Origin: Enterobacter sp. JBIWA008
Lineage (GTDB): Bacteria > Pseudomonadota > Gammaproteobacteria > Enterobacterales > Enterobacteriaceae
Assembly (NCBI RefSeq): GCF_019968765.1
Contig: NZ_CP074149.1
Location: 682,001 to 746,000 of the forward strand
Direction: 5' to 3'
DNA length: 64,000 nt
In this document: positions 1-64,000 of the stretch, piece by piece
How positions within the stretch are numbered: position 1 is the first letter of the stretch
Layout: the number at the start of each line of letters is the position of its first letter
Position numbers and translations under genes: made by a program
The notes under the pieces: model-generated
Database searches by the model: none
What the model saw: the letters and a program-made list of their open reading frames with translations, nothing else
Told to the model about the DNA's origin: nothing

Positions 1-408
1 CACGATCTGCCGGTGATCCTCCATTCAAGACGCACGCACGATAAGCTGGCTATGCATCTGAAACGCATCGATCTCCCGCGCAGGGGCGTAGTGCATGGTT
101 TCTCCGGCAGCCTGCAGCAGGCGCAGCGTTTTTTTGACCTGGGCTATAAAATCGGCGTCGGCGGCACCATCACCTATCCGCGTGCCAGTAAAACCCGGGA
201 CGTGATGGCACAGCTGCCGCTGTCGGCGCTCCTGCTGGAAACCGACGCGCCGGATATGCCGCTAAATGGTTTTCAGGGGCAGCCCAATCGCCCGGAACAG
301 GCGGCGCGCGTGTTTACCACCCTGTGTGAACTGCGAAAAGAGCCAGAAGAGGTGATTGCTGAAGCGCTGCTGGAAAATACCCGTTCGGTATTTGGCATCA
401 CGCTATAG
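1..408 (+). CDS. yjjV: YjjV, TatD-family metal-dependent hydrolase (5' end missing)
   Basis: This is the C-terminal part of a TatD-family deoxyribonuclease-like hydrolase. The reading frame is open from the first base of the window, so the true start lies upstream; about 135 residues of a roughly 260-residue protein remain. Visible family features are HSR after a beta strand near the window start, the VHGFSGS stretch (a metal-binding His in this TIM-barrel family), the [11 protein letters not shown] segment, and [10 protein letters not shown], which carries the conserved catalytic Asp near the C-terminus. The stop at 406-408 overlaps the convergent yjjW gene by 6 bases. The exact substrate of YjjV is not established; nuclease activity is inferred from TatD relatives. 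Confidence 0.9.
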
Positions 409-1263
409 GTAAAGAGAAGGGCGAATCACAGTAATCTTCTGTTTTTCCAGCGCCCGCGCCAGCGGTTCAACGTCCTCGGGCGTGGCGTTGCGCCACGACG
501 CAGCCTCACCGTAAACGCCATGCGCGTGAAACGCGTTGATGCGCACCGGAATATTTCCAAGCCCGTGGATAAAGGTCGTTAGCGGTTTCAGGTGCTCCAG
601 ATAATCACACTGCCCCGGAATAACCAGCAGGCGGAGCTCCGTCAAGCGGTGACGATCTGCCAGCCAGCGGATGCTCTGCTTGATCAGCGGATTGTCGCGC
701 CCGGTCAGGAAGCGATGATGCTCGTTCCCCCACGCCTTCAGATCCAGCATCGCGCCATCCATTACCGGCAGCAGCTTTTGCCAGCCCGTTTCGCTTAACA
801 GACCGTTGCTGTCTACCAGACAGGTCAGGTGACGCAGGGCAGGATCGGCTTTGATCGCTGAGAATAGCGTCACTAAAAACGGCAGTTGCGTTGTGGCTTC
901 GCCGCCGCTCACGGTGATCCCTTCGATAAAGGGTGCGGATTTGCGGACCTGAGTGAGGATCTCTTCCAGGCTGAAGCGGTGCGCCATAGGCGTTGCCTGC
1001 TGCCGGCACAGGTGCAGGCAGGTGTCGCACTGCTGGCAGTCACTCTCCTGCCACCAGACGCGTCCGGCCTGAATAGTCAGCGCGTCGTGCGGGCAGTGGG
1101 GCACGCAGTCCCCGCAGTCGTTGCAGCGGCCTATCGTCCACGGGTTGTGGCAGGTTTTACAGCGCAGGTTGCAGCCCTGCAGGAACAGGGCAAGGCGGCT
1201 ACCCGGCCCGTCCACGCAGGAAAAAGGAATGACCTGACTAACTAAAGCGCATCTGCTGTTCAT
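403..1263 (-). CDS. yjjW: YjjW, glycyl-radical enzyme activating enzyme (radical SAM)
   Basis: A 286-residue radical S-adenosylmethionine protein that should install the glycyl radical on its partner, YjjI. Near the N-terminus is the radical SAM cluster motif CxxxCxxC (C31, C35, C38). It is followed by a ferredoxin-like insert with two Cys-rich groups ([11 protein letters not shown] and [11 protein letters not shown]) that would bind further 4Fe-4S clusters, as in other activases of this class. The SAM-binding GGE motif appears as VSGGEA near residue 120. The start lies inside the 3' end of yjjI (26-base overlap on the same strand), which implies translational coupling and a shared transcript. 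Specific activation of YjjI is inferred from the pairing. Confidence 0.93.
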
Positions 1264-2785
1264 GGCTTATCACGCGAGGCTGACGTTCCAGAATACGGGT
1301 ATTGCGTGCGGCTTCTTCCCCCAGCCATGTAGTGTTGGTTCTTGACCCCGCGTCCCGGTATTTCTCCAGATCCGATAGCCGCACCATATACCCGGTGACG
1401 CGCACCAGATCGTTACCCGCTACGTTGGCGGTAAACTCGCGCATACCCGTCCTGAACGCGCCCAGGCACAGCTGGAACACAGCCTGCGGGTTGCGTTTAA
1501 TCGTCTCATCCAGCGTTAAAATATCGCTTATCCCGGAAGCGTAGTGCTTGTGATGGGGGGCCACTGCCAGCAGATGGCTGATGGGATCCGGCTCGTCGCC
1601 GTAGGGCAGGCGCGCGCCCGGCGTGGTGCCCGAGTCGGAGCTGATCCCCGACTGCGCGTGAAGCATCGCGCGATGCTTCCAGCCGTGTTTCACCGGCGTG
1701 CTTTCAACGAACGCCGCAAGCTGCTCGCTGATGCGGTAGCCCAGCGCGTTGGCCTGCTCGTCTTTTCCGTAACGACCTTCAATGCCCTCCTTTTCACAGA
1801 GCGTATTCACCGCTTCCGCCAGGCCGTACATGCCAAACATCGGCACAAACCGATCGGCATCAATCAGCCCCTCTTTTACCAGGAAGCTATTCTCAAAGAA
1901 GCCCGATTGTTGATACAGGAAATCGCAGCGGGCATCGATGATGGTCATTTGCTGCTGGCAGTAGTGCGGGAGCGTGCTGGTGAAGAAGTCTTCAATGGAT
2001 GTGCTGTATTCAGCAATGGCTTTGAGGTTAAGGCGCACCAGGGTGCTGCCACCGCCAGCCAGCAGCAGGGAGTTGTAACAGCTCACCACGCCAAAACGGC
2101 CTTTTGTGAAAATTTTATCATTCATCGGGCCATTAGAAATGTGCGGTTTGCTGCATTCACATATGTTTTTTGCCACCTCAAGCAGCAAATCGTCTGGGGT
2201 GATATCTGGATCGTAGATAAAGGTCAGGTTAGGTGCGACCTGCTTCAGCTCTGCGTCGGCACGCAGAATAGCACGGGTGATGGGGCCGTCAGCAGGCCCG
2301 ATGTTTGCGTGCATAAACGCGTCGGGCAGCGTACGGTCAAGATAGCGCCAGAAACGTTTTATTCGGCTATCGATCTCTTCTTGTGTTAGAATTCTAACAT
2401 ATGGAGTTAATATCGCATCAAGCTGACCGAGATAGACCGGCATCGATGTGACGGACGGAACATGATGGTAGAGGATGGTTAACAGCGAGAGGGCGTCGTC
2501 GAGATCTTTCGCCCCTTCCAGCTCCAGCCATTCTGAACCGTCAGCCAGAAATTTTGCGTAATCCGGCAGAACGTAACGGGGTTTGTAAGGCGCGTGGCCT
2601 TCGAACATGTCGCAGATAACCCCCTCGTCCAGTGCGGCTCGCGCGGCATCAGGAAGTGCCGGATAAGGCAGGTTGTTTTCCGCTTCCAGCGCCAGAAAAT
2701 GACGTTTTTGTTCCGGGGTTAACACCGGGCTTGTCACAATGTGCTGGCAACGTTGTTGCAGGGCGTCGGGGCTGGAGTGGGGCAT
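1238..2785 (-). CDS. yjjI: YjjI, glycyl-radical enzyme of unknown substrate (DUF3029)
   Basis: A 515-residue protein of the DUF3029/YjjI family, a divergent glycyl-radical enzyme. The C-terminal segment contains [11 protein letters not shown], matching the RVxGY glycyl-radical motif in which Gly carries the radical. A candidate active-site Cys lies in [11 protein letters not shown] in the middle of the protein. It is shorter than pyruvate formate-lyase (about 760 residues). It is transcribed with yjjW, and its start (Shine-Dalgarno AAGGAAG) faces the deoC promoter region divergently. The reaction is not known to me; proximity to the deo operon is suggestive only. Such enzymes are oxygen sensitive, so anaerobic use is expected. 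Confidence 0.92.
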
Positions 2786-2903
2786 ATTCGCTTCCTTGAG
2801 TGTTGTTCTGCGGATGATGAACGAATTTTAGAAAGCCAGCCTGTCGGGGCTTTTGATCCGACAGGGGGTATCGCTGCTTTAGTCGACAATTTACGCGCTA
2901 AAG

Positions 2904-2976
2904 TTTGAAGAATATCTCATTACGGTAATGCAAATTTGTACGCAGTTTTCATTAACTGTGATGAATGTCGAAGTGT
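2904..2976 (+). promoter_or_regulatory. deoC promoter: two CRP sites flanking a CytR site
   Basis: The segment aligns by eye with the E. coli deoP2 promoter. A distal CRP-like site lies at 2904-2923. A second begins with TGTGA at 2957-2961, its core ending at 2972. Between them, TGCAAATTTGTA at 2929-2940 matches the place where CytR binds between two CRP dimers. The arrangement predicts cAMP-CRP activation and CytR repression that is relieved by cytidine. Site identities are inferred from similarity to the known promoter. Confidence 0.75.
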
Positions 2977-2989
2977 GGATGCGGGTGAA

Positions 2990-3005
2990 TGTTAGAATAC
3001 TCACA
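2990..3005 (+). promoter_or_regulatory. DeoR operator over the deoC -10 box
   Basis: TGTTAGAATACTCACA matches the DeoR operator known from E. coli deo promoters except for one base in the right arm (TCACA for TAACA). The embedded TAGAAT at 2993-2998 serves as the -10 hexamer, so DeoR binding would block RNA polymerase. The inducer of DeoR is deoxyribose-5-phosphate, the substrate of the DeoC enzyme encoded just downstream. Confidence 0.8.
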
Positions 3006-3050
3006 GACCCGCAAGGTAAAATTTATACGGCACTGCCGTTGGAGAATGTT

Positions 3051-3830
3051 ATGACCGATTTAAATGCAAGCAGCCTGCGCGCGTTGAAACTGATGGACCT
3101 GACCACCCTGAACGATGACGACACCAATGAAAAAGTCATCGCCCTGTGCCATCAGGCGAAAACGCCGGTGGGTAACACCGCAGCCATCTGTATCTACCCG
3201 CGCTTTATCCCGATTGCCCGTAAGACTCTGAAAGAGCAGGGTACGCCGGACGTGCGCATTGCAACCGTAACTAACTTCCCGCATGGCAACGATGATATCG
3301 AGATTGCGCTGGCAGAAACCCGCGCGGCGATTGCTTACGGCGCAGACGAAGTTGACGTGGTGTTCCCGTACCGCGCGCTGATCGGCGGCAACGAGCAGGT
3401 CGGTTTTGACCTGGTGAAAGCCTGTAAAGACGCGTGCGCGGCGGCAAACGTGCTGCTGAAAGTGATCATCGAAACCGGCGAGCTGAAAGAAGAGGCGCTG
3501 ATTCGTAAAGCATCTGAAATCTCCATCAAAGCCGGTGCGGATTTCATTAAAACCTCTACCGGTAAAGTGCCGGTGAATGCGACCCCGGAAAGCGCGCGCA
3601 TCATGATGGAAGTCATCCGCGACATGGGCGTATCCAAAACCGTTGGTTTCAAACCCGCGGGCGGCGTGCGTACCGCTGAAGACGCCCAGCAGTTCCTGGC
3701 GATTGCGGACGAGCTGTTTGGCGCCGACTGGGCGGACTCCCGCCACTACCGCTTCGGTGCGTCCAGCCTTCTGGCCAGCCTGCTGAAAGCGCTGGGTCAC
3801 GGCGACGGTAAGAGCGCAAGCAGCTACTGA
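3051..3830 (+). CDS. deoC: Deoxyribose-phosphate aldolase
   Basis: A 259-residue class I aldolase that splits 2-deoxyribose-5-phosphate into acetaldehyde and glyceraldehyde-3-phosphate in the cytosol. The Schiff-base Lys is K167 in DFIKTSTGK and the second catalytic Lys is K201 in GFKPAGG, the same numbering as in E. coli. The frame stays open back to 2928, but ATG 3051 is preferred. It has GGAG seven bases upstream, gives the family length, and the extension would run through the DeoR operator and CRP site. First gene of deoCABD. A REP pair separates it from deoA. Confidence 0.98.
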
Positions 3831-3842
3831 TTGCCAGACAAT

Positions 3843-3911
3843 GCCGGATGACGCTTCTTTGCTTATCCGGCCTACAGGATCGTAGGGCGGGTAAGCGTAG
3901 CGCCACCCGCC
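3843..3911. repeat. REP pair (BIME) between deoC and deoA
   Basis: Two REP-type palindromes stand in tandem. The first, at 3843-3875, begins GCCGGATGACG and ends TTATCCGGCCTAC. The second, at 3881-3911, forms a GGGCGGGT/ACCCGCC hairpin. Such elements stabilise upstream mRNA or bind gyrase in enterobacteria. Here the pair lies inside an operon and could set the deoC:deoA expression ratio. Confidence 0.8.
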
Positions 3912-3942
3912 ACAACTCCCCCGATTCCGCATGGAGGTTACC

Positions 3943-5265
3943 GTGTTTCTCGCACAAGAAATTATTCGTAAAAAACGTGATGGTCATGCATTAAGCGACG
4001 AAGAGATCCGCTTCTTCATCAACGGCATTCGTGATAACACCGTCTCAGAAGGGCAGATTGCGGCTCTGGCGATGACCATTTTCTTCCACGATATGTCGAT
4101 GCCTGAGCGCGTGTCGCTGACCATGGCGATGCGAGATTCAGGAACCGTTCTGGACTGGAAAAGCCTCAACCTTAACGGCCCGATTGTGGATAAACACTCC
4201 ACCGGCGGCGTGGGCGACGTGACGTCTCTGATGCTCGGCCCAATGGTGGCAGCCTGCGGCGGTTACATCCCGATGATCTCCGGACGCGGCCTGGGCCACA
4301 CCGGCGGTACGCTCGACAAACTGGAAGCCATTCCGGGCTTCGATATCTTCCCGGACGACAACCGCTTCCGCGACATTATTAAAGACGTTGGTGTGGCGAT
4401 TATCGGCCAGACCAGCTCTCTTGCTCCGGCAGACAAGCGTTTCTACGCAACCCGCGACATCACCGCGACCGTTGACTCCATCCCGCTGATCACCGCCTCT
4501 ATCCTGGCGAAGAAACTGGCGGAAGGGCTGGACGCGCTGGTGATGGACGTAAAAGTGGGTAGCGGCGCGTTTATGCCGACCTATGAACTTTCTGCTGCGC
4601 TGGCTGAAGCGATCGTTGGCGTTTCCAACGGCGCGGGCGTGCGCACCACCGCGCTGCTCACCGACATGAACCAGGTGCTGGCGTCCAGCGCCGGTAACGC
4701 TGTCGAAGTGCGCGAAGCGGTGCAGTTCCTGACCGGTGAATACCGTAACCCGCGCCTGTTCGACGTTACCATGGCGCTGTGCGTTGAGATGTTAATCTCC
4801 GGCAGGCTGGCCAAAGACGACGCAGAAGCGCGCGTGAAGCTTCAGGCGGTGCTGGATAATGGCAAAGCGGCGGACATCTTCGGCCGTATGGTCGCGGCGC
4901 AGAAAGGCCCGACCGATTTCGTCGAAAACTACGCGAAATACCTGCCAACCGCGACGCTCAGCAAAGCGGTGTATGCCGATAGCGAAGGGTTTGTCTCTGC
5001 AATGGACACCCGTGAGCTGGGTATGGCGGTGGTCTCGATGGGTGGCGGCCGCCGTCAGGCCTCCGACACCATTGATTACAGCGTCGGCTTTACCGATATG
5101 GCCCGTCTGGGCGACAGCGTTGACGGTCAACGTCCGCTGGCGGTGATCCACGCGAAAGACGAAGCCAGCTGGCAGGAAGCGGCAAAAGCGGTGAAAGCGG
5201 CTATTACGCTTGACGATAAAGCGCCGGAAACCACACCGACTGTCTATCGCCGTATCACCGAATAG
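3943..5265 (+). CDS. deoA: Thymidine phosphorylase
   Basis: A 440-residue pyrimidine-nucleoside phosphorylase that converts thymidine and phosphate to thymine and deoxyribose-1-phosphate. The phosphate-binding loop is seen in [13 protein letters not shown], and the catalytic region in [16 protein letters not shown]. The chosen start is GTG 3943 (Met-Phe-Leu), because an upstream in-frame ATG at 3931 sits within the Shine-Dalgarno GGAGG (3933-3937) and GTG gives the exact family length. Product of this step passes to DeoB, then DeoC. Identity is near complete to the E. coli protein as remembered. Confidence 0.97.
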
Positions 5266-5281
5266 CGGTATACTGATCTGA

Positions 5282-6541
<1,260 letters not shown>

Positions 6542-6559
6542 ATCATGTTGGGGGCGGTC

Positions 6560-6600
6560 TGATGCCCTCACCCCAGCCCTCTCCCACAGGGAGAGGGTGA
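6560..6600 (+). repeat. CCCTCTCCC/GGGAGAGGG hairpin repeat, copy 1
   Basis: A nine-base-pair perfect stem (6577-6585 with 6589-6597) with loop ACA, preceded by the tail TGATGCCCTCACCCC. Copies 2 (7366-7404) and 3 (12876-12917) show the same stem and the tail in inverted orientation. This copy lies between deoB and deoD, inside the operon, and could act as an mRNA processing or partial termination structure. Confidence 0.75.
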
Positions 6601-6630
6601 AAAGAATAAACAATTTAAAAGGAACTGAAG

Positions 6631-7353
6631 ATGGCAACTCCTCACATTAATGCAGAAATGGGTGATTTCGCTGACGTCGTATTGATGCCGGGCGACCCGC
6701 TGCGCGCGAAGCACATTGCAGAAACTTTCCTGGAAGACGTGCGTGAAGTGAACAACGTTCGCGGCATGCTGGGCTTCACCGGTACCTATAAAGGCCGCAA
6801 AATCTCCGTCATGGGTCACGGTATGGGTATCCCATCCTGCTCTATCTATACCAAAGAGTTGATCACCGACTTCGGCGTGAAGAAAATCATCCGCGTTGGC
6901 TCCTGCGGCGCGGTGCGCATGGACGTTAAGCTGCGCGACATCGTTATCGGTATGGGTGCCTGCACCGATTCCAAAGTTAACCGTATGCGTTTCAAAGATC
7001 ATGACTTCGCGGCGATTGCTGACTTCGGCATGGTGCGTGACGCGGTTGACGCGGCCAAAGCGCTGGGGGTTGAAGCGCGAGTGGGTAACATCTTCTCTGC
7101 TGACCTGTTCTATGCACCGGACGGCGGCGAGATGTTCGACGTGATGGAGAAATACGGCATTCTGGGCGTGGAAATGGAAGCGGCGGGCATCTACGGCGTT
7201 GCGGCTGAGTTTGGTGCAAAAGCGCTGACCATCTGCACCGTGTCTGACCATATTCGTACCCACGAGCAGACCACTGCGGCCGAGCGTCAGACTACCTTCA
7301 ACGACATGATCAAAATCGCGCTGGAATCTGTTCTGCTGGGCGATAAAGAGTAA
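6631..7353 (+). CDS. deoD: Purine-nucleoside phosphorylase, DeoD type
   Basis: A 240-residue hexameric purine-nucleoside phosphorylase that yields free base and (deoxy)ribose-1-phosphate. Motifs are MPGDPLRAK near residue 20, the GMGIPS loop, [17 protein letters not shown] (substrate-binding Glu) and CTVSDHI (the general-acid Asp). It is one residue longer than the E. coli enzyme as I recall it, because of a doubled Gly in APDGGEMFD. It closes the deo operon. Inverted copies of one hairpin repeat bracket the gene. Confidence 0.98.
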
Positions 7354-7365
7354 TTCTGTCTCTTC

Positions 7366-7404
7366 CCTCCCTCTCCCTGTGGGAGAGGGCCGGGATGAGG
7401 GCAC
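7366..7404 (-). repeat. CCCTCTCCC/GGGAGAGGG hairpin repeat, copy 2
   Basis: The perfect stem is 7369-7377 with 7381-7389, loop TGT, followed by CCGGGATGAGGGCA. This is the same unit as copy 1 read on the minus strand. It stands between the convergent ends of deoD and lplA and could terminate or stabilise both transcripts. Confidence 0.75.
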
Positions 7405-7414
7405 CAAACCGTAC

Positions 7415-8431
7415 CTAGCGTACCGCCTGTGCAATCCACGCCGACAGCTCCCGCAGCTCTTTTTCCTGCTCCGGGAAATCCCCCATCAACGCATCGCATT
7501 CCTGCTGCAGCATATCCGCCCGGTACAAACAGCCCTGCAGACGTGCCGCCAGCGCCTCTAGCGGTGCCGGATTCAGGCTATCGGTAAACACCTGCGTGCG
7601 GGTGATATGGCCTTTCTCCACGTCAAAATGCAGCTCCACGCCGCCCCAGGTGAAACGCTCGTCCAGCAGATGGGAAAACGCAGGAGCCTGACCGAAGTTC
7701 CACTCCCAGCTGCTCTGGCGGGCGAAGGTTTCGGCGAAGTTGGGCAGGTCCGGGATTTTGTCAGGAGAGATCACTTCCGCTTCCACGCGCTCGCCGTAGT
7801 GTTCAAAGAAAGCGTCACGGATCGCATCGCAAATCTGCTCGTGAGTAACGCCCGGCAGCAGCTCCACCAGATTTGCCACGCGTCCGCGCACGGAAGTAAT
7901 CCCTTTAGCCTGGAGCTTTTTCTTATCAGGATTTAGGTAGTTAGCCAGACGGCTGAGATCGGCGTTCAGCAACAGGGTGCCGTGGTGGAAGCCGCGATCC
8001 ATCGTTTCGCGGTAGGCGGAGCCGGAGACCTTCCGGTCGCCCTCCGGGGTTTTCACCACCAGATCGTTACGCCCGGAGGCTTCCGCCGTCACGCCAAGTG
8101 AATTCAGCGCGTTGAGGACAATTGAGGTGGAGATAGTTTTGTCGTATTCCGGTTTGCCCGCCATAAAGGTAAAACAGGTATTGCCCAGATCGTGAAACAC
8201 CGCACCGCCGCCGCTGCTGCGGCGCGCGAGGCGGACGTTGTCCTCTTCCATACGCCGCGTATTGCACTCTTTCCACGGGTTTTGCGCGCGGCCGATGACC
8301 ACCGTATCGGCATTACGCCAGAGGAACAGTACGCGCTGGGTAGCCGGCATCTGGCGGAAGATGCACTCTTCCACCGCGAGATTAAACCAGGGATCGTAAG
8401 AGTCAGAGATAAGCAGGCGTAACGTCGTCAT
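7415..8431 (-). CDS. lplA: Lipoate-protein ligase A
   Basis: A 338-residue enzyme that activates exogenous lipoate with ATP and transfers it to the lipoyl domains of 2-oxoacid dehydrogenases and the glycine cleavage H protein. The lipoate-binding loop [15 protein letters not shown] starts near residue 70. The catalytic Lys is K134 in RKVSGSAY, followed by RGFHHGTLL. Length matches the E. coli protein. It lies 39 bases after ytjB on the same strand, so the two are probably co-transcribed. It ends toward deoD. Confidence 0.97.
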
Positions 8432-8470
8432 GGCAGAGTTCCTTTTCCGAATCGTTCGCCTATTTTATCA

Positions 8471-9115
8471 CTATTCTTTCTTCTCGCTCTCTTCGTCTTC
8501 GGGGACCGATCGGCTGGCGGTCAGCAGGAACGGGGATTGCTGCCAGCGCGAGCGCTTGCCGCGAAGCAGGGTACGCGCCAGCACAACGCCGATGGCGAGT
8601 GAAAGCAGCAGCATCAGGCGCAGAATATTGGTGGTATTATCGACCTGTTTGGCTTCAGTAGGCAGGGTGTGGGTATCAAGGGTCAGGCGCAGATAGCCCA
8701 GCGGGCCATTCTTCCCCTGAATAGGTTCAACGATCTGCTGGTTAAAGTAGCCCCCGGCCTTTTTCCCGTCCAGCGCCAGCCTGTCGCGCACGTCGACGTG
8801 CTCGCCCGCGCGGGCAATCAGGTTGCCTTGCTCATCATAGACGCCGGCATCAAGAATGCGGCTATTCTCCGTGAGCAGGCGTAAAACCTGGCCTATCCGC
8901 TTATCGTCCGGCGTATCGGTACGCATGGACGGCGCGACGTTGAGCGTCACCTGACGTGCCAGCGTGCGGGCCAGCTCTTCAAATTGCGGGTTGCGTTGCC
9001 GTTGATGGTTCTGGCTAAACCACGATGCCCCTTGCATCAGCACCACTAATAGTGCGAGACAGAAAAGGACAATCACGGCGCGATGGAGCCGGAATTTCAG
9101 TTTTGCGCGAGCCAT
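8471..9115 (-). CDS. ytjB: YtjB (Smp) inner-membrane protein
   Basis: A 214-residue protein of the SMP family. A basic N-terminus (MARAKLKFRLHR) precedes a transmembrane segment at about residues 13-32. A periplasmic domain of about 130 residues carries a PAS-like signature around DAGVYDEQGNLIARAG. A second transmembrane segment lies near residues 163-182, followed by a short charged cytoplasmic tail. The layout resembles the sensor half of a signalling protein with no output domain. Function is not known. It is divergent from serB and upstream of lplA. Confidence 0.9.
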   Translation of the reverse strand: MARAKLKFRLHRAVIVLFCLALLVVLMQGASWFSQNHQRQRNPQFEELARTLARQVTLNVAPSMRTDTPDDKRIGQVLRLLTENSRILDAGVYDEQGNLIARAGEHVDVRDRLALDGKKAGGYFNQQIVEPIQGKNGPLGYLRLTLDTHTLPTEAKQVDNTTNILRLMLLLSLAIGVVLARTLLRGKRSRWQQSPFLLTASRSVPEDEESEKKE

Positions 9116-9232
9116 ATTCCACCTGCTGAAAATTTACGGCTTAATGTTGCCAGAAGTGATGGTTACAGGGTAGCCTCATGCGTTATTTTCCCTCTGCAAC
9201 CTTCCGGCGCGAACGAAATTACAGGAGCTTTA

Positions 9233-10201
9233 ATGCCGAACATTACCTGGTGTGACCTGCCAACGGATGTCTCTTTATGGCCAGGATTGCCGCTCTCTTT
9301 AAGTGGCGATGAGGTGATGCCTCTGGATTACCACGCCGGTCGTAGCGGCTGGCTCCTCTACGGACGCGGTCTGGATAAGCAACGCCTGACCCAGTATCAA
9401 AGCAAGCTGGGTGCGGCGATGGTCATCGTCGCCGCCTGGTGCGTGGAAGACTACCAGGTCATTCGCCTGGCGGGATCCCTGACGCAGCGCGCAACGCGTC
9501 TGGCGCATGACGCCGGGCTGGACGTCGCGCCGCTGGGTAAAATTCCGCACCTGAAAACCCCGGGGCTGCTGGTGATGGACATGGACTCTACCGCCATTCA
9601 GATCGAGTGTATCGACGAGATTGCAAAGCTGGCGGGCAGCGGCGAGCTGGTGGCGGAAGTCACCGAGCGTGCGATGCGCGGCGAGCTGGACTTCACCGCC
9701 AGCCTGCGGCAGCGCGTGGCGACCCTGAAAGGGGCTGATGCCAACATTCTGCGCCAGGTGCGCGACGTGCTGCCGCTGATGCCTGGGCTGACGCAGCTGG
9801 TCCTGAAGCTGCAGTCCCTCGGCTGGAAGGTGGCGATCGCTTCCGGTGGCTTCACCTTCTTCGCGGATTACCTGCGGGAAAAACTGCATCTGACCACCGT
9901 GGTGGCCAATGAGCTGGAGATCATGGACGGCAAGCTGACCGGCCAGGTGATCGGCGATATCGTAGATGCCCAGTACAAAGCCAATACGCTGACGCGTCTG
10001 GCGGAAAAATATGAAATTCCGGTTGTCCAGACCGTCGCCATTGGCGATGGCGCGAACGACCTGCCGATGATTAAAGCGGCTGGGCTTGGCATTGCCTACC
10101 ATGCCAAGCCAAAAGTGAATGAAAAGACGGAAGTGACTATCCGTCACGCTGACCTGATGGGGGTGTTCTGCATTCTCTCCGGCAGCCTTAATCAGAAATA
10201 A
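9233..10201 (+). CDS. serB: Phosphoserine phosphatase
   Basis: A 322-residue enzyme performing the last step of serine synthesis, the hydrolysis of O-phosphoserine. It has an N-terminal ACT-like regulatory half and a C-terminal haloacid-dehalogenase domain. Nucleophile D116 and acid D118 lie in VMDMDSTAIQ. Motif II is ASGGFTFF, and the metal-binding motif is GDGANDLPM. The frame continues upstream to 9083, but ATG 9233 gives the family length and follows the Shine-Dalgarno CAGGAG. The stop is 11 bases before radA, so the two genes share a transcript. Confidence 0.97.
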   Translation: MPNITWCDLPTDVSLWPGLPLSLSGDEVMPLDYHAGRSGWLLYGRGLDKQRLTQYQSKLGAAMVIVAAWCVEDYQVIRLAGSLTQRATRLAHDAGLDVAPLGKIPHLKTPGLLVMDMDSTAIQIECIDEIAKLAGSGELVAEVTERAMRGELDFTASLRQRVATLKGADANILRQVRDVLPLMPGLTQLVLKLQSLGWKVAIASGGFTFFADYLREKLHLTTVVANELEIMDGKLTGQVIGDIVDAQYKANTLTRLAEKYEIPVVQTVAIGDGANDLPMIKAAGLGIAYHAKPKVNEKTEVTIRHADLMGVFCILSGSLNQK

Positions 10202-10212
10202 CGAGGTAAACC

Positions 10213-11598
10213 GTGGCGAAAGCTCCAAAACGCGCATTTGTCTGTAATGAATGTGGTGCGGATTATCCGCGCTGGCAGGGGCAATGCAGCGCCTGTCATG
10301 CCTGGAACACCATCACCGAAGTGCGTGGTGTGGCGGCTTCGCCGAGCGTGGCCCGCAATGAGCGCCTGAGCGGCTATGCCGGTAACGCGGGCGTGGCGAA
10401 GGTGCAAAAACTCTCGGACATCAGCCTCGAAGAGCTGCCACGCTTTTCCACCGGGTTCAAAGAGTTTGACCGCGTGCTCGGCGGCGGCGTGGTGCCGGGG
10501 AGTGCGATTCTGATCGGCGGTAACCCGGGCGCGGGTAAATCGACCCTGCTGCTGCAAACGCTCTGCAAGCTCGCCGAACAGATGAAAACCCTGTACGTCA
10601 CGGGCGAAGAGTCTCTTCAACAGGTGGCGATGCGCGCTCACCGCCTGGGCCTGCCGACCGGCAACCTGAACATGCTGTCGGAAACCAGCATCGAGCAGAT
10701 CTGCATGATTGCCGAAGAAGAGCAGCCGAAGCTGATGGTGATCGACTCCATCCAGGTGATGCACATGGCGGACATTCAGTCCTCGCCGGGCAGCGTCGCG
10801 CAGGTGCGTGAAACCGCGGCTTACCTGACGCGCTTTGCCAAAACGCGCGGCGTGGCGATTGTGATGGTCGGCCACGTGACCAAAGACGGTTCGCTGGCCG
10901 GGCCGAAGGTGCTTGAACACTGTATCGACTGCTCCGTGATGCTCGACGGCGACGCGGATTCCCGTTTCCGTACCCTGCGCAGCCATAAAAACCGCTTTGG
11001 CGCGGTGAACGAACTGGGCGTGTTTGCTATGACCGAGCAGGGGCTGCGCGAGGTCAGCAACCCGTCGGCCATCTTCCTGAGTCGTGGCGATGAGATCACC
11101 TCCGGCAGCTCGGTGATGGTGTTGTGGGAAGGGACGCGCCCGCTGCTTGTCGAAATTCAGGCGCTGGTGGACGTGTCGATGATGGGCAACCCGCGGCGCG
11201 TGGCGGTCGGTCTGGAACAGAACCGTCTGGCGATCCTGCTGGCGGTGCTGCACCGTCACGGTGGGCTGCAGATGGCGGATCAGGACGTCTTCGTTAACGT
11301 GGTCGGCGGCGTCAAAGTCACTGAGACCAGCGCAGACCTGGCGCTGCTGCTGGCGATGGTCTCCAGCCTGCGTGACCGACCGCTGCCGCAGGATCTGGTC
11401 GTCTTCGGCGAAGTGGGCCTCGCCGGGGAAATCCGTCCGGTACCCAGTGGCCAGGAGCGTATCTCCGAGGCGGCAAAACACGGCTTCCGCCGGGCGATCG
11501 TTCCCGCTGCCAACGTGCCGAAAAAAATCCCGGAAGGGATGCAGGTATTTGGCGTGAAAAAACTCGCAGATGCGTTAAATGTCTTTGACGACTTATAA
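10213..11598 (+). CDS. radA: DNA repair protein RadA (Sms)
   Basis: A 461-residue RecA-like protein that drives branch migration of recombination intermediates. In order: an N-terminal zinc finger (CNEC and CSAC), Walker A GGNPGAGKST near residue 95, Walker B LMVIDSIQ, the RadA-specific KNRFG motif, and a C-terminal Lon-protease-like domain. The start is GTG 10213 after AGGT, which gives almost the E. coli length (460). It sits between serB and nadR in the conserved serB-radA-nadR order. Confidence 0.97.
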   Translation: MAKAPKRAFVCNECGADYPRWQGQCSACHAWNTITEVRGVAASPSVARNERLSGYAGNAGVAKVQKLSDISLEELPRFSTGFKEFDRVLGGGVVPGSAILIGGNPGAGKSTLLLQTLCKLAEQMKTLYVTGEESLQQVAMRAHRLGLPTGNLNMLSETSIEQICMIAEEEQPKLMVIDSIQVMHMADIQSSPGSVAQVRETAAYLTRFAKTRGVAIVMVGHVTKDGSLAGPKVLEHCIDCSVMLDGDADSRFRTLRSHKNRFGAVNELGVFAMTEQGLREVSNPSAIFLSRGDEITSGSSVMVLWEGTRPLLVEIQALVDVSMMGNPRRVAVGLEQNRLAILLAVLHRHGGLQMADQDVFVNVVGGVKVTETSADLALLLAMVSSLRDRPLPQDLVVFGEVGLAGEIRPVPSGQERISEAAKHGFRRAIVPAANVPKKIPEGMQVFGVKKLADALNVFDDL

Positions 11599-11635
11599 TT
11601 ACGTAAATTTGATTTTGCAGGAGGCACCGTAATTT

Positions 11636-12868
11636 ATGTCATCATTTGACTATATCAAGACCGCAATCCGCCAGAAGGGCTGCACGCTGCAGCAGGTGGC
11701 GGACGCCAGCGGCATGACCAAAGGCTACCTGAGCCAGTTGCTGAACGCCAAAATCAAAAGCCCCAGCGCGCAGAAGCTGGAAGCGCTGCACCGCTTTCTG
11801 GGGCTTGAATTCCCGCGTATGCAAAAGAACATCGGCGTGGTGTTCGGCAAGTTTTATCCGCTGCATACCGGGCATATTTATCTGATCCAGCGCGCCTGTA
11901 GCCAGGTGGACGAGCTGCACATCATCATGGGCTACGACGAAACCCGCGACCGCCAGCTGTTTGAAGACAGCGCCATGTCGCAGCAGCCCACCGTGCCGGA
12001 CCGCCTGCGCTGGCTGCTCCAGACCTTTAAGTACCAGAAAAACATTCGTATCCATGCCTTTAATGAAGAGGGCATGGAGCCGTATCCACACGGCTGGGAC
12101 GTGTGGAGCAACGGTATCAAAGCGTTTATGGAAGAGAAGGGTATTGCGCCGAACTGGATCTACACCTCTGAAGAATCCGACGCGCCGCAGTTCCGCGAGC
12201 ATCTGGGTATCGAGACGGTGCTGATCGATCCTAAGCGTACCTTTATGAACATCAGCGGGGCGCAGATCCGCGAAAACCCGTTCCGCTACTGGGATTACAT
12301 TCCGACCGAAGTGAAGCCGTTCTTCGTGCGCACGGTAGCTATTCTGGGGGGCGAGTCGAGCGGCAAATCAACGCTGGTCAATAAGCTGGCGAATATCTTC
12401 AACACCACCAGCGCGTGGGAGTATGGCCGCGATTATGTCTTCTCGCACCTCGGTGGCGACGAGATGGCACTGCAATATTCCGACTATGACAAAATTGCGC
12501 TCGGACACGCCCAGTACATTGATTTTGCGGTGAAATATGCCAACAAAGTGGCGTTTATCGACACCGATTTTGTCACCACGCAGGCGTTCTGTAAAAAATA
12601 CGAAGGGCGCGAGCATCCGTTCGTGCAGGCGCTCATTGACGAATACCGCTTTGATCTGGTGATCCTGCTGGAAAACAACACCCCGTGGGTGGCTGACGGC
12701 ATGCGCAGCCTCGGTAGCTCCGTGGACAGGCGGGAATTCCAGACCATGCTGGTGGATATGCTCAACGAAAACAACGTTGAGTTTGTGCATGTGGAAGAGT
12801 CGGACTACGACTCCCGTTTCCTGCGCTGCGTCGAGCTGGTGAAGGAGATGATGGGGGAGCAGGGGTAA
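11636..12868 (+). CDS. nadR: NadR: NAD repressor, NMN adenylyltransferase, ribosylnicotinamide kinase
   Basis: A 410-residue trifunctional protein. Residues about 1-60 form a helix-turn-helix (LQQVADASGMTKGYLSQLLN) for repression of NAD genes. The middle domain has the nucleotidyltransferase signature GKFYPLHTGHIYL. The C-terminal kinase domain has a P-loop in GGESSGKST. Length equals the E. coli protein. AGGAGG lies 11 bases before ATG 11636, rather far for a Shine-Dalgarno. It follows radA by 37 bases, and a hairpin repeat lies after the stop. Confidence 0.97.
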   Translation: MSSFDYIKTAIRQKGCTLQQVADASGMTKGYLSQLLNAKIKSPSAQKLEALHRFLGLEFPRMQKNIGVVFGKFYPLHTGHIYLIQRACSQVDELHIIMGYDETRDRQLFEDSAMSQQPTVPDRLRWLLQTFKYQKNIRIHAFNEEGMEPYPHGWDVWSNGIKAFMEEKGIAPNWIYTSEESDAPQFREHLGIETVLIDPKRTFMNISGAQIRENPFRYWDYIPTEVKPFFVRTVAILGGESSGKSTLVNKLANIFNTTSAWEYGRDYVFSHLGGDEMALQYSDYDKIALGHAQYIDFAVKYANKVAFIDTDFVTTQAFCKKYEGREHPFVQALIDEYRFDLVILLENNTPWVADGMRSLGSSVDRREFQTMLVDMLNENNVEFVHVEESDYDSRFLRCVELVKEMMGEQG

Positions 12869-12875
12869 GCGTTAA

Positions 12876-12917
12876 CCACCCTCTCCCTTTGGGAGAGGGT
12901 CGGGGTGAGGGCATCAA
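12876..12917 (-). repeat. CCCTCTCCC/GGGAGAGGG hairpin repeat, copy 3
   Basis: The perfect stem is 12879-12887 with 12891-12899, loop TTT, then GGGGTGAGGGCATCA. Orientation is as in copy 2. It fills the gap between the convergent genes nadR and the oxidoreductase, where it may act as a two-way transcription barrier. Confidence 0.75.
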
Positions 12918-12922
12918 GCCAC

Positions 12923-13924
12923 TCAGAACTCAACCACCACTTTCCCGCGCATATGCCCGTCCAGCACTTTACGGTGCGCTTCGGTAATGCTTTCCACGCT
13001 CAATCCATGAAGCGTTTCGCTCAGCGAACTTTCCACCACGCCGTTATCCACCATCCTGGCCACCTCATTGAGGATCTCACCCTGACGCGCCATATCCGCG
13101 GTCTGGTACATGCTGCGGGTGTACATAAATTCCCAGTGCAGGGCGGCGGATTTGGACTTCAGCTTGTCCTGGTTCAGCGGACGTTCATTCTCAACGATGG
13201 AACAGATATGCCCCTGAGGCGCAATCAGTTCGCTGACCGCATCCCAGTGCCCGTCGGTGTCGTTGAGGATGAAAATGTAATCGACAAAGGTGAGCCCGTG
13301 TTTCGCCAGTTCGCCTTTCAGGTCGCGATAGTTCACTACTACATCAGCCCCGCGCTCGCGGCACCACCGGGCGGAATCTTCACGGGACGCGGTTGCGACG
13401 ATCTTCACCTTGCTGTTGTGCTTCGCAAACGGGATCGCCAGCGATCCTACGCCGCCCGCGCCGCCAATAATCAGCAGCGTCTTATCCGCGCCGGCATCCT
13501 GAATGTTCAGCCGCTCAAACAGACCTTCCCACGCGGTGAGCGCGGTTAAGGGCAGCGCAGCGGCTGCCGCCCAGCCGAGGCTGGCAGGCTTGTGCCCGAC
13601 AATGCGCGCATCAATCAGCTGGTGTGTCGTATTGCTGCCCGGGCGGGTGATGTCGCCCGCGTACCACACCTCGTCTCCCGGTTTGAAGCCGGTCACGCCA
13701 GCCCCAACGGCTTTGACGATGCCGCTGGCGTCCCACCCGAGAATGCGCGGGTCTTCAAGCCCGGTCTTAGCAATGCCCGCGTGGACTTTGGTATCGACCG
13801 GGTTAACGGAGACGGCCTTCACCTCCACCAGCAGATCGTGCTCGCCAGCCTGCGGCATCGGCGGGGTGATTTCAATGAAGGTGGACGGGTTTTCAGGGTT
13901 AACGGCAATGGCTTTAACTGACAT
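12923..13924 (-). CDS. Medium-chain oxidoreductase, zinc-type alcohol dehydrogenase-like
   Basis: A 333-residue member of the medium-chain dehydrogenase/reductase superfamily, quinone-oxidoreductase-like branch. The GroES-like N-terminal half contains GWDASGIVKAVGAGVTGFKPGDEVWY. The NADPH-binding Rossmann fold starts at LLIIGGAGGVGSLAI near residue 150. I see no cluster of four structural-zinc cysteines and no clear catalytic zinc set, despite the usual family name. The Shine-Dalgarno is GAGGAG. It is divergent from a LysR regulator with 108 bases between starts, which suggests that the regulator controls it. K-12 has neither gene between nadR and ettA. The substrate is unknown. Confidence 0.85.
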   Translation of the reverse strand: MSVKAIAVNPENPSTFIEITPPMPQAGEHDLLVEVKAVSVNPVDTKVHAGIAKTGLEDPRILGWDASGIVKAVGAGVTGFKPGDEVWYAGDITRPGSNTTHQLIDARIVGHKPASLGWAAAAALPLTALTAWEGLFERLNIQDAGADKTLLIIGGAGGVGSLAIPFAKHNSKVKIVATASREDSARWCRERGADVVVNYRDLKGELAKHGLTFVDYIFILNDTDGHWDAVSELIAPQGHICSIVENERPLNQDKLKSKSAALHWEFMYTRSMYQTADMARQGEILNEVARMVDNGVVESSLSETLHGLSVESITEAHRKVLDGHMRGKVVVEF

Positions 13925-14032
13925 GGTGTGCTCCTCAATGGCATGCGTTTTGTTGAGGCTAGTCTATTAAGTGGCCAGCTGCATGATAAGATGGACAATT
14001 AAGAACTCAGCGTTCGTACAGGATGAACAATC

Positions 14033-14932
14033 ATGTTTAAACAGCTGCAGGATATGGCGCTTTTCGCGCTGGTGGCGGAGATGGGCAGCTTTACCGCTGC
14101 CGCTCAGAAAGCCGAACTGCCGAAATCCAGCGTAAGCCAGCGAATTAGCCAGCTGGAGCAGCAGGTGGGCATCCGTCTGCTAAACCGCACCACGCGCAGG
14201 ATCAGCCTGACGTTTGCGGGCGAGCACTATCTGGTGCACTGTCGCGAAATGCTGGCGGCCAGCGAGCGGGCGGAGTACGCCATTCAGAGGCTGCGAGAAA
14301 ACCCCAGCGGGCGACTGCGGATCACCTGTCCGGCGGGGATTGGGGCAACATTGCTGGCGCACATGAATGCCGAGTTCCAGCTTCGCTATCCTGACGTTTC
14401 GCTGGATGTGTCGATCTCTGATGACGTGGTGGATCTGGTCGAGGCCGGTTTTGACGTGGCGCTGCGTACCGGTAGGCCGCAGGACTCCTCCCTGATTGGC
14501 CGGATGATCGGGCACTGCCCGCGTTACATGCTGGCCTCGCCGGACTATCTGGCGCGTCGGGAGCCGTTAATTCATCCCCGTCAGCTGGTGGAGCACCGCT
14601 GCATTACGCACCGGGCGTGGTCGGAGTGGCTTCTGCGAAGCGAGGGCGAGGATTACCGCTACCTGCCGGATAACGCGCATATGACCGATAATCTGGTATA
14701 CGCCCGCGAGTGTGCAATTGCCGGTGCGGGCATCACGCTCTTACCCGCATTTCTGCTGGAAGATAAGATCGAAAAGGGTGCGTTGGTTCAGGTGCTGCCG
14801 GAATGGAATGTTGAAGGTAACGATCTCTGGCTGGCGTATCCAAGCCGCAAGCTGAATTCGCCCGCGCTGATGAGCTATATCGAGTTTGCGATGCAGTTTG
14901 ACGAGGTGAAGCGGTATTACGTGGGTGGGTGA
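14033..14932 (+). CDS. LysR-family transcriptional regulator
   Basis: A 299-residue LysR-type regulator. The N-terminal helix-turn-helix is seen in GSFTAAAQKAELPKSSVSQR, followed by LNRTTRRISLTFAG typical of the family's wing and linker. The effector-binding domain follows from about residue 90. It is similar in style to the large group of LysR proteins that control a divergent oxidoreductase. Its target is probably the adjacent gene and itself, inferred from gene arrangement only. A two-way terminator separates it from ettA. Confidence 0.88.
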   Translation: MFKQLQDMALFALVAEMGSFTAAAQKAELPKSSVSQRISQLEQQVGIRLLNRTTRRISLTFAGEHYLVHCREMLAASERAEYAIQRLRENPSGRLRITCPAGIGATLLAHMNAEFQLRYPDVSLDVSISDDVVDLVEAGFDVALRTGRPQDSSLIGRMIGHCPRYMLASPDYLARREPLIHPRQLVEHRCITHRAWSEWLLRSEGEDYRYLPDNAHMTDNLVYARECAIAGAGITLLPAFLLEDKIEKGALVQVLPEWNVEGNDLWLAYPSRKLNSPALMSYIEFAMQFDEVKRYYVGG

Positions 14933-14974
14933 TTTTGTGCGGCCTGATGCGTTTGCCCTGGCGGTACAAACATA

Positions 14975-15005
14975 AAAAACGGCAACCGAGGTTGCCGTTT
15001 TGCTT
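14975..15005. terminator. Two-way terminator between the LysR gene and ettA
   Basis: The stem AACGGCAAC/GTTGCCGTT (about 14978-14986 with 14991-14999) is flanked by an A run on the left and T-rich sequence on the right, so it can end transcription from both convergent genes. Confidence 0.85.
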
Positions 15006-16673
15006 TTATTTCGCGATACGTTTGTACTTGATGCGCTTTGGCTCCAGCGCGTCGGCGCCCAGCGTGCGTTTCTTGTACTCTTCGTATTCGGTGAAGTTAC
15101 CTTCGAAGAACTCCACCTTACCTTCGTCCTGGTAGTCCAGGATGTGGGTCGCGATACGGTCCAGGAACCAGCGGTCGTGCGAGATAACCATCGCGCAGCC
15201 CGGGAACTCCAGCAGGGCGTTTTCCAGCGCGCGCAGTGTTTCGATATCCAGGTCGTTGGTTGGTTCATCGAGCAGCAGAACGTTACCGCCCACCTGCAGC
15301 AGCTTCGCCAGGTGCAGACGACCGCGCTCGCCGCCGGACAGCTCGCCCACGCGTTTGCCCTGGTCGGTGCCTTTGAAGTTGAAGCGGCCAACATAGGCGC
15401 GGCTTGGCATCTCGGTGTTGCCAATGCGCATGATATCCAGACCGCCGGACACTTCTTCCCAAACGGTTTTGCTGTTATCCATCGCGTCACGGAACTGGTC
15501 AACGGAGGCCAGCTTCACGGTTTCACCCAGGGTGATAGAACCGCTGTCAGGCTGTTCCTGACCGGACATCATGCGGAACAGGGTCGATTTACCCGCGCCG
15601 TTCGGACCGATGATCCCGACGATAGCGCCTTTCGGTACGGAGAAGGTCAGGTCGTCGATCAGCAGACGGTCGCCGTAGGACTTACGCAGGTTGGTAACTT
15701 CAACCACTTTATCCCCCAGACGTGCTCCAGGTGGGATAAACAGTTCGTTGGTTTCGTTACGTTTCTGGTATTCGGTGTTGTTCAGCTCTTCGAAGCGTGC
15801 CAGACGAGCTTTGCCCTTAGACTGACGGCCTTTCGCGCCTTGACGAACCCACTCCAGCTCTTTCTCGATAGACTTACGACGCGCCGCTTCCTGAGAAGCT
15901 TCCTGCGCCAGACGCTGATCTTTCTGCTCCAGCCAGGAGGAGTAGTTGCCTTCCCACGGAATACCTTCGCCGCGGTCCAGCTCCAGGATCCAGCCAGCGA
16001 CGTTGTCGAGGAAGTAACGGTCGTGGGTAATCGCCACAACGGTGCCTTCGAAGTCGTGCAGGAAGCGCTCCAGCCACGCCACGGATTCCGCATCCAGGTG
16101 GTTAGTTGGTTCGTCGAGCAGCAGCATGTCTGGTTTTTCCAGCAGCAGGCGGCACAGCGCCACGCGGCGGCGTTCACCCCCGGAGAGGTTCGCGATTTTC
16201 GCATCCCAGTCCGGCAGACGCAGGGCATCAGCCGCGCGCTCCAGCTGCACGTTCAGGTTGTGGCCGTCGTGCGCCTGGATGATCTCTTCATACTTGCCCT
16301 GCTGCGCGGCCAGCTTGTCGAAGTCCGCATCCGGCTCGGCGTATTTGGCATACACTTCATCCAGACCTTTCAGCGCGTTAACCACTTCGGATACCGCTTC
16401 TTCAACGGATTCGCGAACGGTATGTTCCGGGTTCAGTTGAGGTTCCTGCGGCAGGTAACCAATCTTGATTCCAGGCTGCGGACGGGCTTCACCTTCGATG
16501 TCTGTATCAATCCCGGCCATGATGCGCAGCAGGGTGGACTTACCGGCACCGTTGAGACCCAGAACACCGATTTTTGCGCCCGGGAAGAAGCTCAGCGAGA
16601 TATTTTTAAGAATATGACGTTTCGGCGGGACAACTTTGCCGACACGATGCATGGTATAAACGAATTGAGCCAC
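15006..16673 (-). CDS. ettA: Energy-dependent translational throttle protein EttA (ABC-F)
   Basis: A 555-residue ABC-F ATPase with no membrane segment. It binds the ribosomal E site and gates the first peptide bond according to the ATP/ADP ratio. Two ATPase modules are present: Walker A GLNGAGKST with signature LSGGERRR, then GPNGAGKST with signature LSGGERGR; Walker B sites are followed by DEPTNHLD and DEPTNDLD. A charged linker of about 80 residues (WLEQKDQRLAQE region) separates them. Length matches E. coli. It is divergent from slt. Confidence 0.97.
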   Translation of the reverse strand: MAQFVYTMHRVGKVVPPKRHILKNISLSFFPGAKIGVLGLNGAGKSTLLRIMAGIDTDIEGEARPQPGIKIGYLPQEPQLNPEHTVRESVEEAVSEVVNALKGLDEVYAKYAEPDADFDKLAAQQGKYEEIIQAHDGHNLNVQLERAADALRLPDWDAKIANLSGGERRRVALCRLLLEKPDMLLLDEPTNHLDAESVAWLERFLHDFEGTVVAITHDRYFLDNVAGWILELDRGEGIPWEGNYSSWLEQKDQRLAQEASQEAARRKSIEKELEWVRQGAKGRQSKGKARLARFEELNNTEYQKRNETNELFIPPGARLGDKVVEVTNLRKSYGDRLLIDDLTFSVPKGAIVGIIGPNGAGKSTLFRMMSGQEQPDSGSITLGETVKLASVDQFRDAMDNSKTVWEEVSGGLDIMRIGNTEMPSRAYVGRFNFKGTDQGKRVGELSGGERGRLHLAKLLQVGGNVLLLDEPTNDLDIETLRALENALLEFPGCAMVISHDRWFLDRIATHILDYQDEGKVEFFEGNFTEYEEYKKRTLGADALEPKRIKYKRIAK

Positions 16674-16900
16674 GTTGGACTTCGCCTCTTTTATCGTAAT
16701 GAGAAGGAATTTCAGCCTCGAAGTGTAGCCTTTTTCACGTCCTAATCCCAGCCAGGAACGTCGGGAGTGTTAAAACGCGCAAGAAAGGTAAAAAAGTGTC
16801 CATGACGTGGCGCGTTGAAGGATGCCTGGTTAGCATAAGTTAATTAGACTTTGACGTGGCAAGACGCTGCAATTGACGAAAAAACAATGAGGAAGAGCTT

Positions 16901-18838
16901 GTGGAAAAAGCCAAACGGGTGGTCTGGCGTCTGCTGGCTGCCAGCGTATGCGTAATGGCGGTAAGCCAGGCGGTGCATGCCGATTCACTGGATGAACAAC
17001 GTAATCGCTACGCTCAGATTAAGCAGGCGTGGGACAACAAGCAGATGGATACCGTGCAGGCGCTGATGCCGACGCTAAAGGATTATCCGCTGTATCCGTA
17101 TCTGGAGTATCGCCAGATCACGGACGATCTAATGAACCAGCCTACCGTCACCGTGAATAACTTCATTCAGGCGAACCCGACCCTGCCGCCAGCCCGAAAT
17201 CTCCAGTCTCGTTTTGTGAATGAGCTGGCGCGTCGCGAAGACTGGCGCGGACTGCTGGCGTTTAGCCCTGAAAAGCCGAATACCACCGAAGCCCAGTGTA
17301 ACTATTACTACGCGAAATGGGCGACCGGCCAGCAGGAAGAGGCCTGGGCCGGGGCGAAAGAGCTCTGGCTGACCGGGAAAAGCCAGCCGAACGCCTGTGA
17401 TTCCCTGTTTGGCGCATGGCGTGCTTCCGGCAAGCAGGACCCGCTGTCCTACCTTGAGCGCATCCGTCTGGCGATGAAAGCAGGTAACACGCGTCTGGTG
17501 ACCACGCTGGCGGGGCAGATGCCGTCCGATTACCAGACGATCTCCACCGCGGTTATCTCGCTGGCTAACGATCCGAACAGCGTGCTGACCTTTGCCCGCA
17601 GTACGGGCGCGACCGATTTTACCCGCCAGATGGCGGCGGTGGCCTTTGCCAGCGTGGCGCGTGACGATGTGGAAAACGCGCGGCTGATGATCCCGCAGCT
17701 GGTGCAGGCACAGCAGCTCAATGAGGAGCAAACCCAGGAGCTGCGCGACATTGTGGCGTGGCGACTGATGGGCACCGATGTGACCGATGAACAGGCGCGC
17801 TGGCGTGACGATGCCATTATGCGTTCGAACTCCACGTCGCTGGTGGAACGCCGCGTGCGCATGGCGCTGGGCACGGGCGATCGTCGCGGGCTGAATACCT
17901 GGCTCGCGCGTTTGCCAATGGAGGCCAAAGAGAAAGACGAATGGCGCTACTGGCAGGCCGATCTGCTGATGGAGCGTGGTCGCGATGATGAAGCCAAAGA
18001 GATCCTCCATACGCTGATGCAGCAGCGCGGGTTTTACCCGATGGCAGCCGCGCAGCGTCTGGGCGAGGAGTATACCTTCCGCATTGATAAAGCGCCTGCC
18101 AACGCGAACCCGGCGCTGACGCAGGGGCCAGAAATGGCGCGCGTTCGCGAGCTGATGTACTGGAATATGGATAACACCGCGCGCAGCGAGTGGGCGAATC
18201 TGGTGACCAGCCGCACCACCGACGAGAAAGCCCAGCTTGCCCGCTATGCCTTTGATAATCACTGGTGGGATCTCAGCGTGCAGGCGACGATCGCCGGCAA
18301 GCTCTGGGATCATCTGGAGGAGCGTTTCCCGCTGGCGTATAAAGATCTTTTCGATCGCTATACCAGCGGCAAGGATATCCCGCAAAGCTACGCGATGGCG
18401 ATTGCCCGTCAGGAGAGCGCATGGAACCCGAAAGTCCGTTCCCCGGTGGGCGCCAGCGGCCTGATGCAGATCATGCCGGGCACGGCGACGCACACGGTGA
18501 AGATGTTTAATATTCCTGGCTACAGCAGCCCGTCACAGCTCCTGGATCCGGATACCAACATCAACATCGGTACCAGCTATCTCCAGTATGTGTATCAGCA
18601 GTTCGGCAATAACCGCATCTTCTCTTCGGCGGCGTATAACGCAGGGCCGGGACGCGTTCGCACCTGGCTTGGCAACAGCGCCGGACGCATCGATGCGGTA
18701 GCGTTTGTCGAGAGCATTCCGTTCTCGGAAACGCGCGGATACGTGAAAAACGTGCTGGCCTATGACGCCTACTATCGCTACTTCATGGGGCAGAAAGATA
18801 CCCTGATGAGCGATGCCGAGTGGCAGAGACGTTACTGA
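16901..18838 (+). CDS. slt: Soluble lytic murein transglycosylase Slt70
   Basis: A 645-residue periplasmic enzyme that cleaves peptidoglycan to 1,6-anhydromuropeptides. A signal peptide (basic [10 protein letters not shown], hydrophobic core) ends at VHA-DSLDE. A long helical superhelix forms the doughnut domain, and the C-terminal goose-lysozyme-like domain has the catalytic Glu in [10 protein letters not shown], then [11 protein letters not shown] and AAYNAGPGR. The start is GTG 16901 after GAGGAAGAG. Length is identical to E. coli. No terminator is evident before the trpR promoter downstream. Confidence 0.97.
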
Positions 18839-18854
18839 TCGGCGTGGGTTGTGT

Positions 18855-18878
18855 TATGCTGTACTCGCTAAAGAGTAC
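18855..18878 (+). promoter_or_regulatory. trpR promoter -10 box and Trp operator
   Basis: TATGCT at 18855-18860 is the -10 box and abuts the palindrome GTACTCGCTAAAGAGTAC at 18861-18878, which matches the trp operator family (GTACTnnnTnnnAGTAC). Bound TrpR-tryptophan would block its own gene, as known in E. coli. Confidence 0.85.
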
Positions 18879-18893
18879 AAGAGGCAGCATAAC

Positions 18894-19220
18894 ATGACCC
18901 AGCATTCCCCGTATTCCTCGGCAATGGCCGAACAACGTCATCAGGAGTGGCTTCGTTTTGTGGAGTTGCTTCGCCAGTCTTATGAGCAGGATTTGCACTT
19001 ACCCCTTATGCAGCTGATGCTCACGCCGGACGAGCGTGAAGCGTTGGGCACACGCGTGCGGATCATTGAAGAGTTGCTGCGCGGTGAAATGAGCCAGCGC
19101 GAGCTGAAAAATGAGCTTGGCGCGGGCATTGCAACGATCACCCGCGGCTCAAACAGCCTGAAATCGGCACCGGTTGAGCTGCGCCAGTGGCTGGAAGCGG
19201 TGTTGTTGAAAAATGCCTAA
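18894..19220 (+). CDS. trpR: Trp operon repressor
   Basis: A 108-residue all-helical dimeric repressor activated by tryptophan. The DNA-reading helix-turn-helix is seen in [22 protein letters not shown]. The preceding [20 protein letters not shown] forms the core. The frame is open from 18813, but ATG 18894 gives the exact family length and lies after the promoter and operator; an earlier start would sit upstream of the -10 box. The stop overlaps the convergent yjjX by four bases. Confidence 0.97.
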
Positions 19221-19732
19221 CGATAAATCGCGTTATGGAACGGGCTTAACGCCAAAATCACGGCCTGGTGATAAACGCCTGAACGCGTCAGCGCGCCTGC
19301 GGTAAAGACGCCAATCGCCCCTTCCTTACGGCCAATCTCATCGATGCCGGTGTACTGCGACATTACCGGCCCGAGCGCTTCACCCGCACGGACTTTTTCC
19401 AGAATGATCTCCGGCAGCGGCAGAGTGGCCGAGCGCGCTTCACCGCGCTGCTCGCGGCTTTCGATCACCACCCAGCTAAAGGTTGCGCCTTCGTCGATAC
19501 CCGCTTCAATCGCTACCCAAAAGTCAGCATTCGGTGCCGCGGCCTTAGCGTTTGCCACGCGGTTTCGTGCGCCAGCGCGCGTTTCCTCGCTGCCAAACGG
19601 CTGTTCAGGAACGCCGCTCTCGACGCCGATGGCCTCAATATGGCAGGATCCTGCGCCGAAGATCTCGTCAAATGCCCTTAGAATTGCCTGAATTTTGGCA
19701 GGATTAGTGGTAGCAGAGACAACATGGTGCAT
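19217..19732 (-). CDS. yjjX: YjjX, inosine/xanthosine triphosphatase
   Basis: A 171-residue house-cleaning phosphatase that hydrolyses non-canonical purine triphosphates (ITP, XTP). The substrate-binding N-terminus is [32 protein letters not shown] is the family signature, and IEAGID follows in the core. Length agrees with the E. coli protein (170). It is convergent with trpR and divergent from ytjC, with only 50 bases between the starts. Confidence 0.94.
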
Positions 19733-19782
19733 AATTAAGCTCGATTCAAAAAAAACTCATCGCAGTATAACGGAAAAAAAGC

Positions 19783-20430
19783 ATGTTACAGGTATACCTT
19801 GTTCGCCACGGTGAAACGCAGTGGAACGCCGAGCGACGTATTCAAGGCCAGTCGGACAGTCCTCTCACCGAGAAGGGCGTGCAGCAAGCGTGGCAGGTGG
19901 CGGAACGTGCCAGAACGCTGGGCATAACCCACATTATCACCAGCGATTTAGGTCGCACACAGCAGACGGCGCGCATTATCGCAGATGCCTGCGGCTGTGA
20001 CGTCATGATTGAGCCGCGCCTGCGCGAGCTGGATATGGGCGTGCTGGAAAAACGCCATATTGATACGTTGACGGAAACGGAAGAGGGCTGGCGCCGCACG
20101 CTCGTGAACGGTACCGAAGATGGGCGTATCCCTGAGGGCGAATCTATGCAGGAGCTCAGCGTACGTATGCATGCCGCACTGGCGGAATGCCTGAAGCTTC
20201 CAGCGGGAAGCCGTCCGCTGCTGGTGAGTCATGGGATTGCGTTGGGATGCCTGGTGAGCACCATTCTGGGATTACCGGCTTATGCTGAGCGCCGCCTGCG
20301 TCTGCGCAACTGCTCCATTTCCCGTATTGATTATCAGGAAAGCGCGTGGCTGGCGTCGGGCTGGGTAGTGGAGATGGCAGGGGACATTTCGCATCTCGAT
20401 GCCCCTGCGCTTGACGAACTGCAGCGTTAA
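19783..20430 (+). CDS. ytjC: YtjC (GpmB), histidine phosphatase of the phosphoglycerate mutase family
   Basis: A 215-residue histidine-phosphatase-superfamily protein. The catalytic RHGE is at residues 8-11 (H9 takes the phosphate). The second phosphatase His is in LLVSHGIALG near residue 150, and the acid Glu is in LRELDMG. It was named after phosphoglycerate mutase, but related proteins act as phosphatases, so the exact substrate is open. The stop overlaps the convergent rob gene by four bases. Confidence 0.93.
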   Translation: MLQVYLVRHGETQWNAERRIQGQSDSPLTEKGVQQAWQVAERARTLGITHIITSDLGRTQQTARIIADACGCDVMIEPRLRELDMGVLEKRHIDTLTETEEGWRRTLVNGTEDGRIPEGESMQELSVRMHAALAECLKLPAGSRPLLVSHGIALGCLVSTILGLPAYAERRLRLRNCSISRIDYQESAWLASGWVVEMAGDISHLDAPALDELQR

Positions 20431-21296
20431 CGACGTATCGGAATCAAGAATTCCATACGCAGATTGATTGGGCCTTCTTCCGGTTTGGCATCCTGCGCCG
20501 GGTAGTAGCGCTCAATGTCCTGACCTTTACGGCGATTCAGATTCAGCATCGGCATGCAGGTTCCGTAAACGGTCAGGATAAACTCCTGAACCCCCGTTCC
20601 CAGCCCTTCATAGGCGAACATCACGTATTCGCCGCCTTTCAGCACGACAGGTTTCGACCCCTGAATGTAGCCATTGGCCATCTCTGGCGTCAGCGCGGTG
20701 GTGTAGAACACCTCCTGCTCGTCGTCTTTTTCCTGGCTTGGGTGCGTTTCGTTGAGGCCATAAAGGATCGGCGGGATCGCCGGCGCGTGGCTCAGGAAGT
20801 CGCGCCAGAACTGGACGCGCATCTGATGACGGAACTCGGTAATCTGCTCCAGAGAACAGGAGTAGCTCTGCGTCGTGCCGATCAGATGGGTTTCCGGCAG
20901 GGTAATAATTTCATACCTGGGCATCGCGAACTCGCCCAGACGCAGCGGCGGACGCATGCCAAACGAGCTCCAGTCAGGCGAGCGACGATATAGCGCTGGC
21001 GTCAACGAAAACTGTTTCTTAAAGGCGCGGGTGAAGGTCTGCTGCGAATCGAAACGATATTGCAGGGCAATATCCAGAATCGGCCGCGCGGTCAGGCGCA
21101 ATGCCACAGCAGATTTCGATAAACGACGTGCGCGAATATAGGCCCCGATAGCATGACCGGTGACATCCTTGAACATCCTTTGCAGATGCCACTTGGAATA
21201 GCCTGCTTTAGCCGCCACATTATCCAGTGACAAAGGCTGGTCGAGATGACCTTCCAGCCAGGTGAGCAGGTCGCGAATAATTCCAGCCTGATCCAT
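20427..21296 (-). CDS. rob: Right origin-binding protein Rob (AraC/XylS family)
   Basis: A 289-residue regulator of the mar/sox/rob regulon (multidrug, oxidative stress and solvent tolerance). The two helix-turn-helix motifs of the AraC type occupy residues about 8-110 (LDNVAAKAGYSKWHLQRMF and ILDIALQYRFDSQQTFTRAFKKQF). The C-terminal GyrI-like ligand-binding domain covers residues about 120-289. Unusually for the family, the DNA-binding domain is N-terminal. Length equals E. coli Rob. It is convergent with ytjC and divergent from creA. Confidence 0.97.
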   Translation of the reverse strand: MDQAGIIRDLLTWLEGHLDQPLSLDNVAAKAGYSKWHLQRMFKDVTGHAIGAYIRARRLSKSAVALRLTARPILDIALQYRFDSQQTFTRAFKKQFSLTPALYRRSPDWSSFGMRPPLRLGEFAMPRYEIITLPETHLIGTTQSYSCSLEQITEFRHQMRVQFWRDFLSHAPAIPPILYGLNETHPSQEKDDEQEVFYTTALTPEMANGYIQGSKPVVLKGGEYVMFAYEGLGTGVQEFILTVYGTCMPMLNLNRRKGQDIERYYPAQDAKPEEGPINLRMEFLIPIRR

Positions 21297-21507
21297 ATAC
21301 TATCCTCATCCTTAAAACAGCAGGTGCCTGATAACAGGTTAGCGGATAATAGCATTTTTTGATGTTTTAGCATTCAGTGTTTTTTTTGCGCATTCATGCT
21401 TTTTCGAGCACATTATGGGCAAATATATTCTAATCCTGTGATCTTGCTACATTTTTGTCTAAAGTGTTGAATTATCGCTCAGTGTAATATTAAAGAATGG
21501 TAACAAT

Positions 21508-21978
21508 ATGAAATACAAGACTTTGATCTTCACCGCGTTGATGCTGATGGTCGGACGCGTCGCGCAGGCAGAACAGATTGGTTCCGTAGATACCGTGTTC
21601 AAAATGTTTGGCCCGGACCACAAAATCGTGGTGGAGGCATTTGACGATCCGGATGTGAAAAACGTCACCTGCTACGTCAGCCGTGCGAAAACGGGCGGTA
21701 TCAAAGGCGGGCTGGGGCTAGCGGAAGACACTTCTGACGCGGCCATTTCGTGTCAGCAGGTGGGGCCGGTTGAGCTGAGCGATAAAATCAAAAACGGTAA
21801 AGCGCAGGGCGACGTGGTATTCCAGAAACGAACCTCGCTGGTGTTCAAGAAGCTGCAGGTGGTGCGTTTTTATGATGCGAAACGCAATACGCTGGCTTAC
21901 CTGGCCTATTCCGACAAAGTGGTGGAAGGCTCACCAAAAAACGCGATCAGCGCGGTGCCGATTATGCCGTGGCGTTAA
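21508..21978 (+). CDS. creA: CreA, periplasmic protein of the cre locus
   Basis: A 156-residue exported protein. The signal peptide [21 protein letters not shown] is followed by mature [10 protein letters not shown]. Two Cys residues (VTCYVS and ISCQQV) could form a disulfide in the periplasm. The function is not established. It opens the creABC cluster, with creB starting 15 bases after its stop. The Shine-Dalgarno is weak. Confidence 0.93.
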
Positions 21979-21992
21979 TTCAGGGATGAATC

Positions 21993-22682
21993 ATGCAACA
22001 ACCTGTGGTCTGGCTGGTTGAAGATGAAACCAGTATCGCCGATACGCTGATCTACATGCTTCAGCAGGAAGGATTCGCGGTAAAGGCATTTGAACGCGGT
22101 TTACCTGTGCTGGAGGAGGCGCGGCGGCAGGTTCCGGTGCTTGCCATTCTGGATGTCGGGCTGCCGGATATCAGTGGATTTGAGCTTTGCCGCCGGCTGC
22201 TGGCGCAGCATCCCTCACTGCCTGTGCTGTTTCTGACGGCGCGCAGTGATGAGGTCGACAAGCTGCTTGGCCTGGAAATAGGCGCGGATGACTACGTTGC
22301 GAAACCTTTTTCCCCCCGTGAAGTCTGTGCACGGGTGCGGACTATTTTACGCCGCATGCAAAAATCCGCCGCACCAACAGAGACGGTGCGTATCGGGCAG
22401 TTCGAACTGAACGAGCCTGCCGCGCGAATTAGCTGGTGCGGTGAAGCACTCCCCCTGACCCGCTACGAATTCTTGCTGCTCAAAACCTTGTTACAGGCGC
22501 CCGGGCGGGTATTTTCTCGTCAGCGGCTAATGGACAAGGTATGGGGTGAAGATGGAGACAGTTTCGATCGTACCGTGGACACCCACATCAAAACCCTGCG
22601 CGCCAAGCTGCGGGCGGTGAACGAGGAACTGTCACCCATCAGCACCCATCGCGGTATGGGCTACAGTCTGGGCCTTTACTGA
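21993..22682 (+). CDS. creB: Response regulator CreB
   Basis: A 229-residue OmpR-family regulator. The receiver domain has acidic pocket E10-D11, phospho-acceptor D54 (LAILDVGLPD), the Thr of FLTARSD and the Lys of YVAKPFSPRE. The winged-helix output domain is C-terminal, ending with DTHIKTLRAKLR and HRGMGYSLGLY. It is paired with CreC. The stop shares one base with the creC start (TGATG), so the pair is translationally coupled. Confidence 0.96.
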   Translation: MQQPVVWLVEDETSIADTLIYMLQQEGFAVKAFERGLPVLEEARRQVPVLAILDVGLPDISGFELCRRLLAQHPSLPVLFLTARSDEVDKLLGLEIGADDYVAKPFSPREVCARVRTILRRMQKSAAPTETVRIGQFELNEPAARISWCGEALPLTRYEFLLLKTLLQAPGRVFSRQRLMDKVWGEDGDSFDRTVDTHIKTLRAKLRAVNEELSPISTHRGMGYSLGLY

Positions 22683-24106
22683 TGCGCATCGGGATGCGGT
22701 TGTTGCTGGGATATTTTCTGATCGTGGGCATCGCCGCGTGGTTTGTGCTGTCGATCTTTGTTCAGGAAGTGAAGCCCGGCGTGCGCAGGGCAACCGAGGG
22801 GACGTTGATCGATACCGCGACCTTGCTTGCTGAAGTCGGGCGTGACGATCTTCTTTCGGGGAATGCACGGCAGGGCAAACTGGCGCAGGCCTTTTCACAG
22901 CTCCATCAGCGGCCTTTCCGCGCCAACATCGGCGGCATCCATAAGGTGCGTAACGAGTATCACGTTTATATGACCGATGCGCAGGGCAGAGTGGTGTTTG
23001 ATTCCGCCGGTCTGGCCGTGGGGCAAGATTACTCGCGCTGGAACGATGTCTGGCTGACGCTTCGTGGCGAATACGGCGCGCGCAGTACTCAGAGTAATCC
23101 AGACGATCCGGAAAGTACGGTGATGTATGTTGCCGCGCCGGTTGTGGAGCAGGACAAGATCATCGGCGTGCTGTCGGTCGGGAAACCTAACAGCGCGATG
23201 GCACCGGTTATCCATCGCAGCGAACGGCGCATCCTATGGGCAGGCGGGGCGCTGCTCGGCATTGCCCTGCTGATTGGCCTTGTTGTGGCGTGGTGGATCA
23301 ATCGATCTATCGGTACGTTATCGCGCTACGCCGACTCGGTGACCACCGATACGCCTCTCCCGCTGCCTAATCCCGGCAGTAGCGAACTGCACAAGCTGGC
23401 CCAGGCGCTTGAGAATATGCGCATTCGTCTCGAAGGGAAAAACTACATTGAACACTATGTCCATGCGCTGACCCACGAGCTGAAAAGCCCAATCGCCGCC
23501 ATACGCGGCGCGGCAGAAATTCTCTCCGAGCAGCCGCCGCCGCAGGTGGCCGCACGGTTTATCGATAATATTCTGGTGCAAAACGCGCGTATGCAGTCGC
23601 TGGTTGAAAAACTGCTCACTCAGGCGCGGCTTGAAAATCGGGTCGAGATTACGCCTGAAACCGTCCGTGTCGACCTGCTGTTTACGCGACTTGCCGACGC
23701 GCGCACGGCGCTCCTTGCGGCTAAAGAGATTGTGCTGACCCTCCAGCCCGTTTCACTTCATGTTGAAGGCGATCCCGACCTGCTTGAACAGGCGATCGGC
23801 AACTTGCTGGATAACGCTATCGATTTTACGCCGCAGGGCGGCGCCATTGAACTGGCGGCCCGGGAAGAGCAGGGGCAGATTCAGCTGATCGTCACCGACA
23901 GCGGAAGCGGGATCCCGGATTACGCGCTGGAGCGTATTTTTGAGCGCTTTTATTCCCTGCCGCGCGAGAACGGGTTGAAGAGCAGCGGGCTCGGGCTGGC
24001 GTTTGTTCAGGAGGTGGCGCGTCTGCATCAGGGCGAGGTTAAATTGCGTAATCGTGATGAAGGTGGCGTGATGGCAATGCTGATACTTCACCGTGCCTTC
24101 ACATAA
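22682..24106 (+). CDS. creC: Sensor histidine kinase CreC
   Basis: A 474-residue inner-membrane kinase. It has a transmembrane segment at about residues 7-27 and a periplasmic sensing domain to about 180. A second transmembrane segment lies at 184-205, followed by HAMP. The H box has H265 (LTHELKSPIAAIRG), then come an N box (LLDNAID) and G boxes (DSGSGIP, SSGLGLAFV). In E. coli it responds to carbon source and fermentation products. The last codons overlap the cre tag used to control creD. Confidence 0.96.
   Translation: MRIGMRLLLGYFLIVGIAAWFVLSIFVQEVKPGVRRATEGTLIDTATLLAEVGRDDLLSGNARQGKLAQAFSQLHQRPFRANIGGIHKVRNEYHVYMTDAQGRVVFDSAGLAVGQDYSRWNDVWLTLRGEYGARSTQSNPDDPESTVMYVAAPVVEQDKIIGVLSVGKPNSAMAPVIHRSERRILWAGGALLGIALLIGLVVAWWINRSIGTLSRYADSVTTDTPLPLPNPGSSELHKLAQALENMRIRLEGKNYIEHYVHALTHELKSPIAAIRGAAEILSEQPPPQVAARFIDNILVQNARMQSLVEKLLTQARLENRVEITPETVRVDLLFTRLADARTALLAAKEIVLTLQPVSLHVEGDPDLLEQAIGNLLDNAIDFTPQGGAIELAAREEQGQIQLIVTDSGSGIPDYALERIFERFYSLPRENGLKSSGLGLAFVQEVARLHQGEVKLRNRDEGGVMAMLILHRAFT
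24087..24102 (+). promoter_or_regulatory. cre tag upstream of creD
   Basis: TTCAC-N6-TTCAC is a perfect direct repeat with the six-base spacing known for CreB binding sites. It lies in the last codons of creC, about 60 bases before the creD start, and predicts CreB activation of creD. Confidence 0.85.
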
Positions 24107-24162
24107 CTTCAAACTGACCCCACACAGCATGGTTACGCTCTCCTCATCACAAAGGAGACGTA

Positions 24163-25515
24163 ATGATGAAATCCCCCCTGTTCTGGAAAGTAAGCACCCT
24201 GCTGGGTTGCATCCTGCTGCTTTTAGTCCCGCTGTTTATGGTGAGTAACCTCATTTCAGAGCGTGAAAGCTACCGTAATGATGTCGAAAATACGCTTCGC
24301 CAGAGCACCAGCGGACCGCAAAAACTGGTCGGCCCGCTGATTGCGATTCCGGTGACGGAGATCTTTTACAAGTTAGAGGATGAGAAGAAGGTCGAGTACA
24401 AGAAAAGCTATATGCATTTTATCCTGCCTGAGTCTCTGCTTGTTGAGGGTAACCAGCACGTTGAGTCCCGGAATATCGGGATCTACGACGGACAGATCTG
24501 GAACACCGATCTCAGGGTAAAAGCACGGTTCAACACCGAAAAAATGGCGCAGCTTAAAGGGGAAACGATGACCCTGGGGCAGCCGTTTATCGTTGTCGGC
24601 GTGGGGGATGCACGCGGCATTGGCACGGTGAAAATCTCCAGTATCAACGGCGAGACGCTGAGCGTAGAGCCTGGATCGGGCGTGTATGGCGCGCTTTCCG
24701 GTATTCATATCCCGCTGACTGAAAAAGCGCTGGAGACAAAAACGTTTGCCATGGAGATGTCTCTGAATCTGGCGGGGACGGGAAGTTTTGCCGTGGTGCC
24801 CGTGGGACGTAACAGCGAAATGACGCTTAACAGCAACTGGCCGCATCCGGGCTTCATGGGCAACTATCTGCCGGTAAAACACAAAATTGGTGATTCTGGT
24901 TTTCAGGCGAACTGGCAGAGCAGCTGGTTTGCGAACAACCTTGAGAGCTGGTTCAACGGGAGTGAGTCTCCTTCATGGGAGTCGATTCCCGCCTTTAGCG
25001 TCACGGTCACGACACCCGCCGATCAGTATCAACTGACTGACCGTGCAATCAAGTATGCCATTTTGCTGATTGCGCTGACGTTTATGGCCTTCTTTGTCTT
25101 CGAAACCTTAACCGGATTACGTCTTCACCCGATGCAGTATCTGCTGGTGGGGCTGTCGCTAGTCCTGTTCTATCTGGTGTTGCTGGCGCTGTCTGAACAC
25201 GTCGGGTTTACGCCCGCCTGGGTTGTTGCAAGCCTGGTTGGTGCTGCGATGAACGGGATGTACCTGCAGGCGGTGCTGAAAAGCTGGAAGCGCAGCGGGC
25301 TGTTTGTGCTGGCACTACTCGGGCTGGATGTCGTGATGTGGTTCCTGCTGCGTTCGGAGGATAGCGCGCTGCTGTTAGGCTCTGCGGTTCTCGCCCTGGC
25401 GCTGTTCGCCGTGATGTACCTGACCCGGCATTTCGACTGGTACTCGCTCTCTCAGCCAAAGCGGGCTGAATCTCCAGCAGAGCCAGACGACGACACGATG
25501 CGGATCTGGAAATAA
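24163..25515 (+). CDS. creD: CreD, inner-membrane protein
   Basis: A 450-residue membrane protein of the CreD family. One transmembrane segment lies near residues 10-30, and a large periplasmic domain extends to about 295. A bundle of about five transmembrane helices follows (YAILLIALTFMAFFVF onward), then a charged C-terminal tail (RAESPAEPDDD). In E. coli and relatives it is the main CreBC target and is linked to envelope stress and colicin tolerance; its molecular activity is unknown. A cre tag precedes it and a strong terminator follows. Confidence 0.94.
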   Translation: MMKSPLFWKVSTLLGCILLLLVPLFMVSNLISERESYRNDVENTLRQSTSGPQKLVGPLIAIPVTEIFYKLEDEKKVEYKKSYMHFILPESLLVEGNQHVESRNIGIYDGQIWNTDLRVKARFNTEKMAQLKGETMTLGQPFIVVGVGDARGIGTVKISSINGETLSVEPGSGVYGALSGIHIPLTEKALETKTFAMEMSLNLAGTGSFAVVPVGRNSEMTLNSNWPHPGFMGNYLPVKHKIGDSGFQANWQSSWFANNLESWFNGSESPSWESIPAFSVTVTTPADQYQLTDRAIKYAILLIALTFMAFFVFETLTGLRLHPMQYLLVGLSLVLFYLVLLALSEHVGFTPAWVVASLVGAAMNGMYLQAVLKSWKRSGLFVLALLGLDVVMWFLLRSEDSALLLGSAVLALALFAVMYLTRHFDWYSLSQPKRAESPAEPDDDTMRIWK

Positions 25516-25545
25516 AAAAAACGGCGCAAATGCGCCGTTTTTTAC
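25514..25545. terminator. Terminator between creD and arcA
   Basis: The stem ACGGCGCA/TGCGCCGT is flanked by an A run on the left and a T run on the right. It is symmetrical enough to stop both convergent genes. Confidence 0.88.
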
Positions 25546-25561
25546 TGCATTTACTGCCGGA

Positions 25562-26278
25562 TTACTCCTGCAGATCGCCGCAGAAACGGTACCCTTCGCC
25601 GTGGATCGTGGCGATGATTTCCGGCGTATCTGGCGTTGATTCGAAATGCTTACGAATACGACGGATGGTGACGTCTACGGTACGGTCGTGCGGTTTCAGC
25701 TCACGGCCGGTCATTTTCTTCAGCAGCTCTGCACGGGACTGAATTTTTCCCGGGTTTTCGCAGAAGTGCAGCATCGCGCGGAATTCACTGCGCGGCAGTT
25801 TATACTGCTCACCGTTCGGGCTAATCAGAGAACGGCTATTGATATCAAGTTCCCAGCCGTTGAATTTGTAACTATCAACGCTACGGCGCTCTTCGCTGAC
25901 CGTACCCAGGTTCATGGTGCGGGACAGCAGGTTGCGTGCACGAATGGTTAACTCGCGAGGGTTGAACGGCTTGGTGATGTAGTCATCCGCACCGATTTCC
26001 AGGCCAAGAATTTTATCAACTTCGTTATCACGGCCCGTAAGGAACATTAACGCGACGTTCGCCTGCTCGCGGAGTTCGCGCGCCAGAAGAAGACCGTTTT
26101 TGCCCGGCAGGTTAATATCCATGATCACCAGGTTGATATCATTTTCAGAAAGGATCTGATGCATCTCTGCGCCATCGGTCGCTTCAAAGACATCGTAGCC
26201 TTCTGCTTCGAAAATGCTCTTTAACGTGTTGCGTGTTACCAACTCGTCTTCAACGATAAGAATGTGCGGGGTCTGCAT
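25562..26278 (-). CDS. arcA: Aerobic respiration control response regulator ArcA
   Basis: A 238-residue OmpR-family regulator that, when phosphorylated by ArcB under low oxygen, represses respiratory genes. In the receiver domain are E10-D11, phospho-acceptor D54 (IMDINLPG), the Thr of FLTGRD and the Lys of [10 protein letters not shown]. The winged-helix domain ends at [13 protein letters not shown]. Length matches E. coli. Its transcript probably has a long leader, because the FNR-like site lies about 280 bases upstream of the start. Confidence 0.98.
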
Positions 26279-26373
26279 GTTTGCTACCTAAATTGCCAAC
26301 TAAATCGAAACAGGAAGTACAAAAGTCCCTGACCTGCCTGATGCATGTCGAAAATTAACATGATCGGCTTAAC

Positions 26374-26514
26374 GTGACTAAAGTACGTAATTGCGTTCTT
26401 GATGCACTTTCCATCAACGTCAACAACATCATTAGCTTGGTCTTGGGTACTTTCCCTTTGGACCCGACAGTGTCAAAAACGGCTGTCATCCTAACCATTT
26501 TAACAGCAACATAA
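26374..26514 (+). CDS. yjjY: YjjY-like small open frame, doubtful coding
   Basis: A 46-codon frame from GTG 26374 to TAA 26512-26514 reads VTKVRNCVLDALSINV and onward. It agrees almost residue for residue with E. coli YjjY as I remember it. The start is GTG rather than ATG, and no convincing Shine-Dalgarno precedes it. It lies antisense to the expected arcA leader, so DNA conservation may reflect arcA control rather than a protein. No domain, signal or membrane segment is evident. Confidence 0.45.
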   Translation: MTKVRNCVLDALSINVNNIISLVLGTFPLDPTVSKTAVILTILTAT

Positions 26515-26555
26515 CAGGCTAAGTGACACCAGACACCCAATAAAACTACGCTTCG

Positions 26556-26569
26556 TTGACATATATCAA
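26556..26569 (-). promoter_or_regulatory. FNR-like site in the arcA promoter region
   Basis: TTGACATATATCAA matches the FNR consensus TTGAT-N4-ATCAA with one mismatch. It stands 278 bases upstream of the arcA start and fits the known anaerobic activation of arcA by FNR. Confidence 0.65.
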
Positions 26570-26913
26570 GTTCAATTGTAGCACGTTAACAGTTTGATGA
26601 AATCATCGTAGCCGAATGCTAGCCTTTGTCACAATTTTTCAATAAACCAACTAGTTGCGGACATTGATTTATAAACGAAGCGAATCCAATCAGAATAGGG
26701 TATTCATGCCGCTATTATCATTATAAAACATAGGGATAATAGTGTTCTGTTAACATTCTAACTGATTGTTCAGACACAGAATAGTTTAGCGTTTTTAATT
26801 TGTTATGAAACGCTATTTCGGTGATTTGTGTTGCAATTTTGTAAATTCGCGCTGCGTAATATGTTGAAGTGCATCACATTTTTACCGGCTAACTGATTAA
26901 AAAGAGAGCATAA
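26570..26913. other. AT-rich non-coding stretch between the arcA promoter and lasT
   Basis: This is strongly AT-rich compared with its surroundings, with no supported gene. It should hold further arcA promoters (minus strand) and the lasT promoter (plus strand). I could not fix individual boxes with confidence. Confidence 0.5.
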
Positions 26914-27600
26914 ATGCATCTGTCGATTGTACTGGTTGCCCCAGCCAGAGCAGAAAATATAGGCGCTGCCGCGCGTGCCATGAAGACCATGGGTTTTACC
27001 GATTTACGTATTGTGGACAGCACGGCTCATCTGGAGCCTGCGGCACGTTGGGTGGCACATGGCTCAGGCGATATTCTCGATAATATAACAACTTACGCGA
27101 CGCTTGCTGATGCGCTGTACGACATCTCTTTTACCGTTGCGACCACCGCGCGCAGCCGGGCGAAGTTCCATTACTATGCCACTCCAGCGGAGCTGGTGCC
27201 GATGCTGAGTGAGAAAAGCCAGTGGCTGGATAAAGCCGCACTGGTGTTTGGTCGCGAGGATTCCGGATTAACCAACGAAGAGCTGGAACTGGCGGACGTT
27301 CTTACCGGTGCGCCGATGGTAGCCGATTATCCCTCCCTGAATTTGGGCCAGGCGGTCATGGTCTACTGCTATCAATTAGCCTCCTTAATACAAATCCCCC
27401 AACCTCAGGCAGAAGGAGCAAATGAAAATCAGCTGGCTGCGCTGCGGGCACGCGTTGAGCAACTGTTGTCTCAGCTGGGAGTGGCGGACGATCAAAAAAT
27501 GGCTGACTGGCTGCAGCAGCGTTTGGGGCGTCTTGAGCAGCGGGACACCGCCATGCTGCACCGTTTGCTGCATGATATTGAAAAAAAATTGGCCGAGTAA
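26914..27600 (+). CDS. lasT: LasT/YjtD, SpoU-type tRNA/rRNA methyltransferase family protein
   Basis: A 228-residue SPOUT-superfamily methyltransferase, related to TrmJ. N-terminal LVAPARAENIGAAARAMKTMG is the SpoU motif with the catalytic Arg. The knotted SAM-binding site is seen in ALVFGREDSGLTNEEL and PSLNLGQAVMVYCYQLA. The C-terminal helical tail (residues about 165-228) is Gln- and Leu-rich. Its RNA target has not been shown to my knowledge. It lies upstream of the thr operon on the same strand. Confidence 0.9.
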   Translation: MHLSIVLVAPARAENIGAAARAMKTMGFTDLRIVDSTAHLEPAARWVAHGSGDILDNITTYATLADALYDISFTVATTARSRAKFHYYATPAELVPMLSEKSQWLDKAALVFGREDSGLTNEELELADVLTGAPMVADYPSLNLGQAVMVYCYQLASLIQIPQPQAEGANENQLAALRARVEQLLSQLGVADDQKMADWLQQRLGRLEQRDTAMLHRLLHDIEKKLAE

Positions 27601-27733
27601 AATACTGTCATAAGTTTTTACTATGGCAGATAAGTCTGTTGCAAAGGGTTGCACCTGGGGGATTCGGATGAAAATAAATCTGCACGCAGCGGGACGTGAG
27701 AGTCCCCCAAAATGTGATCAAATTAAAAATCCA

Positions 27734-27772
27734 TTGACTTAAGGGGCCCGATCCTTTAACCCTAAAAGAATA
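27734..27772 (+). promoter_or_regulatory. Probable thr operon promoter region
   Basis: TTGACT at 27734-27739 and the following bases line up with the E. coli thrL promoter segment as remembered (CTTTAACC and GCACAGACAGATAA are shared nearby). A -10 box near TAAAAG/AGAATAC at 27763-27772 is plausible, but spacing is ambiguous. Confidence 0.4.
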
Positions 27773-27811
27773 CAGCACAGACAGATAATAATGACAGAGT
27801 ACACAACATCC

Positions 27812-27880
27812 ATGAAACGCATCAGCATCACCACCATTACCACAACCATCATCATTACCACAGGTAACGATGCGGGCTGA
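27812..27880 (+). CDS. thrL: thr operon leader peptide
   Basis: A 22-residue leader, beginning MKRISITTITTT and ending TGNDAG. It contains seven Thr and six Ile codons, so ribosome stalling on scarce charged tRNA-Thr or tRNA-Ile would favour the antiterminator. The E. coli leader as recalled has 21 residues with eight Thr and four Ile, so the Ile share is higher here. The attenuator hairpin follows 23 bases after the stop. Confidence 0.95.
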   Translation: MKRISITTITTTIIITTGNDAG

Positions 27881-27903
27881 CGCGTACAGGAAAAACAAAA
27901 AAA

Positions 27904-27936
27904 AGCCCGCACCTGAACAGTGCGGGCTTTTTTTTC
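27904..27936 (+). terminator. thr operon attenuator
   Basis: The stem AGCCCGCAC (27904-27912) with GTGCGGGCT (27920-27928) is followed by seven further T residues. It lies between thrL and thrA and is the terminator half of the attenuation switch. Confidence 0.93.
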
Positions 27937-27960
27937 GGCTAAAGGAAACGAGGTAGAACC

Positions 27961-30423
27961 ATGCGAGTGTTGAAGTTCGGCGGTACATCAGTGGCAAATG
28001 CAGAACGTTTTCTGCGTGTTGCCGATATCCTGGAGAGCAACGCCAGGCAGGGGCAGGTTGCAACCGTGCTCTCTGCCCCGGCAAAAATCACTAACCATCT
28101 GGTGGCGATGATTGAAAAGACCATCGGTGGCCAGGATGCACTCCCGAACATCAGCGACGCCGAGCGTATCTTCGCAGAGCTGCTGCAGGGCCTGGCAGAG
28201 GCGCTGCCTGGCTTCCCGCACGCTCAGCTGAAGTCCTTCGTTGAGCAGGAATTTGCGCAAATCAAACACGTTCTGCACGGCATCAGCCTCCTTGGCCAGT
28301 GCCCGGACAGCATCAACGCGGCGCTGATCTGCCGGGGCGAAAAACTCTCAATCGCCATCATGGCGGGCGTGCTGGAAGCGCGCGGCCATAGCGTGACCGT
28401 AATTGACCCGGTTGAAAAACTACTGGCGGTGGGCCACTACCTCGAATCCACCGTTGATATTGCCGAATCTACCCGCCGTATCGCCGCCAGCAAAATTCCG
28501 TCTGACCACATGATCCTGATGGCAGGTTTTACCGCCGGTAACGAGAAGGGCGAGCTGGTGGTGCTGGGCCGTAATGGCTCCGACTACTCCGCCGCCGTGC
28601 TGGCCGCCTGCTTACGCGCGGACTGTTGTGAGATCTGGACTGACGTCGACGGCGTTTATACCTGCGACCCGCGTCAGGTACCCGATGCCAGACTGCTGAA
28701 GTCGATGTCGTACCAGGAAGCGATGGAGCTTTCCTACTTCGGCGCTAAAGTGCTTCACCCGCGTACCATCTCCCCGATTGCCCAGTTCCAGATCCCTTGC
28801 CTGATTAAAAACACCGGTAACCCGCAGGCGCCGGGTACGCTGATTGGCGCGAGTACCGACGAGGACGGTCTGCCGGTGAAAGGCATCTCCAACCTCAACA
28901 ACATGGCGATGTTCAGCGTCTCCGGTCCGGGAATGAAAGGGATGGTCGGCATGGCGGCGCGCGTCTTTGCCGCTATGTCCCGCAACGGCATCTCGGTGGT
29001 ACTGATTACCCAGTCTTCTTCCGAATACAGCATCAGCTTCTGCGTGCCACAGGCTGACTGCCTGCGCGCTCGTCGTGCGCTGGAGGAAGAGTTCTATCTG
29101 GAGCTGAAAGAAGAGCTGCTGGAGCCGCTCGCTATTCAGGAGCGTCTGGCGATTATCTCTGTAGTCGGCGACGGCATGCGCACGCTGCGCGGTATCTCCG
29201 CCAAGTTCTTTGCCGCGCTGGCGCGCGCCAATATCAATATCGTGGCGATTGCCCAGGGCTCGTCAGAGCGTTCAATTTCTGTAGTTGTGGACAACGATGA
29301 CGCCACTACCGGCGTACGCGTGGTTCACCAGATGCTGTTCAACACGGATCAGGTTATCGAGCTGTTCCTGATTGGCGTCGGCGGGGTGGGCGGTGCGTTA
29401 CTGGAGCAGGTGAAGCGCCAGCAGGAGTGGCTGAAGAAGAAACATATCGATCTGCGCGTCTGCGGGATTGCCAACTCCAGAGCGCTGCTGACCAATGTGC
29501 ATGGCCTAAGCCTGGAAAACTGGCAGGCCGAGATGAACGAGGCGAAAGAGCCGTTCAACCTGGGCCGCCTGATCCGTCTGGTGAAAGAGTATCACCTGCT
29601 TAACCCGGTGATCGTCGACTGTACCTCGAACCAGGCGGTGGCCGACCAGTACGCCGACTTCCTGCGCGAAGGTTTCCACGTGGTGACGCCGAACAAAAAG
29701 GCCAACACCTCGTCTATGGATTACTATCACCAGCTGCGTCTGGCGGCGAGCAAGTCGCGCCGCAAGTTCCTGTACGACACCAACGTGGGCGCGGGGCTGC
29801 CGGTTATCGAGAACCTGCAAAACCTGCTGAACGCGGGCGACGAACTGCAGCGTTTCTCCGGCATTCTCTCCGGTTCGCTGTCGTTTATCTTCGGCAAGCT
29901 GGATGAAGGGATGAGCCTGTCGGAAGCGACCCGCGCCGCGCGTGAGCTGGGCTATACCGAGCCGGATCCGCGTGACGACCTTTCCGGTATGGACGTGGCG
30001 CGCAAGCTGCTGATCCTCGCGCGTGAAACGGGCCGTGAGCTTGAGCTTTCCGATATCGTGATTGAGCCGGTACTGCCGGCAGAATTTGACAGCAGCGGTG
30101 ATGTCGCTGCCTTTATGGCCAGTTTGCCGCAGCTTGACGACGCTTTTGCCGCTCGCGTTGCGAAAGCCCGTGATGAAGGTAAGGTATTGCGCTATGTTGG
30201 CAACATTGAAGAAGATGGCGTGTGCCGGGTGAAGATTGCCGAAGTGGATGGCAACGACCCGCTGTACAAAGTCAAAAACGGCGAAAACGCCCTCGCGTTT
30301 TACAGCCACTATTATCAGCCACTGCCGCTGGTGCTTCGCGGCTATGGCGCAGGGAACGATGTTACGGCGGCGGGTGTGTTTGCCGATCTGCTGCGTACCC
30401 TGTCATGGAAGTTAGGAGTTTAA
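27961..30423 (+). CDS. thrA: Bifunctional aspartokinase I / homoserine dehydrogenase I
   Basis: An 820-residue fusion enzyme catalysing the first and third steps from aspartate to homoserine. The N-terminal kinase begins with [13 protein letters not shown]. Two ACT-type regulatory domains lie in the middle ([16 protein letters not shown] and [14 protein letters not shown]). The C-terminal NADP-dependent dehydrogenase starts near residue 465 with [16 protein letters not shown]. In E. coli it is inhibited by threonine. First structural gene of thrABC; its stop is one base before thrB. Confidence 0.98.
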
Positions 30424-30424
30424 C

Positions 30425-31354
30425 ATGGTCAAAGTTTATGCCCCGGCTTCCAGCGCTAATATGAGCGTCGGATTTGACGTGCTGGGTGCGGCGGTGACGC
30501 CGGTGGATGGTTCGCTGCTGGGCGATACGGTCACGGTAGAAGCGGCAGACAGCTTCAGCCTGAATAACGTGGGCCGCTTCGCCAGCAAACTGCCGTCCGA
30601 CCCGCGCGAGAATATCGTCTATCAGTGCTGGGAACGCTTCTGTCAGGAGATCGGTAAAAACGTGCCGGTCGCCATGACGCTGGAAAAAAGCATGCCGATT
30701 GGCTCGGGACTGGGTTCCAGCGCCTGCTCGGTGGTCGCCGCGCTGGTGGCGATGAACGAGCACTGCGGCAAGCCGCTGAACAACAACCGCCTGCTGGGGT
30801 TAATGGGCGAGCTTGAAGGGCGCATCTCCGGCAGCATTCACTATGACAACGTCGCGCCGTGCTTCCTCGGCGGCATGCAGCTGATGATCGAAGAAAATGG
30901 CATCATCAGCCAGCAGGTGCCAGGGTTTGATGAGTGGCTGTGGGTGCTGGCCTATCCGGGCATTAAGGTCTCTACCGCGGAAGCGCGTGCGATCCTGCCC
31001 GCGCAGTATCGTCGTCAGGACTGCATTGCCCACGGGCGTCATCTGGCGGGCTTTATTCACGCCTGTTACACCCGTCAGCCGCAGCTGGCGGAGAAGCTGA
31101 TGAAGGACGTCATTGCCGAGCCGTACCGCACGAAGCTGCTGCCCGGCTTTAACGAGGCGCGACAGGCATCCATGGATATCGGCGCGCAGGCGTGCGGCAT
31201 CTCCGGCTCCGGCCCGACGCTGTTCGCCCTGTGCGACAAGCCAGACACCGCGCAGCGCGTGGCGGACTGGCTCTCTAAACACTACCTGCAAAATCAGGAA
31301 GGCTTTGTTCATATTTGCCGTCTGGACACGGCTGGCGCACGAGTACTGGGATAA
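30425..31354 (+). CDS. thrB: Homoserine kinase
   Basis: A 309-residue GHMP-family kinase that phosphorylates homoserine with ATP. Motif 1 is [18 protein letters not shown], the ATP-binding motif [12 protein letters not shown] lies near residue 90, and the C-terminal motif is [13 protein letters not shown]. It is tightly spaced in the operon (one base after thrA, three bases before thrC), which implies translational coupling. It is one residue shorter than the E. coli enzyme. Confidence 0.98.
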
Positions 31355-31357
31355 TTA

Positions 31358-32644
31358 ATGAAACTCTATAACCTTAAAGATCATAACGAGCAGGTCAGCT
31401 TCGCGCAGGCGGTAACTCAGGGGCTGGGCAAAAACCAGGGGCTGTTCTTCCCGCATGACCTGCCGGAATTCCAGCTGACCGACATCGACGAGCTGCTGAA
31501 GCAGGACTTTGTCACCCGCAGCACCAAAATTCTGTCTGCGTTCATCGGCGACGAAATCCCGCAGGAGCTGCTGGAAGAGCGCGTGCGTGCGGCGTTCGCT
31601 TTTCCGGCGCCGGTGAAGCAGGTTGAGCCTGACGTTGGCTGCCTCGAGTTGTTCCACGGCCCGACCCTGGCGTTTAAAGACTTCGGCGGCCGCTTTATGG
31701 CGCAGATGCTGACCCACATCAGCGGCGACAAACCGGTGACTATCCTCACCGCGACCTCCGGGGATACCGGTGCGGCGGTGGCGCATGCCTTCTACGGCCT
31801 GAAAAACGTCCGCGTGGTGATCCTCTATCCGAAAGGCAAAATTAGCCCGCTGCAGGAAAAACTGTTCTGTACGCTCGGCGGCAACATTGAAACCGTGGCG
31901 ATCGACGGCGATTTTGATGCCTGCCAGGCGCTGGTCAAGCAGGCCTTCGACGACGAAGAGCTGAAGGTGGCTCTGGGTCTGAACTCTGCCAACTCCATCA
32001 ACATCAGCCGTCTGCTGGCGCAGATCTGCTACTACTTCGAAGCGGTGGCGCAGCTGCCGCAGGAAGCGCGCAACCAGCTGGTGATCTCCGTGCCGAGCGG
32101 TAACTTCGGTGACCTGACTGCTGGCCTGCTGGCGAAATCCCTGGGTCTGCCGGTGAAACGCTTTATCGCGGCGACCAACGCCAACGACACCGTGCCGCGC
32201 TTCCTGAAAGACGGGAAGTGGGCGCCGAACGCTACGCAGGCAACGCTCTCCAACGCAATGGATGTTTCACAGCCGAACAACTGGCCGCGCGTGGAAGAGC
32301 TGTTCCGCCGTAAGATCTGGCGTCTGGGTGACCTGGGCTACGCCTCGGTGACGGATGAAACCACCAAAGCGACCATGCGCGAGCTGAAGACGGTGGGGTA
32401 TACCTCTGAACCGCACGCGGCGATTGCGTATCGCGCGCTGCGCGACCAGCTTAATCCGGGTGAATATGGCCTGTTCCTGGGCACCGCGCATCCGGCGAAG
32501 TTCAAAGAGAGCGTGGAAGCGATCCTGGGCGAAACGCTGCCGCTGCCGAAAGAGCTGGCCGAGCGCGCCGACCTGCCGCTGCTGTCACATGAGCTGCCGG
32601 CGGACTTTGCCGCGCTGCGTAAGCTGATGATGACCCGCGCGTGA
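31358..32644 (+). CDS. thrC: Threonine synthase
   Basis: A 428-residue pyridoxal-phosphate enzyme converting O-phosphohomoserine to threonine. The PLP-binding Lys lies in LAFKDFGGRF near residue 107. TSGDTGAA and the phosphate-binding SVPSGNFGDLTAG are clear. The N-terminal domain (MKLYNLKDHNEQVSFAQA) is typical of the enterobacterial type. Last gene of the thr operon; a REP pair ending in a T run follows and probably terminates transcription. Confidence 0.98.
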   Translation: MKLYNLKDHNEQVSFAQAVTQGLGKNQGLFFPHDLPEFQLTDIDELLKQDFVTRSTKILSAFIGDEIPQELLEERVRAAFAFPAPVKQVEPDVGCLELFHGPTLAFKDFGGRFMAQMLTHISGDKPVTILTATSGDTGAAVAHAFYGLKNVRVVILYPKGKISPLQEKLFCTLGGNIETVAIDGDFDACQALVKQAFDDEELKVALGLNSANSINISRLLAQICYYFEAVAQLPQEARNQLVISVPSGNFGDLTAGLLAKSLGLPVKRFIAATNANDTVPRFLKDGKWAPNATQATLSNAMDVSQPNNWPRVEELFRRKIWRLGDLGYASVTDETTKATMRELKTVGYTSEPHAAIAYRALRDQLNPGEYGLFLGTAHPAKFKESVEAILGETLPLPKELAERADLPLLSHELPADFAALRKLMMTRA

Positions 32645-32651
32645 TTGTGTT

Positions 32652-32736
32652 GCCCGGTGGCGGCTTCGCCTTACCGGGCCTACAATGACGAACTAATTAC
32701 AGGCCGGGTAAACGCAGCGACACCCGGCTTTTTTTG
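32652..32736 (+). repeat. REP pair after thrC; the second unit looks like a terminator
   Basis: REP unit 1 is at 32652-32683 (GCCCGGTGGCG to TACCGGGCCTAC). An inverse unit at 32703-32728 forms GCCGGGT/ACCCGGC and is followed at once by eight T residues, so it can act as the thr operon terminator. Confidence 0.75.
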
Positions 32737-32893
32737 TGGAGAAATTAAGGAGAGAAAAAGCAGGAAAAAAGCAGAAATTCCCAATAAATGCGGTCACTTA
32801 GCGTTTAGGATTGCAGAGAATAACATCCCCCGTTCCCCTCGCGTACTCTCCTTACATCGGCCCACGTTGGGCAAGAAGAATAAGGAGTCACCT

Positions 32894-33196
32894 GTGTCTA
32901 CACTGAAACCTGCACTCATCGCGCTTTCACTGGTGTTGGTCGCCCCCATGGCGGTTCAGGCATCTGAAATTACCCTCGTACCTGCGGTAAAACTGCAGAT
33001 TGGTGACCAGGATAACAACGGGCATTACTGGGACGGCGGCCGCTGGCGCGACCATGACTGGTGGAAAGCGCATTATGACTGGCGTGATAACCACTGGCGT
33101 CCACATGATGAGCATCGTAAACACGACGATCGTCACGATGACCATCACCACGATGATCACCGCGACGATCGCGGCCCGGACTGGAAACACCACTAG
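32894..33196 (+). CDS. yaaX: YaaX-like exported His/Asp-rich protein (DUF2502)
   Basis: A 100-residue protein. The signal peptide (STLKPALIALSLVLVAPMAVQA) is followed by mature SEITLVPAVKLQIGDQDN. It then has a Trp- and Asp-rich core (YWDGGRWRDHDWWKAHYDWR) and a C-terminal tail dominated by His, Asp and Arg from about residue 70. The family resembles E. coli YaaX. The start is GTG 32894 with AGGAGT six bases upstream; the frame is open further back through the REP pair but without a good start. The tail could bind metal ions, but this is inference. A terminator lies just after the stop. Confidence 0.85.
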   Translation: MSTLKPALIALSLVLVAPMAVQASEITLVPAVKLQIGDQDNNGHYWDGGRWRDHDWWKAHYDWRDNHWRPHDEHRKHDDRHDDHHHDDHRDDRGPDWKHH

Positions 33197-33199
33197 TGC

Positions 33200-33230
33200 A
33201 AAACCCCGCCAGCTGGCGGGGTTTGTTTTT
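33200..33230. terminator. Terminator between yaaX and yaaA
   Basis: The stem AACCCCGCCA/TGGCGGGGTT is followed by TGTTTTT on the plus strand; an AAA run precedes it, so it may also serve yaaA, whose stop codon it touches. Confidence 0.85.
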
Positions 33231-34002
33231 ACTGCTCGTGGCGCTTAAACACCAGCTCGCCTTTCCCTGACGACGCTTCGTCAAAGAAATAGCCTTCGCT
33301 GTTAAATTTGGTTAACTGCTCCGGCTTCGTCAGGCGGTTCTGGATGATGTAGCGGCTCATCAGGCCGCGCGCTTTCTTGGCGTAGAAGCTGATCACTTTG
33401 AACTTACCGTTCTTCTCATCGAGGAAAACCGGCTTGATGATTTCGGCATCCAGCTTTTTCGGCTTCACAGACTTGTAGTATTCATCGGACGCCAGGTTAA
33501 TCACTACGTTATCACCCTGTGCGTGCAGCGCCGCATTAAGCTTGTCGGTGATGATATCGCCCCAGAAATGGTACAGGTCTTTGCCTTTGGCATTTTCCAG
33601 GCGAATCCCCATCTCCAGACGATACGGCTGCATCAGATCCAGCGGGCGCAGCACGCCGTACAGACCAGACAGCATGCGCAGATGCTGCTGGGCAAAATCG
33701 AAATCGGCTTCGCTAAAATCTTCCGCCTGCAGGCCGGTATAGACGTCACCTTTAAACGCCAGAATCGCCTGGCGAGCGTTAGCCGGGGTGAAATCCGGGT
33801 GCCACTCGTGAAAGCGGGTCGCGTTAAGATCGGCCAGCTTGTCGCTGATGCTCATCAGCGAGGCGATTTGCGGCGCAGAGAGCTTACGCGCTTCGCGGAT
33901 CAGCTGCTGCGAGTAGTCCAGCAGTTCAGGCTGGGTATAGCGCTCGGTGGCGAGCGGGCTCTGGTAGTCGAGCGTTTTTGCAGGTGAAATCAGAATCAGC
34001 AT
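33229..34002 (-). CDS. yaaA: Peroxide stress protein YaaA (DUF328)
   Basis: A 257-residue cytosolic protein of the YaaA/DUF328 family. In E. coli it is induced by OxyR and lowers free iron during hydrogen peroxide stress. Family segments are LISPAKTLD at the N-terminus, [29 protein letters not shown], and the basic [15 protein letters not shown]. The length is as expected. No OxyR site could be fixed by eye. It lies downstream of yaaJ on the same strand with a gap of 66 bases. Confidence 0.95.
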
Positions 34003-34068
34003 ATCCAGTCCTTGCAGGAAATTTAGAGCGACTTTAGCAAAAAATCGCTCTGAATTGATCGATGGCTG

Positions 34069-35499
34069 TTATTGCCGCGGCAAATCATCCCACGTGCCGG
34101 GAGCAAGTTGCGCCTCAACGTCGGGATAGCGTGCGGGATCAAATACCGGCGGAACCCCCAGCTTGCGCTGACGAAGGTAATCTCTGGCAATCAGGGTAAC
34201 AACCGGCGAGAGCAGCAGGATCGCCGTGAGGTTAGTGATCGCCATTAGCGCCATAATGATATCAGCCAGCTGCCAGACCAGCGGCATACTGAGGAAGGAG
34301 CCAGCGATGATCATCAGTATTACCGCCAGACGCAGGGTTCCGATTGCGGCGCGGGAGTCGAGCTTCAGGAAAATAAGGTTATTTTCGGCGTAGAGGTAAT
34401 TCACCACAATCGAGCTAAAGGCAAACAACACCAGGATGAGCGAGACAAATCCTGCTCCCCAGCCGCCGGTCAGGTTCACCAGCGCCTGCTGGAGAAGCTG
34501 TATCCCGGCGGTTCCTGAGGAATGCGGTACGGAGTCTGCCAGCAGTACAATCATGGCGCTGGCGGAACAGATGATAATGGTATCGGTAAAGACGCCAATC
34601 ATCTGCACAATGCCTTGTGCGGCCGGGTGCGGTGGCCAGGAGGAGGCGGCGGCTGCCGCGTTGGGGGTTGACCCCATACCGGCTTCATTGGAGAACATTC
34701 CTCGCTGAAAACCCGCCATCAGCGCCTGGCTGAAGGTGTACCCCAGCGCCCCGGAGGCCACTTCGCGCCAGCCAAAAGCGCTTTTGACGATGGTTGCAAT
34801 CACGCCCGGCACCTGGTCGATATGCAGTGCGGCGACGAACAGGCTCGCGACAACCCAAAGCAGCGCCATAACGGGAACCAGCCACTGCATCAGGCGAGCG
34901 ATGCCCCTGAGACCGGCAGAAATGGTGAGCAGAACGATAAGGGCTAACACGATACCGGTAATCCACTCCGGGCAGGAGAAGGCATAGCGCAGGGCATCGG
35001 CGACAGAATTTGCCTGGACGGTATTAAAAATAAGACCGTACGCGAGCAATAAAAAAAGTGAGAACAGAACGCCCATCCAGCGCATCCCTAAGCCACGCGC
35101 CATATACCAGGCAGGACCGCCGCGAAACTGGCCGTTTTTATCTTTCTCTTTATAAAGCTGGGCGAGCGAACTTTCGGCAAAGGAGGTGGCCATCCCGAGT
35201 AGCGCCGTCACCCACATCCAGAAGACCGCGCCTGGCCCGCCAGCACCGATCGCCAGCGCAACGCCCGCCAGATTCCCGCTGCCGAGGCGTGCCGCCAGGC
35301 TGGTACAGAGTGCCTGGAACGACGTTAATCCGCCCGGCTGGGGCGTAACGCTGTTTTTCAGACTTCTGCCAAACTTGCGAATATAACGAAACTGGATAAA
35401 CCCACTGCGTAGCGTAAACCAAATACCTGCTCCCAGAAGCAGGTAAATCATTATCGAACCCCACAGGACTTCGTTAATAAAGAAAAAGAAATCAGGCAT
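34069..35499 (-). CDS. yaaJ: YaaJ, sodium:alanine/glycine symporter family transporter
   Basis: A 476-residue inner-membrane transporter of the alanine or glycine:cation symporter family (AGCS). It has about ten to eleven hydrophobic helices. Signatures are GGLTSFQALCTSLAARLGSGN near residue 55 and FSNEAGMGSTPNAAAAA in the middle. The frame opens at 35523, but ATG 35499 (MPDFFFFINEV) gives the family length and has GAGGGACG in front. The substrate is inferred from the family, with glycine or alanine most likely. Confidence 0.92.
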   Translation of the reverse strand: MPDFFFFINEVLWGSIMIYLLLGAGIWFTLRSGFIQFRYIRKFGRSLKNSVTPQPGGLTSFQALCTSLAARLGSGNLAGVALAIGAGGPGAVFWMWVTALLGMATSFAESSLAQLYKEKDKNGQFRGGPAWYMARGLGMRWMGVLFSLFLLLAYGLIFNTVQANSVADALRYAFSCPEWITGIVLALIVLLTISAGLRGIARLMQWLVPVMALLWVVASLFVAALHIDQVPGVIATIVKSAFGWREVASGALGYTFSQALMAGFQRGMFSNEAGMGSTPNAAAAASSWPPHPAAQGIVQMIGVFTDTIIICSASAMIVLLADSVPHSSGTAGIQLLQQALVNLTGGWGAGFVSLILVLFAFSSIVVNYLYAENNLIFLKLDSRAAIGTLRLAVILMIIAGSFLSMPLVWQLADIIMALMAITNLTAILLLSPVVTLIARDYLRQRKLGVPPVFDPARYPDVEAQLAPGTWDDLPRQ

Positions 35500-35761
35500 T
35501 AACGTCCCTCTTGTTGATGCCAAAGTGAATATGTAAGCGCTACCACTGATTGGGCATGCTGTTGCTTAGCAGCCTGTTAATCTTTCGAGTTTACCATACT
35601 CTACCTAAGCGCACTGTCTGCGGTTGCGCTACCCCTCCGTCGTGTTATCATCAGGGCAGACCGGTTACATCCCCCTAACAAGTAAACCTGTCATTTTTCC
35701 GCTGCAGGCATGCTGTCGGTAGCGTGAATTATCCAGGGCACGTTAAAAGAGAAACACTATC

Positions 35762-36715
35762 ATGACGGATAAATTGACCTCCCTTCGTCAGTTCACCACT
35801 GTCGTAGCTGACACCGGAGATATCGCGGCAATGAAGCTGTACCAGCCGCAGGATGCCACAACTAACCCTTCTCTCATCCTTAACGCCGCACAGATCCCTG
35901 AGTATCGCAAACTGATTGACGACGCAGTGACCTGGGCGAAAGCACAGAGCAACGACCGCGCGCAGCAGGTTGTGGATGCCACCGACAAACTGGCAGTGAA
36001 CATCGGTCTGGAAATCCTGAAACTGGTGCCTGGCCGTATCTCTACCGAAGTGGATGCACGTCTCTCCTACGACACCGAAGCGTCTATCGCCAAAGCGAAA
36101 CGTCTGATCAAAATGTACAACGACGCTGGCATTAGCAACGACCGTATCCTGATTAAACTGGCTTCTACCTGGCAGGGTATCCGCGCGGCAGAGCAGCTGG
36201 AAAAAGACGGTATCAACTGTAACCTGACCCTGCTGTTCTCCTTCGCGCAGGCGCGTGCATGTGCAGAAGCAGGCGTATACCTGATTTCTCCGTTCGTGGG
36301 CCGTATTCTGGACTGGTACAAAGCTAACACCGATAAGAAAGAATACGCACCGGCTGAAGATCCAGGCGTGGTTTCTGTTACTGAAATCTACGAATATTAC
36401 AAGCAGCACGGCTATGAGACCGTGGTTATGGGCGCAAGCTTCCGTAACGTCGGTGAAATCATCGAGCTGGCTGGCTGTGACCGCCTGACCATCGCCCCTG
36501 CGCTGCTGAAAGAGCTGGCAGAAAGCGAAGGTACCCTGGAGCGTAAACTGTCCTACACCGGTGAAGTGAAAGCACGCCCAGAGCGCATCACTGAATCCGA
36601 GTTCCTGTGGCAGCACAACCAGGATCCAATGGCGGTAGACAAACTGGCGGACGGTATCCGTAAGTTTGCTGTTGACCAGGGCAAACTGGAAAAAATGATC
36701 GGCGACCTGCTGTAA
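35762..36715 (+). CDS. talB: Transaldolase B
   Basis: A 317-residue pentose-phosphate-pathway enzyme. It moves a dihydroxyacetone unit from sedoheptulose-7-phosphate to glyceraldehyde-3-phosphate. The Schiff-base Lys is K132 in [12 protein letters not shown]-terminal [10 protein letters not shown] carries a catalytic Asp. Length and numbering match E. coli TalB. The 262-base region upstream should hold the promoters of talB and the divergent yaaJ. A terminator follows the stop. Confidence 0.98.
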
Positions 36716-36722
36716 TCATTCT

Positions 36723-36755
36723 GCGTGACCGGGCTCCCGGTCACGCGACTTCTTT
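36723..36755 (+). terminator. Terminator after talB
   Basis: The stem GCGTGACCGG/CCGGTCACGC is followed by GACTTCTTT. It is stable but has an imperfect T run. Confidence 0.7.
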
Positions 36756-36825
36756 CGTACCCTGTCTGAATCCCCTCTCTGCGTGTATCATTCCCTTTAA
36801 TCAGTATTTTTTGAATGGAATGGAT

Positions 36826-37413
36826 ATGAATACCTTACGCATCGGCCTGGTGTCGATTTCTGACCGCGCCTCCAGCGGTGTTTACCAGGATAAAGGCATC
36901 CCTGCTCTCGAAGCGTGGCTGGGCGCTGCGCTGACAACTCCTTTTGAAATTCAAACCCGTCTGATCCCCGATGAACAGCCGATCATCGAGCAGACCCTGT
37001 GTGAACTGGTGGATGAAATGAGCTGCCACCTTGTTCTGACGACGGGCGGAACCGGCCCCGCGCGCCGTGACGTGACGCCGGACGCAACGCTGGCGATTGC
37101 CGATCGCGAAATGCCGGGCTTTGGCGAGCAAATGCGGCAGATCAGCCTACACTTTGTTCCGACGGCCATTCTTTCCCGCCAGGTGGGAGTGATCCGCAAG
37201 CAGGCGTTGATCCTGAACCTGCCGGGCCAGCCGAAGTCGATTAAAGAGACGCTGGAAGGGCTGAAAGCAGAAGATGGTAGCGTCATTGTTCACGGCATCT
37301 TTGCAAGTGTACCGTATTGTATACAGCTGCTTGACGGTCCCTATGTGGAAACCGATGAGAAAGTAGTAGCAGCTTTTCGTCCGAAAAACGCACGTCGCGA
37401 AACAATCTCCTGA
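36826..37413 (+). CDS. mog: Molybdopterin adenylyltransferase
   Basis: A 195-residue enzyme that adenylylates molybdopterin before molybdenum insertion. The family motif TTGGTGPARRDVTPDA forms the pterin-binding loop, preceded by the acidic LVDEMSCHLVL. The start is ATG 36826 (MNTLRIGLVSI), the family start; an in-frame ATG 15 bases upstream would add five residues. It stands alone between the talB terminator and the transporter gene. Confidence 0.96.
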   Translation: MNTLRIGLVSISDRASSGVYQDKGIPALEAWLGAALTTPFEIQTRLIPDEQPIIEQTLCELVDEMSCHLVLTTGGTGPARRDVTPDATLAIADREMPGFGEQMRQISLHFVPTAILSRQVGVIRKQALILNLPGQPKSIKETLEGLKAEDGSVIVHGIFASVPYCIQLLDGPYVETDEKVVAAFRPKNARRETIS

Positions 37414-37535
37414 AATTAATCAATATGTGACATTAGCTGAAGCGGCGTTAGCGTGGTAAAGCTTTTACGGTATAGTAATATTTTCTTTACGATTGCTGTA
37501 AAAATAAATCCACAACACACGCATAATGGTTCGCT

Positions 37536-38858
37536 ATGTCACATAACACCCGACCTCTGAATCGACAGGACTACAAAACTCTCACGCTCGCGGCCTTAGG
37601 CGGCGCGCTGGAGTTTTACGACTTTATCATCTTCGTCTTCTTCGCCGCCGTGGTGGGAGAACTCTTCTTCCCGACGGATATCCCGGATTGGCTGCGTCAG
37701 GTGCAAACCTTCGGCATTTTTGCCGCCGGGTATCTGGCACGTCCGCTGGGCGGCATCATTATGGCCCACTTTGGCGATCTGGTCGGGCGCAAGAAGATGT
37801 TTACCCTTAGCATCCTGCTGATGGCCGTACCCACGTTGGCCATTGGTCTGCTGCCCACTTATGCCTCGATGGGCATCCTTGCTCCGTTGCTGCTGTTGCT
37901 GATGCGCGTTCTTCAGGGTGCGGCGATTGGCGGTGAAGTGCCGGGCGCGTGGGTGTTCGTCGCGGAGCATGTTCCGGCGCGCCGCATTGGTATTGCCTGC
38001 GGAACCTTAACGGCGGGTTTAACGGTAGGGATTTTGCTCGGCTCGGTGGTCGCAACGATTGTGAATACCAGCATGACGCAGCAGGCCGTGCACGACTGGG
38101 GCTGGCGTATTCCGTTCCTGCTGGGCGGGGCGTTTGGTCTGGTGGCGATGTACCTGCGCCGCTGGTTGCAGGAGACGCCGATTTTCCTCGAGATGCAGCA
38201 GCGCAAAGCGCTGGCGCAGGAGCTGCCGGTGAAGGCGGTCGTGGTACGCCATAAAAAAGCGGTGGTAGTGTCGATGCTGCTCACCTGGCTGCTCTCAGCG
38301 GGCATTGTGGTAGTGATATTGATGTCCCCGGTGTGGCTGCAAAAGCAGTACGGTTTCGCCCCTGCCGTGACGCTACAGGCGAACAGTATCGCGACAATCA
38401 TGCTCTGCTTTGGCTGTCTGGCCGCCGGGCTGGCGGCAGATCGTTTCGGTGCCAGCGTTACTTTTATCGTCGGCAGCCTGTTACTGGCCGCATCAAGCTG
38501 GGCGTTTTACCATCTGGCGGGCAGCCATCCTGAACAGCTGTTCCTGCTGTACGGCTTGGTAGGGTTGTGCGTGGGCGTAGTGGGTGCTGTGCCTTACGTC
38601 ATGGTGCGAGCTTTTCCGCCGGAAGTTCGTTTCACCGGGATCTCGTTCTCTTACAACGTCTCATATGCCATTTTCGGCGGGCTGACGCCAGTTGCCGTCA
38701 CCGTGCTGATGGGCGTGTCGCCGATGGCGCCAGCCTGGTATGTACTCGCGCTCTCGCTGATGGGGCTGGTATTAGGATTTTGGCTTCGTCAGGCGGGGGG
38801 ATGTCGTGCCCGCGGGGCGGGCACGACAGAGGGATCAGTGTTTTTCACCAATCGGTAG
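37536..38858 (+). CDS. MFS transporter of the metabolite:H+ symporter (MHS) type
   Basis: A 440-residue inner-membrane protein with 12 predicted helices. The first segment GALEFYDFIIFVFFA and the loop FGDLVGRKKMF are typical of the MHS branch (relatives of ProP, KgtP and ShiA). LMRVLQGAAIGGEVPGAWVFVAEH is the second conserved loop. K-12 has no gene between mog and satP, so this is an accessory gene. The substrate is unknown; organic acids or zwitterions are usual in the branch. No clear Shine-Dalgarno precedes ATG 37536. The last 24 bases overlap satP end to end, and a perfect hairpin lies in the last codons. Confidence 0.85.
   Translation: MSHNTRPLNRQDYKTLTLAALGGALEFYDFIIFVFFAAVVGELFFPTDIPDWLRQVQTFGIFAAGYLARPLGGIIMAHFGDLVGRKKMFTLSILLMAVPTLAIGLLPTYASMGILAPLLLLLMRVLQGAAIGGEVPGAWVFVAEHVPARRIGIACGTLTAGLTVGILLGSVVATIVNTSMTQQAVHDWGWRIPFLLGGAFGLVAMYLRRWLQETPIFLEMQQRKALAQELPVKAVVVRHKKAVVVSMLLTWLLSAGIVVVILMSPVWLQKQYGFAPAVTLQANSIATIMLCFGCLAAGLAADRFGASVTFIVGSLLLAASSWAFYHLAGSHPEQLFLLYGLVGLCVGVVGAVPYVMVRAFPPEVRFTGISFSYNVSYAIFGGLTPVAVTVLMGVSPMAPAWYVLALSLMGLVLGFWLRQAGGCRARGAGTTEGSVFFTNR
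38803..38827. repeat. Perfect inverted repeat in the transporter 3' end
   Basis: GTCGTGCCCGC (38803-38813) and GCGGGCACGAC (38817-38827) form an 11-base-pair stem with a GGG loop. No T run follows on either strand. It lies inside the coding sequence eight bases before the satP stop and may slow convergent transcription. Confidence 0.8.
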
Positions 38859-39401
38859 AACGGTGCGGTCAAACTGCTCGTTCAGCACTTCACCCATTGC
38901 GAGGTAGATAGCGCTTGCGCCGCAAACCAGACCAATCCAGCCGGCAACATGAACGATGCCTTCGTTATCCACCAGGTGACCAATCGCCAGCAGGGCGAAC
39001 AGTACGGTCAGGCTCAGGAAAACGAACTGCAGCATGCGGTTACTTTTCAGGGTACCGAAGAACATGAACAGGGTGAAGACGCCCCACAGGCCCAGGTAAA
39101 CGCCAAGGAAGTGGGCGTTTGCCGCGTCCGCCATGCCCATTTTAGGCAGCAGCAGAATGGCAACCAGGGTCAGCCAGAAAGAACCGTAAGAGGTGAAGGC
39201 GGTTAAGCCGAAGGTATTGCCTTTCTTATATTCCAGCAGGCCCGCGAAGATTTGCGCGATACCGCCGTAAAAAATGCCCATCGCCAGGATGATGCCATCC
39301 ATCGGGAACATCCCGATATTGTGCAGGTTCAGCAGGATAGTGGTCATGCCAAAACCCATCAGGCCCAGCGGAGCCGGATTAGCCAACTTAGTGTTGCCCA
39401 T
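38835..39401 (-). CDS. satP: Succinate-acetate/proton symporter SatP (YaaH)
   Basis: A 188-residue inner-membrane transporter of the AceTr (GPR1/FUN34/YaaH) family with six hydrophobic helices. The family motif NPAPLGL is at residues 8-14. A second conserved stretch is GIFYGGIAQIFAGLLEYKKGNTFG. Length equals the E. coli protein. It takes up acetate and succinate with protons. It is convergent with the MHS transporter, with overlapping 3' ends, and divergent from dnaK. Confidence 0.96.
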   Translation of the reverse strand: MGNTKLANPAPLGLMGFGMTTILLNLHNIGMFPMDGIILAMGIFYGGIAQIFAGLLEYKKGNTFGLTAFTSYGSFWLTLVAILLLPKMGMADAANAHFLGVYLGLWGVFTLFMFFGTLKSNRMLQFVFLSLTVLFALLAIGHLVDNEGIVHVAGWIGLVCGASAIYLAMGEVLNEQFDRTVLPIGEKH

Positions 39402-39547
39402 AAGTCCTCAAAAAAATCATCATTAATATGGTGAAATGGTTAAACCCGCGTCAGTTCTCCCTGACTGGGCGCGGCATCATAATGGGCGCAATTGATGACG
39501 TCTATGATCTCATCAGGGTGAAATTAAAATTTTTTTTATGCTTGCCC

Positions 39548-39573
39548 CTTGATGGATGCCGCCGCGACCCCAT
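39548..39573 (+). promoter_or_regulatory. Sigma-32 (heat-shock) promoter of dnaK
   Basis: The -35 element CTTGAT at 39548-39553 and the -10 element CCCCAT at 39568-39573 match the RpoH consensus (CTTGAA, CCCCAT) with 14-base spacing. The surrounding bases resemble E. coli dnaK P1. It predicts a leader of about 115 bases. Confidence 0.88.
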
Positions 39574-39697
39574 CTTGTAGTCAACCGCAGTGTGTGGACC
39601 TGAAAAAAATCAAATCTGGGCAGTTGAAAAAGCACGTTCTGCCCTTATTACAGGTACACAACCACATGTTGACTGAATTTTTAGTGGAGACGTTTAG

Positions 39698-41611
39698 ATG
39701 GGTAAAATTATTGGTATCGACCTGGGTACTACCAACTCTTGTGTAGCGATTATGGATGGCACTACTGCACGCGTGCTGGAGAACGCCGAGGGCGATCGCA
39801 CCACGCCTTCTATCATTGCTTATACCCAGGATGGTGAAACTCTGGTTGGTCAGCCGGCTAAACGTCAGGCAGTGACAAACCCGCAAAACACCCTGTTTGC
39901 GATTAAACGCCTGATCGGTCGCCGCTTCCAGGACGAAGAAGTTCAGCGTGACGTTTCCATCATGCCTTACAAAATCATCGCGGCAGATAACGGCGATGCA
40001 TGGCTTGATGTGAAAGGCACCAAAACTGCACCACCGCAGATTTCCGCTGAAGTGCTGAAAAAAATGAAGAAAACCGCTGAAGATTACCTGGGTGAGCCGG
40101 TAACTGAAGCTGTTATCACCGTACCTGCCTACTTCAACGATGCTCAGCGTCAGGCAACCAAAGATGCTGGCCGTATCGCAGGTCTGGAAGTAAAACGTAT
40201 CATCAACGAACCAACCGCTGCTGCACTGGCTTACGGTCTGGATAAAGAAGTCGGCAACCGTACTATCGCGGTTTACGACCTTGGTGGTGGTACCTTCGAT
40301 ATCTCTATTATCGAAATCGACGAAGTTGACGGCGAAAAAACCTTCGAAGTTCTGGCAACCAACGGTGATACCCACCTGGGTGGTGAAGACTTCGATACCC
40401 GTCTGATTAACTACCTCGTAGACGAGTTCAAGAAAGATCAGGGCATTGACCTGCGTAACGACCCGCTGGCTATGCAGCGCCTGAAAGAAGCCGCTGAGAA
40501 AGCGAAGATCGAGCTGTCTTCCGCTCAGCAGACCGACGTGAACCTGCCGTACATCACTGCAGACGCGACCGGTCCTAAACACATGAACATCAAAGTGACC
40601 CGTGCGAAACTGGAAAGCCTGGTAGAAGACCTGGTGAACCGTTCCATCGAGCCGCTGAAAGTTGCCCTGCAGGACGCTGGCCTGTCCGTATCCGATATCC
40701 AGGACGTTATCCTGGTCGGTGGTCAGACGCGTATGCCAATGGTTCAGAAGAAAGTGGCTGAGTTCTTTGGTAAAGAGCCACGTAAAGACGTTAACCCGGA
40801 CGAAGCAGTCGCAATTGGTGCTGCGGTTCAGGGTGGCGTACTGACCGGTGAAGTTAAAGACGTACTGCTGCTGGACGTTACCCCGCTGTCTCTGGGTATC
40901 GAAACCATGGGCGGTGTGATGACTGCGCTCATCAACAAAAACACCACCATCCCAACGAAACACAGCCAGGTGTTCTCTACCGCTGAAGACAACCAGTCTG
41001 CGGTAACCATCCATGTGATTCAGGGTGAGCGTAAGCGTGCGGCGGATAACAAATCTCTGGGTCAGTTCAACCTGGACGGTATTAACCCGGCACCGCGCGG
41101 CATGCCACAGATCGAAGTGACCTTCGACATCGATGCTGACGGTATCCTGCACGTGTCTGCGAAAGACAAAAACAGCGGTAAAGAGCAGAAGATCACCATC
41201 AAGGCATCTTCTGGCCTGAACGAAGCGGAAATCGAAAAAATGGTTCGCGATGCCGAAGCTAACGCGGAATCCGACCGTAAGTTCGAAGAGCTGGTTCAGA
41301 CCCGCAACCAGGGTGACCATCTGCTGCACAGCACCCGTAAGCAGGTTGAAGAAGCAGGCGATAAACTGCCAGCGGAAGACAAGACTGCTATCGAAGCTGC
41401 ACTGAGTGCGCTGGAATCCTCACTGAAAAGTGAAGACAAAGCGGACATCGAAGCGAAGATGCAGGAACTGGCGCAGGCTTCTCAGAAGCTGATGGAAATC
41501 GCTCAGCAGCAGCACGCTCAACAGCAGGCGGGCGCTGACGCTTCAGCGAACAACGCGAAAGACGACGACGTTGTCGACGCTGAGTTCGAAGAAGTTAAAG
41601 ATAAAAAATAA
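39698..41611 (+). CDS. dnaK: Molecular chaperone DnaK (Hsp70)
   Basis: A 637-residue ATP-driven chaperone. The actin-like ATPase domain (residues about 1-385) shows [24 protein letters not shown] and [12 protein letters not shown]. The linker [12 protein letters not shown] follows. The substrate-binding domain and helical lid end in a Gln/Ala/Asp-rich tail with the EEV-like end [13 protein letters not shown]. It works with DnaJ, encoded next, and GrpE. The opposite strand shows a long open frame that is an artefact of codon pattern. Confidence 0.99.
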
Positions 41612-41637
41612 TCGCCCTGATGCAGGGTAATTAATCG

Positions 41638-41670
41638 GCACGGGCGTAGGAGAACTCTCCACGCCCGTGC
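41638..41670 (+). other. Hairpin between dnaK and dnaJ
   Basis: The outer stem GCACGGGCGT/ACGCCCGTGC (10 pairs) and inner stem GGAG/CTCC, with loop AACT, make a strong hairpin in the 87-base gap. No T run follows directly. In E. coli a small RNA (tpke11) has been reported in this gap, so a processed RNA is possible. A control element for the dnaK:dnaJ ratio is equally likely. Confidence 0.6.
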
Positions 41671-41698
41671 TCGCATGTTAAGGGGCTTAAAAAAACCA

Positions 41699-42844
41699 AT
41701 GGCAAAGCAAGACTATTACGAGATTTTAGGCGTTCCGAAAACTGCGGAAGAGCGTGAAATCAAAAAGGCGTATAAGCGCCTGGCCATGAAATTCCACCCG
41801 GACCGTAACCAGGGTGACAAAGAGGCTGAAGCCAAATTTAAAGAGATCAAAGAAGCCTACGAAGTCCTGACCGATGCACAAAAACGTGCGGCCTATGACC
41901 AGTACGGTCACGCAGCCTTTGAGCAGGGCGGCATGGGCGGCGGTGGATTCGGTGGCGGCGGCTTTGGCGGCGGCGCTGACTTCAGCGATATCTTTGGCGA
42001 TGTGTTTGGCGACATCTTCGGCGGCGGCCGTGGTCGTCAGCGCGCGGCGCGCGGCGCGGACCTGCGCTACAACATGGAGCTGACTCTGGAAGAGGCCGTT
42101 CGCGGCGTAACCAAAGAGATCCGTATCCCGACGCTGGAAGAGTGTGACGTTTGCCACGGCAGCGGCGCGAAAGCGGGTACGCAGCCTCAGACCTGTCCAA
42201 CCTGTCACGGCTCTGGTCAGGTTCAGATGCGTCAGGGCTTCTTCGCGGTACAGCAGGCCTGTCCTCACTGTCACGGTCGCGGTACGCTGATTAAAGATCC
42301 GTGCACCAAATGCCACGGGCACGGTCGCGTTGAGAAAACCAAAACGCTGTCCGTTAAGATCCCGGCTGGCGTCGATACGGGCGACCGCATCCGTCTGGCG
42401 GGTGAAGGTGAAGCAGGGGAGCACGGCGCACCGGCAGGCGATCTGTACGTTCAGGTGCAGGTGAAACAGCACGCTATCTTCGAGCGTGAAGGTAATAATC
42501 TGTACTGCGAAGTACCGATCAACTTCGCGATGGCGGCACTCGGTGGCGAAATCGAAGTGCCAACGCTGGACGGTCGTGTGAACCTGAAAGTGCCTGGGGA
42601 AACCCAGACCGGCAAGCTGTTCCGCATGCGCGGAAAAGGCGTCAAATCCGTTCGCGGTGGTGCCCAGGGCGACCTGCTGTGCCGCGTCGTCGTGGAAACG
42701 CCGGTTGGCCTGAACGACAAGCAGAAACAGCTGCTGAAAGAACTGCAGGAAAGCTTTGGCGGTCCGACGGGTGAGAAAAACAGCCCGCGTTCCAAAAGCT
42801 TCTTCGATGGCGTCAAAAAATTCTTCGATGATTTGACTCGCTAA
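41699..42844 (+). CDS. dnaJ: Chaperone protein DnaJ (Hsp40)
   Basis: A 381-residue co-chaperone. The J domain (residues 1-70) has HPD in [10 protein letters not shown]. The Gly/Phe-rich region has [13 protein letters not shown], about five residues longer than in E. coli. The zinc-finger domain has four CxxCxGxG-type repeats ([32 protein letters not shown]). C-terminal client-binding domains follow. The start is ATG 41699 ([11 protein letters not shown]) after AAGGGG; an in-frame ATG 24 bases upstream gives an atypical extension. Confidence 0.98.
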
Positions 42845-42868
42845 TTCGTTAGCTGGTTTTCATCTTCT

Positions 42869-42898
42869 AAAAGCCCGGAAGCGATTCCGGGCTTTTTT
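42869..42898 (+). terminator. Terminator after dnaJ
   Basis: The stem AAGCCCGGAA (42871-42880) with TTCCGGGCTT (42885-42894), loop GCGA, is followed by TTTT. A strong intrinsic terminator of the dnaKJ operon. Confidence 0.92.
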
Positions 42899-43016
42899 AT
42901 TTGCGCGTATAGCTCGGTTAAACTGAGTCTACACTCAACATTAATCTGTTTTTGCCGAGCTATTTGGCTTGGTATTATGGTTTTATCGAGGTATTGTTGT
43001 AAAAGAGAGAACTTAA

Positions 43017-44192
43017 ATGAAATTACTACACCGTTTCTTTAGCAGTGAAGCGTCCGGTGGCGTGATCCTGATTATTGCCGCAGCGGCCGCGATGGTGCTG
43101 GCTAACCTTGGCATCACGCAGGAACTCTACCATGCATTTCTGGAAACGCCGGTTGAGCTGAAGGTCGGGGCACTGGAAATTAATAAGAACATGCTGCTGT
43201 GGATCAACGATGCGCTGATGGCGGTGTTCTTCCTGCTCGTTGGGCTTGAGGTTAAGCGTGAGCTGGTACTGGGCTCTCTTGCCAGCCGCCAGCGCGCGGC
43301 GTTTCCGGTGATTGCCGCGCTCGGTGGGATGGTGGTGCCGGCGCTGCTCTTCCTGGCGTTCACCTGGCAGGATCCGATCGCGCGTCACGGCTGGGCGATC
43401 CCGGCTGCGACGGATATCGCCTTTGCGCTCGGGGTGCTGGCATTGCTGGGAAGCCGCGTGCCGGTGGCCCTGAAAATCTTCCTCATGGCGCTGGCGATCA
43501 TCGATGACCTGGGCGCCATTGTAATTATCGCGCTGTTCTACACCAGCGATCTGTCTATCCTGTCCCTGAGCGTCGCCGCCGGGGCGATTGCGGTGCTGGC
43601 GCTGCTGAATATCTTCAATGTTCGCCGCATCGGTATTTATATCCTGGTGGGAATGGTGCTGTGGACGGCGGTGCTGAAATCGGGCGTGCACGCTACGCTG
43701 GCAGGCGTGATTGTGGGCTTCTTCGTGCCGCTTAAGCCGCAGGAGGGCAAGTCGCCTGCCAAACAGCTGGAGCATGTGCTGCACCCGTGGGTCGCCTTTA
43801 TGATCCTGCCGCTGTTTGCGTTTGCTAACGCGGGGGTTTCGCTGGGCGGCGTGACGCTGGATGGGCTGACTTCCGTGCTGCCGCTGGGCATCATTGCCGG
43901 GCTGTTTATCGGTAAGCCGCTGGGCATTAGCCTCTTCTGCTGGCTTGCGACGAAGCTGAAGCTGGCGTCATTGCCGCACGGCACCACGTTTACGCAGATT
44001 ATGGCCGTCGGCGTGCTGTGTGGCATCGGGTTTACGATGTCGATCTTTATCTCGACGCTGGCGTTTGGTGCGCATGCGCCTGAGCTTATCGTCTGGGCTA
44101 AACTCGGCATCCTCATCGGGTCATTACTGGCCGCGGTAATCGGTTATACCTTGTTGAAGGTGAAATTGTCCGGACAGGCCGTCCAGGCATAA
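43017..44192 (+). CDS. nhaA: Na+/H+ antiporter NhaA
   Basis: A 391-residue inner-membrane antiporter (two H+ for one Na+) with 12 helices. The ion-binding pair D163-D164 lies in [10 protein letters not shown], numbered as in E. coli. The pH-related His lies in [10 protein letters not shown], and N-terminal [11 protein letters not shown] is typical. In E. coli it is induced by sodium through NhaR, encoded 58 bases downstream. The mobile and toxin genes found upstream in K-12 are absent here. Confidence 0.98.
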
Positions 44193-44250
44193 CGGAACAC
44201 CGGGAGGAGGCGAGCCTTCTCCCGATACACACTCAGGGAGAGAAGAAGCA

Positions 44251-45150
44251 ATGTCTCATTTAAATTACAACCATCTGTACTACTTCTGGCACGTCTATAA
44301 ACAGGGCTCGGTGGTGGGGGCGGCAGAGGCGCTCTACCTGACGCCGCAAACCATCACCGGGCAAATCAAGGCCCTGGAAGAGCGTCTGCAGGGCAAGCTG
44401 TTCAAGCGTAAAGGGCGTGGGATTGAACCGAGCGAACTGGGCGAGCTGGTTTTCCGCTATGCGGACAAAATGTTCACCCTGAGCCAGGAGATGCTGGATA
44501 TTGTTAACTACCGCAAAGAGTCGAACCTGCTCTTTGACGTGGGCGTGGCGGATGCGCTGTCCAAGCGGCTGGTGAGCGGCGTGCTGGATGCGGCGGTAGT
44601 TGAAGACGAGCAAATCCACCTGCGCTGCTTTGAATCCACCCACGAAATGCTGCTGGAACAGCTGAGCCAGCACAAGCTGGACATGATTATCTCGGATTGC
44701 CCGATTGACTCCACCCAGCAGGAAGGGCTGTTCTCAGTGAAAATTGGTGAATGCGGCGTCAGCTTCTGGTGCATTAACCCGCCGCCGGAAAAACCGTTTC
44801 CCGCGTGCCTTGAAGAACGCCGCCTGCTGGTGCCGGGAAGACGTTCCATGCTCGGACGCAAGCTGCTGAACTGGTTTAACTCGCAGGGGCTAAAGGTAGA
44901 AATCCTCGGTGAGTTCGACGATGCGGCGCTGATGAAAGCCTTTGGAGAGGCGCATAATGCGATCTTCGTTGCGCCGACGCTGTACGCGCACGATCTCTAT
45001 TCGGACGACAAGATTACGGAGATAGGCAGAGTGGATAACGTTATGGAGGAGTATCACGCCATATTTGCGGAGAGGATGATTCAGCACCCGGCGGTGCAGC
45101 GAATCTGCAACCGCGACTACTCGGCGCTTTTTACGCCACCGGCAATCTGA
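44251..45150 (+). CDS. nhaR: Transcriptional activator NhaR (LysR family)
   Basis: A 299-residue LysR-type protein activating nhaA in response to Na+. The helix-turn-helix lies in [25 protein letters not shown] in the first 45 residues. The C-terminal effector domain ends with the moderately conserved [19 protein letters not shown]. It is transcribed in the same direction as nhaA, and a two-way terminator with rpsT follows. Confidence 0.96.
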
Positions 45151-45157
45151 AGGCATA

Positions 45158-45183
45158 AAAAAACCCGCGTTAAGCGGGTTCTT
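45158..45183. terminator. Two-way terminator between nhaR and rpsT
   Basis: AACCCGC (45162-45168) pairs with GCGGGTT (45174-45180). An A run on the left and CTTT on the right suit both convergent genes, with the minus-strand U run the better one. Confidence 0.85.
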
Positions 45184-45207
45184 TAAACAAGCAACAGCAA
45201 GTAGCGA

Positions 45208-45798
<591 letters not shown>

Positions 45799-46725
45799 AT
45801 GAAGCTGATACGCGGCATACATAATCTCAGCAGCGCGCCACACGGGTGCGTGCTGACCATTGGTAATTTCGACGGCGTGCATCGTGGTCATCAGGCGCTG
45901 TTGCAGGGATTGCGTAAAGAAGGGGAGGCCCGTGGCCTGCCCGTTGTAGTGATGATTTTCGAGCCGCAGCCGCTGGAGCTGTTTGCGGGCGATAAATCTC
46001 CCGCTCGCCTCACTCGCCTGCGCGAGAAATTGCGCTATCTGGCGGAGTCCGGCGTTGACTATGTATTGTGTGTACGTTTCGATCGCCGCTTTGCCGCGCT
46101 GACAGCACAAAATTTCGTCAGCGACCTGCTGGTTAAGCGTCTTGGCGTGCAGTTTCTCGCCGTGGGCGATGATTTCCGCTTTGGCGCTGGTCGTCAGGGC
46201 GATTTCTTGCTATTACAGAAGGCTGGTCTGGAGTACGGATTTGACATCACCAGCGCGATGACCTTCTGCGAAGGCGGCGTGCGCGTCAGCAGCACGGCGG
46301 TGCGTCAGGCGCTGGCTAATGATGAACTAGACACGGCGGAAACCCTGCTGGGACATCCGTTTACTATCTCTGGCCGCGTGGTCCATGGCGATGCGCTGGG
46401 CCGCACGATAGGCTTCCCGACGGCGAATATACCGCTGCGTCGTCAGGTTTCCCCGGTTAAAGGGGTTTATGCGGTGGAAGTGGCAGGACTGGGCGATAAA
46501 CCGTTCTATGGCGTCGCCAACATTGGCACGCGTCCGACCGTCGCCGGTGTCCGTCAACAGCTAGAAGTGCACCTGCTGGACGTTGTAATGGACCTCTATG
46601 GTCGCCATATAGATGTGATACTGCGTAAAAAAATACGCAACGAGCAGCGATTTGGTTCGCTGGATGAACTAAAAGCGCAAATTGCGCGAGATGAATTGAC
46701 GGCCCGCGAGTTTTTTGGGCTTTGA
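45799..46725 (+). CDS. ribF: Bifunctional riboflavin kinase / FAD synthetase
   Basis: A 308-residue enzyme making FMN then FAD. The N-terminal adenylyltransferase has GNFDGVHRGHQAL at residues about 22-34. The C-terminal kinase domain has GRTIGFPTAN near residue 200 and the catalytic-region GVYAVEV. It is a few residues shorter at the C-terminus than the E. coli protein. It lies 45 bases before ileS, in the conserved ribF-ileS-lspA-fkpB-ispH run. Confidence 0.97.
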   Translation: MKLIRGIHNLSSAPHGCVLTIGNFDGVHRGHQALLQGLRKEGEARGLPVVVMIFEPQPLELFAGDKSPARLTRLREKLRYLAESGVDYVLCVRFDRRFAALTAQNFVSDLLVKRLGVQFLAVGDDFRFGAGRQGDFLLLQKAGLEYGFDITSAMTFCEGGVRVSSTAVRQALANDELDTAETLLGHPFTISGRVVHGDALGRTIGFPTANIPLRRQVSPVKGVYAVEVAGLGDKPFYGVANIGTRPTVAGVRQQLEVHLLDVVMDLYGRHIDVILRKKIRNEQRFGSLDELKAQIARDELTAREFFGL

Positions 46726-46770
46726 ACCCGGCTTAACTGCCTACGTGATAAATACGGAACCGAGAATCTG

Positions 46771-49587
46771 ATGAGTGACTATAAATCAACCCTGAATTTG
46801 CCGGAAACAGGGTTCCCGATGCGCGGCGATCTCGCCAAGCGCGAACCGGGAATGCTGGCGCGTTGGACCGATGATGACCTGTACGGCATCATTCGTGCAG
46901 CCAAAAAAGGCAAAAAAACCTTCATTCTGCATGATGGCCCTCCATATGCGAATGGCAGCATTCATATTGGTCACTCGGTTAACAAAATTCTGAAAGACAT
47001 TATCGTGAAGTCCAAAGGCCTCACGGGATATGACTCGCCTTACGTTCCGGGCTGGGACTGCCACGGTCTACCAATCGAGCTGAAAGTCGAGCAAGAGTTT
47101 GGCAAGCCGGGTGAGAAGTTCACCGCCGCCGAGTTCCGTGCGAAGTGCCGCGAATACGCCGCTACGCAGGTTGACGGTCAGCGCGCTGACTTTATCCGTC
47201 TGGGCGTGCTGGGCGACTGGTCGCACCCGTACCTGACCATGGACTTCAAAACTGAAGCCAACATCATTCGTGCGCTGGGTAAAATCATCGGTAACGGCCA
47301 CCTGCACAAAGGCGCTAAGCCGGTGCACTGGTGCGTTGACTGCCGCTCTGCGCTGGCAGAAGCGGAAGTTGAGTACTACGACAAAACCTCTCCATCTATC
47401 GACGTGGCGTTCAACGCTGTCGATCAGGATGCAGTGAAAGCTAAATTTGGTGTGTCGTCCGTGAATGGCCCGATCTCTCTGGTGATCTGGACTACCACTC
47501 CGTGGACTCTGCCAGCGAACCGTGCGATCTCCCTGTCCGGTGAGTTTGAGTACGCGCTGGTGCAGATTGACGGTCAGGCGGTTATCCTGGCGAAAGATCT
47601 GGTTGAAAGCGTGCTGAAACGCGCGAACATCACCGATTACACCGTGCTGGGCACCGTGAAAGGTGACGCGCTGGAACTAATGCGCTTCAAACACCCGTTC
47701 CTGGACTTCGACGTTCCGGCGATCCTGGGCGAACACGTGACGCTGGAAGCGGGTACCGGTGCGGTTCATACCGCCGGTGGCCACGGTCCAGACGACTACA
47801 ACATCAGCCTGAAGTACGGTCTGGAAATCGCTAACCCGGTTGGACCGGACGGATCTTACCTGCCTGGCACCTATCCGGCGCTGGACGGTATCAACGTATT
47901 TAAAGCTAACGACATCATCGTCGACATGCTGCGCACCAGCGGCGCGCTGCTGCACGTTGAAAAAATGCAGCACAGCTATCCGTGCTGCTGGCGTCACAAG
48001 ACCCCGATCATCTTCCGTGCGACCCCGCAGTGGTTCGTCAGCATGGATCAAAAAGGCCTGCGCGAGCAGTCTCTGAAAGAGATCAAGGGCGTGCAGTGGA
48101 TCCCTGACTGGGGCCAGGCGCGTATCGAATCCATGGTGGCTAACCGTCCTGACTGGTGTATCTCCCGTCAGCGTACCTGGGGCGTGCCGATGTCTCTGTT
48201 CGTACATAAAGAGACGCAGGAGCTGCACCCGAACACCCTGGAACTGATGGAAGAAGTGGCGAAGCGCGTCGAAGTTGACGGCATTCAGGCGTGGTGGGAT
48301 CTCGACGCCCACGACATCCTGGGCGCTGACGCAGATAACTACGAGAAAGTGCCGGATACCCTGGACGTGTGGTTCGACTCCGGGTCTACCCACTCCTCCG
48401 TGGTTGACGTGCGTCCGGAATTTGCCGGCCACGCTGCCGATATGTATCTGGAAGGGTCTGACCAACACCGCGGCTGGTTCATGTCATCTCTGATGATTTC
48501 TACCGCCATGAAGGGGAAAGCACCTTACCGTCAGGTACTGACTCACGGCTTCACCGTGGATGGTCAGGGCCGTAAGATGTCCAAATCTATCGGTAACACC
48601 GTTTCTCCGCAGGATGTGATGAACAAGCTGGGCGCAGATATTCTGCGTCTGTGGGTGGCCTCTACCGATTACACCGGCGAAATGGCGGTGTCTGACGAGA
48701 TCCTGAAACGTGCTGCCGACAGCTATCGTCGTATCCGTAACACCGCGCGCTTCCTGCTGGCGAACCTGAACGGGTTCGATCCGGCAAAAGACATGGTGAA
48801 ACCGGAAGAGATGGTGGTGCTGGATCGCTGGGCGGTAGGCTGCGCGAAAGCGGCGCAGGAAGATATCCTGAAAGCCTATGAGTCTTACGACTTCCACGAA
48901 GTGGTGCAGCGCCTGATGCGCTTCTGCTCCATCGAGATGGGCTCGTTCTACCTCGACATCATCAAAGACCGCCAGTACACCGCGAAAGCGGACAGCGTGG
49001 CGCGTCGTAGCTGTCAGACCGCGCTGTTCCACATCGCAGAAGCGCTGGTGCGCTGGATGGCGCCGATCATGTCCTTCACCGCGGATGAAATCTGGGGCTA
49101 CCTGCCGGGCGACCGTGAGAAGTATGTGTTCACGGGCGAGTGGTACGAAGGTCTGTTCGATCTCTCCAGCACCGAAGCGATGAACGATGCCTTCTGGGAC
49201 GAGCTGCTGAAAGTGCGTGGCGAAGTGAACAAGGTTATCGAGCAGGCGCGTGCAGACAAGAAAGTCGGCGGCTCTCTGGAAGCGGCAGTCACGCTGTACG
49301 CCGAACCGGAACTGGCTGCGAAGCTGACGGCGCTGGGCGATGAATTACGATTTGTCCTGTTGACCTCCGGTGCGAAAGTTGCGGATTATGCCGATGCTTC
49401 TGCTGATGCTCAGCAGAGCGAACTGCTCAAAGGACTGAAAGTCGCGCTGAGCAAAGCCGACGGTGAGAAATGCCCGCGTTGCTGGCATTACACTACCGAT
49501 GTCGGTCAGGTGGCGGAACACGCAGACATCTGCGGACGCTGTGTAAGCAACGTCGCCGGTGACGGCGAAAAACGTAAGTTTGCCTGA
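46771..49587 (+). CDS. ileS: Isoleucyl-tRNA synthetase
   Basis: A 938-residue class I synthetase. The HIGH motif lies in [15 protein letters not shown] near residue 60. The large editing domain (CP1) has [24 protein letters not shown] lies near residue 600. The C-terminal zinc site has CPRCWHY and CGRCVSN. Length equals E. coli. The stop shares one base with the lspA start. Confidence 0.99.
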
Positions 49588-50087
49588 TGAGTAAAACTCT
49601 CTGTTCAACAGGACTGCGCTGGCTGTGGCTGGTTGTGGTGGTGCTGATTATCGATCTGGGCAGCAAGTTCCTGATCCTCCAGAATTTTGCTCTGGGGGAG
49701 ACGGTTCCGCTGTTCCCATCGCTTAACCTGCACTACGCGCGTAACTACGGCGCAGCGTTTAGTTTCCTTGCCGACAGCGGTGGCTGGCAGCGCTGGTTCT
49801 TTGCGGGTATCGCTCTCGGTATCTGCGTGATCCTGGCTGTGCTGATGTACCGCTCGAAGGCCACGCAAAAGCTGAATAACATCCCCTACGCGCTGATCAT
49901 TGGCGGCGCGCTGGGCAACCTGTTTGACCGCCTGTGGCACGGCTTTGTGGTCGATATGATCGACTTCTACGTCGGCGACTGGCACTTCGCGACCTTTAAC
50001 CTGGCCGATACGGCAATTTGTATCGGTGCGGCGTTAATCGTGCTGGAAGGCTTCTTGCCTAAACCGGCCGCGAAAGAGCAGGCGTAA
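49587..50087 (+). CDS. lspA: Lipoprotein signal peptidase II
   Basis: A 166-residue inner-membrane aspartyl protease with four helices that removes signal peptides from prolipoproteins. Catalytic Asp residues are D123 (VVDMIDF) and D141 (NLADTAI). [11 protein letters not shown] is also typical. It is translationally coupled to ileS (TGATG). A REP unit lies before fkpB. Confidence 0.98.
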
Positions 50088-50094
50088 CACACTC

Positions 50095-50119
50095 GCCCGG
50101 TGGCGTAATGCTACCGGGC
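50095..50119. repeat. Single REP unit between lspA and fkpB
   Basis: GCCCGGT (50095-50101) and ACCGGGC (50113-50119) form a stem in the 52-base gap. It is an intra-operon REP unit of the same class as that after thrC. Confidence 0.7.
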
Positions 50120-50139
50120 AAAACAAGCGAGCAATTTGC

Positions 50140-50589
50140 ATGTCTAAATCCGTACAGAGCAACAGCGCGGTTCTCGTTCACTTCACGCTGAAGCTGGATG
50201 ACGGCTCCACGGCCGAATCCACCCGCAATAACGGCAAACCGGCCCTGTTTCGTCTTGGCGATACCTCCCTGTCTGAAGGTCTTGAGCAGCAGCTTCTGGG
50301 CCTGAAAGAGGGTGAGAAAAAAGCCTTTTCGCTGGAGCCGGATGCCGCGTTTGGCGTGCCGAGTCCCGACCTTATCCAGTATTTCTCGCGCCGCGAGTTT
50401 ATGGACGCAGGTGAACCGGAGATCGGAGCGATTATGCTCTTTACCGCTATGGACGGCAGCGAAATGCCTGGCGTGATCCGCGAAATCAACGGCGACTCTA
50501 TTACCGTTGACTTCAACCATCCGCTTGCCGGGCGTACCGTTCATTTTGATGTTGAAGTGCTGGAAATCGATCCTGCACTGGAGGCCTGA
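50140..50589 (+). CDS. fkpB: FKBP-type peptidyl-prolyl isomerase FkpB (SlpA)
   Basis: A 149-residue SlyD-like prolyl isomerase with an inserted flap domain. FKBP features are [16 protein letters not shown] at the N-terminus, [18 protein letters not shown], and C-terminal [18 protein letters not shown]. Unlike SlyD it has no His-rich tail. It lies in the ileS-lspA-fkpB-ispH run. The stop overlaps nothing; ispH begins one base later. Confidence 0.96.
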
Positions 50590-50590
50590 A

Positions 50591-51541
50591 ATGCAGATCC
50601 TGTTGGCTAACCCGCGCGGCTTCTGCGCCGGTGTAGACCGCGCTATCAGCATTGTTGAAAACGCGCTGGAGATTTACGGCGCGCCAATTTATGTGCGTCA
50701 CGAAGTGGTGCACAACCGCTACGTGGTGGACAGCCTGCGCGAGCGTGGTGCCATCTTTATCGAGCAGATTAGTGAGGTGCCGGACGGTGCGATCCTGATT
50801 TTCTCCGCGCACGGCGTCTCGCAGGCGGTACGTAACGAAGCAAAAAGCCGCGATCTGACCGTATTCGATGCCACCTGTCCGTTGGTGACAAAAGTGCATA
50901 TGGAAGTGGCGCGCGCCAGCCGTCGTGGTGAAGAGTCGATTCTGATTGGCCATGCCGGTCATCCGGAAGTCGAAGGCACCATGGGCCAGTACAGCAACCC
51001 GGAAGGGGGGATGTATCTGGTCGAGTCGCCTGAAGATGTCTTTACGCTGAACGTGAAAAACGAAGCGCGTCTGTCGTTTATGACCCAGACGACGCTCTCT
51101 GTAGACGATACTTCAGACGTGATTGACGCCCTGCGTCAGCGCTTCCCGAAAATCGTCGGTCCGCGTAAGGATGATATCTGCTACGCGACCACTAACCGTC
51201 AGGAAGCTGTGCGCGCACTGGCTGAACAGGCGGATGTGGTTCTGGTGGTCGGCTCCAAAAACTCCTCTAACTCCAACCGCCTGGCCGAACTGGCGCAGCG
51301 TATGGGGAAAGCGGCTTTCCTGATTGACGACGCGACGGATATTCAGGAAGCGTGGGTCAAAAATGCGGCCTGCGTGGGCGTGACCGCAGGCGCTTCCGCG
51401 CCGGACATCCTGGTGCAGAACGTTATTGCCCGCCTGCAGGAGCTGGGCGGCGGCGAAGCGGTGCCGCTGGAAGGACGTGAAGAGAACATCGTTTTCGAAG
51501 TCCCGAAAGAACTGCGTATCGACGCCCGCGAAGTCGAATAG
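50591..51541 (+). CDS. ispH: 4-hydroxy-3-methylbut-2-enyl diphosphate reductase
   Basis: A 316-residue iron-sulfur enzyme performing the last step of the MEP isoprenoid pathway. Cluster cysteines are C12 (NPRGFCAGV), one in DATCPLVTK near residue 96, and one in [19 protein letters not shown] near residue 197. The start is ATG 50591; the frame is open back into fkpB, but the family start and length fit here. A terminator follows, ending the conserved block. Confidence 0.98.
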
Positions 51542-51557
51542 TTTTCTCTCTGCCTTG

Positions 51558-51594
51558 AAAATGCCGGTGGCGAAATCTACCGGCATTTTTGTTT
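51558..51594 (+). terminator. Terminator after ispH
   Basis: The stem AATGCCGGT (51560-51568) with ACCGGCATT (51579-51587) is followed by TTTGTTT. It separates the ispH operon from the accessory sugar locus. Confidence 0.88.
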
Positions 51595-51639
51595 CTGGTT
51601 AACTGTGATTCACCATCAAGAATGGTGCCTTCATCGGCA

Positions 51640-51655
51640 GGTTAATCGTTTAATC
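51640..51655 (+). promoter_or_regulatory. Candidate LacI-type operator before the cupin isomerase genes
   Basis: GGTTAATCGTTTAATC shares the pattern GGTTAnTCGnTTAAyC with two sites around the LacI-type regulator gene 6 kb away. It stands 42 bases before the isomerase start, next to a possible -10 box (TCTGATAGG). Function is inferred from similarity. Confidence 0.55.
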
Positions 51656-51697
51656 TGATAGGCTGATGTTGCTGTTCTCCTTGGGCCGGAGATGACT

Positions 51698-52252
51698 ATG
51701 AAACCAGAAATTATTCTGCCACCTCAGGTGGCATGGGCGACTGGCGCGCTCGCCAGAGGCCCGCTTGTTCGCAAGACAACCTGCCTTGCCGACCTTCCCT
51801 GCATCTTCGCTAACCGCGAGGAGTGGAAGTGTCGCGATCCCCAACAAAGCGTATACGACGTTGAGGTCCTGGAATCCCCCATGGCTGAGGGGGCGCTCTA
51901 CGTTGGCGTCACTCACCTTCATGCAGGTAAAGTTGGTGATGAGTTCTTTATGACACGCGGTCATTTTCATGAGCGCCGTGAACAGGGGGAAGTCTATTTT
52001 GGCCTGCGTGGCAGCGGCTTACTGTTGTTGCAAACGGAGGCGGGCGTTGCGCGAGTTGAGCAGGTAGTAACAGGGTCGGTACACATTATTCCTCCTTTTA
52101 CGGCGCACCGTTTGATCAACACCGGTAATGAGACGCTCTCCTCGCTGGCCGTCTGGTCAAGCGTCGCGGGGCACGACTACGCGGCGCTGGCAGAGGGTTT
52201 CGCTCTGCGAGTCTTTGCCACCGGGCAAGGTTTCGAGGTGCGTCATGTCTGA
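51698..52252 (+). CDS. Cupin-type glucose-6-phosphate isomerase-like protein
   Basis: A 184-residue cupin of the archaeal-type phosphoglucose isomerase family. The metal site GHFHERREQGEVYFGLRG gives H89, H91 and E98, with H137 in PPFTAHRL, the same pattern as the known Pyrococcus enzyme (two His, Glu, His). It would interconvert an aldose phosphate and a ketose phosphate in the cytosol. ATG 51698 is preferred over ATG 51692, because CGGAG ends directly before the latter. The stop lies eight bases inside the next isomerase gene. It probably serves the neighbouring PTS; the true substrate is unknown. Confidence 0.8.
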   Translation: MKPEIILPPQVAWATGALARGPLVRKTTCLADLPCIFANREEWKCRDPQQSVYDVEVLESPMAEGALYVGVTHLHAGKVGDEFFMTRGHFHERREQGEVYFGLRGSGLLLLQTEAGVARVEQVVTGSVHIIPPFTAHRLINTGNETLSSLAVWSSVAGHDYAALAEGFALRVFATGQGFEVRHV

Positions 52253-53015
52253 CTATGGCCTTGATATGACCATTACCCATCAGCCGCTGGGTTTTAGCTA
52301 TGGTGATGATGTCACCGGGCCGATGCCGGAAATCCGCACTCTGGATCAGATCCGCCCGTCACTGCGCGATCCTGACTGTCAGGGGCCGGATCAGGTGTAC
52401 GCTATCGCCATGGATGTCGCGCGACTGATGGATAGACCGGAGCTGGAAAAACGGATGTTGCTCTTTGGTGTGGTTACCTACGCCGCAGGTACGCTCGGCG
52501 ATGAGCCAATTCGCAGCCAGGGGCATGTCCACCGCATCAGCCAGCATAGCGGATGGTCACCACCAGAGCTTTATGAGATCTGGCAAGGTAAAGCGATTAT
52601 TTACATGCAGGAGTACGTCGAGGACGATCCCGGACGCTGTTTTGCCGTTTTAGCGGGGCCAGGATAAAAGGTGCTGGTGCCTCCGGGTTGGGGTCATGCG
52701 ACCATTTCGGCCTCGCCCGATACTCCGCTGACTTTTGGTGCCTGGTGCGATCGTGAGTACGGCTTTGAATATGACGCGGTTCGCGCGCACAAGGGGCTGG
52801 CCTGGTATCCGCTGGTTCAGGGAAAAAACATTATCTGGCAGCATAATAGCCACTATATGGCAGGGAGGTTACAGATGATCACACCGCGTCGTTACAGTGA
52901 GTTTGGTATTACGGATGCGCCTATTTATCAGCAGTTTATTGACGATCCGGCTCGGTTCCAGTTTATCTCGCGCCCGGACAGAACGGCAGAGCTGTGGCAC
53001 CATTTCCATCCATAG
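52245..53015 (+). pseudogene. Second cupin phosphosugar isomerase-like gene, interrupted by in-frame TAA
   Basis: Frame from ATG 52245 (MSDYGLDMTITH) to 52664, then TAA at 52665-52667, then the same frame resumes (KVLVPPGWGHATIS) to the stop at 53015. Read through, it is 256 codons with one internal stop. The first part carries the cupin metal motif SQGHVHR and ELYEIWQGKA. The second carries VPPGWGH with the expected last metal His, so a protein ending at TAA would lack part of the barrel. A GTG two codons after the TAA could restart translation, but no Shine-Dalgarno is clear. Pseudogene, readthrough or a sequence error remain open. Confidence 0.75.
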
Positions 53016-53046
53016 CAAAAGCCGGGGCAGAGCCCCGGCTTTTTTA
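53016..53046. terminator. Two-way terminator between the cupin and PTS units
   Basis: The stem AAGCCGGGGC/GCCCCGGCTT with a short AGA loop is followed by TTTTT, and AAAA precedes it. It serves both converging transcription units. Confidence 0.92.
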
Positions 53047-53862
53047 TCCTGCAAACACCCCGGATGCCACGCCAAGCGCGGCGAGTACCAGCAGTAAAAC
53101 CATGGCTTTGACTGGCGACACGCCGCGTTTTGCCATCAGGTACCAGGTACCTAGCACCACTATCAGTGGAAGCAGTTGCGGGAAAATACCGTCCAGCATC
53201 TGCTGCACGTGAATGTTAACGCCGTCGCGCGTGATGAACTCCAGCCCGGTACCGAGCTTCACATAGCTGGCCGCCACGCCGCCCATGACGAATACGCCCA
53301 GCAGGGAGAGCGCTTCCCGTAGCCGGGTGGATTTGCTGCTGACCAGCATCTCCACAGAGCCTGATCCCATCTGGTAGCCTTTAAGAAACAGGAACCATGA
53401 GCCCGGAATAATAATGGCCAGCCAGGCAACGGTATAAAACAGCGGGCCAAGTATGTTCCCGCCTGCCGCCAGCGCCATCCCGATGCTGAGGAGGATGGGG
53501 ATTAGCATTCCGGGGATCATCGAATCGCCGATCCCTGCTATCGGCCCCATCAGGCCCACCTTCAGAGTGTTGATGGTTTCACCATCAATCGGCTCGCCGT
53601 TGGCTTTCTTCTCTTCCAGACCCAGCGCCATACCGTTAACAATCGCGCCAATTTGCGGCTCCGTGTTGTAGAACGACGCGTGGCGACGCAGCATCTCGGT
53701 GCGTTGTGCTGCATCGGGATAGAGTTTTTTTGCCACCGGCAGCATGCTCAGGCAGAAGCCGAAGGATTCCAGCCGTTCAAAGCTCATTGAAGAGAGGTTG
53801 TGCATCATCCACGCCCGCCAGCAGCGGCGCAGATCTTTGCGGGTCAGTTTACGTTCTTCCAT
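53044..53862 (-). CDS. PTS mannose-class permease, EIID component
   Basis: A 272-residue membrane component of the mannose/fructose/sorbose PTS family. N-terminal LTRKDLRRCWRAWMMHNLSSMSFERLESFGF is the EIID signature. GLMGPIAGIGDSMIPGMLIPILLSI is a second conserved stretch. The N-terminal half is mostly cytoplasmic and hydrophobic helices follow, with the last at the C-terminus. With EIIC it forms the sugar channel. Last gene of the operon; its start shares one base with the EIIC stop. Confidence 0.93.
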   Translation of the reverse strand: MEERKLTRKDLRRCWRAWMMHNLSSMSFERLESFGFCLSMLPVAKKLYPDAAQRTEMLRRHASFYNTEPQIGAIVNGMALGLEEKKANGEPIDGETINTLKVGLMGPIAGIGDSMIPGMLIPILLSIGMALAAGGNILGPLFYTVAWLAIIIPGSWFLFLKGYQMGSGSVEMLVSSKSTRLREALSLLGVFVMGGVAASYVKLGTGLEFITRDGVNIHVQQMLDGIFPQLLPLIVVLGTWYLMAKRGVSPVKAMVLLLVLAALGVASGVFAG

Positions 53863-54659
53863 CAGAATTCATCCTCGTCGTCAGGGACAGGTGCTGAAGC
53901 CACGGCCTGCGGCGTCTCAGGTTTGTAGTTATAATGAATCAGCGCCAGCAGGGCGCCCACGATCACCAGCGCAACCATATTGAGTTTCAGGAAAACGATG
54001 CAGACGAAGCCCACCAGAAAATAGATGATCATGGTGTAGCTTTTGATGATCTGCTTAAGCAGGATGGCAATACCGACGGCAGGCAAAATACCGCCCAGCA
54101 CGTTCATGGTCGAGAGCACGATCTGCGGCAGGCTGTCCATAAAGCTGCTAATGTATTGCGCGCCAAAAAAGACGGCGATAAACGTGGGGACAAAGCGCAG
54201 CACAAAATTCATCACCTGCGGCCATATGGCGCTGTTGAGGTAGATTCCTCGCTCATCGCCATTTTCCAGCGCGACATCCGCCCGATGATTCCAGAACGAA
54301 TTGAGCACCATCATCGCATTGAAGAGAATGGTTCCGGCGATACCGATAGTTGCTGCCAGTGCGACGGCAACCTCAGGTCCTTTGCCGGAAAGGATCCCCA
54401 GCGCAATGGCCGGATAAGCCACAAAGTTTAAATCTGCGGGCATCGAGCCACCGGGGGTCACCATCGCGATATACACCGCCTGCACCGCTACGCCAATCAT
54501 AATCCCGGTTTTGATATCGCCCAGGATCAGGCCAACCAACATCCCGGAAATAAGCGGTCGGGAGATGAGATACCAACCGCCAGTCAACCCTAAAAGCCAC
54601 GGACTGCTGAGTGCACCCAGATAACACAGGAGGCCAATTAAAGACGCTTCGATAAACAT
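53862..54659 (-). CDS. PTS mannose-class permease, EIIC component
   Basis: A 265-residue polytopic inner-membrane protein with about seven hydrophobic segments, belonging to the sorbose-subfamily IIC group. Clear stretches are LVGLILGDIKTGIMIGVAVQAVYIAM and GGSMPADLNFVAYPAIALGI near residues 40-95. The C-terminal tail is acidic (PVPDDEDEF). It forms the translocation path with EIID. The gene follows EIIB by 10 bases. Confidence 0.92.
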   Translation of the reverse strand: MFIEASLIGLLCYLGALSSPWLLGLTGGWYLISRPLISGMLVGLILGDIKTGIMIGVAVQAVYIAMVTPGGSMPADLNFVAYPAIALGILSGKGPEVAVALAATIGIAGTILFNAMMVLNSFWNHRADVALENGDERGIYLNSAIWPQVMNFVLRFVPTFIAVFFGAQYISSFMDSLPQIVLSTMNVLGGILPAVGIAILLKQIIKSYTMIIYFLVGFVCIVFLKLNMVALVIVGALLALIHYNYKPETPQAVASAPVPDDEDEF

Positions 54660-54669
54660 GGTCCGCTCC

Positions 54670-55164
54670 TTATTTCAGCTTTTGTCTGGCGTCATGCCAG
54701 GTATAAAAACTGGCATCGGGAACCAGGCGGAATTCAATCGCGTGTCCCTGGACAGTTAGCCACTCGAAAGCCGCCGCTTCATCTTTCGTGACCGATTGAT
54801 TCGGGCCGATGGTGATCGTGTTAGCGCGAGCGCTCATCGGCCCCACGTTGATTTTCCCGTTGCTGTTTTTCAGGCTAATGCCTGCCTGTTCAATGCGCTG
54901 CAGCGTAAGCGGCGATTTGCCTATCACAAAATACCGCTTCTCGCTGGCAATCACTTTGGGCAGTTTTTCAATCGCCGTTGCGGTATCGAACAGCCACACT
55001 TTGGTGTCAGAGACGGCGCCTTTCATGACCGACGACAGCAGTGGATCGGCCGCAACGGCATCATCAATGGCAACGATGCCGTCACAGGGCAGCTCTTTGG
55101 CCCAGCGTGTGATGAGCTGCCCATGGATCACGCGATCGTCGATGCGAACAAAAGAAATACTCAT
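54670..55164 (-). CDS. PTS mannose-class EIIB component
   Basis: A 164-residue cytoplasmic phosphocarrier. The phosphorylation-site His is H14 in RIDDRVIHGQLITRW, the signature of EIIB in this class. GPMSARANTITIGPNQSVTKDE is typical of the later part. It transfers phosphate from EIIA to the incoming sugar. The gene is separate from EIIA, whereas in the E. coli mannose permease the two are fused. Confidence 0.92.
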   Translation of the reverse strand: MSISFVRIDDRVIHGQLITRWAKELPCDGIVAIDDAVAADPLLSSVMKGAVSDTKVWLFDTATAIEKLPKVIASEKRYFVIGKSPLTLQRIEQAGISLKNSNGKINVGPMSARANTITIGPNQSVTKDEAAAFEWLTVQGHAIEFRLVPDASFYTWHDARQKLK

Positions 55165-55174
55165 ATGCAGCTCC

Positions 55175-55603
55175 TTAAAAATCGTCTGTCGGTTCAGAAT
55201 CTATCTGTTTCGCCTGTACCAGCGTCGGCAGAGTGAGTTGGATTATTTGCGCGGCAGCATGATGAACATCGCGTGCCATCATCACCTCGTCGGTTTGCAG
55301 CAGCATCGGGAAGTTGACCCCCGCGACCACGGCGACAGGCGGCTGCGTACGCGGATTAAACGCGGCCTCGCAGGCCACGTTCCACGGCGTGCCGCTTTGC
55401 ATATCGCATAGCACCAGCACGCCATCAGCATTTATGCTTGCTGCTTCCAGCGTGGCGCAAAAGTCACGGCGGAAGCCCTCTATCCCTGCCTGTTCGGTCA
55501 GACAAACGGCATGCACGCCGGGCAGCTCGCCATAAACCATCCGGCCGCTCTCCAGCAGAGCGCTGGCAAGTGGGCCGTGGGTGGCGACAATAAAATGAAT
55601 CAT
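55175..55603 (-). CDS. PTS mannose-class EIIA component
   Basis: A 142-residue cytoplasmic protein. Phospho-acceptor His is H9 in IVATHGPLASALLES. LVLCDMQSGTPWNVA and AVVAGVNFPMLL are the other class-defining segments. It takes phosphate from HPr. The gene starts two bases after the stop of the upstream isomerase gene, and its AAGGAG Shine-Dalgarno lies in that gene's end, implying coupling. Confidence 0.92.
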   Translation of the reverse strand: MIHFIVATHGPLASALLESGRMVYGELPGVHAVCLTEQAGIEGFRRDFCATLEAASINADGVLVLCDMQSGTPWNVACEAAFNPRTQPPVAVVAGVNFPMLLQTDEVMMARDVHHAAAQIIQLTLPTLVQAKQIDSEPTDDF

Positions 55604-55605
55604 CG

Positions 55606-57348
55606 TTAACTCCTTACCCAGGCTTTGATAGTCGCCAGTGGTCGGCTGGAGGAATGGGCGGGCGGAGAAATGCGATATTCACCGACGCTTGCCGGAATGA
55701 TGAAGGTTTCGGCGTAATGGACGGTAAAAGGCGCAAACGCTCCGGTTGGGCTATCGACAATGGCTTCGTCTCCCTCCACGAGATTCAGCACATTCACACC
55801 GCCACCGGTGTGATGCAACACGGGTTCGCTAAACCAGTGACGACGGGTTTCGATAAATTCTCGCTCGTGCAGCCCCGTTCGTTCTTCGCGCCAGTAATTT
55901 CCTTCTGCGATAGGTTCAAACTGATTCACCAGATGCTGATGCACCCACTGCGTGTCGCGCTGCCAGTCGATCACCTTTTCACCGTGATCCAGGTGTACCG
56001 GGCGCGGCTGACCGTCCAGCCCAAGGCGGCCCCAGTCCCATAGTTTGAAGGTGAAGATATACGGCGTAGCGCTGATCTCCAGTACCATAGTCCCCGCGCC
56101 GGAGCAGTGCACTGTGCCTGCAGGGATCAGGAAATGGTCGTGTTTTTTGGCCGGGATTTGATTAACGAAACGGGCATCATCAAACGGTTTTTCACCGCGC
56201 CCCGCACGCCTGAGATCGTCCATCATGTCCTTAGCATCTATACCGGTTTTGGTGCCCAGATAAACAACGGCATCCGGCCTGGCGTCCAGGATGTAATAGC
56301 TCTCATCCTGCGTGTAATGCATCCCGAACTGCTGCTGGATGTACTCGGTAACGGGGTGGACCTGGAAGCTCAGGTTTTGGCCACCAATGGTATCGAGAAA
56401 GTCAAAGCGAATCGGGAACTCCGCGCCGAAACGTGCGTGAACTTTCTCACCCAGCAGAGCGCGAGGCTCAAGCAGAACCAGATCCTGAGAGGGGATCTCG
56501 ATCCGCACTGCGCCAAAACGCAGTAACAGGCTGTTTTCCTCGGGCACACAGTCAAAACACCATGCGTAATTGGGTGCAGAGGGATCGAGATCGAATTGTT
56601 GTTTCATCCACTGGCCGCCCCAGATTCCGGGGTCGAAAAAGGGGACTACGCGGAAAGGCTGCGAGGTCGTTTGTTCAAGCCCGGCACGCAGGGCCTCGCC
56701 GCTGGCCATCGCGGGCTGGTTTGCCCGGGTTGTATCCAGTAAAAAATCGGCGCGTTTGAGAAGTGGCGTTTTGTGACGATCGAAGACTCGCCATTCGATA
56801 AAAAAGGCGCGTTTGTAGCGACGAAGTATATCTTCATGCTGATTCTCTACGCCCCAGTTCCCCATCTCACCGCTGCGCATACGCTGCTGGATCTCCCATC
56901 GCGGAAGATCGGCATACACCAGCACATCACCCGGATGGACGAGCGCCGCACCGGGGCCATAAATCACAATCAGCCCTTCAGAGCACTGGCTCACCTGAGC
57001 CTGCAATGTTTCCAGACGAGTGGGATCGAAAAACTCAACGAGCTGGTGGCAGGAGAGTACGCCAAAGACGCGATCGTCGGTGAGGTTGCGTGCCAGCATT
57101 TCATGAATGGCGCGCTCATCCCGTCGCGCTTGTTCGACATTGATTGTGAGTGTCGGACGCAATTGCTGCAGCAAAACGTTCTCAAGTTCGGTCATGCGCA
57201 CGCCTGGATAGCAATCAATCACCAGTACGGTGCGGCTGCACTGTCGGATTTTTGCATCAAGGCTGCTGATAATCGGCTCCCAACCTTGCCAGGCGCTGTC
57301 GTCATAACCCTGAATCGCCACCGTGGGGAATTTGTCGTAAGTGGTCAT
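55606..57348 (-). CDS. Class I mannose-6-phosphate isomerase-like protein with N-terminal kinase-like domain
   Basis: A 580-residue two-part protein. Residues about 240-580 are a cupin type I phosphomannose isomerase: GIWGGQW at 241-247, metal ligands Q329 and H331 (SFQVHP), E349 (QDESYYIL), H414 (PAGTVHCSG) and R441 in DWGRLG. Residues 1-225 resemble a uridine-kinase or P-loop fold (LIVIYGPGAALVHPGDVLVYADL, WRVFDRHK), but no GxxGxGK(S/T) loop is present where expected after TVAIQGYD. First gene of the PTS operon; the Shine-Dalgarno GGAGG is near the start and a candidate operator is just upstream. Probably isomerises the phosphorylated PTS product; the N-terminal role is unknown. Confidence 0.82.
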   Translation of the reverse strand: MTTYDKFPTVAIQGYDDSAWQGWEPIISSLDAKIRQCSRTVLVIDCYPGVRMTELENVLLQQLRPTLTINVEQARRDERAIHEMLARNLTDDRVFGVLSCHQLVEFFDPTRLETLQAQVSQCSEGLIVIYGPGAALVHPGDVLVYADLPRWEIQQRMRSGEMGNWGVENQHEDILRRYKRAFFIEWRVFDRHKTPLLKRADFLLDTTRANQPAMASGEALRAGLEQTTSQPFRVVPFFDPGIWGGQWMKQQFDLDPSAPNYAWCFDCVPEENSLLLRFGAVRIEIPSQDLVLLEPRALLGEKVHARFGAEFPIRFDFLDTIGGQNLSFQVHPVTEYIQQQFGMHYTQDESYYILDARPDAVVYLGTKTGIDAKDMMDDLRRAGRGEKPFDDARFVNQIPAKKHDHFLIPAGTVHCSGAGTMVLEISATPYIFTFKLWDWGRLGLDGQPRPVHLDHGEKVIDWQRDTQWVHQHLVNQFEPIAEGNYWREERTGLHEREFIETRRHWFSEPVLHHTGGGVNVLNLVEGDEAIVDSPTGAFAPFTVHYAETFIIPASVGEYRISPPAHSSSRPLATIKAWVRS

Positions 57349-57373
57349 TGTATCCTCCGTATTCTTTATTTAA

Positions 57374-57389
57374 GGTTATTCGATTAACC
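57374..57389 (-). promoter_or_regulatory. Candidate operator upstream of the isomerase-PTS operon
   Basis: GGTTATTCGATTAACC is a near-perfect palindrome with central TCGA, 26 bases before the isomerase start. It shares its pattern with 57496-57511 and 51640-51655, and has the central CG usual for LacI-family operators. Confidence 0.65.
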
Positions 57390-57404
57390 GAATTTGAGAA
57401 GAGT

Positions 57405-57421
57405 GGTTAACGCGATTAACC
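57405..57421. promoter_or_regulatory. Third, variant operator-like repeat
   Basis: GGTTAACGCGATTAACC has the same GGTTAA and TTAACC arms with one extra central base. It lies 15 bases from the first site, so it could be a weaker second site or a spacing variant. Confidence 0.4.
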
Positions 57422-57460
57422 CGCCATAAATACGAATGTAATCCTGATTGGTAGCCGTAA

Positions 57461-57476
57461 TGTGAAGAGACTCACA
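57461..57476. promoter_or_regulatory. CRP site in the divergent promoter region
   Basis: TGTGAAGAGACTCACA matches the CRP core TGTGA-N6-TCACA without mismatch. It lies near the middle of the 187-base region between the PTS operon and the LacI-type gene and predicts cAMP-dependent control of one or both. Confidence 0.75.
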
Positions 57477-57495
57477 GGGAAAAATGCAAAAAATA

Positions 57496-57511
57496 GGTTA
57501 TTCGATTAATC
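57496..57511 (+). promoter_or_regulatory. Candidate operator before the LacI-type regulator gene
   Basis: GGTTATTCGATTAATC differs from the site at 57374 in one base and stands 25 bases before ATG 57536, where a bound repressor would block its own promoter. Confidence 0.65.
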
Positions 57512-57535
57512 TATAGTGGTGACTAAGGAGACAAC

Positions 57536-58543
57536 ATGACGGGAATTACTCTGGCCGATGTCGCGAAACGCGCCGGCGTGTCAACGGCGACGGTCTCTAT
57601 GGTGCTTTGCAACAAAGGCCGTATTTCGCAAAGCACGCGTGAACGCGTGCTCAGGGCGCTGGACGAGTCGGGCTATGTCTACAACCAGACGGCGGCCAAT
57701 TTGCGCAACCGCAGCAGTAACCAGGTGGGGTTGCTGTTGCATGACATCACCAACCCTTTCTACGGCGAGATGACCGCCGGCTTAAGCCATGAGATGGAGC
57801 GCCATGAGCTGATGCTGTTTTTGGCAAATAGCGAAGAATCCGCCGAGCGACAGCAAAAGTTTGTTGATTCGCTGATGCGTAACAACGTGGGTGGCATGGT
57901 GCTCTGTGCCGCCCGCGAAACGCCACAATCTTTTTTTGATAGCCTGAAGCGACGCAATATTCCGGCGATTATGGTAGTACGACCGCTTAGCGATCCGGGG
58001 TTCGATTTTGTTGGAACAGATAACTTTCTTGGCACCCAAATGGCGACCGAACATCTTTTAAAAATGGGACACCGGCAGATCGCATTTATCGGCGGTAGCC
58101 AGAATTCGGGGTCACGGGCGCAGCGTATTGGCGGATTTACCAGTAAACTTCTGGAATACGGTATTACGCCGAATGCGGCCTGGATTGTGACTTCACAGGC
58201 CAGCCAAAGCGACGGTGCGCGGGTGGCAGAGAGTTTGCTGACCGATAATCCGGAAATCACCGCCGCGATTTGTTATCAGGATATTGTGGCCCTCGGGGTT
58301 ATGCAGTGTTTACGCAAATTGAACCGGGAACCCGGACGTGATTTTGCCCTGGTGGGATTCGATGACATCACCGAAGCGGCGCTGGTTCAGCCTGCACTAA
58401 CGACGGTATCTGTCGCCGCGAAAGAGATTGGGCGCAAGGCAGGAGAGTTGCTGTATAGCCGCATGCAAGGAAATGATGAACCGGCAAAACGGATTATCCT
58501 TCCCCCCGCCCTCGTAGTGCGGGAATCCTGCGGTTTTCGCTGA
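57536..58543 (+). CDS. LacI/MalI-type transcriptional regulator
   Basis: A 335-residue regulator. The LacI helix-turn-helix ITLADVAKRAGVSTATVSMVL occupies residues 4-24, with hinge helix YNQTAANLRNRSSN. The periplasmic-binding-like effector domain runs from about residue 62 (VGLLLHDITNPFYGEMTAGL, AICYQDIVALG, LVGFDDITEA). It resembles MalI more than LacI. It is divergent from the isomerase-PTS operon, with operator-like sites before both. It probably represses the locus until a sugar phosphate appears; the effector is unknown. The Shine-Dalgarno is AAGGAG. Confidence 0.9.
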   Translation: MTGITLADVAKRAGVSTATVSMVLCNKGRISQSTRERVLRALDESGYVYNQTAANLRNRSSNQVGLLLHDITNPFYGEMTAGLSHEMERHELMLFLANSEESAERQQKFVDSLMRNNVGGMVLCAARETPQSFFDSLKRRNIPAIMVVRPLSDPGFDFVGTDNFLGTQMATEHLLKMGHRQIAFIGGSQNSGSRAQRIGGFTSKLLEYGITPNAAWIVTSQASQSDGARVAESLLTDNPEITAAICYQDIVALGVMQCLRKLNREPGRDFALVGFDDITEAALVQPALTTVSVAAKEIGRKAGELLYSRMQGNDEPAKRIILPPALVVRESCGFR

Positions 58544-58660
58544 TCGTTATGCTTTTTACTGATATTTCTTCCTGTTTATCATTAAATTCTAATTATTGGT
58601 GTTTTCAGTGGCAGCCACCGCGAAGGCTGGTTAATCTGAAAACGGTTTACATCATTTTAA

Positions 58661-59497
<837 letters not shown>

Positions 59498-59550
59498 GCA
59501 TTATTACCCATCGTGATGTGGTTATTGCAGTCGTAATCTATTGATTGCAT

Positions 59551-59580
59551 AGGGCAATATTTTATTGCCCTTTTATTTTT
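59551..59580 (+). terminator. Terminator after dapB
   Basis: AGGGCAATA (59551-59559) pairs with TATTGCCCT (59563-59571), loop TTT, followed by TTTATTTTT. Confidence 0.88.
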
Positions 59581-59659
59581 CCTGTTTCATCGTGAATTTT
59601 ACTTTAAATCCATGAATATCTATATATTCTTGCGTTTTTACGTTACTGAAATGTAAATT

Positions 59660-59675
59660 TTGACCATTTGGTCCA
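59660..59675 (+). promoter_or_regulatory. RutR site upstream of carAB
   Basis: TTGACCATTTGGTCCA fits the RutR palindrome TTGACCAnnTGGTCAA with one mismatch. RutR with uracil is known to act on the upstream carAB promoter in E. coli. Confidence 0.75.
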
Positions 59676-59716
59676 CTTTTTTATGCTCAATCGCGTATTT
59701 TTTTATTAAACCAGGC

Positions 59717-59732
59717 GCGCAAGCGTTTTCTG
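59717..59732 (+). promoter_or_regulatory. PurR box upstream of carAB
   Basis: The core GCAAGCGTTTTC fits the PurR consensus GCAAnCGnTTnC. Its place in the long carA leader region agrees with known purine control of the pyrimidine promoter. Confidence 0.65.
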
Positions 59733-59902
59733 CAGTGATTTACCTGATCTTTTTGTCGCTTAAGCGGCATTCCTCTCACCAGGCCTGCAAAAGACTAAAC
59801 AAAATATCCGTTTTAAGTTGACTTTTACCCACCAAATCCCCAGAATGCCGCCGTTTGCCAAAAATCCGCTGGCAACACATTTGCATTGATTCGTGACATG
59901 GT

Positions 59903-59941
59903 TATGAATTAATATGCAAATAAAGTGAGTGAATATTCTCT
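59903..59941 (+). promoter_or_regulatory. Paired ARG boxes over the downstream carA promoter
   Basis: Two 18-base ArgR boxes (59903-59920 and 59924-59941) are separated by three bases, the usual spacing. They match E. coli carAB P2 by eye (TATGAATTAATATGCAAA, AGTGAGTGAATATTCTCT). They lie directly before the carA Shine-Dalgarno. Confidence 0.85.
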
Positions 59942-59951
59942 GGAGGGTGTT

Positions 59952-61100
59952 TTGATTAAGTCAGCGCTATTGGTTCTGGAAGACGGAACCCAGTTTATCG
60001 GTCGGGCCATAGGGGCAACGGGTTCGGCGGTTGGGGAAGTCGTTTTCAATACTTCAATGACCGGTTATCAAGAAATCCTCACTGATCCTTCCTATTCTCG
60101 CCAAATCGTTACTCTTACTTATCCTCATATCGGCAATGTCGGCACCAATTCGGCTGACGAAGAATCTTCTCAGGTACATGCGCAAGGCCTGGTCATCCGC
60201 GACCTGCCGCTGATTGCCAGCAACTTCCGCAATACCGAAGACCTATCTTCTTACCTGAAGCGCCATAACATCGTGGCGATTGCCGATATTGATACCCGTA
60301 AGTTAACGCGTTTGCTGCGCGAGAAGGGTGCCCAGAACGGCTGCATCATCGCAGGTGATAACCTCGATGCGACGCTGGCGCTGGAAAAAGCGAAAGCCTT
60401 CCCGGGCCTGAACGGCATGGACCTGGCGAAAGAAGTGACTACCGCGGAAGCCTACAGCTGGACGCAGGGTAGCTGGACGCTGGAAGGCGACCTGCCGGAA
60501 GCGAAAAAAGAGAGCGAGCTGCCGTTCCACGTGGTGGCCTACGATTTCGGCGCCAAGCGCAACATCCTGCGCATGCTGGTTGACCGCGGCTGCCGCCTGA
60601 CGGTGGTACCGGCACAAACGTCCGCCGAAGACGTGCTGAAGATGAATCCGGACGGTATTTTCCTGTCTAACGGTCCTGGCGACCCGGCACCGTGCGATTA
60701 CGCCATCGCTGCCATCAAGTCCTTCCTGGAAACCGACATTCCGGTATTCGGCATCTGCCTCGGCCATCAGCTGCTGGCGCTGGCGAGCGGTGCGAACACC
60801 GTTAAGATGAAGTTCGGCCACCACGGTGGTAACCACCCGGTGAAAGACATCGATAACAACACGGTGATGATCACCGCGCAGAACCACGGCTTTGCCGTCG
60901 ATGAAGCCTCGATGCCGGCTAACCTGCGCGTGACCCATAAGTCGCTGTTCGATGGCACCCTGCAGGGGATTCATCGCACCGATAAGCCAGCGTTCAGCTT
61001 CCAGGGCCACCCGGAAGCCAGCCCGGGCCCACACGACGCCGCGCCGCTGTTCGATCACTTCATCGAACTTATCGAGCAATACCGTAAGACCGCTAAATAA
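59952..61100 (+). CDS. carA: Carbamoyl-phosphate synthase small subunit
   Basis: A 382-residue glutaminase subunit that feeds ammonia to CarB for arginine and pyrimidine synthesis. The C-terminal class I amidotransferase domain has the nucleophile Cys in [13 protein letters not shown] near residue 269 and the His-Glu pair in QGHPEASPG near 353. The start is TTG 59952, as in E. coli, with GGAGGG five bases upstream; a GTG 27 bases earlier lies within the second ARG box. carB follows after 18 bases. Confidence 0.97.
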
Positions 61101-61118
61101 TCAGGAGCCGAGAAGACA

Positions 61119-64000
<2,882 letters not shown>

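Follow-up and report, generated by a model that had tools for sequence, protein, structure and literature searches.

Several described systems come close to the locus reported here. Class I phosphomannose isomerases (PMIs; ManA and the B. subtilis PMI 1qwr), archaeal cupin-type PGIs (cPGIs) and mannose-family PTS of the ManXYZ, Aga and Sor types each resemble parts of it. Glucoselysine and fructoselysine PTS loci have a SIS-domain deglycase beside the PTS; the nine locus products scanned by Pfam contain no SIS domain, and include neither the MngA PTS nor the GH38 enzyme MngB of the mannosylglycerate system, for which similar genes occur in related loci only (adjoining the locus or within it in L036, L037 and L038, and not far from the PMI-like gene in L053; three MngB-like proteins scored 634-672 bits against an equivalog cut-off of 1138). 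In Bacteroides thetaiotaomicron, the alpha-mannan/N-glycan locus BT3853-BT3862 is described as holding GH92, GH38, ROK and MFS genes, which also surround the PMI-like gene in Parabacteroides; compared by description, the text of that source names neither phosphomannose isomerase nor mannose-6-phosphate nor cupin (each term count 0) (PMC4071793).

The locus lies in a window of 64,000 nucleotides from Enterobacter sp. JBIWA008 (contig NZ_CP074149.1, positions 682,001 to 746,000), between ispH and dapB, where E. coli K-12 MG1655 has rihC; genome comparison upheld these flanks as first annotated. Reading frames and Pfam bore out the content, order and coordinates of the initial annotation, namely a PTS, a PMI-like fusion, two cupin genes and a LacI/MalI-type regulator, eight genes comprising the LacI regulator, EIIA-EIID, PMI580, cPGI1 and cPGI2. 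In window coordinates, the features are:

51640..51655, LacI-type operator palindrome upstream of cPGI1, one mismatch to GRTTAATCGATTAAYC
51692..52252, plus strand, cPGI1, cupin glucose-6-phosphate-isomerase-like, 186 aa (PF06560, 1j3p)
52245..53015, plus strand, cPGI2, second cupin isomerase gene, interrupted (PF06560 on both pieces)
53018..53045, hairpin with T run, terminator-like, between the convergent operons (read by eye)
53044..53862, minus strand, EIID, mannose-family PTS, 272 aa (PF03613, 293.8 bits)
53862..54659, minus strand, EIIC, mannose-family PTS, 265 aa (PF03609, 223.8 bits)
54670..55164, minus strand, EIIB, mannose-family PTS, 164 aa (PF03830, 122.4 bits)
55175..55603, minus strand, EIIA, mannose-family PTS, 142 aa (PF03610, 65.9 bits)
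55606..57348, minus strand, PMI580, 580-residue PMI-like fusion (predicted structure, 1qwr)
57374..57389, LacI-type operator upstream of PMI580 (palindrome scan)
57496..57511, LacI-type operator upstream of the lacI-type gene (palindrome scan)
57536..58543, plus strand, LacI/MalI-type regulator, 335 aa (NF007449, LacI and Peripla_BP domains)

The EIID, EIIC, EIIB, EIIA, LacI and cupin GPI domains of the locus products all scored above Pfam cut-offs. The PTS thus has the complete mannose-family set of EIIA-man, EIIB-sor, EIIC-sor and EIID-aga, each in a curated Pfam family as in the ManXYZ, Aga and Sor systems, and its EIIA is one of four EIIA-man matches genome-wide. Unlike those systems, its EII proteins all score under the thresholds of the NCBIfam PTS models that they match, such that none of EIIA-EIID is assigned to a named PTS of known substrate, and three isomerase genes accompany it.

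The regulator scored 319.2 bits against a cut-off of 310 for NF007449, the MalI subfamily, and the same LacI-type palindrome precedes both operons. By raw count, a site with at least 14/16 matches to the palindrome stands upstream of cPGI1 in 24/26 sequences scored, and the palindrome lies in the LacI/PMI580 gap in 34/35, the window included in each. At two mismatches or fewer it occurs at three places in the whole genome, all within the locus; the scan, having no site beyond the locus, therefore adds no gene as a clue to the substrate. These data suggest that the locus genes look like one LacI-type regulon with putative regulator binding at the palindromes.

PMI580 matched the Pfam model PMI_typeI_cat below threshold only, and was recognised as a PMI through B. 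subtilis PMI 1qwr and its predicted structure. In the models, residues 229-580 adopt the class I PMI fold and residues about 1-226 a PRK/uridine-kinase/PanK fold; for the full-length model, the VIA-align list covers mainly residues 220-580, and the N-domain was then folded separately. This additional kinase-fold domain, which class I PMIs do not share, lacks the P-loop motif: in the 38 rows inspected, Walker A GxxxxGK[ST] is absent after the first strand, and a CYPGV-type stretch is found instead. Like class I PMIs, PMI580 has the four metal ligands Gln, His, Glu and His, present as Q329, H331, E349 and H414 and invariant in alignment A1 (E349 mapped by short PMIs, the others by short PMIs and the ManA alignment). 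The position of Salmonella/Enterobacter Lys86, by contrast, which is Lys in all four PMIs compared and which we take to be the probable catalytic base of class I PMI, is Asp in 59/59 PMI580 sequences; Lys86 to Asp316 is the one firm mapping that we claim from the ManA alignment. Moreover, Gln347 replaces the Lys of the GKTE motif, and the Arg of the TYR motif is Lys relative to three short PMIs. Salmonella Arg274 maps two ways, to Lys435 by short PMIs and to Arg441 by the Enterobacter ManA alignment, and Lys132 and Glu134, poorly placed by the latter, were placed from short PMIs. Because of the Asp at Lys86 and the Gln in GKTE, the standard PMI mechanism cannot be assumed. A TIGR00218 search of the genome matched ManA alone, leaving PMI580 unmatched, and an NCBIfam profile search gave no family name to PMI580 or either cupin. 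One protein search scored at least 7999 relatives, not all necessarily of the PMI580 kind. Since canonical ManA and Pgi are also encoded in this genome, plain isomerisation of mannose-6-phosphate or glucose-6-phosphate by the locus would be redundant.

Both cupin subfamilies score above the PF06560 cut-off and carry the H, H, E, H metal ligands in the GHxH...E...H pattern of archaeal cPGI. For cPGI1, PF06560 gave 72.7 bits (cut-off 20.7) and comparison with the T. litoralis PGI 1j3p an E value of 1.8e-33; its alignment (A3) holds 22 invariant columns, the metal ligands among them. We take the active-site set of solved cupin PGIs to be T71, T85, Y99, Y133, Y152, H158 and Y160. Of these, cPGI1 retains T85, Y99, H158 and Y160 in 20/20 sequences and T71 in 13/20, differs from the solved enzymes by Trp at Y152 in 18/20, and is variable at Y133. 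cPGI2 departs further from the set, with Ser at T85, Cys at Y152 and Phe at H158 (18/18 each), and is set apart from archaeal cPGI by SQGH, WC..GFxY and a longer chain (256-258 aa in relatives). The two genes share 52245-52252. Three isomerase genes are present, as first annotated, but not all are intact: an in-frame TAA at 52665-52667 splits cPGI2 into two pieces, and in this strain's genome only the other two isomerase genes are unbroken. The stop position is open in 34 aligned relative copies (33 loci), and of the 21 full-length cPGI2 copies in our set of relatives, only the window's has an internal stop. The stop may be a sequencing error or a recent loss; judged from the sequence, the cPGI2 step is probably lost in this Enterobacter genome.

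In 99 related genomes (60 of the window's own genus and 39 others of the same order), full-length PMI580 and cPGI2 are present in the identical 21, each pair sharing a contig and lying no more than about 5 kb apart; every one of these genomes is from the genus, with 0/39 elsewhere in the order. There were no near matches among 5,426 E. coli genomes. In samples chosen by cPGI2, the pairing extends to other phyla: firstly, in Bacteroidota, 4/395 genomes were positive and PMI580 was adjacent or one gene away in all four; secondly, the single close cPGI2 copy in 398 Bacillota genomes adjoins a PMI580 relative (34% identity); thirdly, PMI580 adjoins cPGI2 in Persicobacter. Close cPGI2 copies stood without PMI580 nearby in a remnant (G034) and in Parabacteroides L165, whose PMI580 lies on a different record from that strain. 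These genome-wide counts cover PMI580 and cPGI2, and the linkage of cPGI1 is based on gene neighbourhoods: among 92 loci compared, cPGI1 occurs without cPGI2 in six and cPGI2 without cPGI1 in four. The notion that every cupin-PGI relative is a module member was rejected, as 79/80 positive Bacillota genomes have distant cupins only, with top scores from about 36 to 149 bits, and PMI580 was absent from all nine Bacillota regions fetched around such cupins.

The PTS is not a constant part of this set. Five Pantoea, Mixta and Sodalis loci, among 28 from Enterobacterales, have PMI580 and the PTS without cupins, with no cPGI2 match anywhere in those genomes (assembly completeness not stated); conversely, in Bacteroidota, Bacillota, Spirochaetota and Acidobacteriota, PMI580 and cupins occur in fetched regions that contain no EIID gene. 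Independence of PTS and cupin genes, which the initial annotation had named as evidence against a joint function, was thus found in part, and of the co-conservation that it proposed, PMI580 and cPGI2 hold together while the full set of eight does not form the unit. The nearness of PMI580 and cPGI2 in other phyla without the PTS makes the isomerase set the core.

Gene neighbours offer clues to the substrate. PMI580 alone is often found in alpha-mannoside loci, in the order GH76-GH92-GH76-ROK-PMI580 in Spirosoma and PMI580-ROK-GH92-MFS-GH38 in Parabacteroides, and with GH92 nearby in Hymenobacter, and the MngA/MngB-like genes in L036, L038 and L053 likewise point to mannose, although some PMI580 loci, such as Listeria L169 and Hymenobacter L173, have no mannosidase. 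From this context, the PMI580 branch most likely converts mannose-6-phosphate to fructose-6-phosphate. Cupin-bearing and cupin-less loci intermingle on the PMI580 tree, at least nine changes being forced by well-supported branches, so that one enzyme activity probably serves both; the cupin label is also clustered (17 changes versus a shuffled mean of 24.8). In loci outside Enterobacterales, alpha-mannosidases (GH38, GH92 or GH76) lie near 1/23 cPGI loci versus 26/41 without cPGIs, as raw counts that ignore kinship and from tblastn with few query proteins, which may miss other glycosidases; this contrast points to a second substrate. The contrast excludes the 28 Enterobacterales loci, three of which (L036, L037 and L038) run counter to it in having a GH38 gene together with both cupins. 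Beside the module, a ManA-type gene is found in Priestia L064 and Clostridiaceae L083. Two loci without cPGI2 have AGE-family genes, following cPGI1 in Vibrio L054, where a YeaD-like mutarotase gene is also near, and following the PTS in Aeromonas L057.

We tentatively favour, at somewhat short of an even chance, a LacI-controlled hexose locus that brings mannose-6-phosphate and a second hexose-6-phosphate, glucose-6-phosphate or another, into fructose-6-phosphate. We infer its substrates, step directions and regulator binding as follows: the PTS would take up a hexose or hexose mixture, phosphorylating it at C6; PMI580 would convert mannose-6-phosphate to fructose-6-phosphate; cPGI1 and cPGI2 would feed glucose-6-phosphate or a relative into the same fructose-6-phosphate pool; and the LacI-type protein would repress both operons via the three palindromes until an effector appears. 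Of the uncommon aldose, or mixture, first suggested as substrate, the mixture is the form we prefer, mannose being better supported than an uncommon aldose for the PMI580 branch.

A sequential route seems rather unlikely: an uncommon hexose, phosphorylated by the PTS or a ROK kinase, would pass through cPGI2, cPGI1 and PMI580 in turn, shifting its carbonyl or inverting its configuration, to reach fructose-6-phosphate. Close cPGI2 copies are almost always near PMI580, the two exceptions aside, PMI580 often lacks cPGI2, as expected of a last step, and both enzymes have invariant residues that depart from those of characterised active sites; the ManA-type genes beside the Priestia and Clostridiaceae modules fit as well. 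Known chemistry, however, has no simple path from two aldose-ketose isomerisations into mannose-6-phosphate except via fructose-6-phosphate, several PMI580-only loci look mannose-specific, and PTS and PMI580 persist without cPGI2 in the five Pantoea, Mixta and Sodalis genomes.

That the cupins form one hetero-oligomer, or act as a hexose-6-phosphate mutarotase or helper for PMI580, with one substrate and effectively one isomerisation, is improbable: their genes overlap, and AGE-family or YeaD-like genes accompany the cPGI2-less Vibrio and Aeromonas loci, yet each cupin is also found singly (cPGI1 in 6/92 loci, cPGI2 in 4/92). Finally, the cupin genes face the PTS operon in convergent orientation and are missing from 5/28 Enterobacterales loci, as if they were unrelated neighbours by chance. 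The palindrome common to both operons, the 21/21 co-occurrence across genomes and the closeness of cupins to PMI580 in other phyla without a PTS led us to reject this simple origin, which is close to refuted.

Together, these comparisons suggest that the locus, with its mixed-hexose reading preferred, is probably part of an as yet undescribed route by which mannose-like or other hexoses are used. In agreement with the initial annotation, which recognised no described pathway, the open-licence literature searched yielded no operon with such a gene set and no described system combining a PTS, PMI580 and two cupins. More doubtful is a wider claim, that a pseudokinase-PMI fusion and two specialised cupins form an undescribed hexose-6-phosphate pathway that spans phyla and converts a sugar which neither Pgi nor ManA handles; its feed would come from a PTS in certain lineages and, in others, often from a ROK kinase. 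In public annotation, the PMI580 and cupin genes carry the generic names mannose-6-phosphate isomerase and glucose-6-phosphate isomerase, which hides the conserved module. Should the substrates prove to be mannose and glucose phosphates alone, PMI580 would still form a second line of PMI, differing in the residue at a key position and carrying a conserved kinase-fold domain; should the specialised active sites point to a new substrate, pathway maps would lack a catabolic route common to distant bacterial phyla.

The locus occupies the interval between ispH and dapB, where K-12 instead carries rihC, and is arranged in the window as two convergent operons and a divergent regulator:

51692-52252, + strand: cPGI1, the first cupin isomerase gene
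52245-53015, + strand: cPGI2, the second cupin isomerase gene, with an in-frame TAA at 52665-52667
57348 down to 53044, - strand: operon of PMI580 (a class I PMI-like fusion), EIIA, EIIB, EIIC and EIID
57536-58543, + strand: LacI-type regulator gene

The host is Enterobacter-like: among the relatives scored, the closest named ones of PMI580, at 99% and 97% identity, come from Enterobacter asburiae and E. adelaidei, respectively. The initial annotation overlooked the TAA; an alignment of 34 relative copies from 33 loci shows the frame open at this point in every one. Three more EIIA-man genes are present in the host genome (G000:C1:2876885, 4240334 and 847551).

To follow the isomerases across relatives, we used a set of 99 genomes, 60 from the window's genus and 39 from elsewhere in the order. 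Full-length PMI580 was found in 21 of these and full-length cPGI2 in the identical 21, all of the window's genus, with the pair on one contig and within about 5 kb; the window's cPGI2 is the only one of the 21 copies with an internal stop. Lesser matches comprised a weak 22nd PMI580 match of 124 residues (G070), a 103-residue cPGI2 remnant without PMI580 (G034), and one second, weak cPGI2 match apiece in G001 and G006. Across the window's class, 1 of 369 genomes was positive for cPGI2, namely the window's own.

Among the best 80 of 586 PMI580 relatives, taken as 80 species loci, 33 yielded cPGI2 and 38 yielded cPGI1. All 28 Enterobacterales loci (L027-L052, L060, L068) have the PTS and a LacI gene, and 23 have both cupins (not L034, L040, L046, L047 or L052). 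This count leaves out L056, a metagenome bin titled Pluralibacter, whose PMI580 groups with Aeromonas and which has GH38 and no mannose-family PTS nearby. L039, a record titled Escherichia coli, has the locus; a near match occurs in 0 of 5,426 complete E. coli genomes, and the record may be misnamed. Nine of the best 80 loci (L063, L064, L070, L082, L087, L088, L091, L093, L094), from Spirochaetota, Bacillota, Bacteroidota, Acidobacteriota and one unclassified bacterium, carry both PMI580 and cPGI2 and yielded no EIID match over the stretch retrieved; in L094 EIIB matched weakly some 8 kb off, and other PTS-like genes were seen by eye in L091 and L094. The 46 genomes with a PMI580 locus and no cPGI2 near it yielded no full-length cPGI2 elsewhere, only one 80-residue fragment and three weak matches. 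Proteins of some 680-870 aa from a family without characterised members are also encoded near PMI580/cPGI1 modules (L063:3194-7272, in two copies, and L076:12117-14714); the single member scanned had no Pfam match.

Samples chosen by cPGI2 agree that the core differs from the eight-gene set. In Bacteroidota (395 genomes, up to six candidates scored per genome), cPGI2 occurred in four, each with PMI580 close by (directly adjacent in two, one intervening gene in two), a sugar porter in 4/4, a ROK kinase in 3/4 and cPGI1 in 2/4. In Bacillota, 1 of 398 genomes had a close copy, whose neighbours are a mannose-family PTS and a PMI580 relative at 34% identity, and 79 others had distant cupin relatives only. 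Plasmid records gave two close copies: one from Persicobacter, adjacent to PMI580, and one from Parabacteroides distasonis, in a cPGI1-ROK-cPGI2-MFS row with a GH2 gene and without PMI580, which lies in another record of the same strain with GH92 and GH38. The records L165 and L168 may be chromosome fragments that were deposited as plasmids; L165, named a P. distasonis plasmid, holds genes such as uvrA, pyk and xerD. Across the 15 cPGI2 loci without a mannose-family PTS (nine found through PMI580, four Bacteroidota, two from plasmid records), a ROK match was near in eight. AGE-family epimerase/isomerase genes lie near PMI580 in L054:14992-16113, L057:11897-13057 and L172:11740-12897, and possibly replace cPGI2 in L054 and L057, where it is missing. 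Separately, the Salmonella plasmid pST1030-1B, typed as conjugative and bearing resistance genes, has a row (L167:6261-9996) of an annotated glucose PTS IIBC gene, a distant cupin isomerase (27.5% to cPGI2), hxlB and hxlA, a possible route from hexose-6-P to ribulose-5-P and formaldehyde.

A 16-base LacI-type palindrome was spotted by eye in the window and scored afterwards, as raw counts, in L027-L060 and L068, with the window included in both totals. Of 26 sequences, 24 have it 5' of cPGI1 (L054 and L060 do not), and of 35 sequences, 34 have one or more copies, matching at 13 or more of the 16 bases, in the interval ahead of PMI580. In the exception, L036, other genes precede PMI580 (L036:6383-11728): an MngB-like GH38 gene and a shortened MngA-like gene of 314 aa, whose profile matches show no IIB and an incomplete IIC. 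Both stand between the LacI gene and PMI580, in a single run with the mannose-family PTS. Genome-wide (5.08 Mb, up to two mismatches), the palindrome occurs at three places, all within the locus and with one mismatch each; the pattern written backwards, as a control, matched twice on each strand, which puts the background above zero. This distribution is good evidence for a shared regulon, with putative regulator binding at the sites.

The flagging of this locus is borne out: the module is real and conserved, appears to be co-regulated, and we found no description of such a module in the open-licence papers searched. The proposal that the PTS is central and the eight genes form a unit gave way; the core is the isomerase set.

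Archaeal PGIs are close relatives of cPGI1 (1j3p, E 1.8e-33), which retains most of the motif residues of the solved cupin PGIs; at one site, 18 of 20 sequences have Trp where those enzymes have Tyr. cPGI2 (256-258 residues in relatives) forms a separate subfamily that keeps the metal ligands, but in 18 of 18 has SQGH in place of T-K-GH and WC..GFxY (dots, variable residues) in place of Y...GHDY; these comparisons follow what we take to be the active-site numbering of cupin PGIs.

Several cupin-less PMI580 loci appear tailored to mannose: SusC/D-GH76-GH92-GH76-ROK-PMI580 in Spirosoma, PMI580-ROK-GH92-MFS-GH38 in Parabacteroides and PMI580-DeoR-MFS-GH92 in Hymenobacter tibetensis. Loci from Aeromonas and Photobacterium and some Enterobacter-like ones join this group, with GH38 or MngA/MngB-like genes. 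Loci without a mannose clue include Hymenobacter DG25B (ROK-PMI580-MFS), Listeria (GntR and PMI580 adjoining a transposase) and Deinococcus (PMI580-AGE-ROK-ABC). A tblastn search for alpha-mannosidases (GH38, GH92 or GH76) around the loci outside Enterobacterales placed one near 1 of the 23 that have a cupin and near 26 of the 41 that have none (Fisher p 2.8e-6, a statistic that ignores kinship); the 23 include L165, which is without PMI580. Among the 28 Enterobacterales loci, which stand outside this table, L036, L037 and L038 have GH38 and both cupins. Glycosidases near loci of the cupin kind are mixed (GH2, beta-mannosidase-like and other types; GH13; further ones guessed by eye), and glucose out of mixed hemicelluloses would fit as input to the cupin branch.

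We placed the presence of cupins on a quick-method PMI580 tree of 77 rows, built after removal of 13 near-duplicate Enterobacterales rows and exclusion of L080 (which has a stop); L166 is not in the tree, and L154 forms a very long branch. The label changes 17 times, nine of them forced by well-supported branches, against an average of 24.8 for shuffled labels, a pattern both clustered and interleaved; the Hymenobacter sisters L082 and L170 have cupins and GH92, respectively. From neighbouring genes and tree together, we infer the mechanism as follows: a single PMI580 activity is probably common to loci with and without cupins, and the cupins would be a second entry added beside it. Since the host genome also has canonical ManA and Pgi, the module would be a dedicated set or act on something else.
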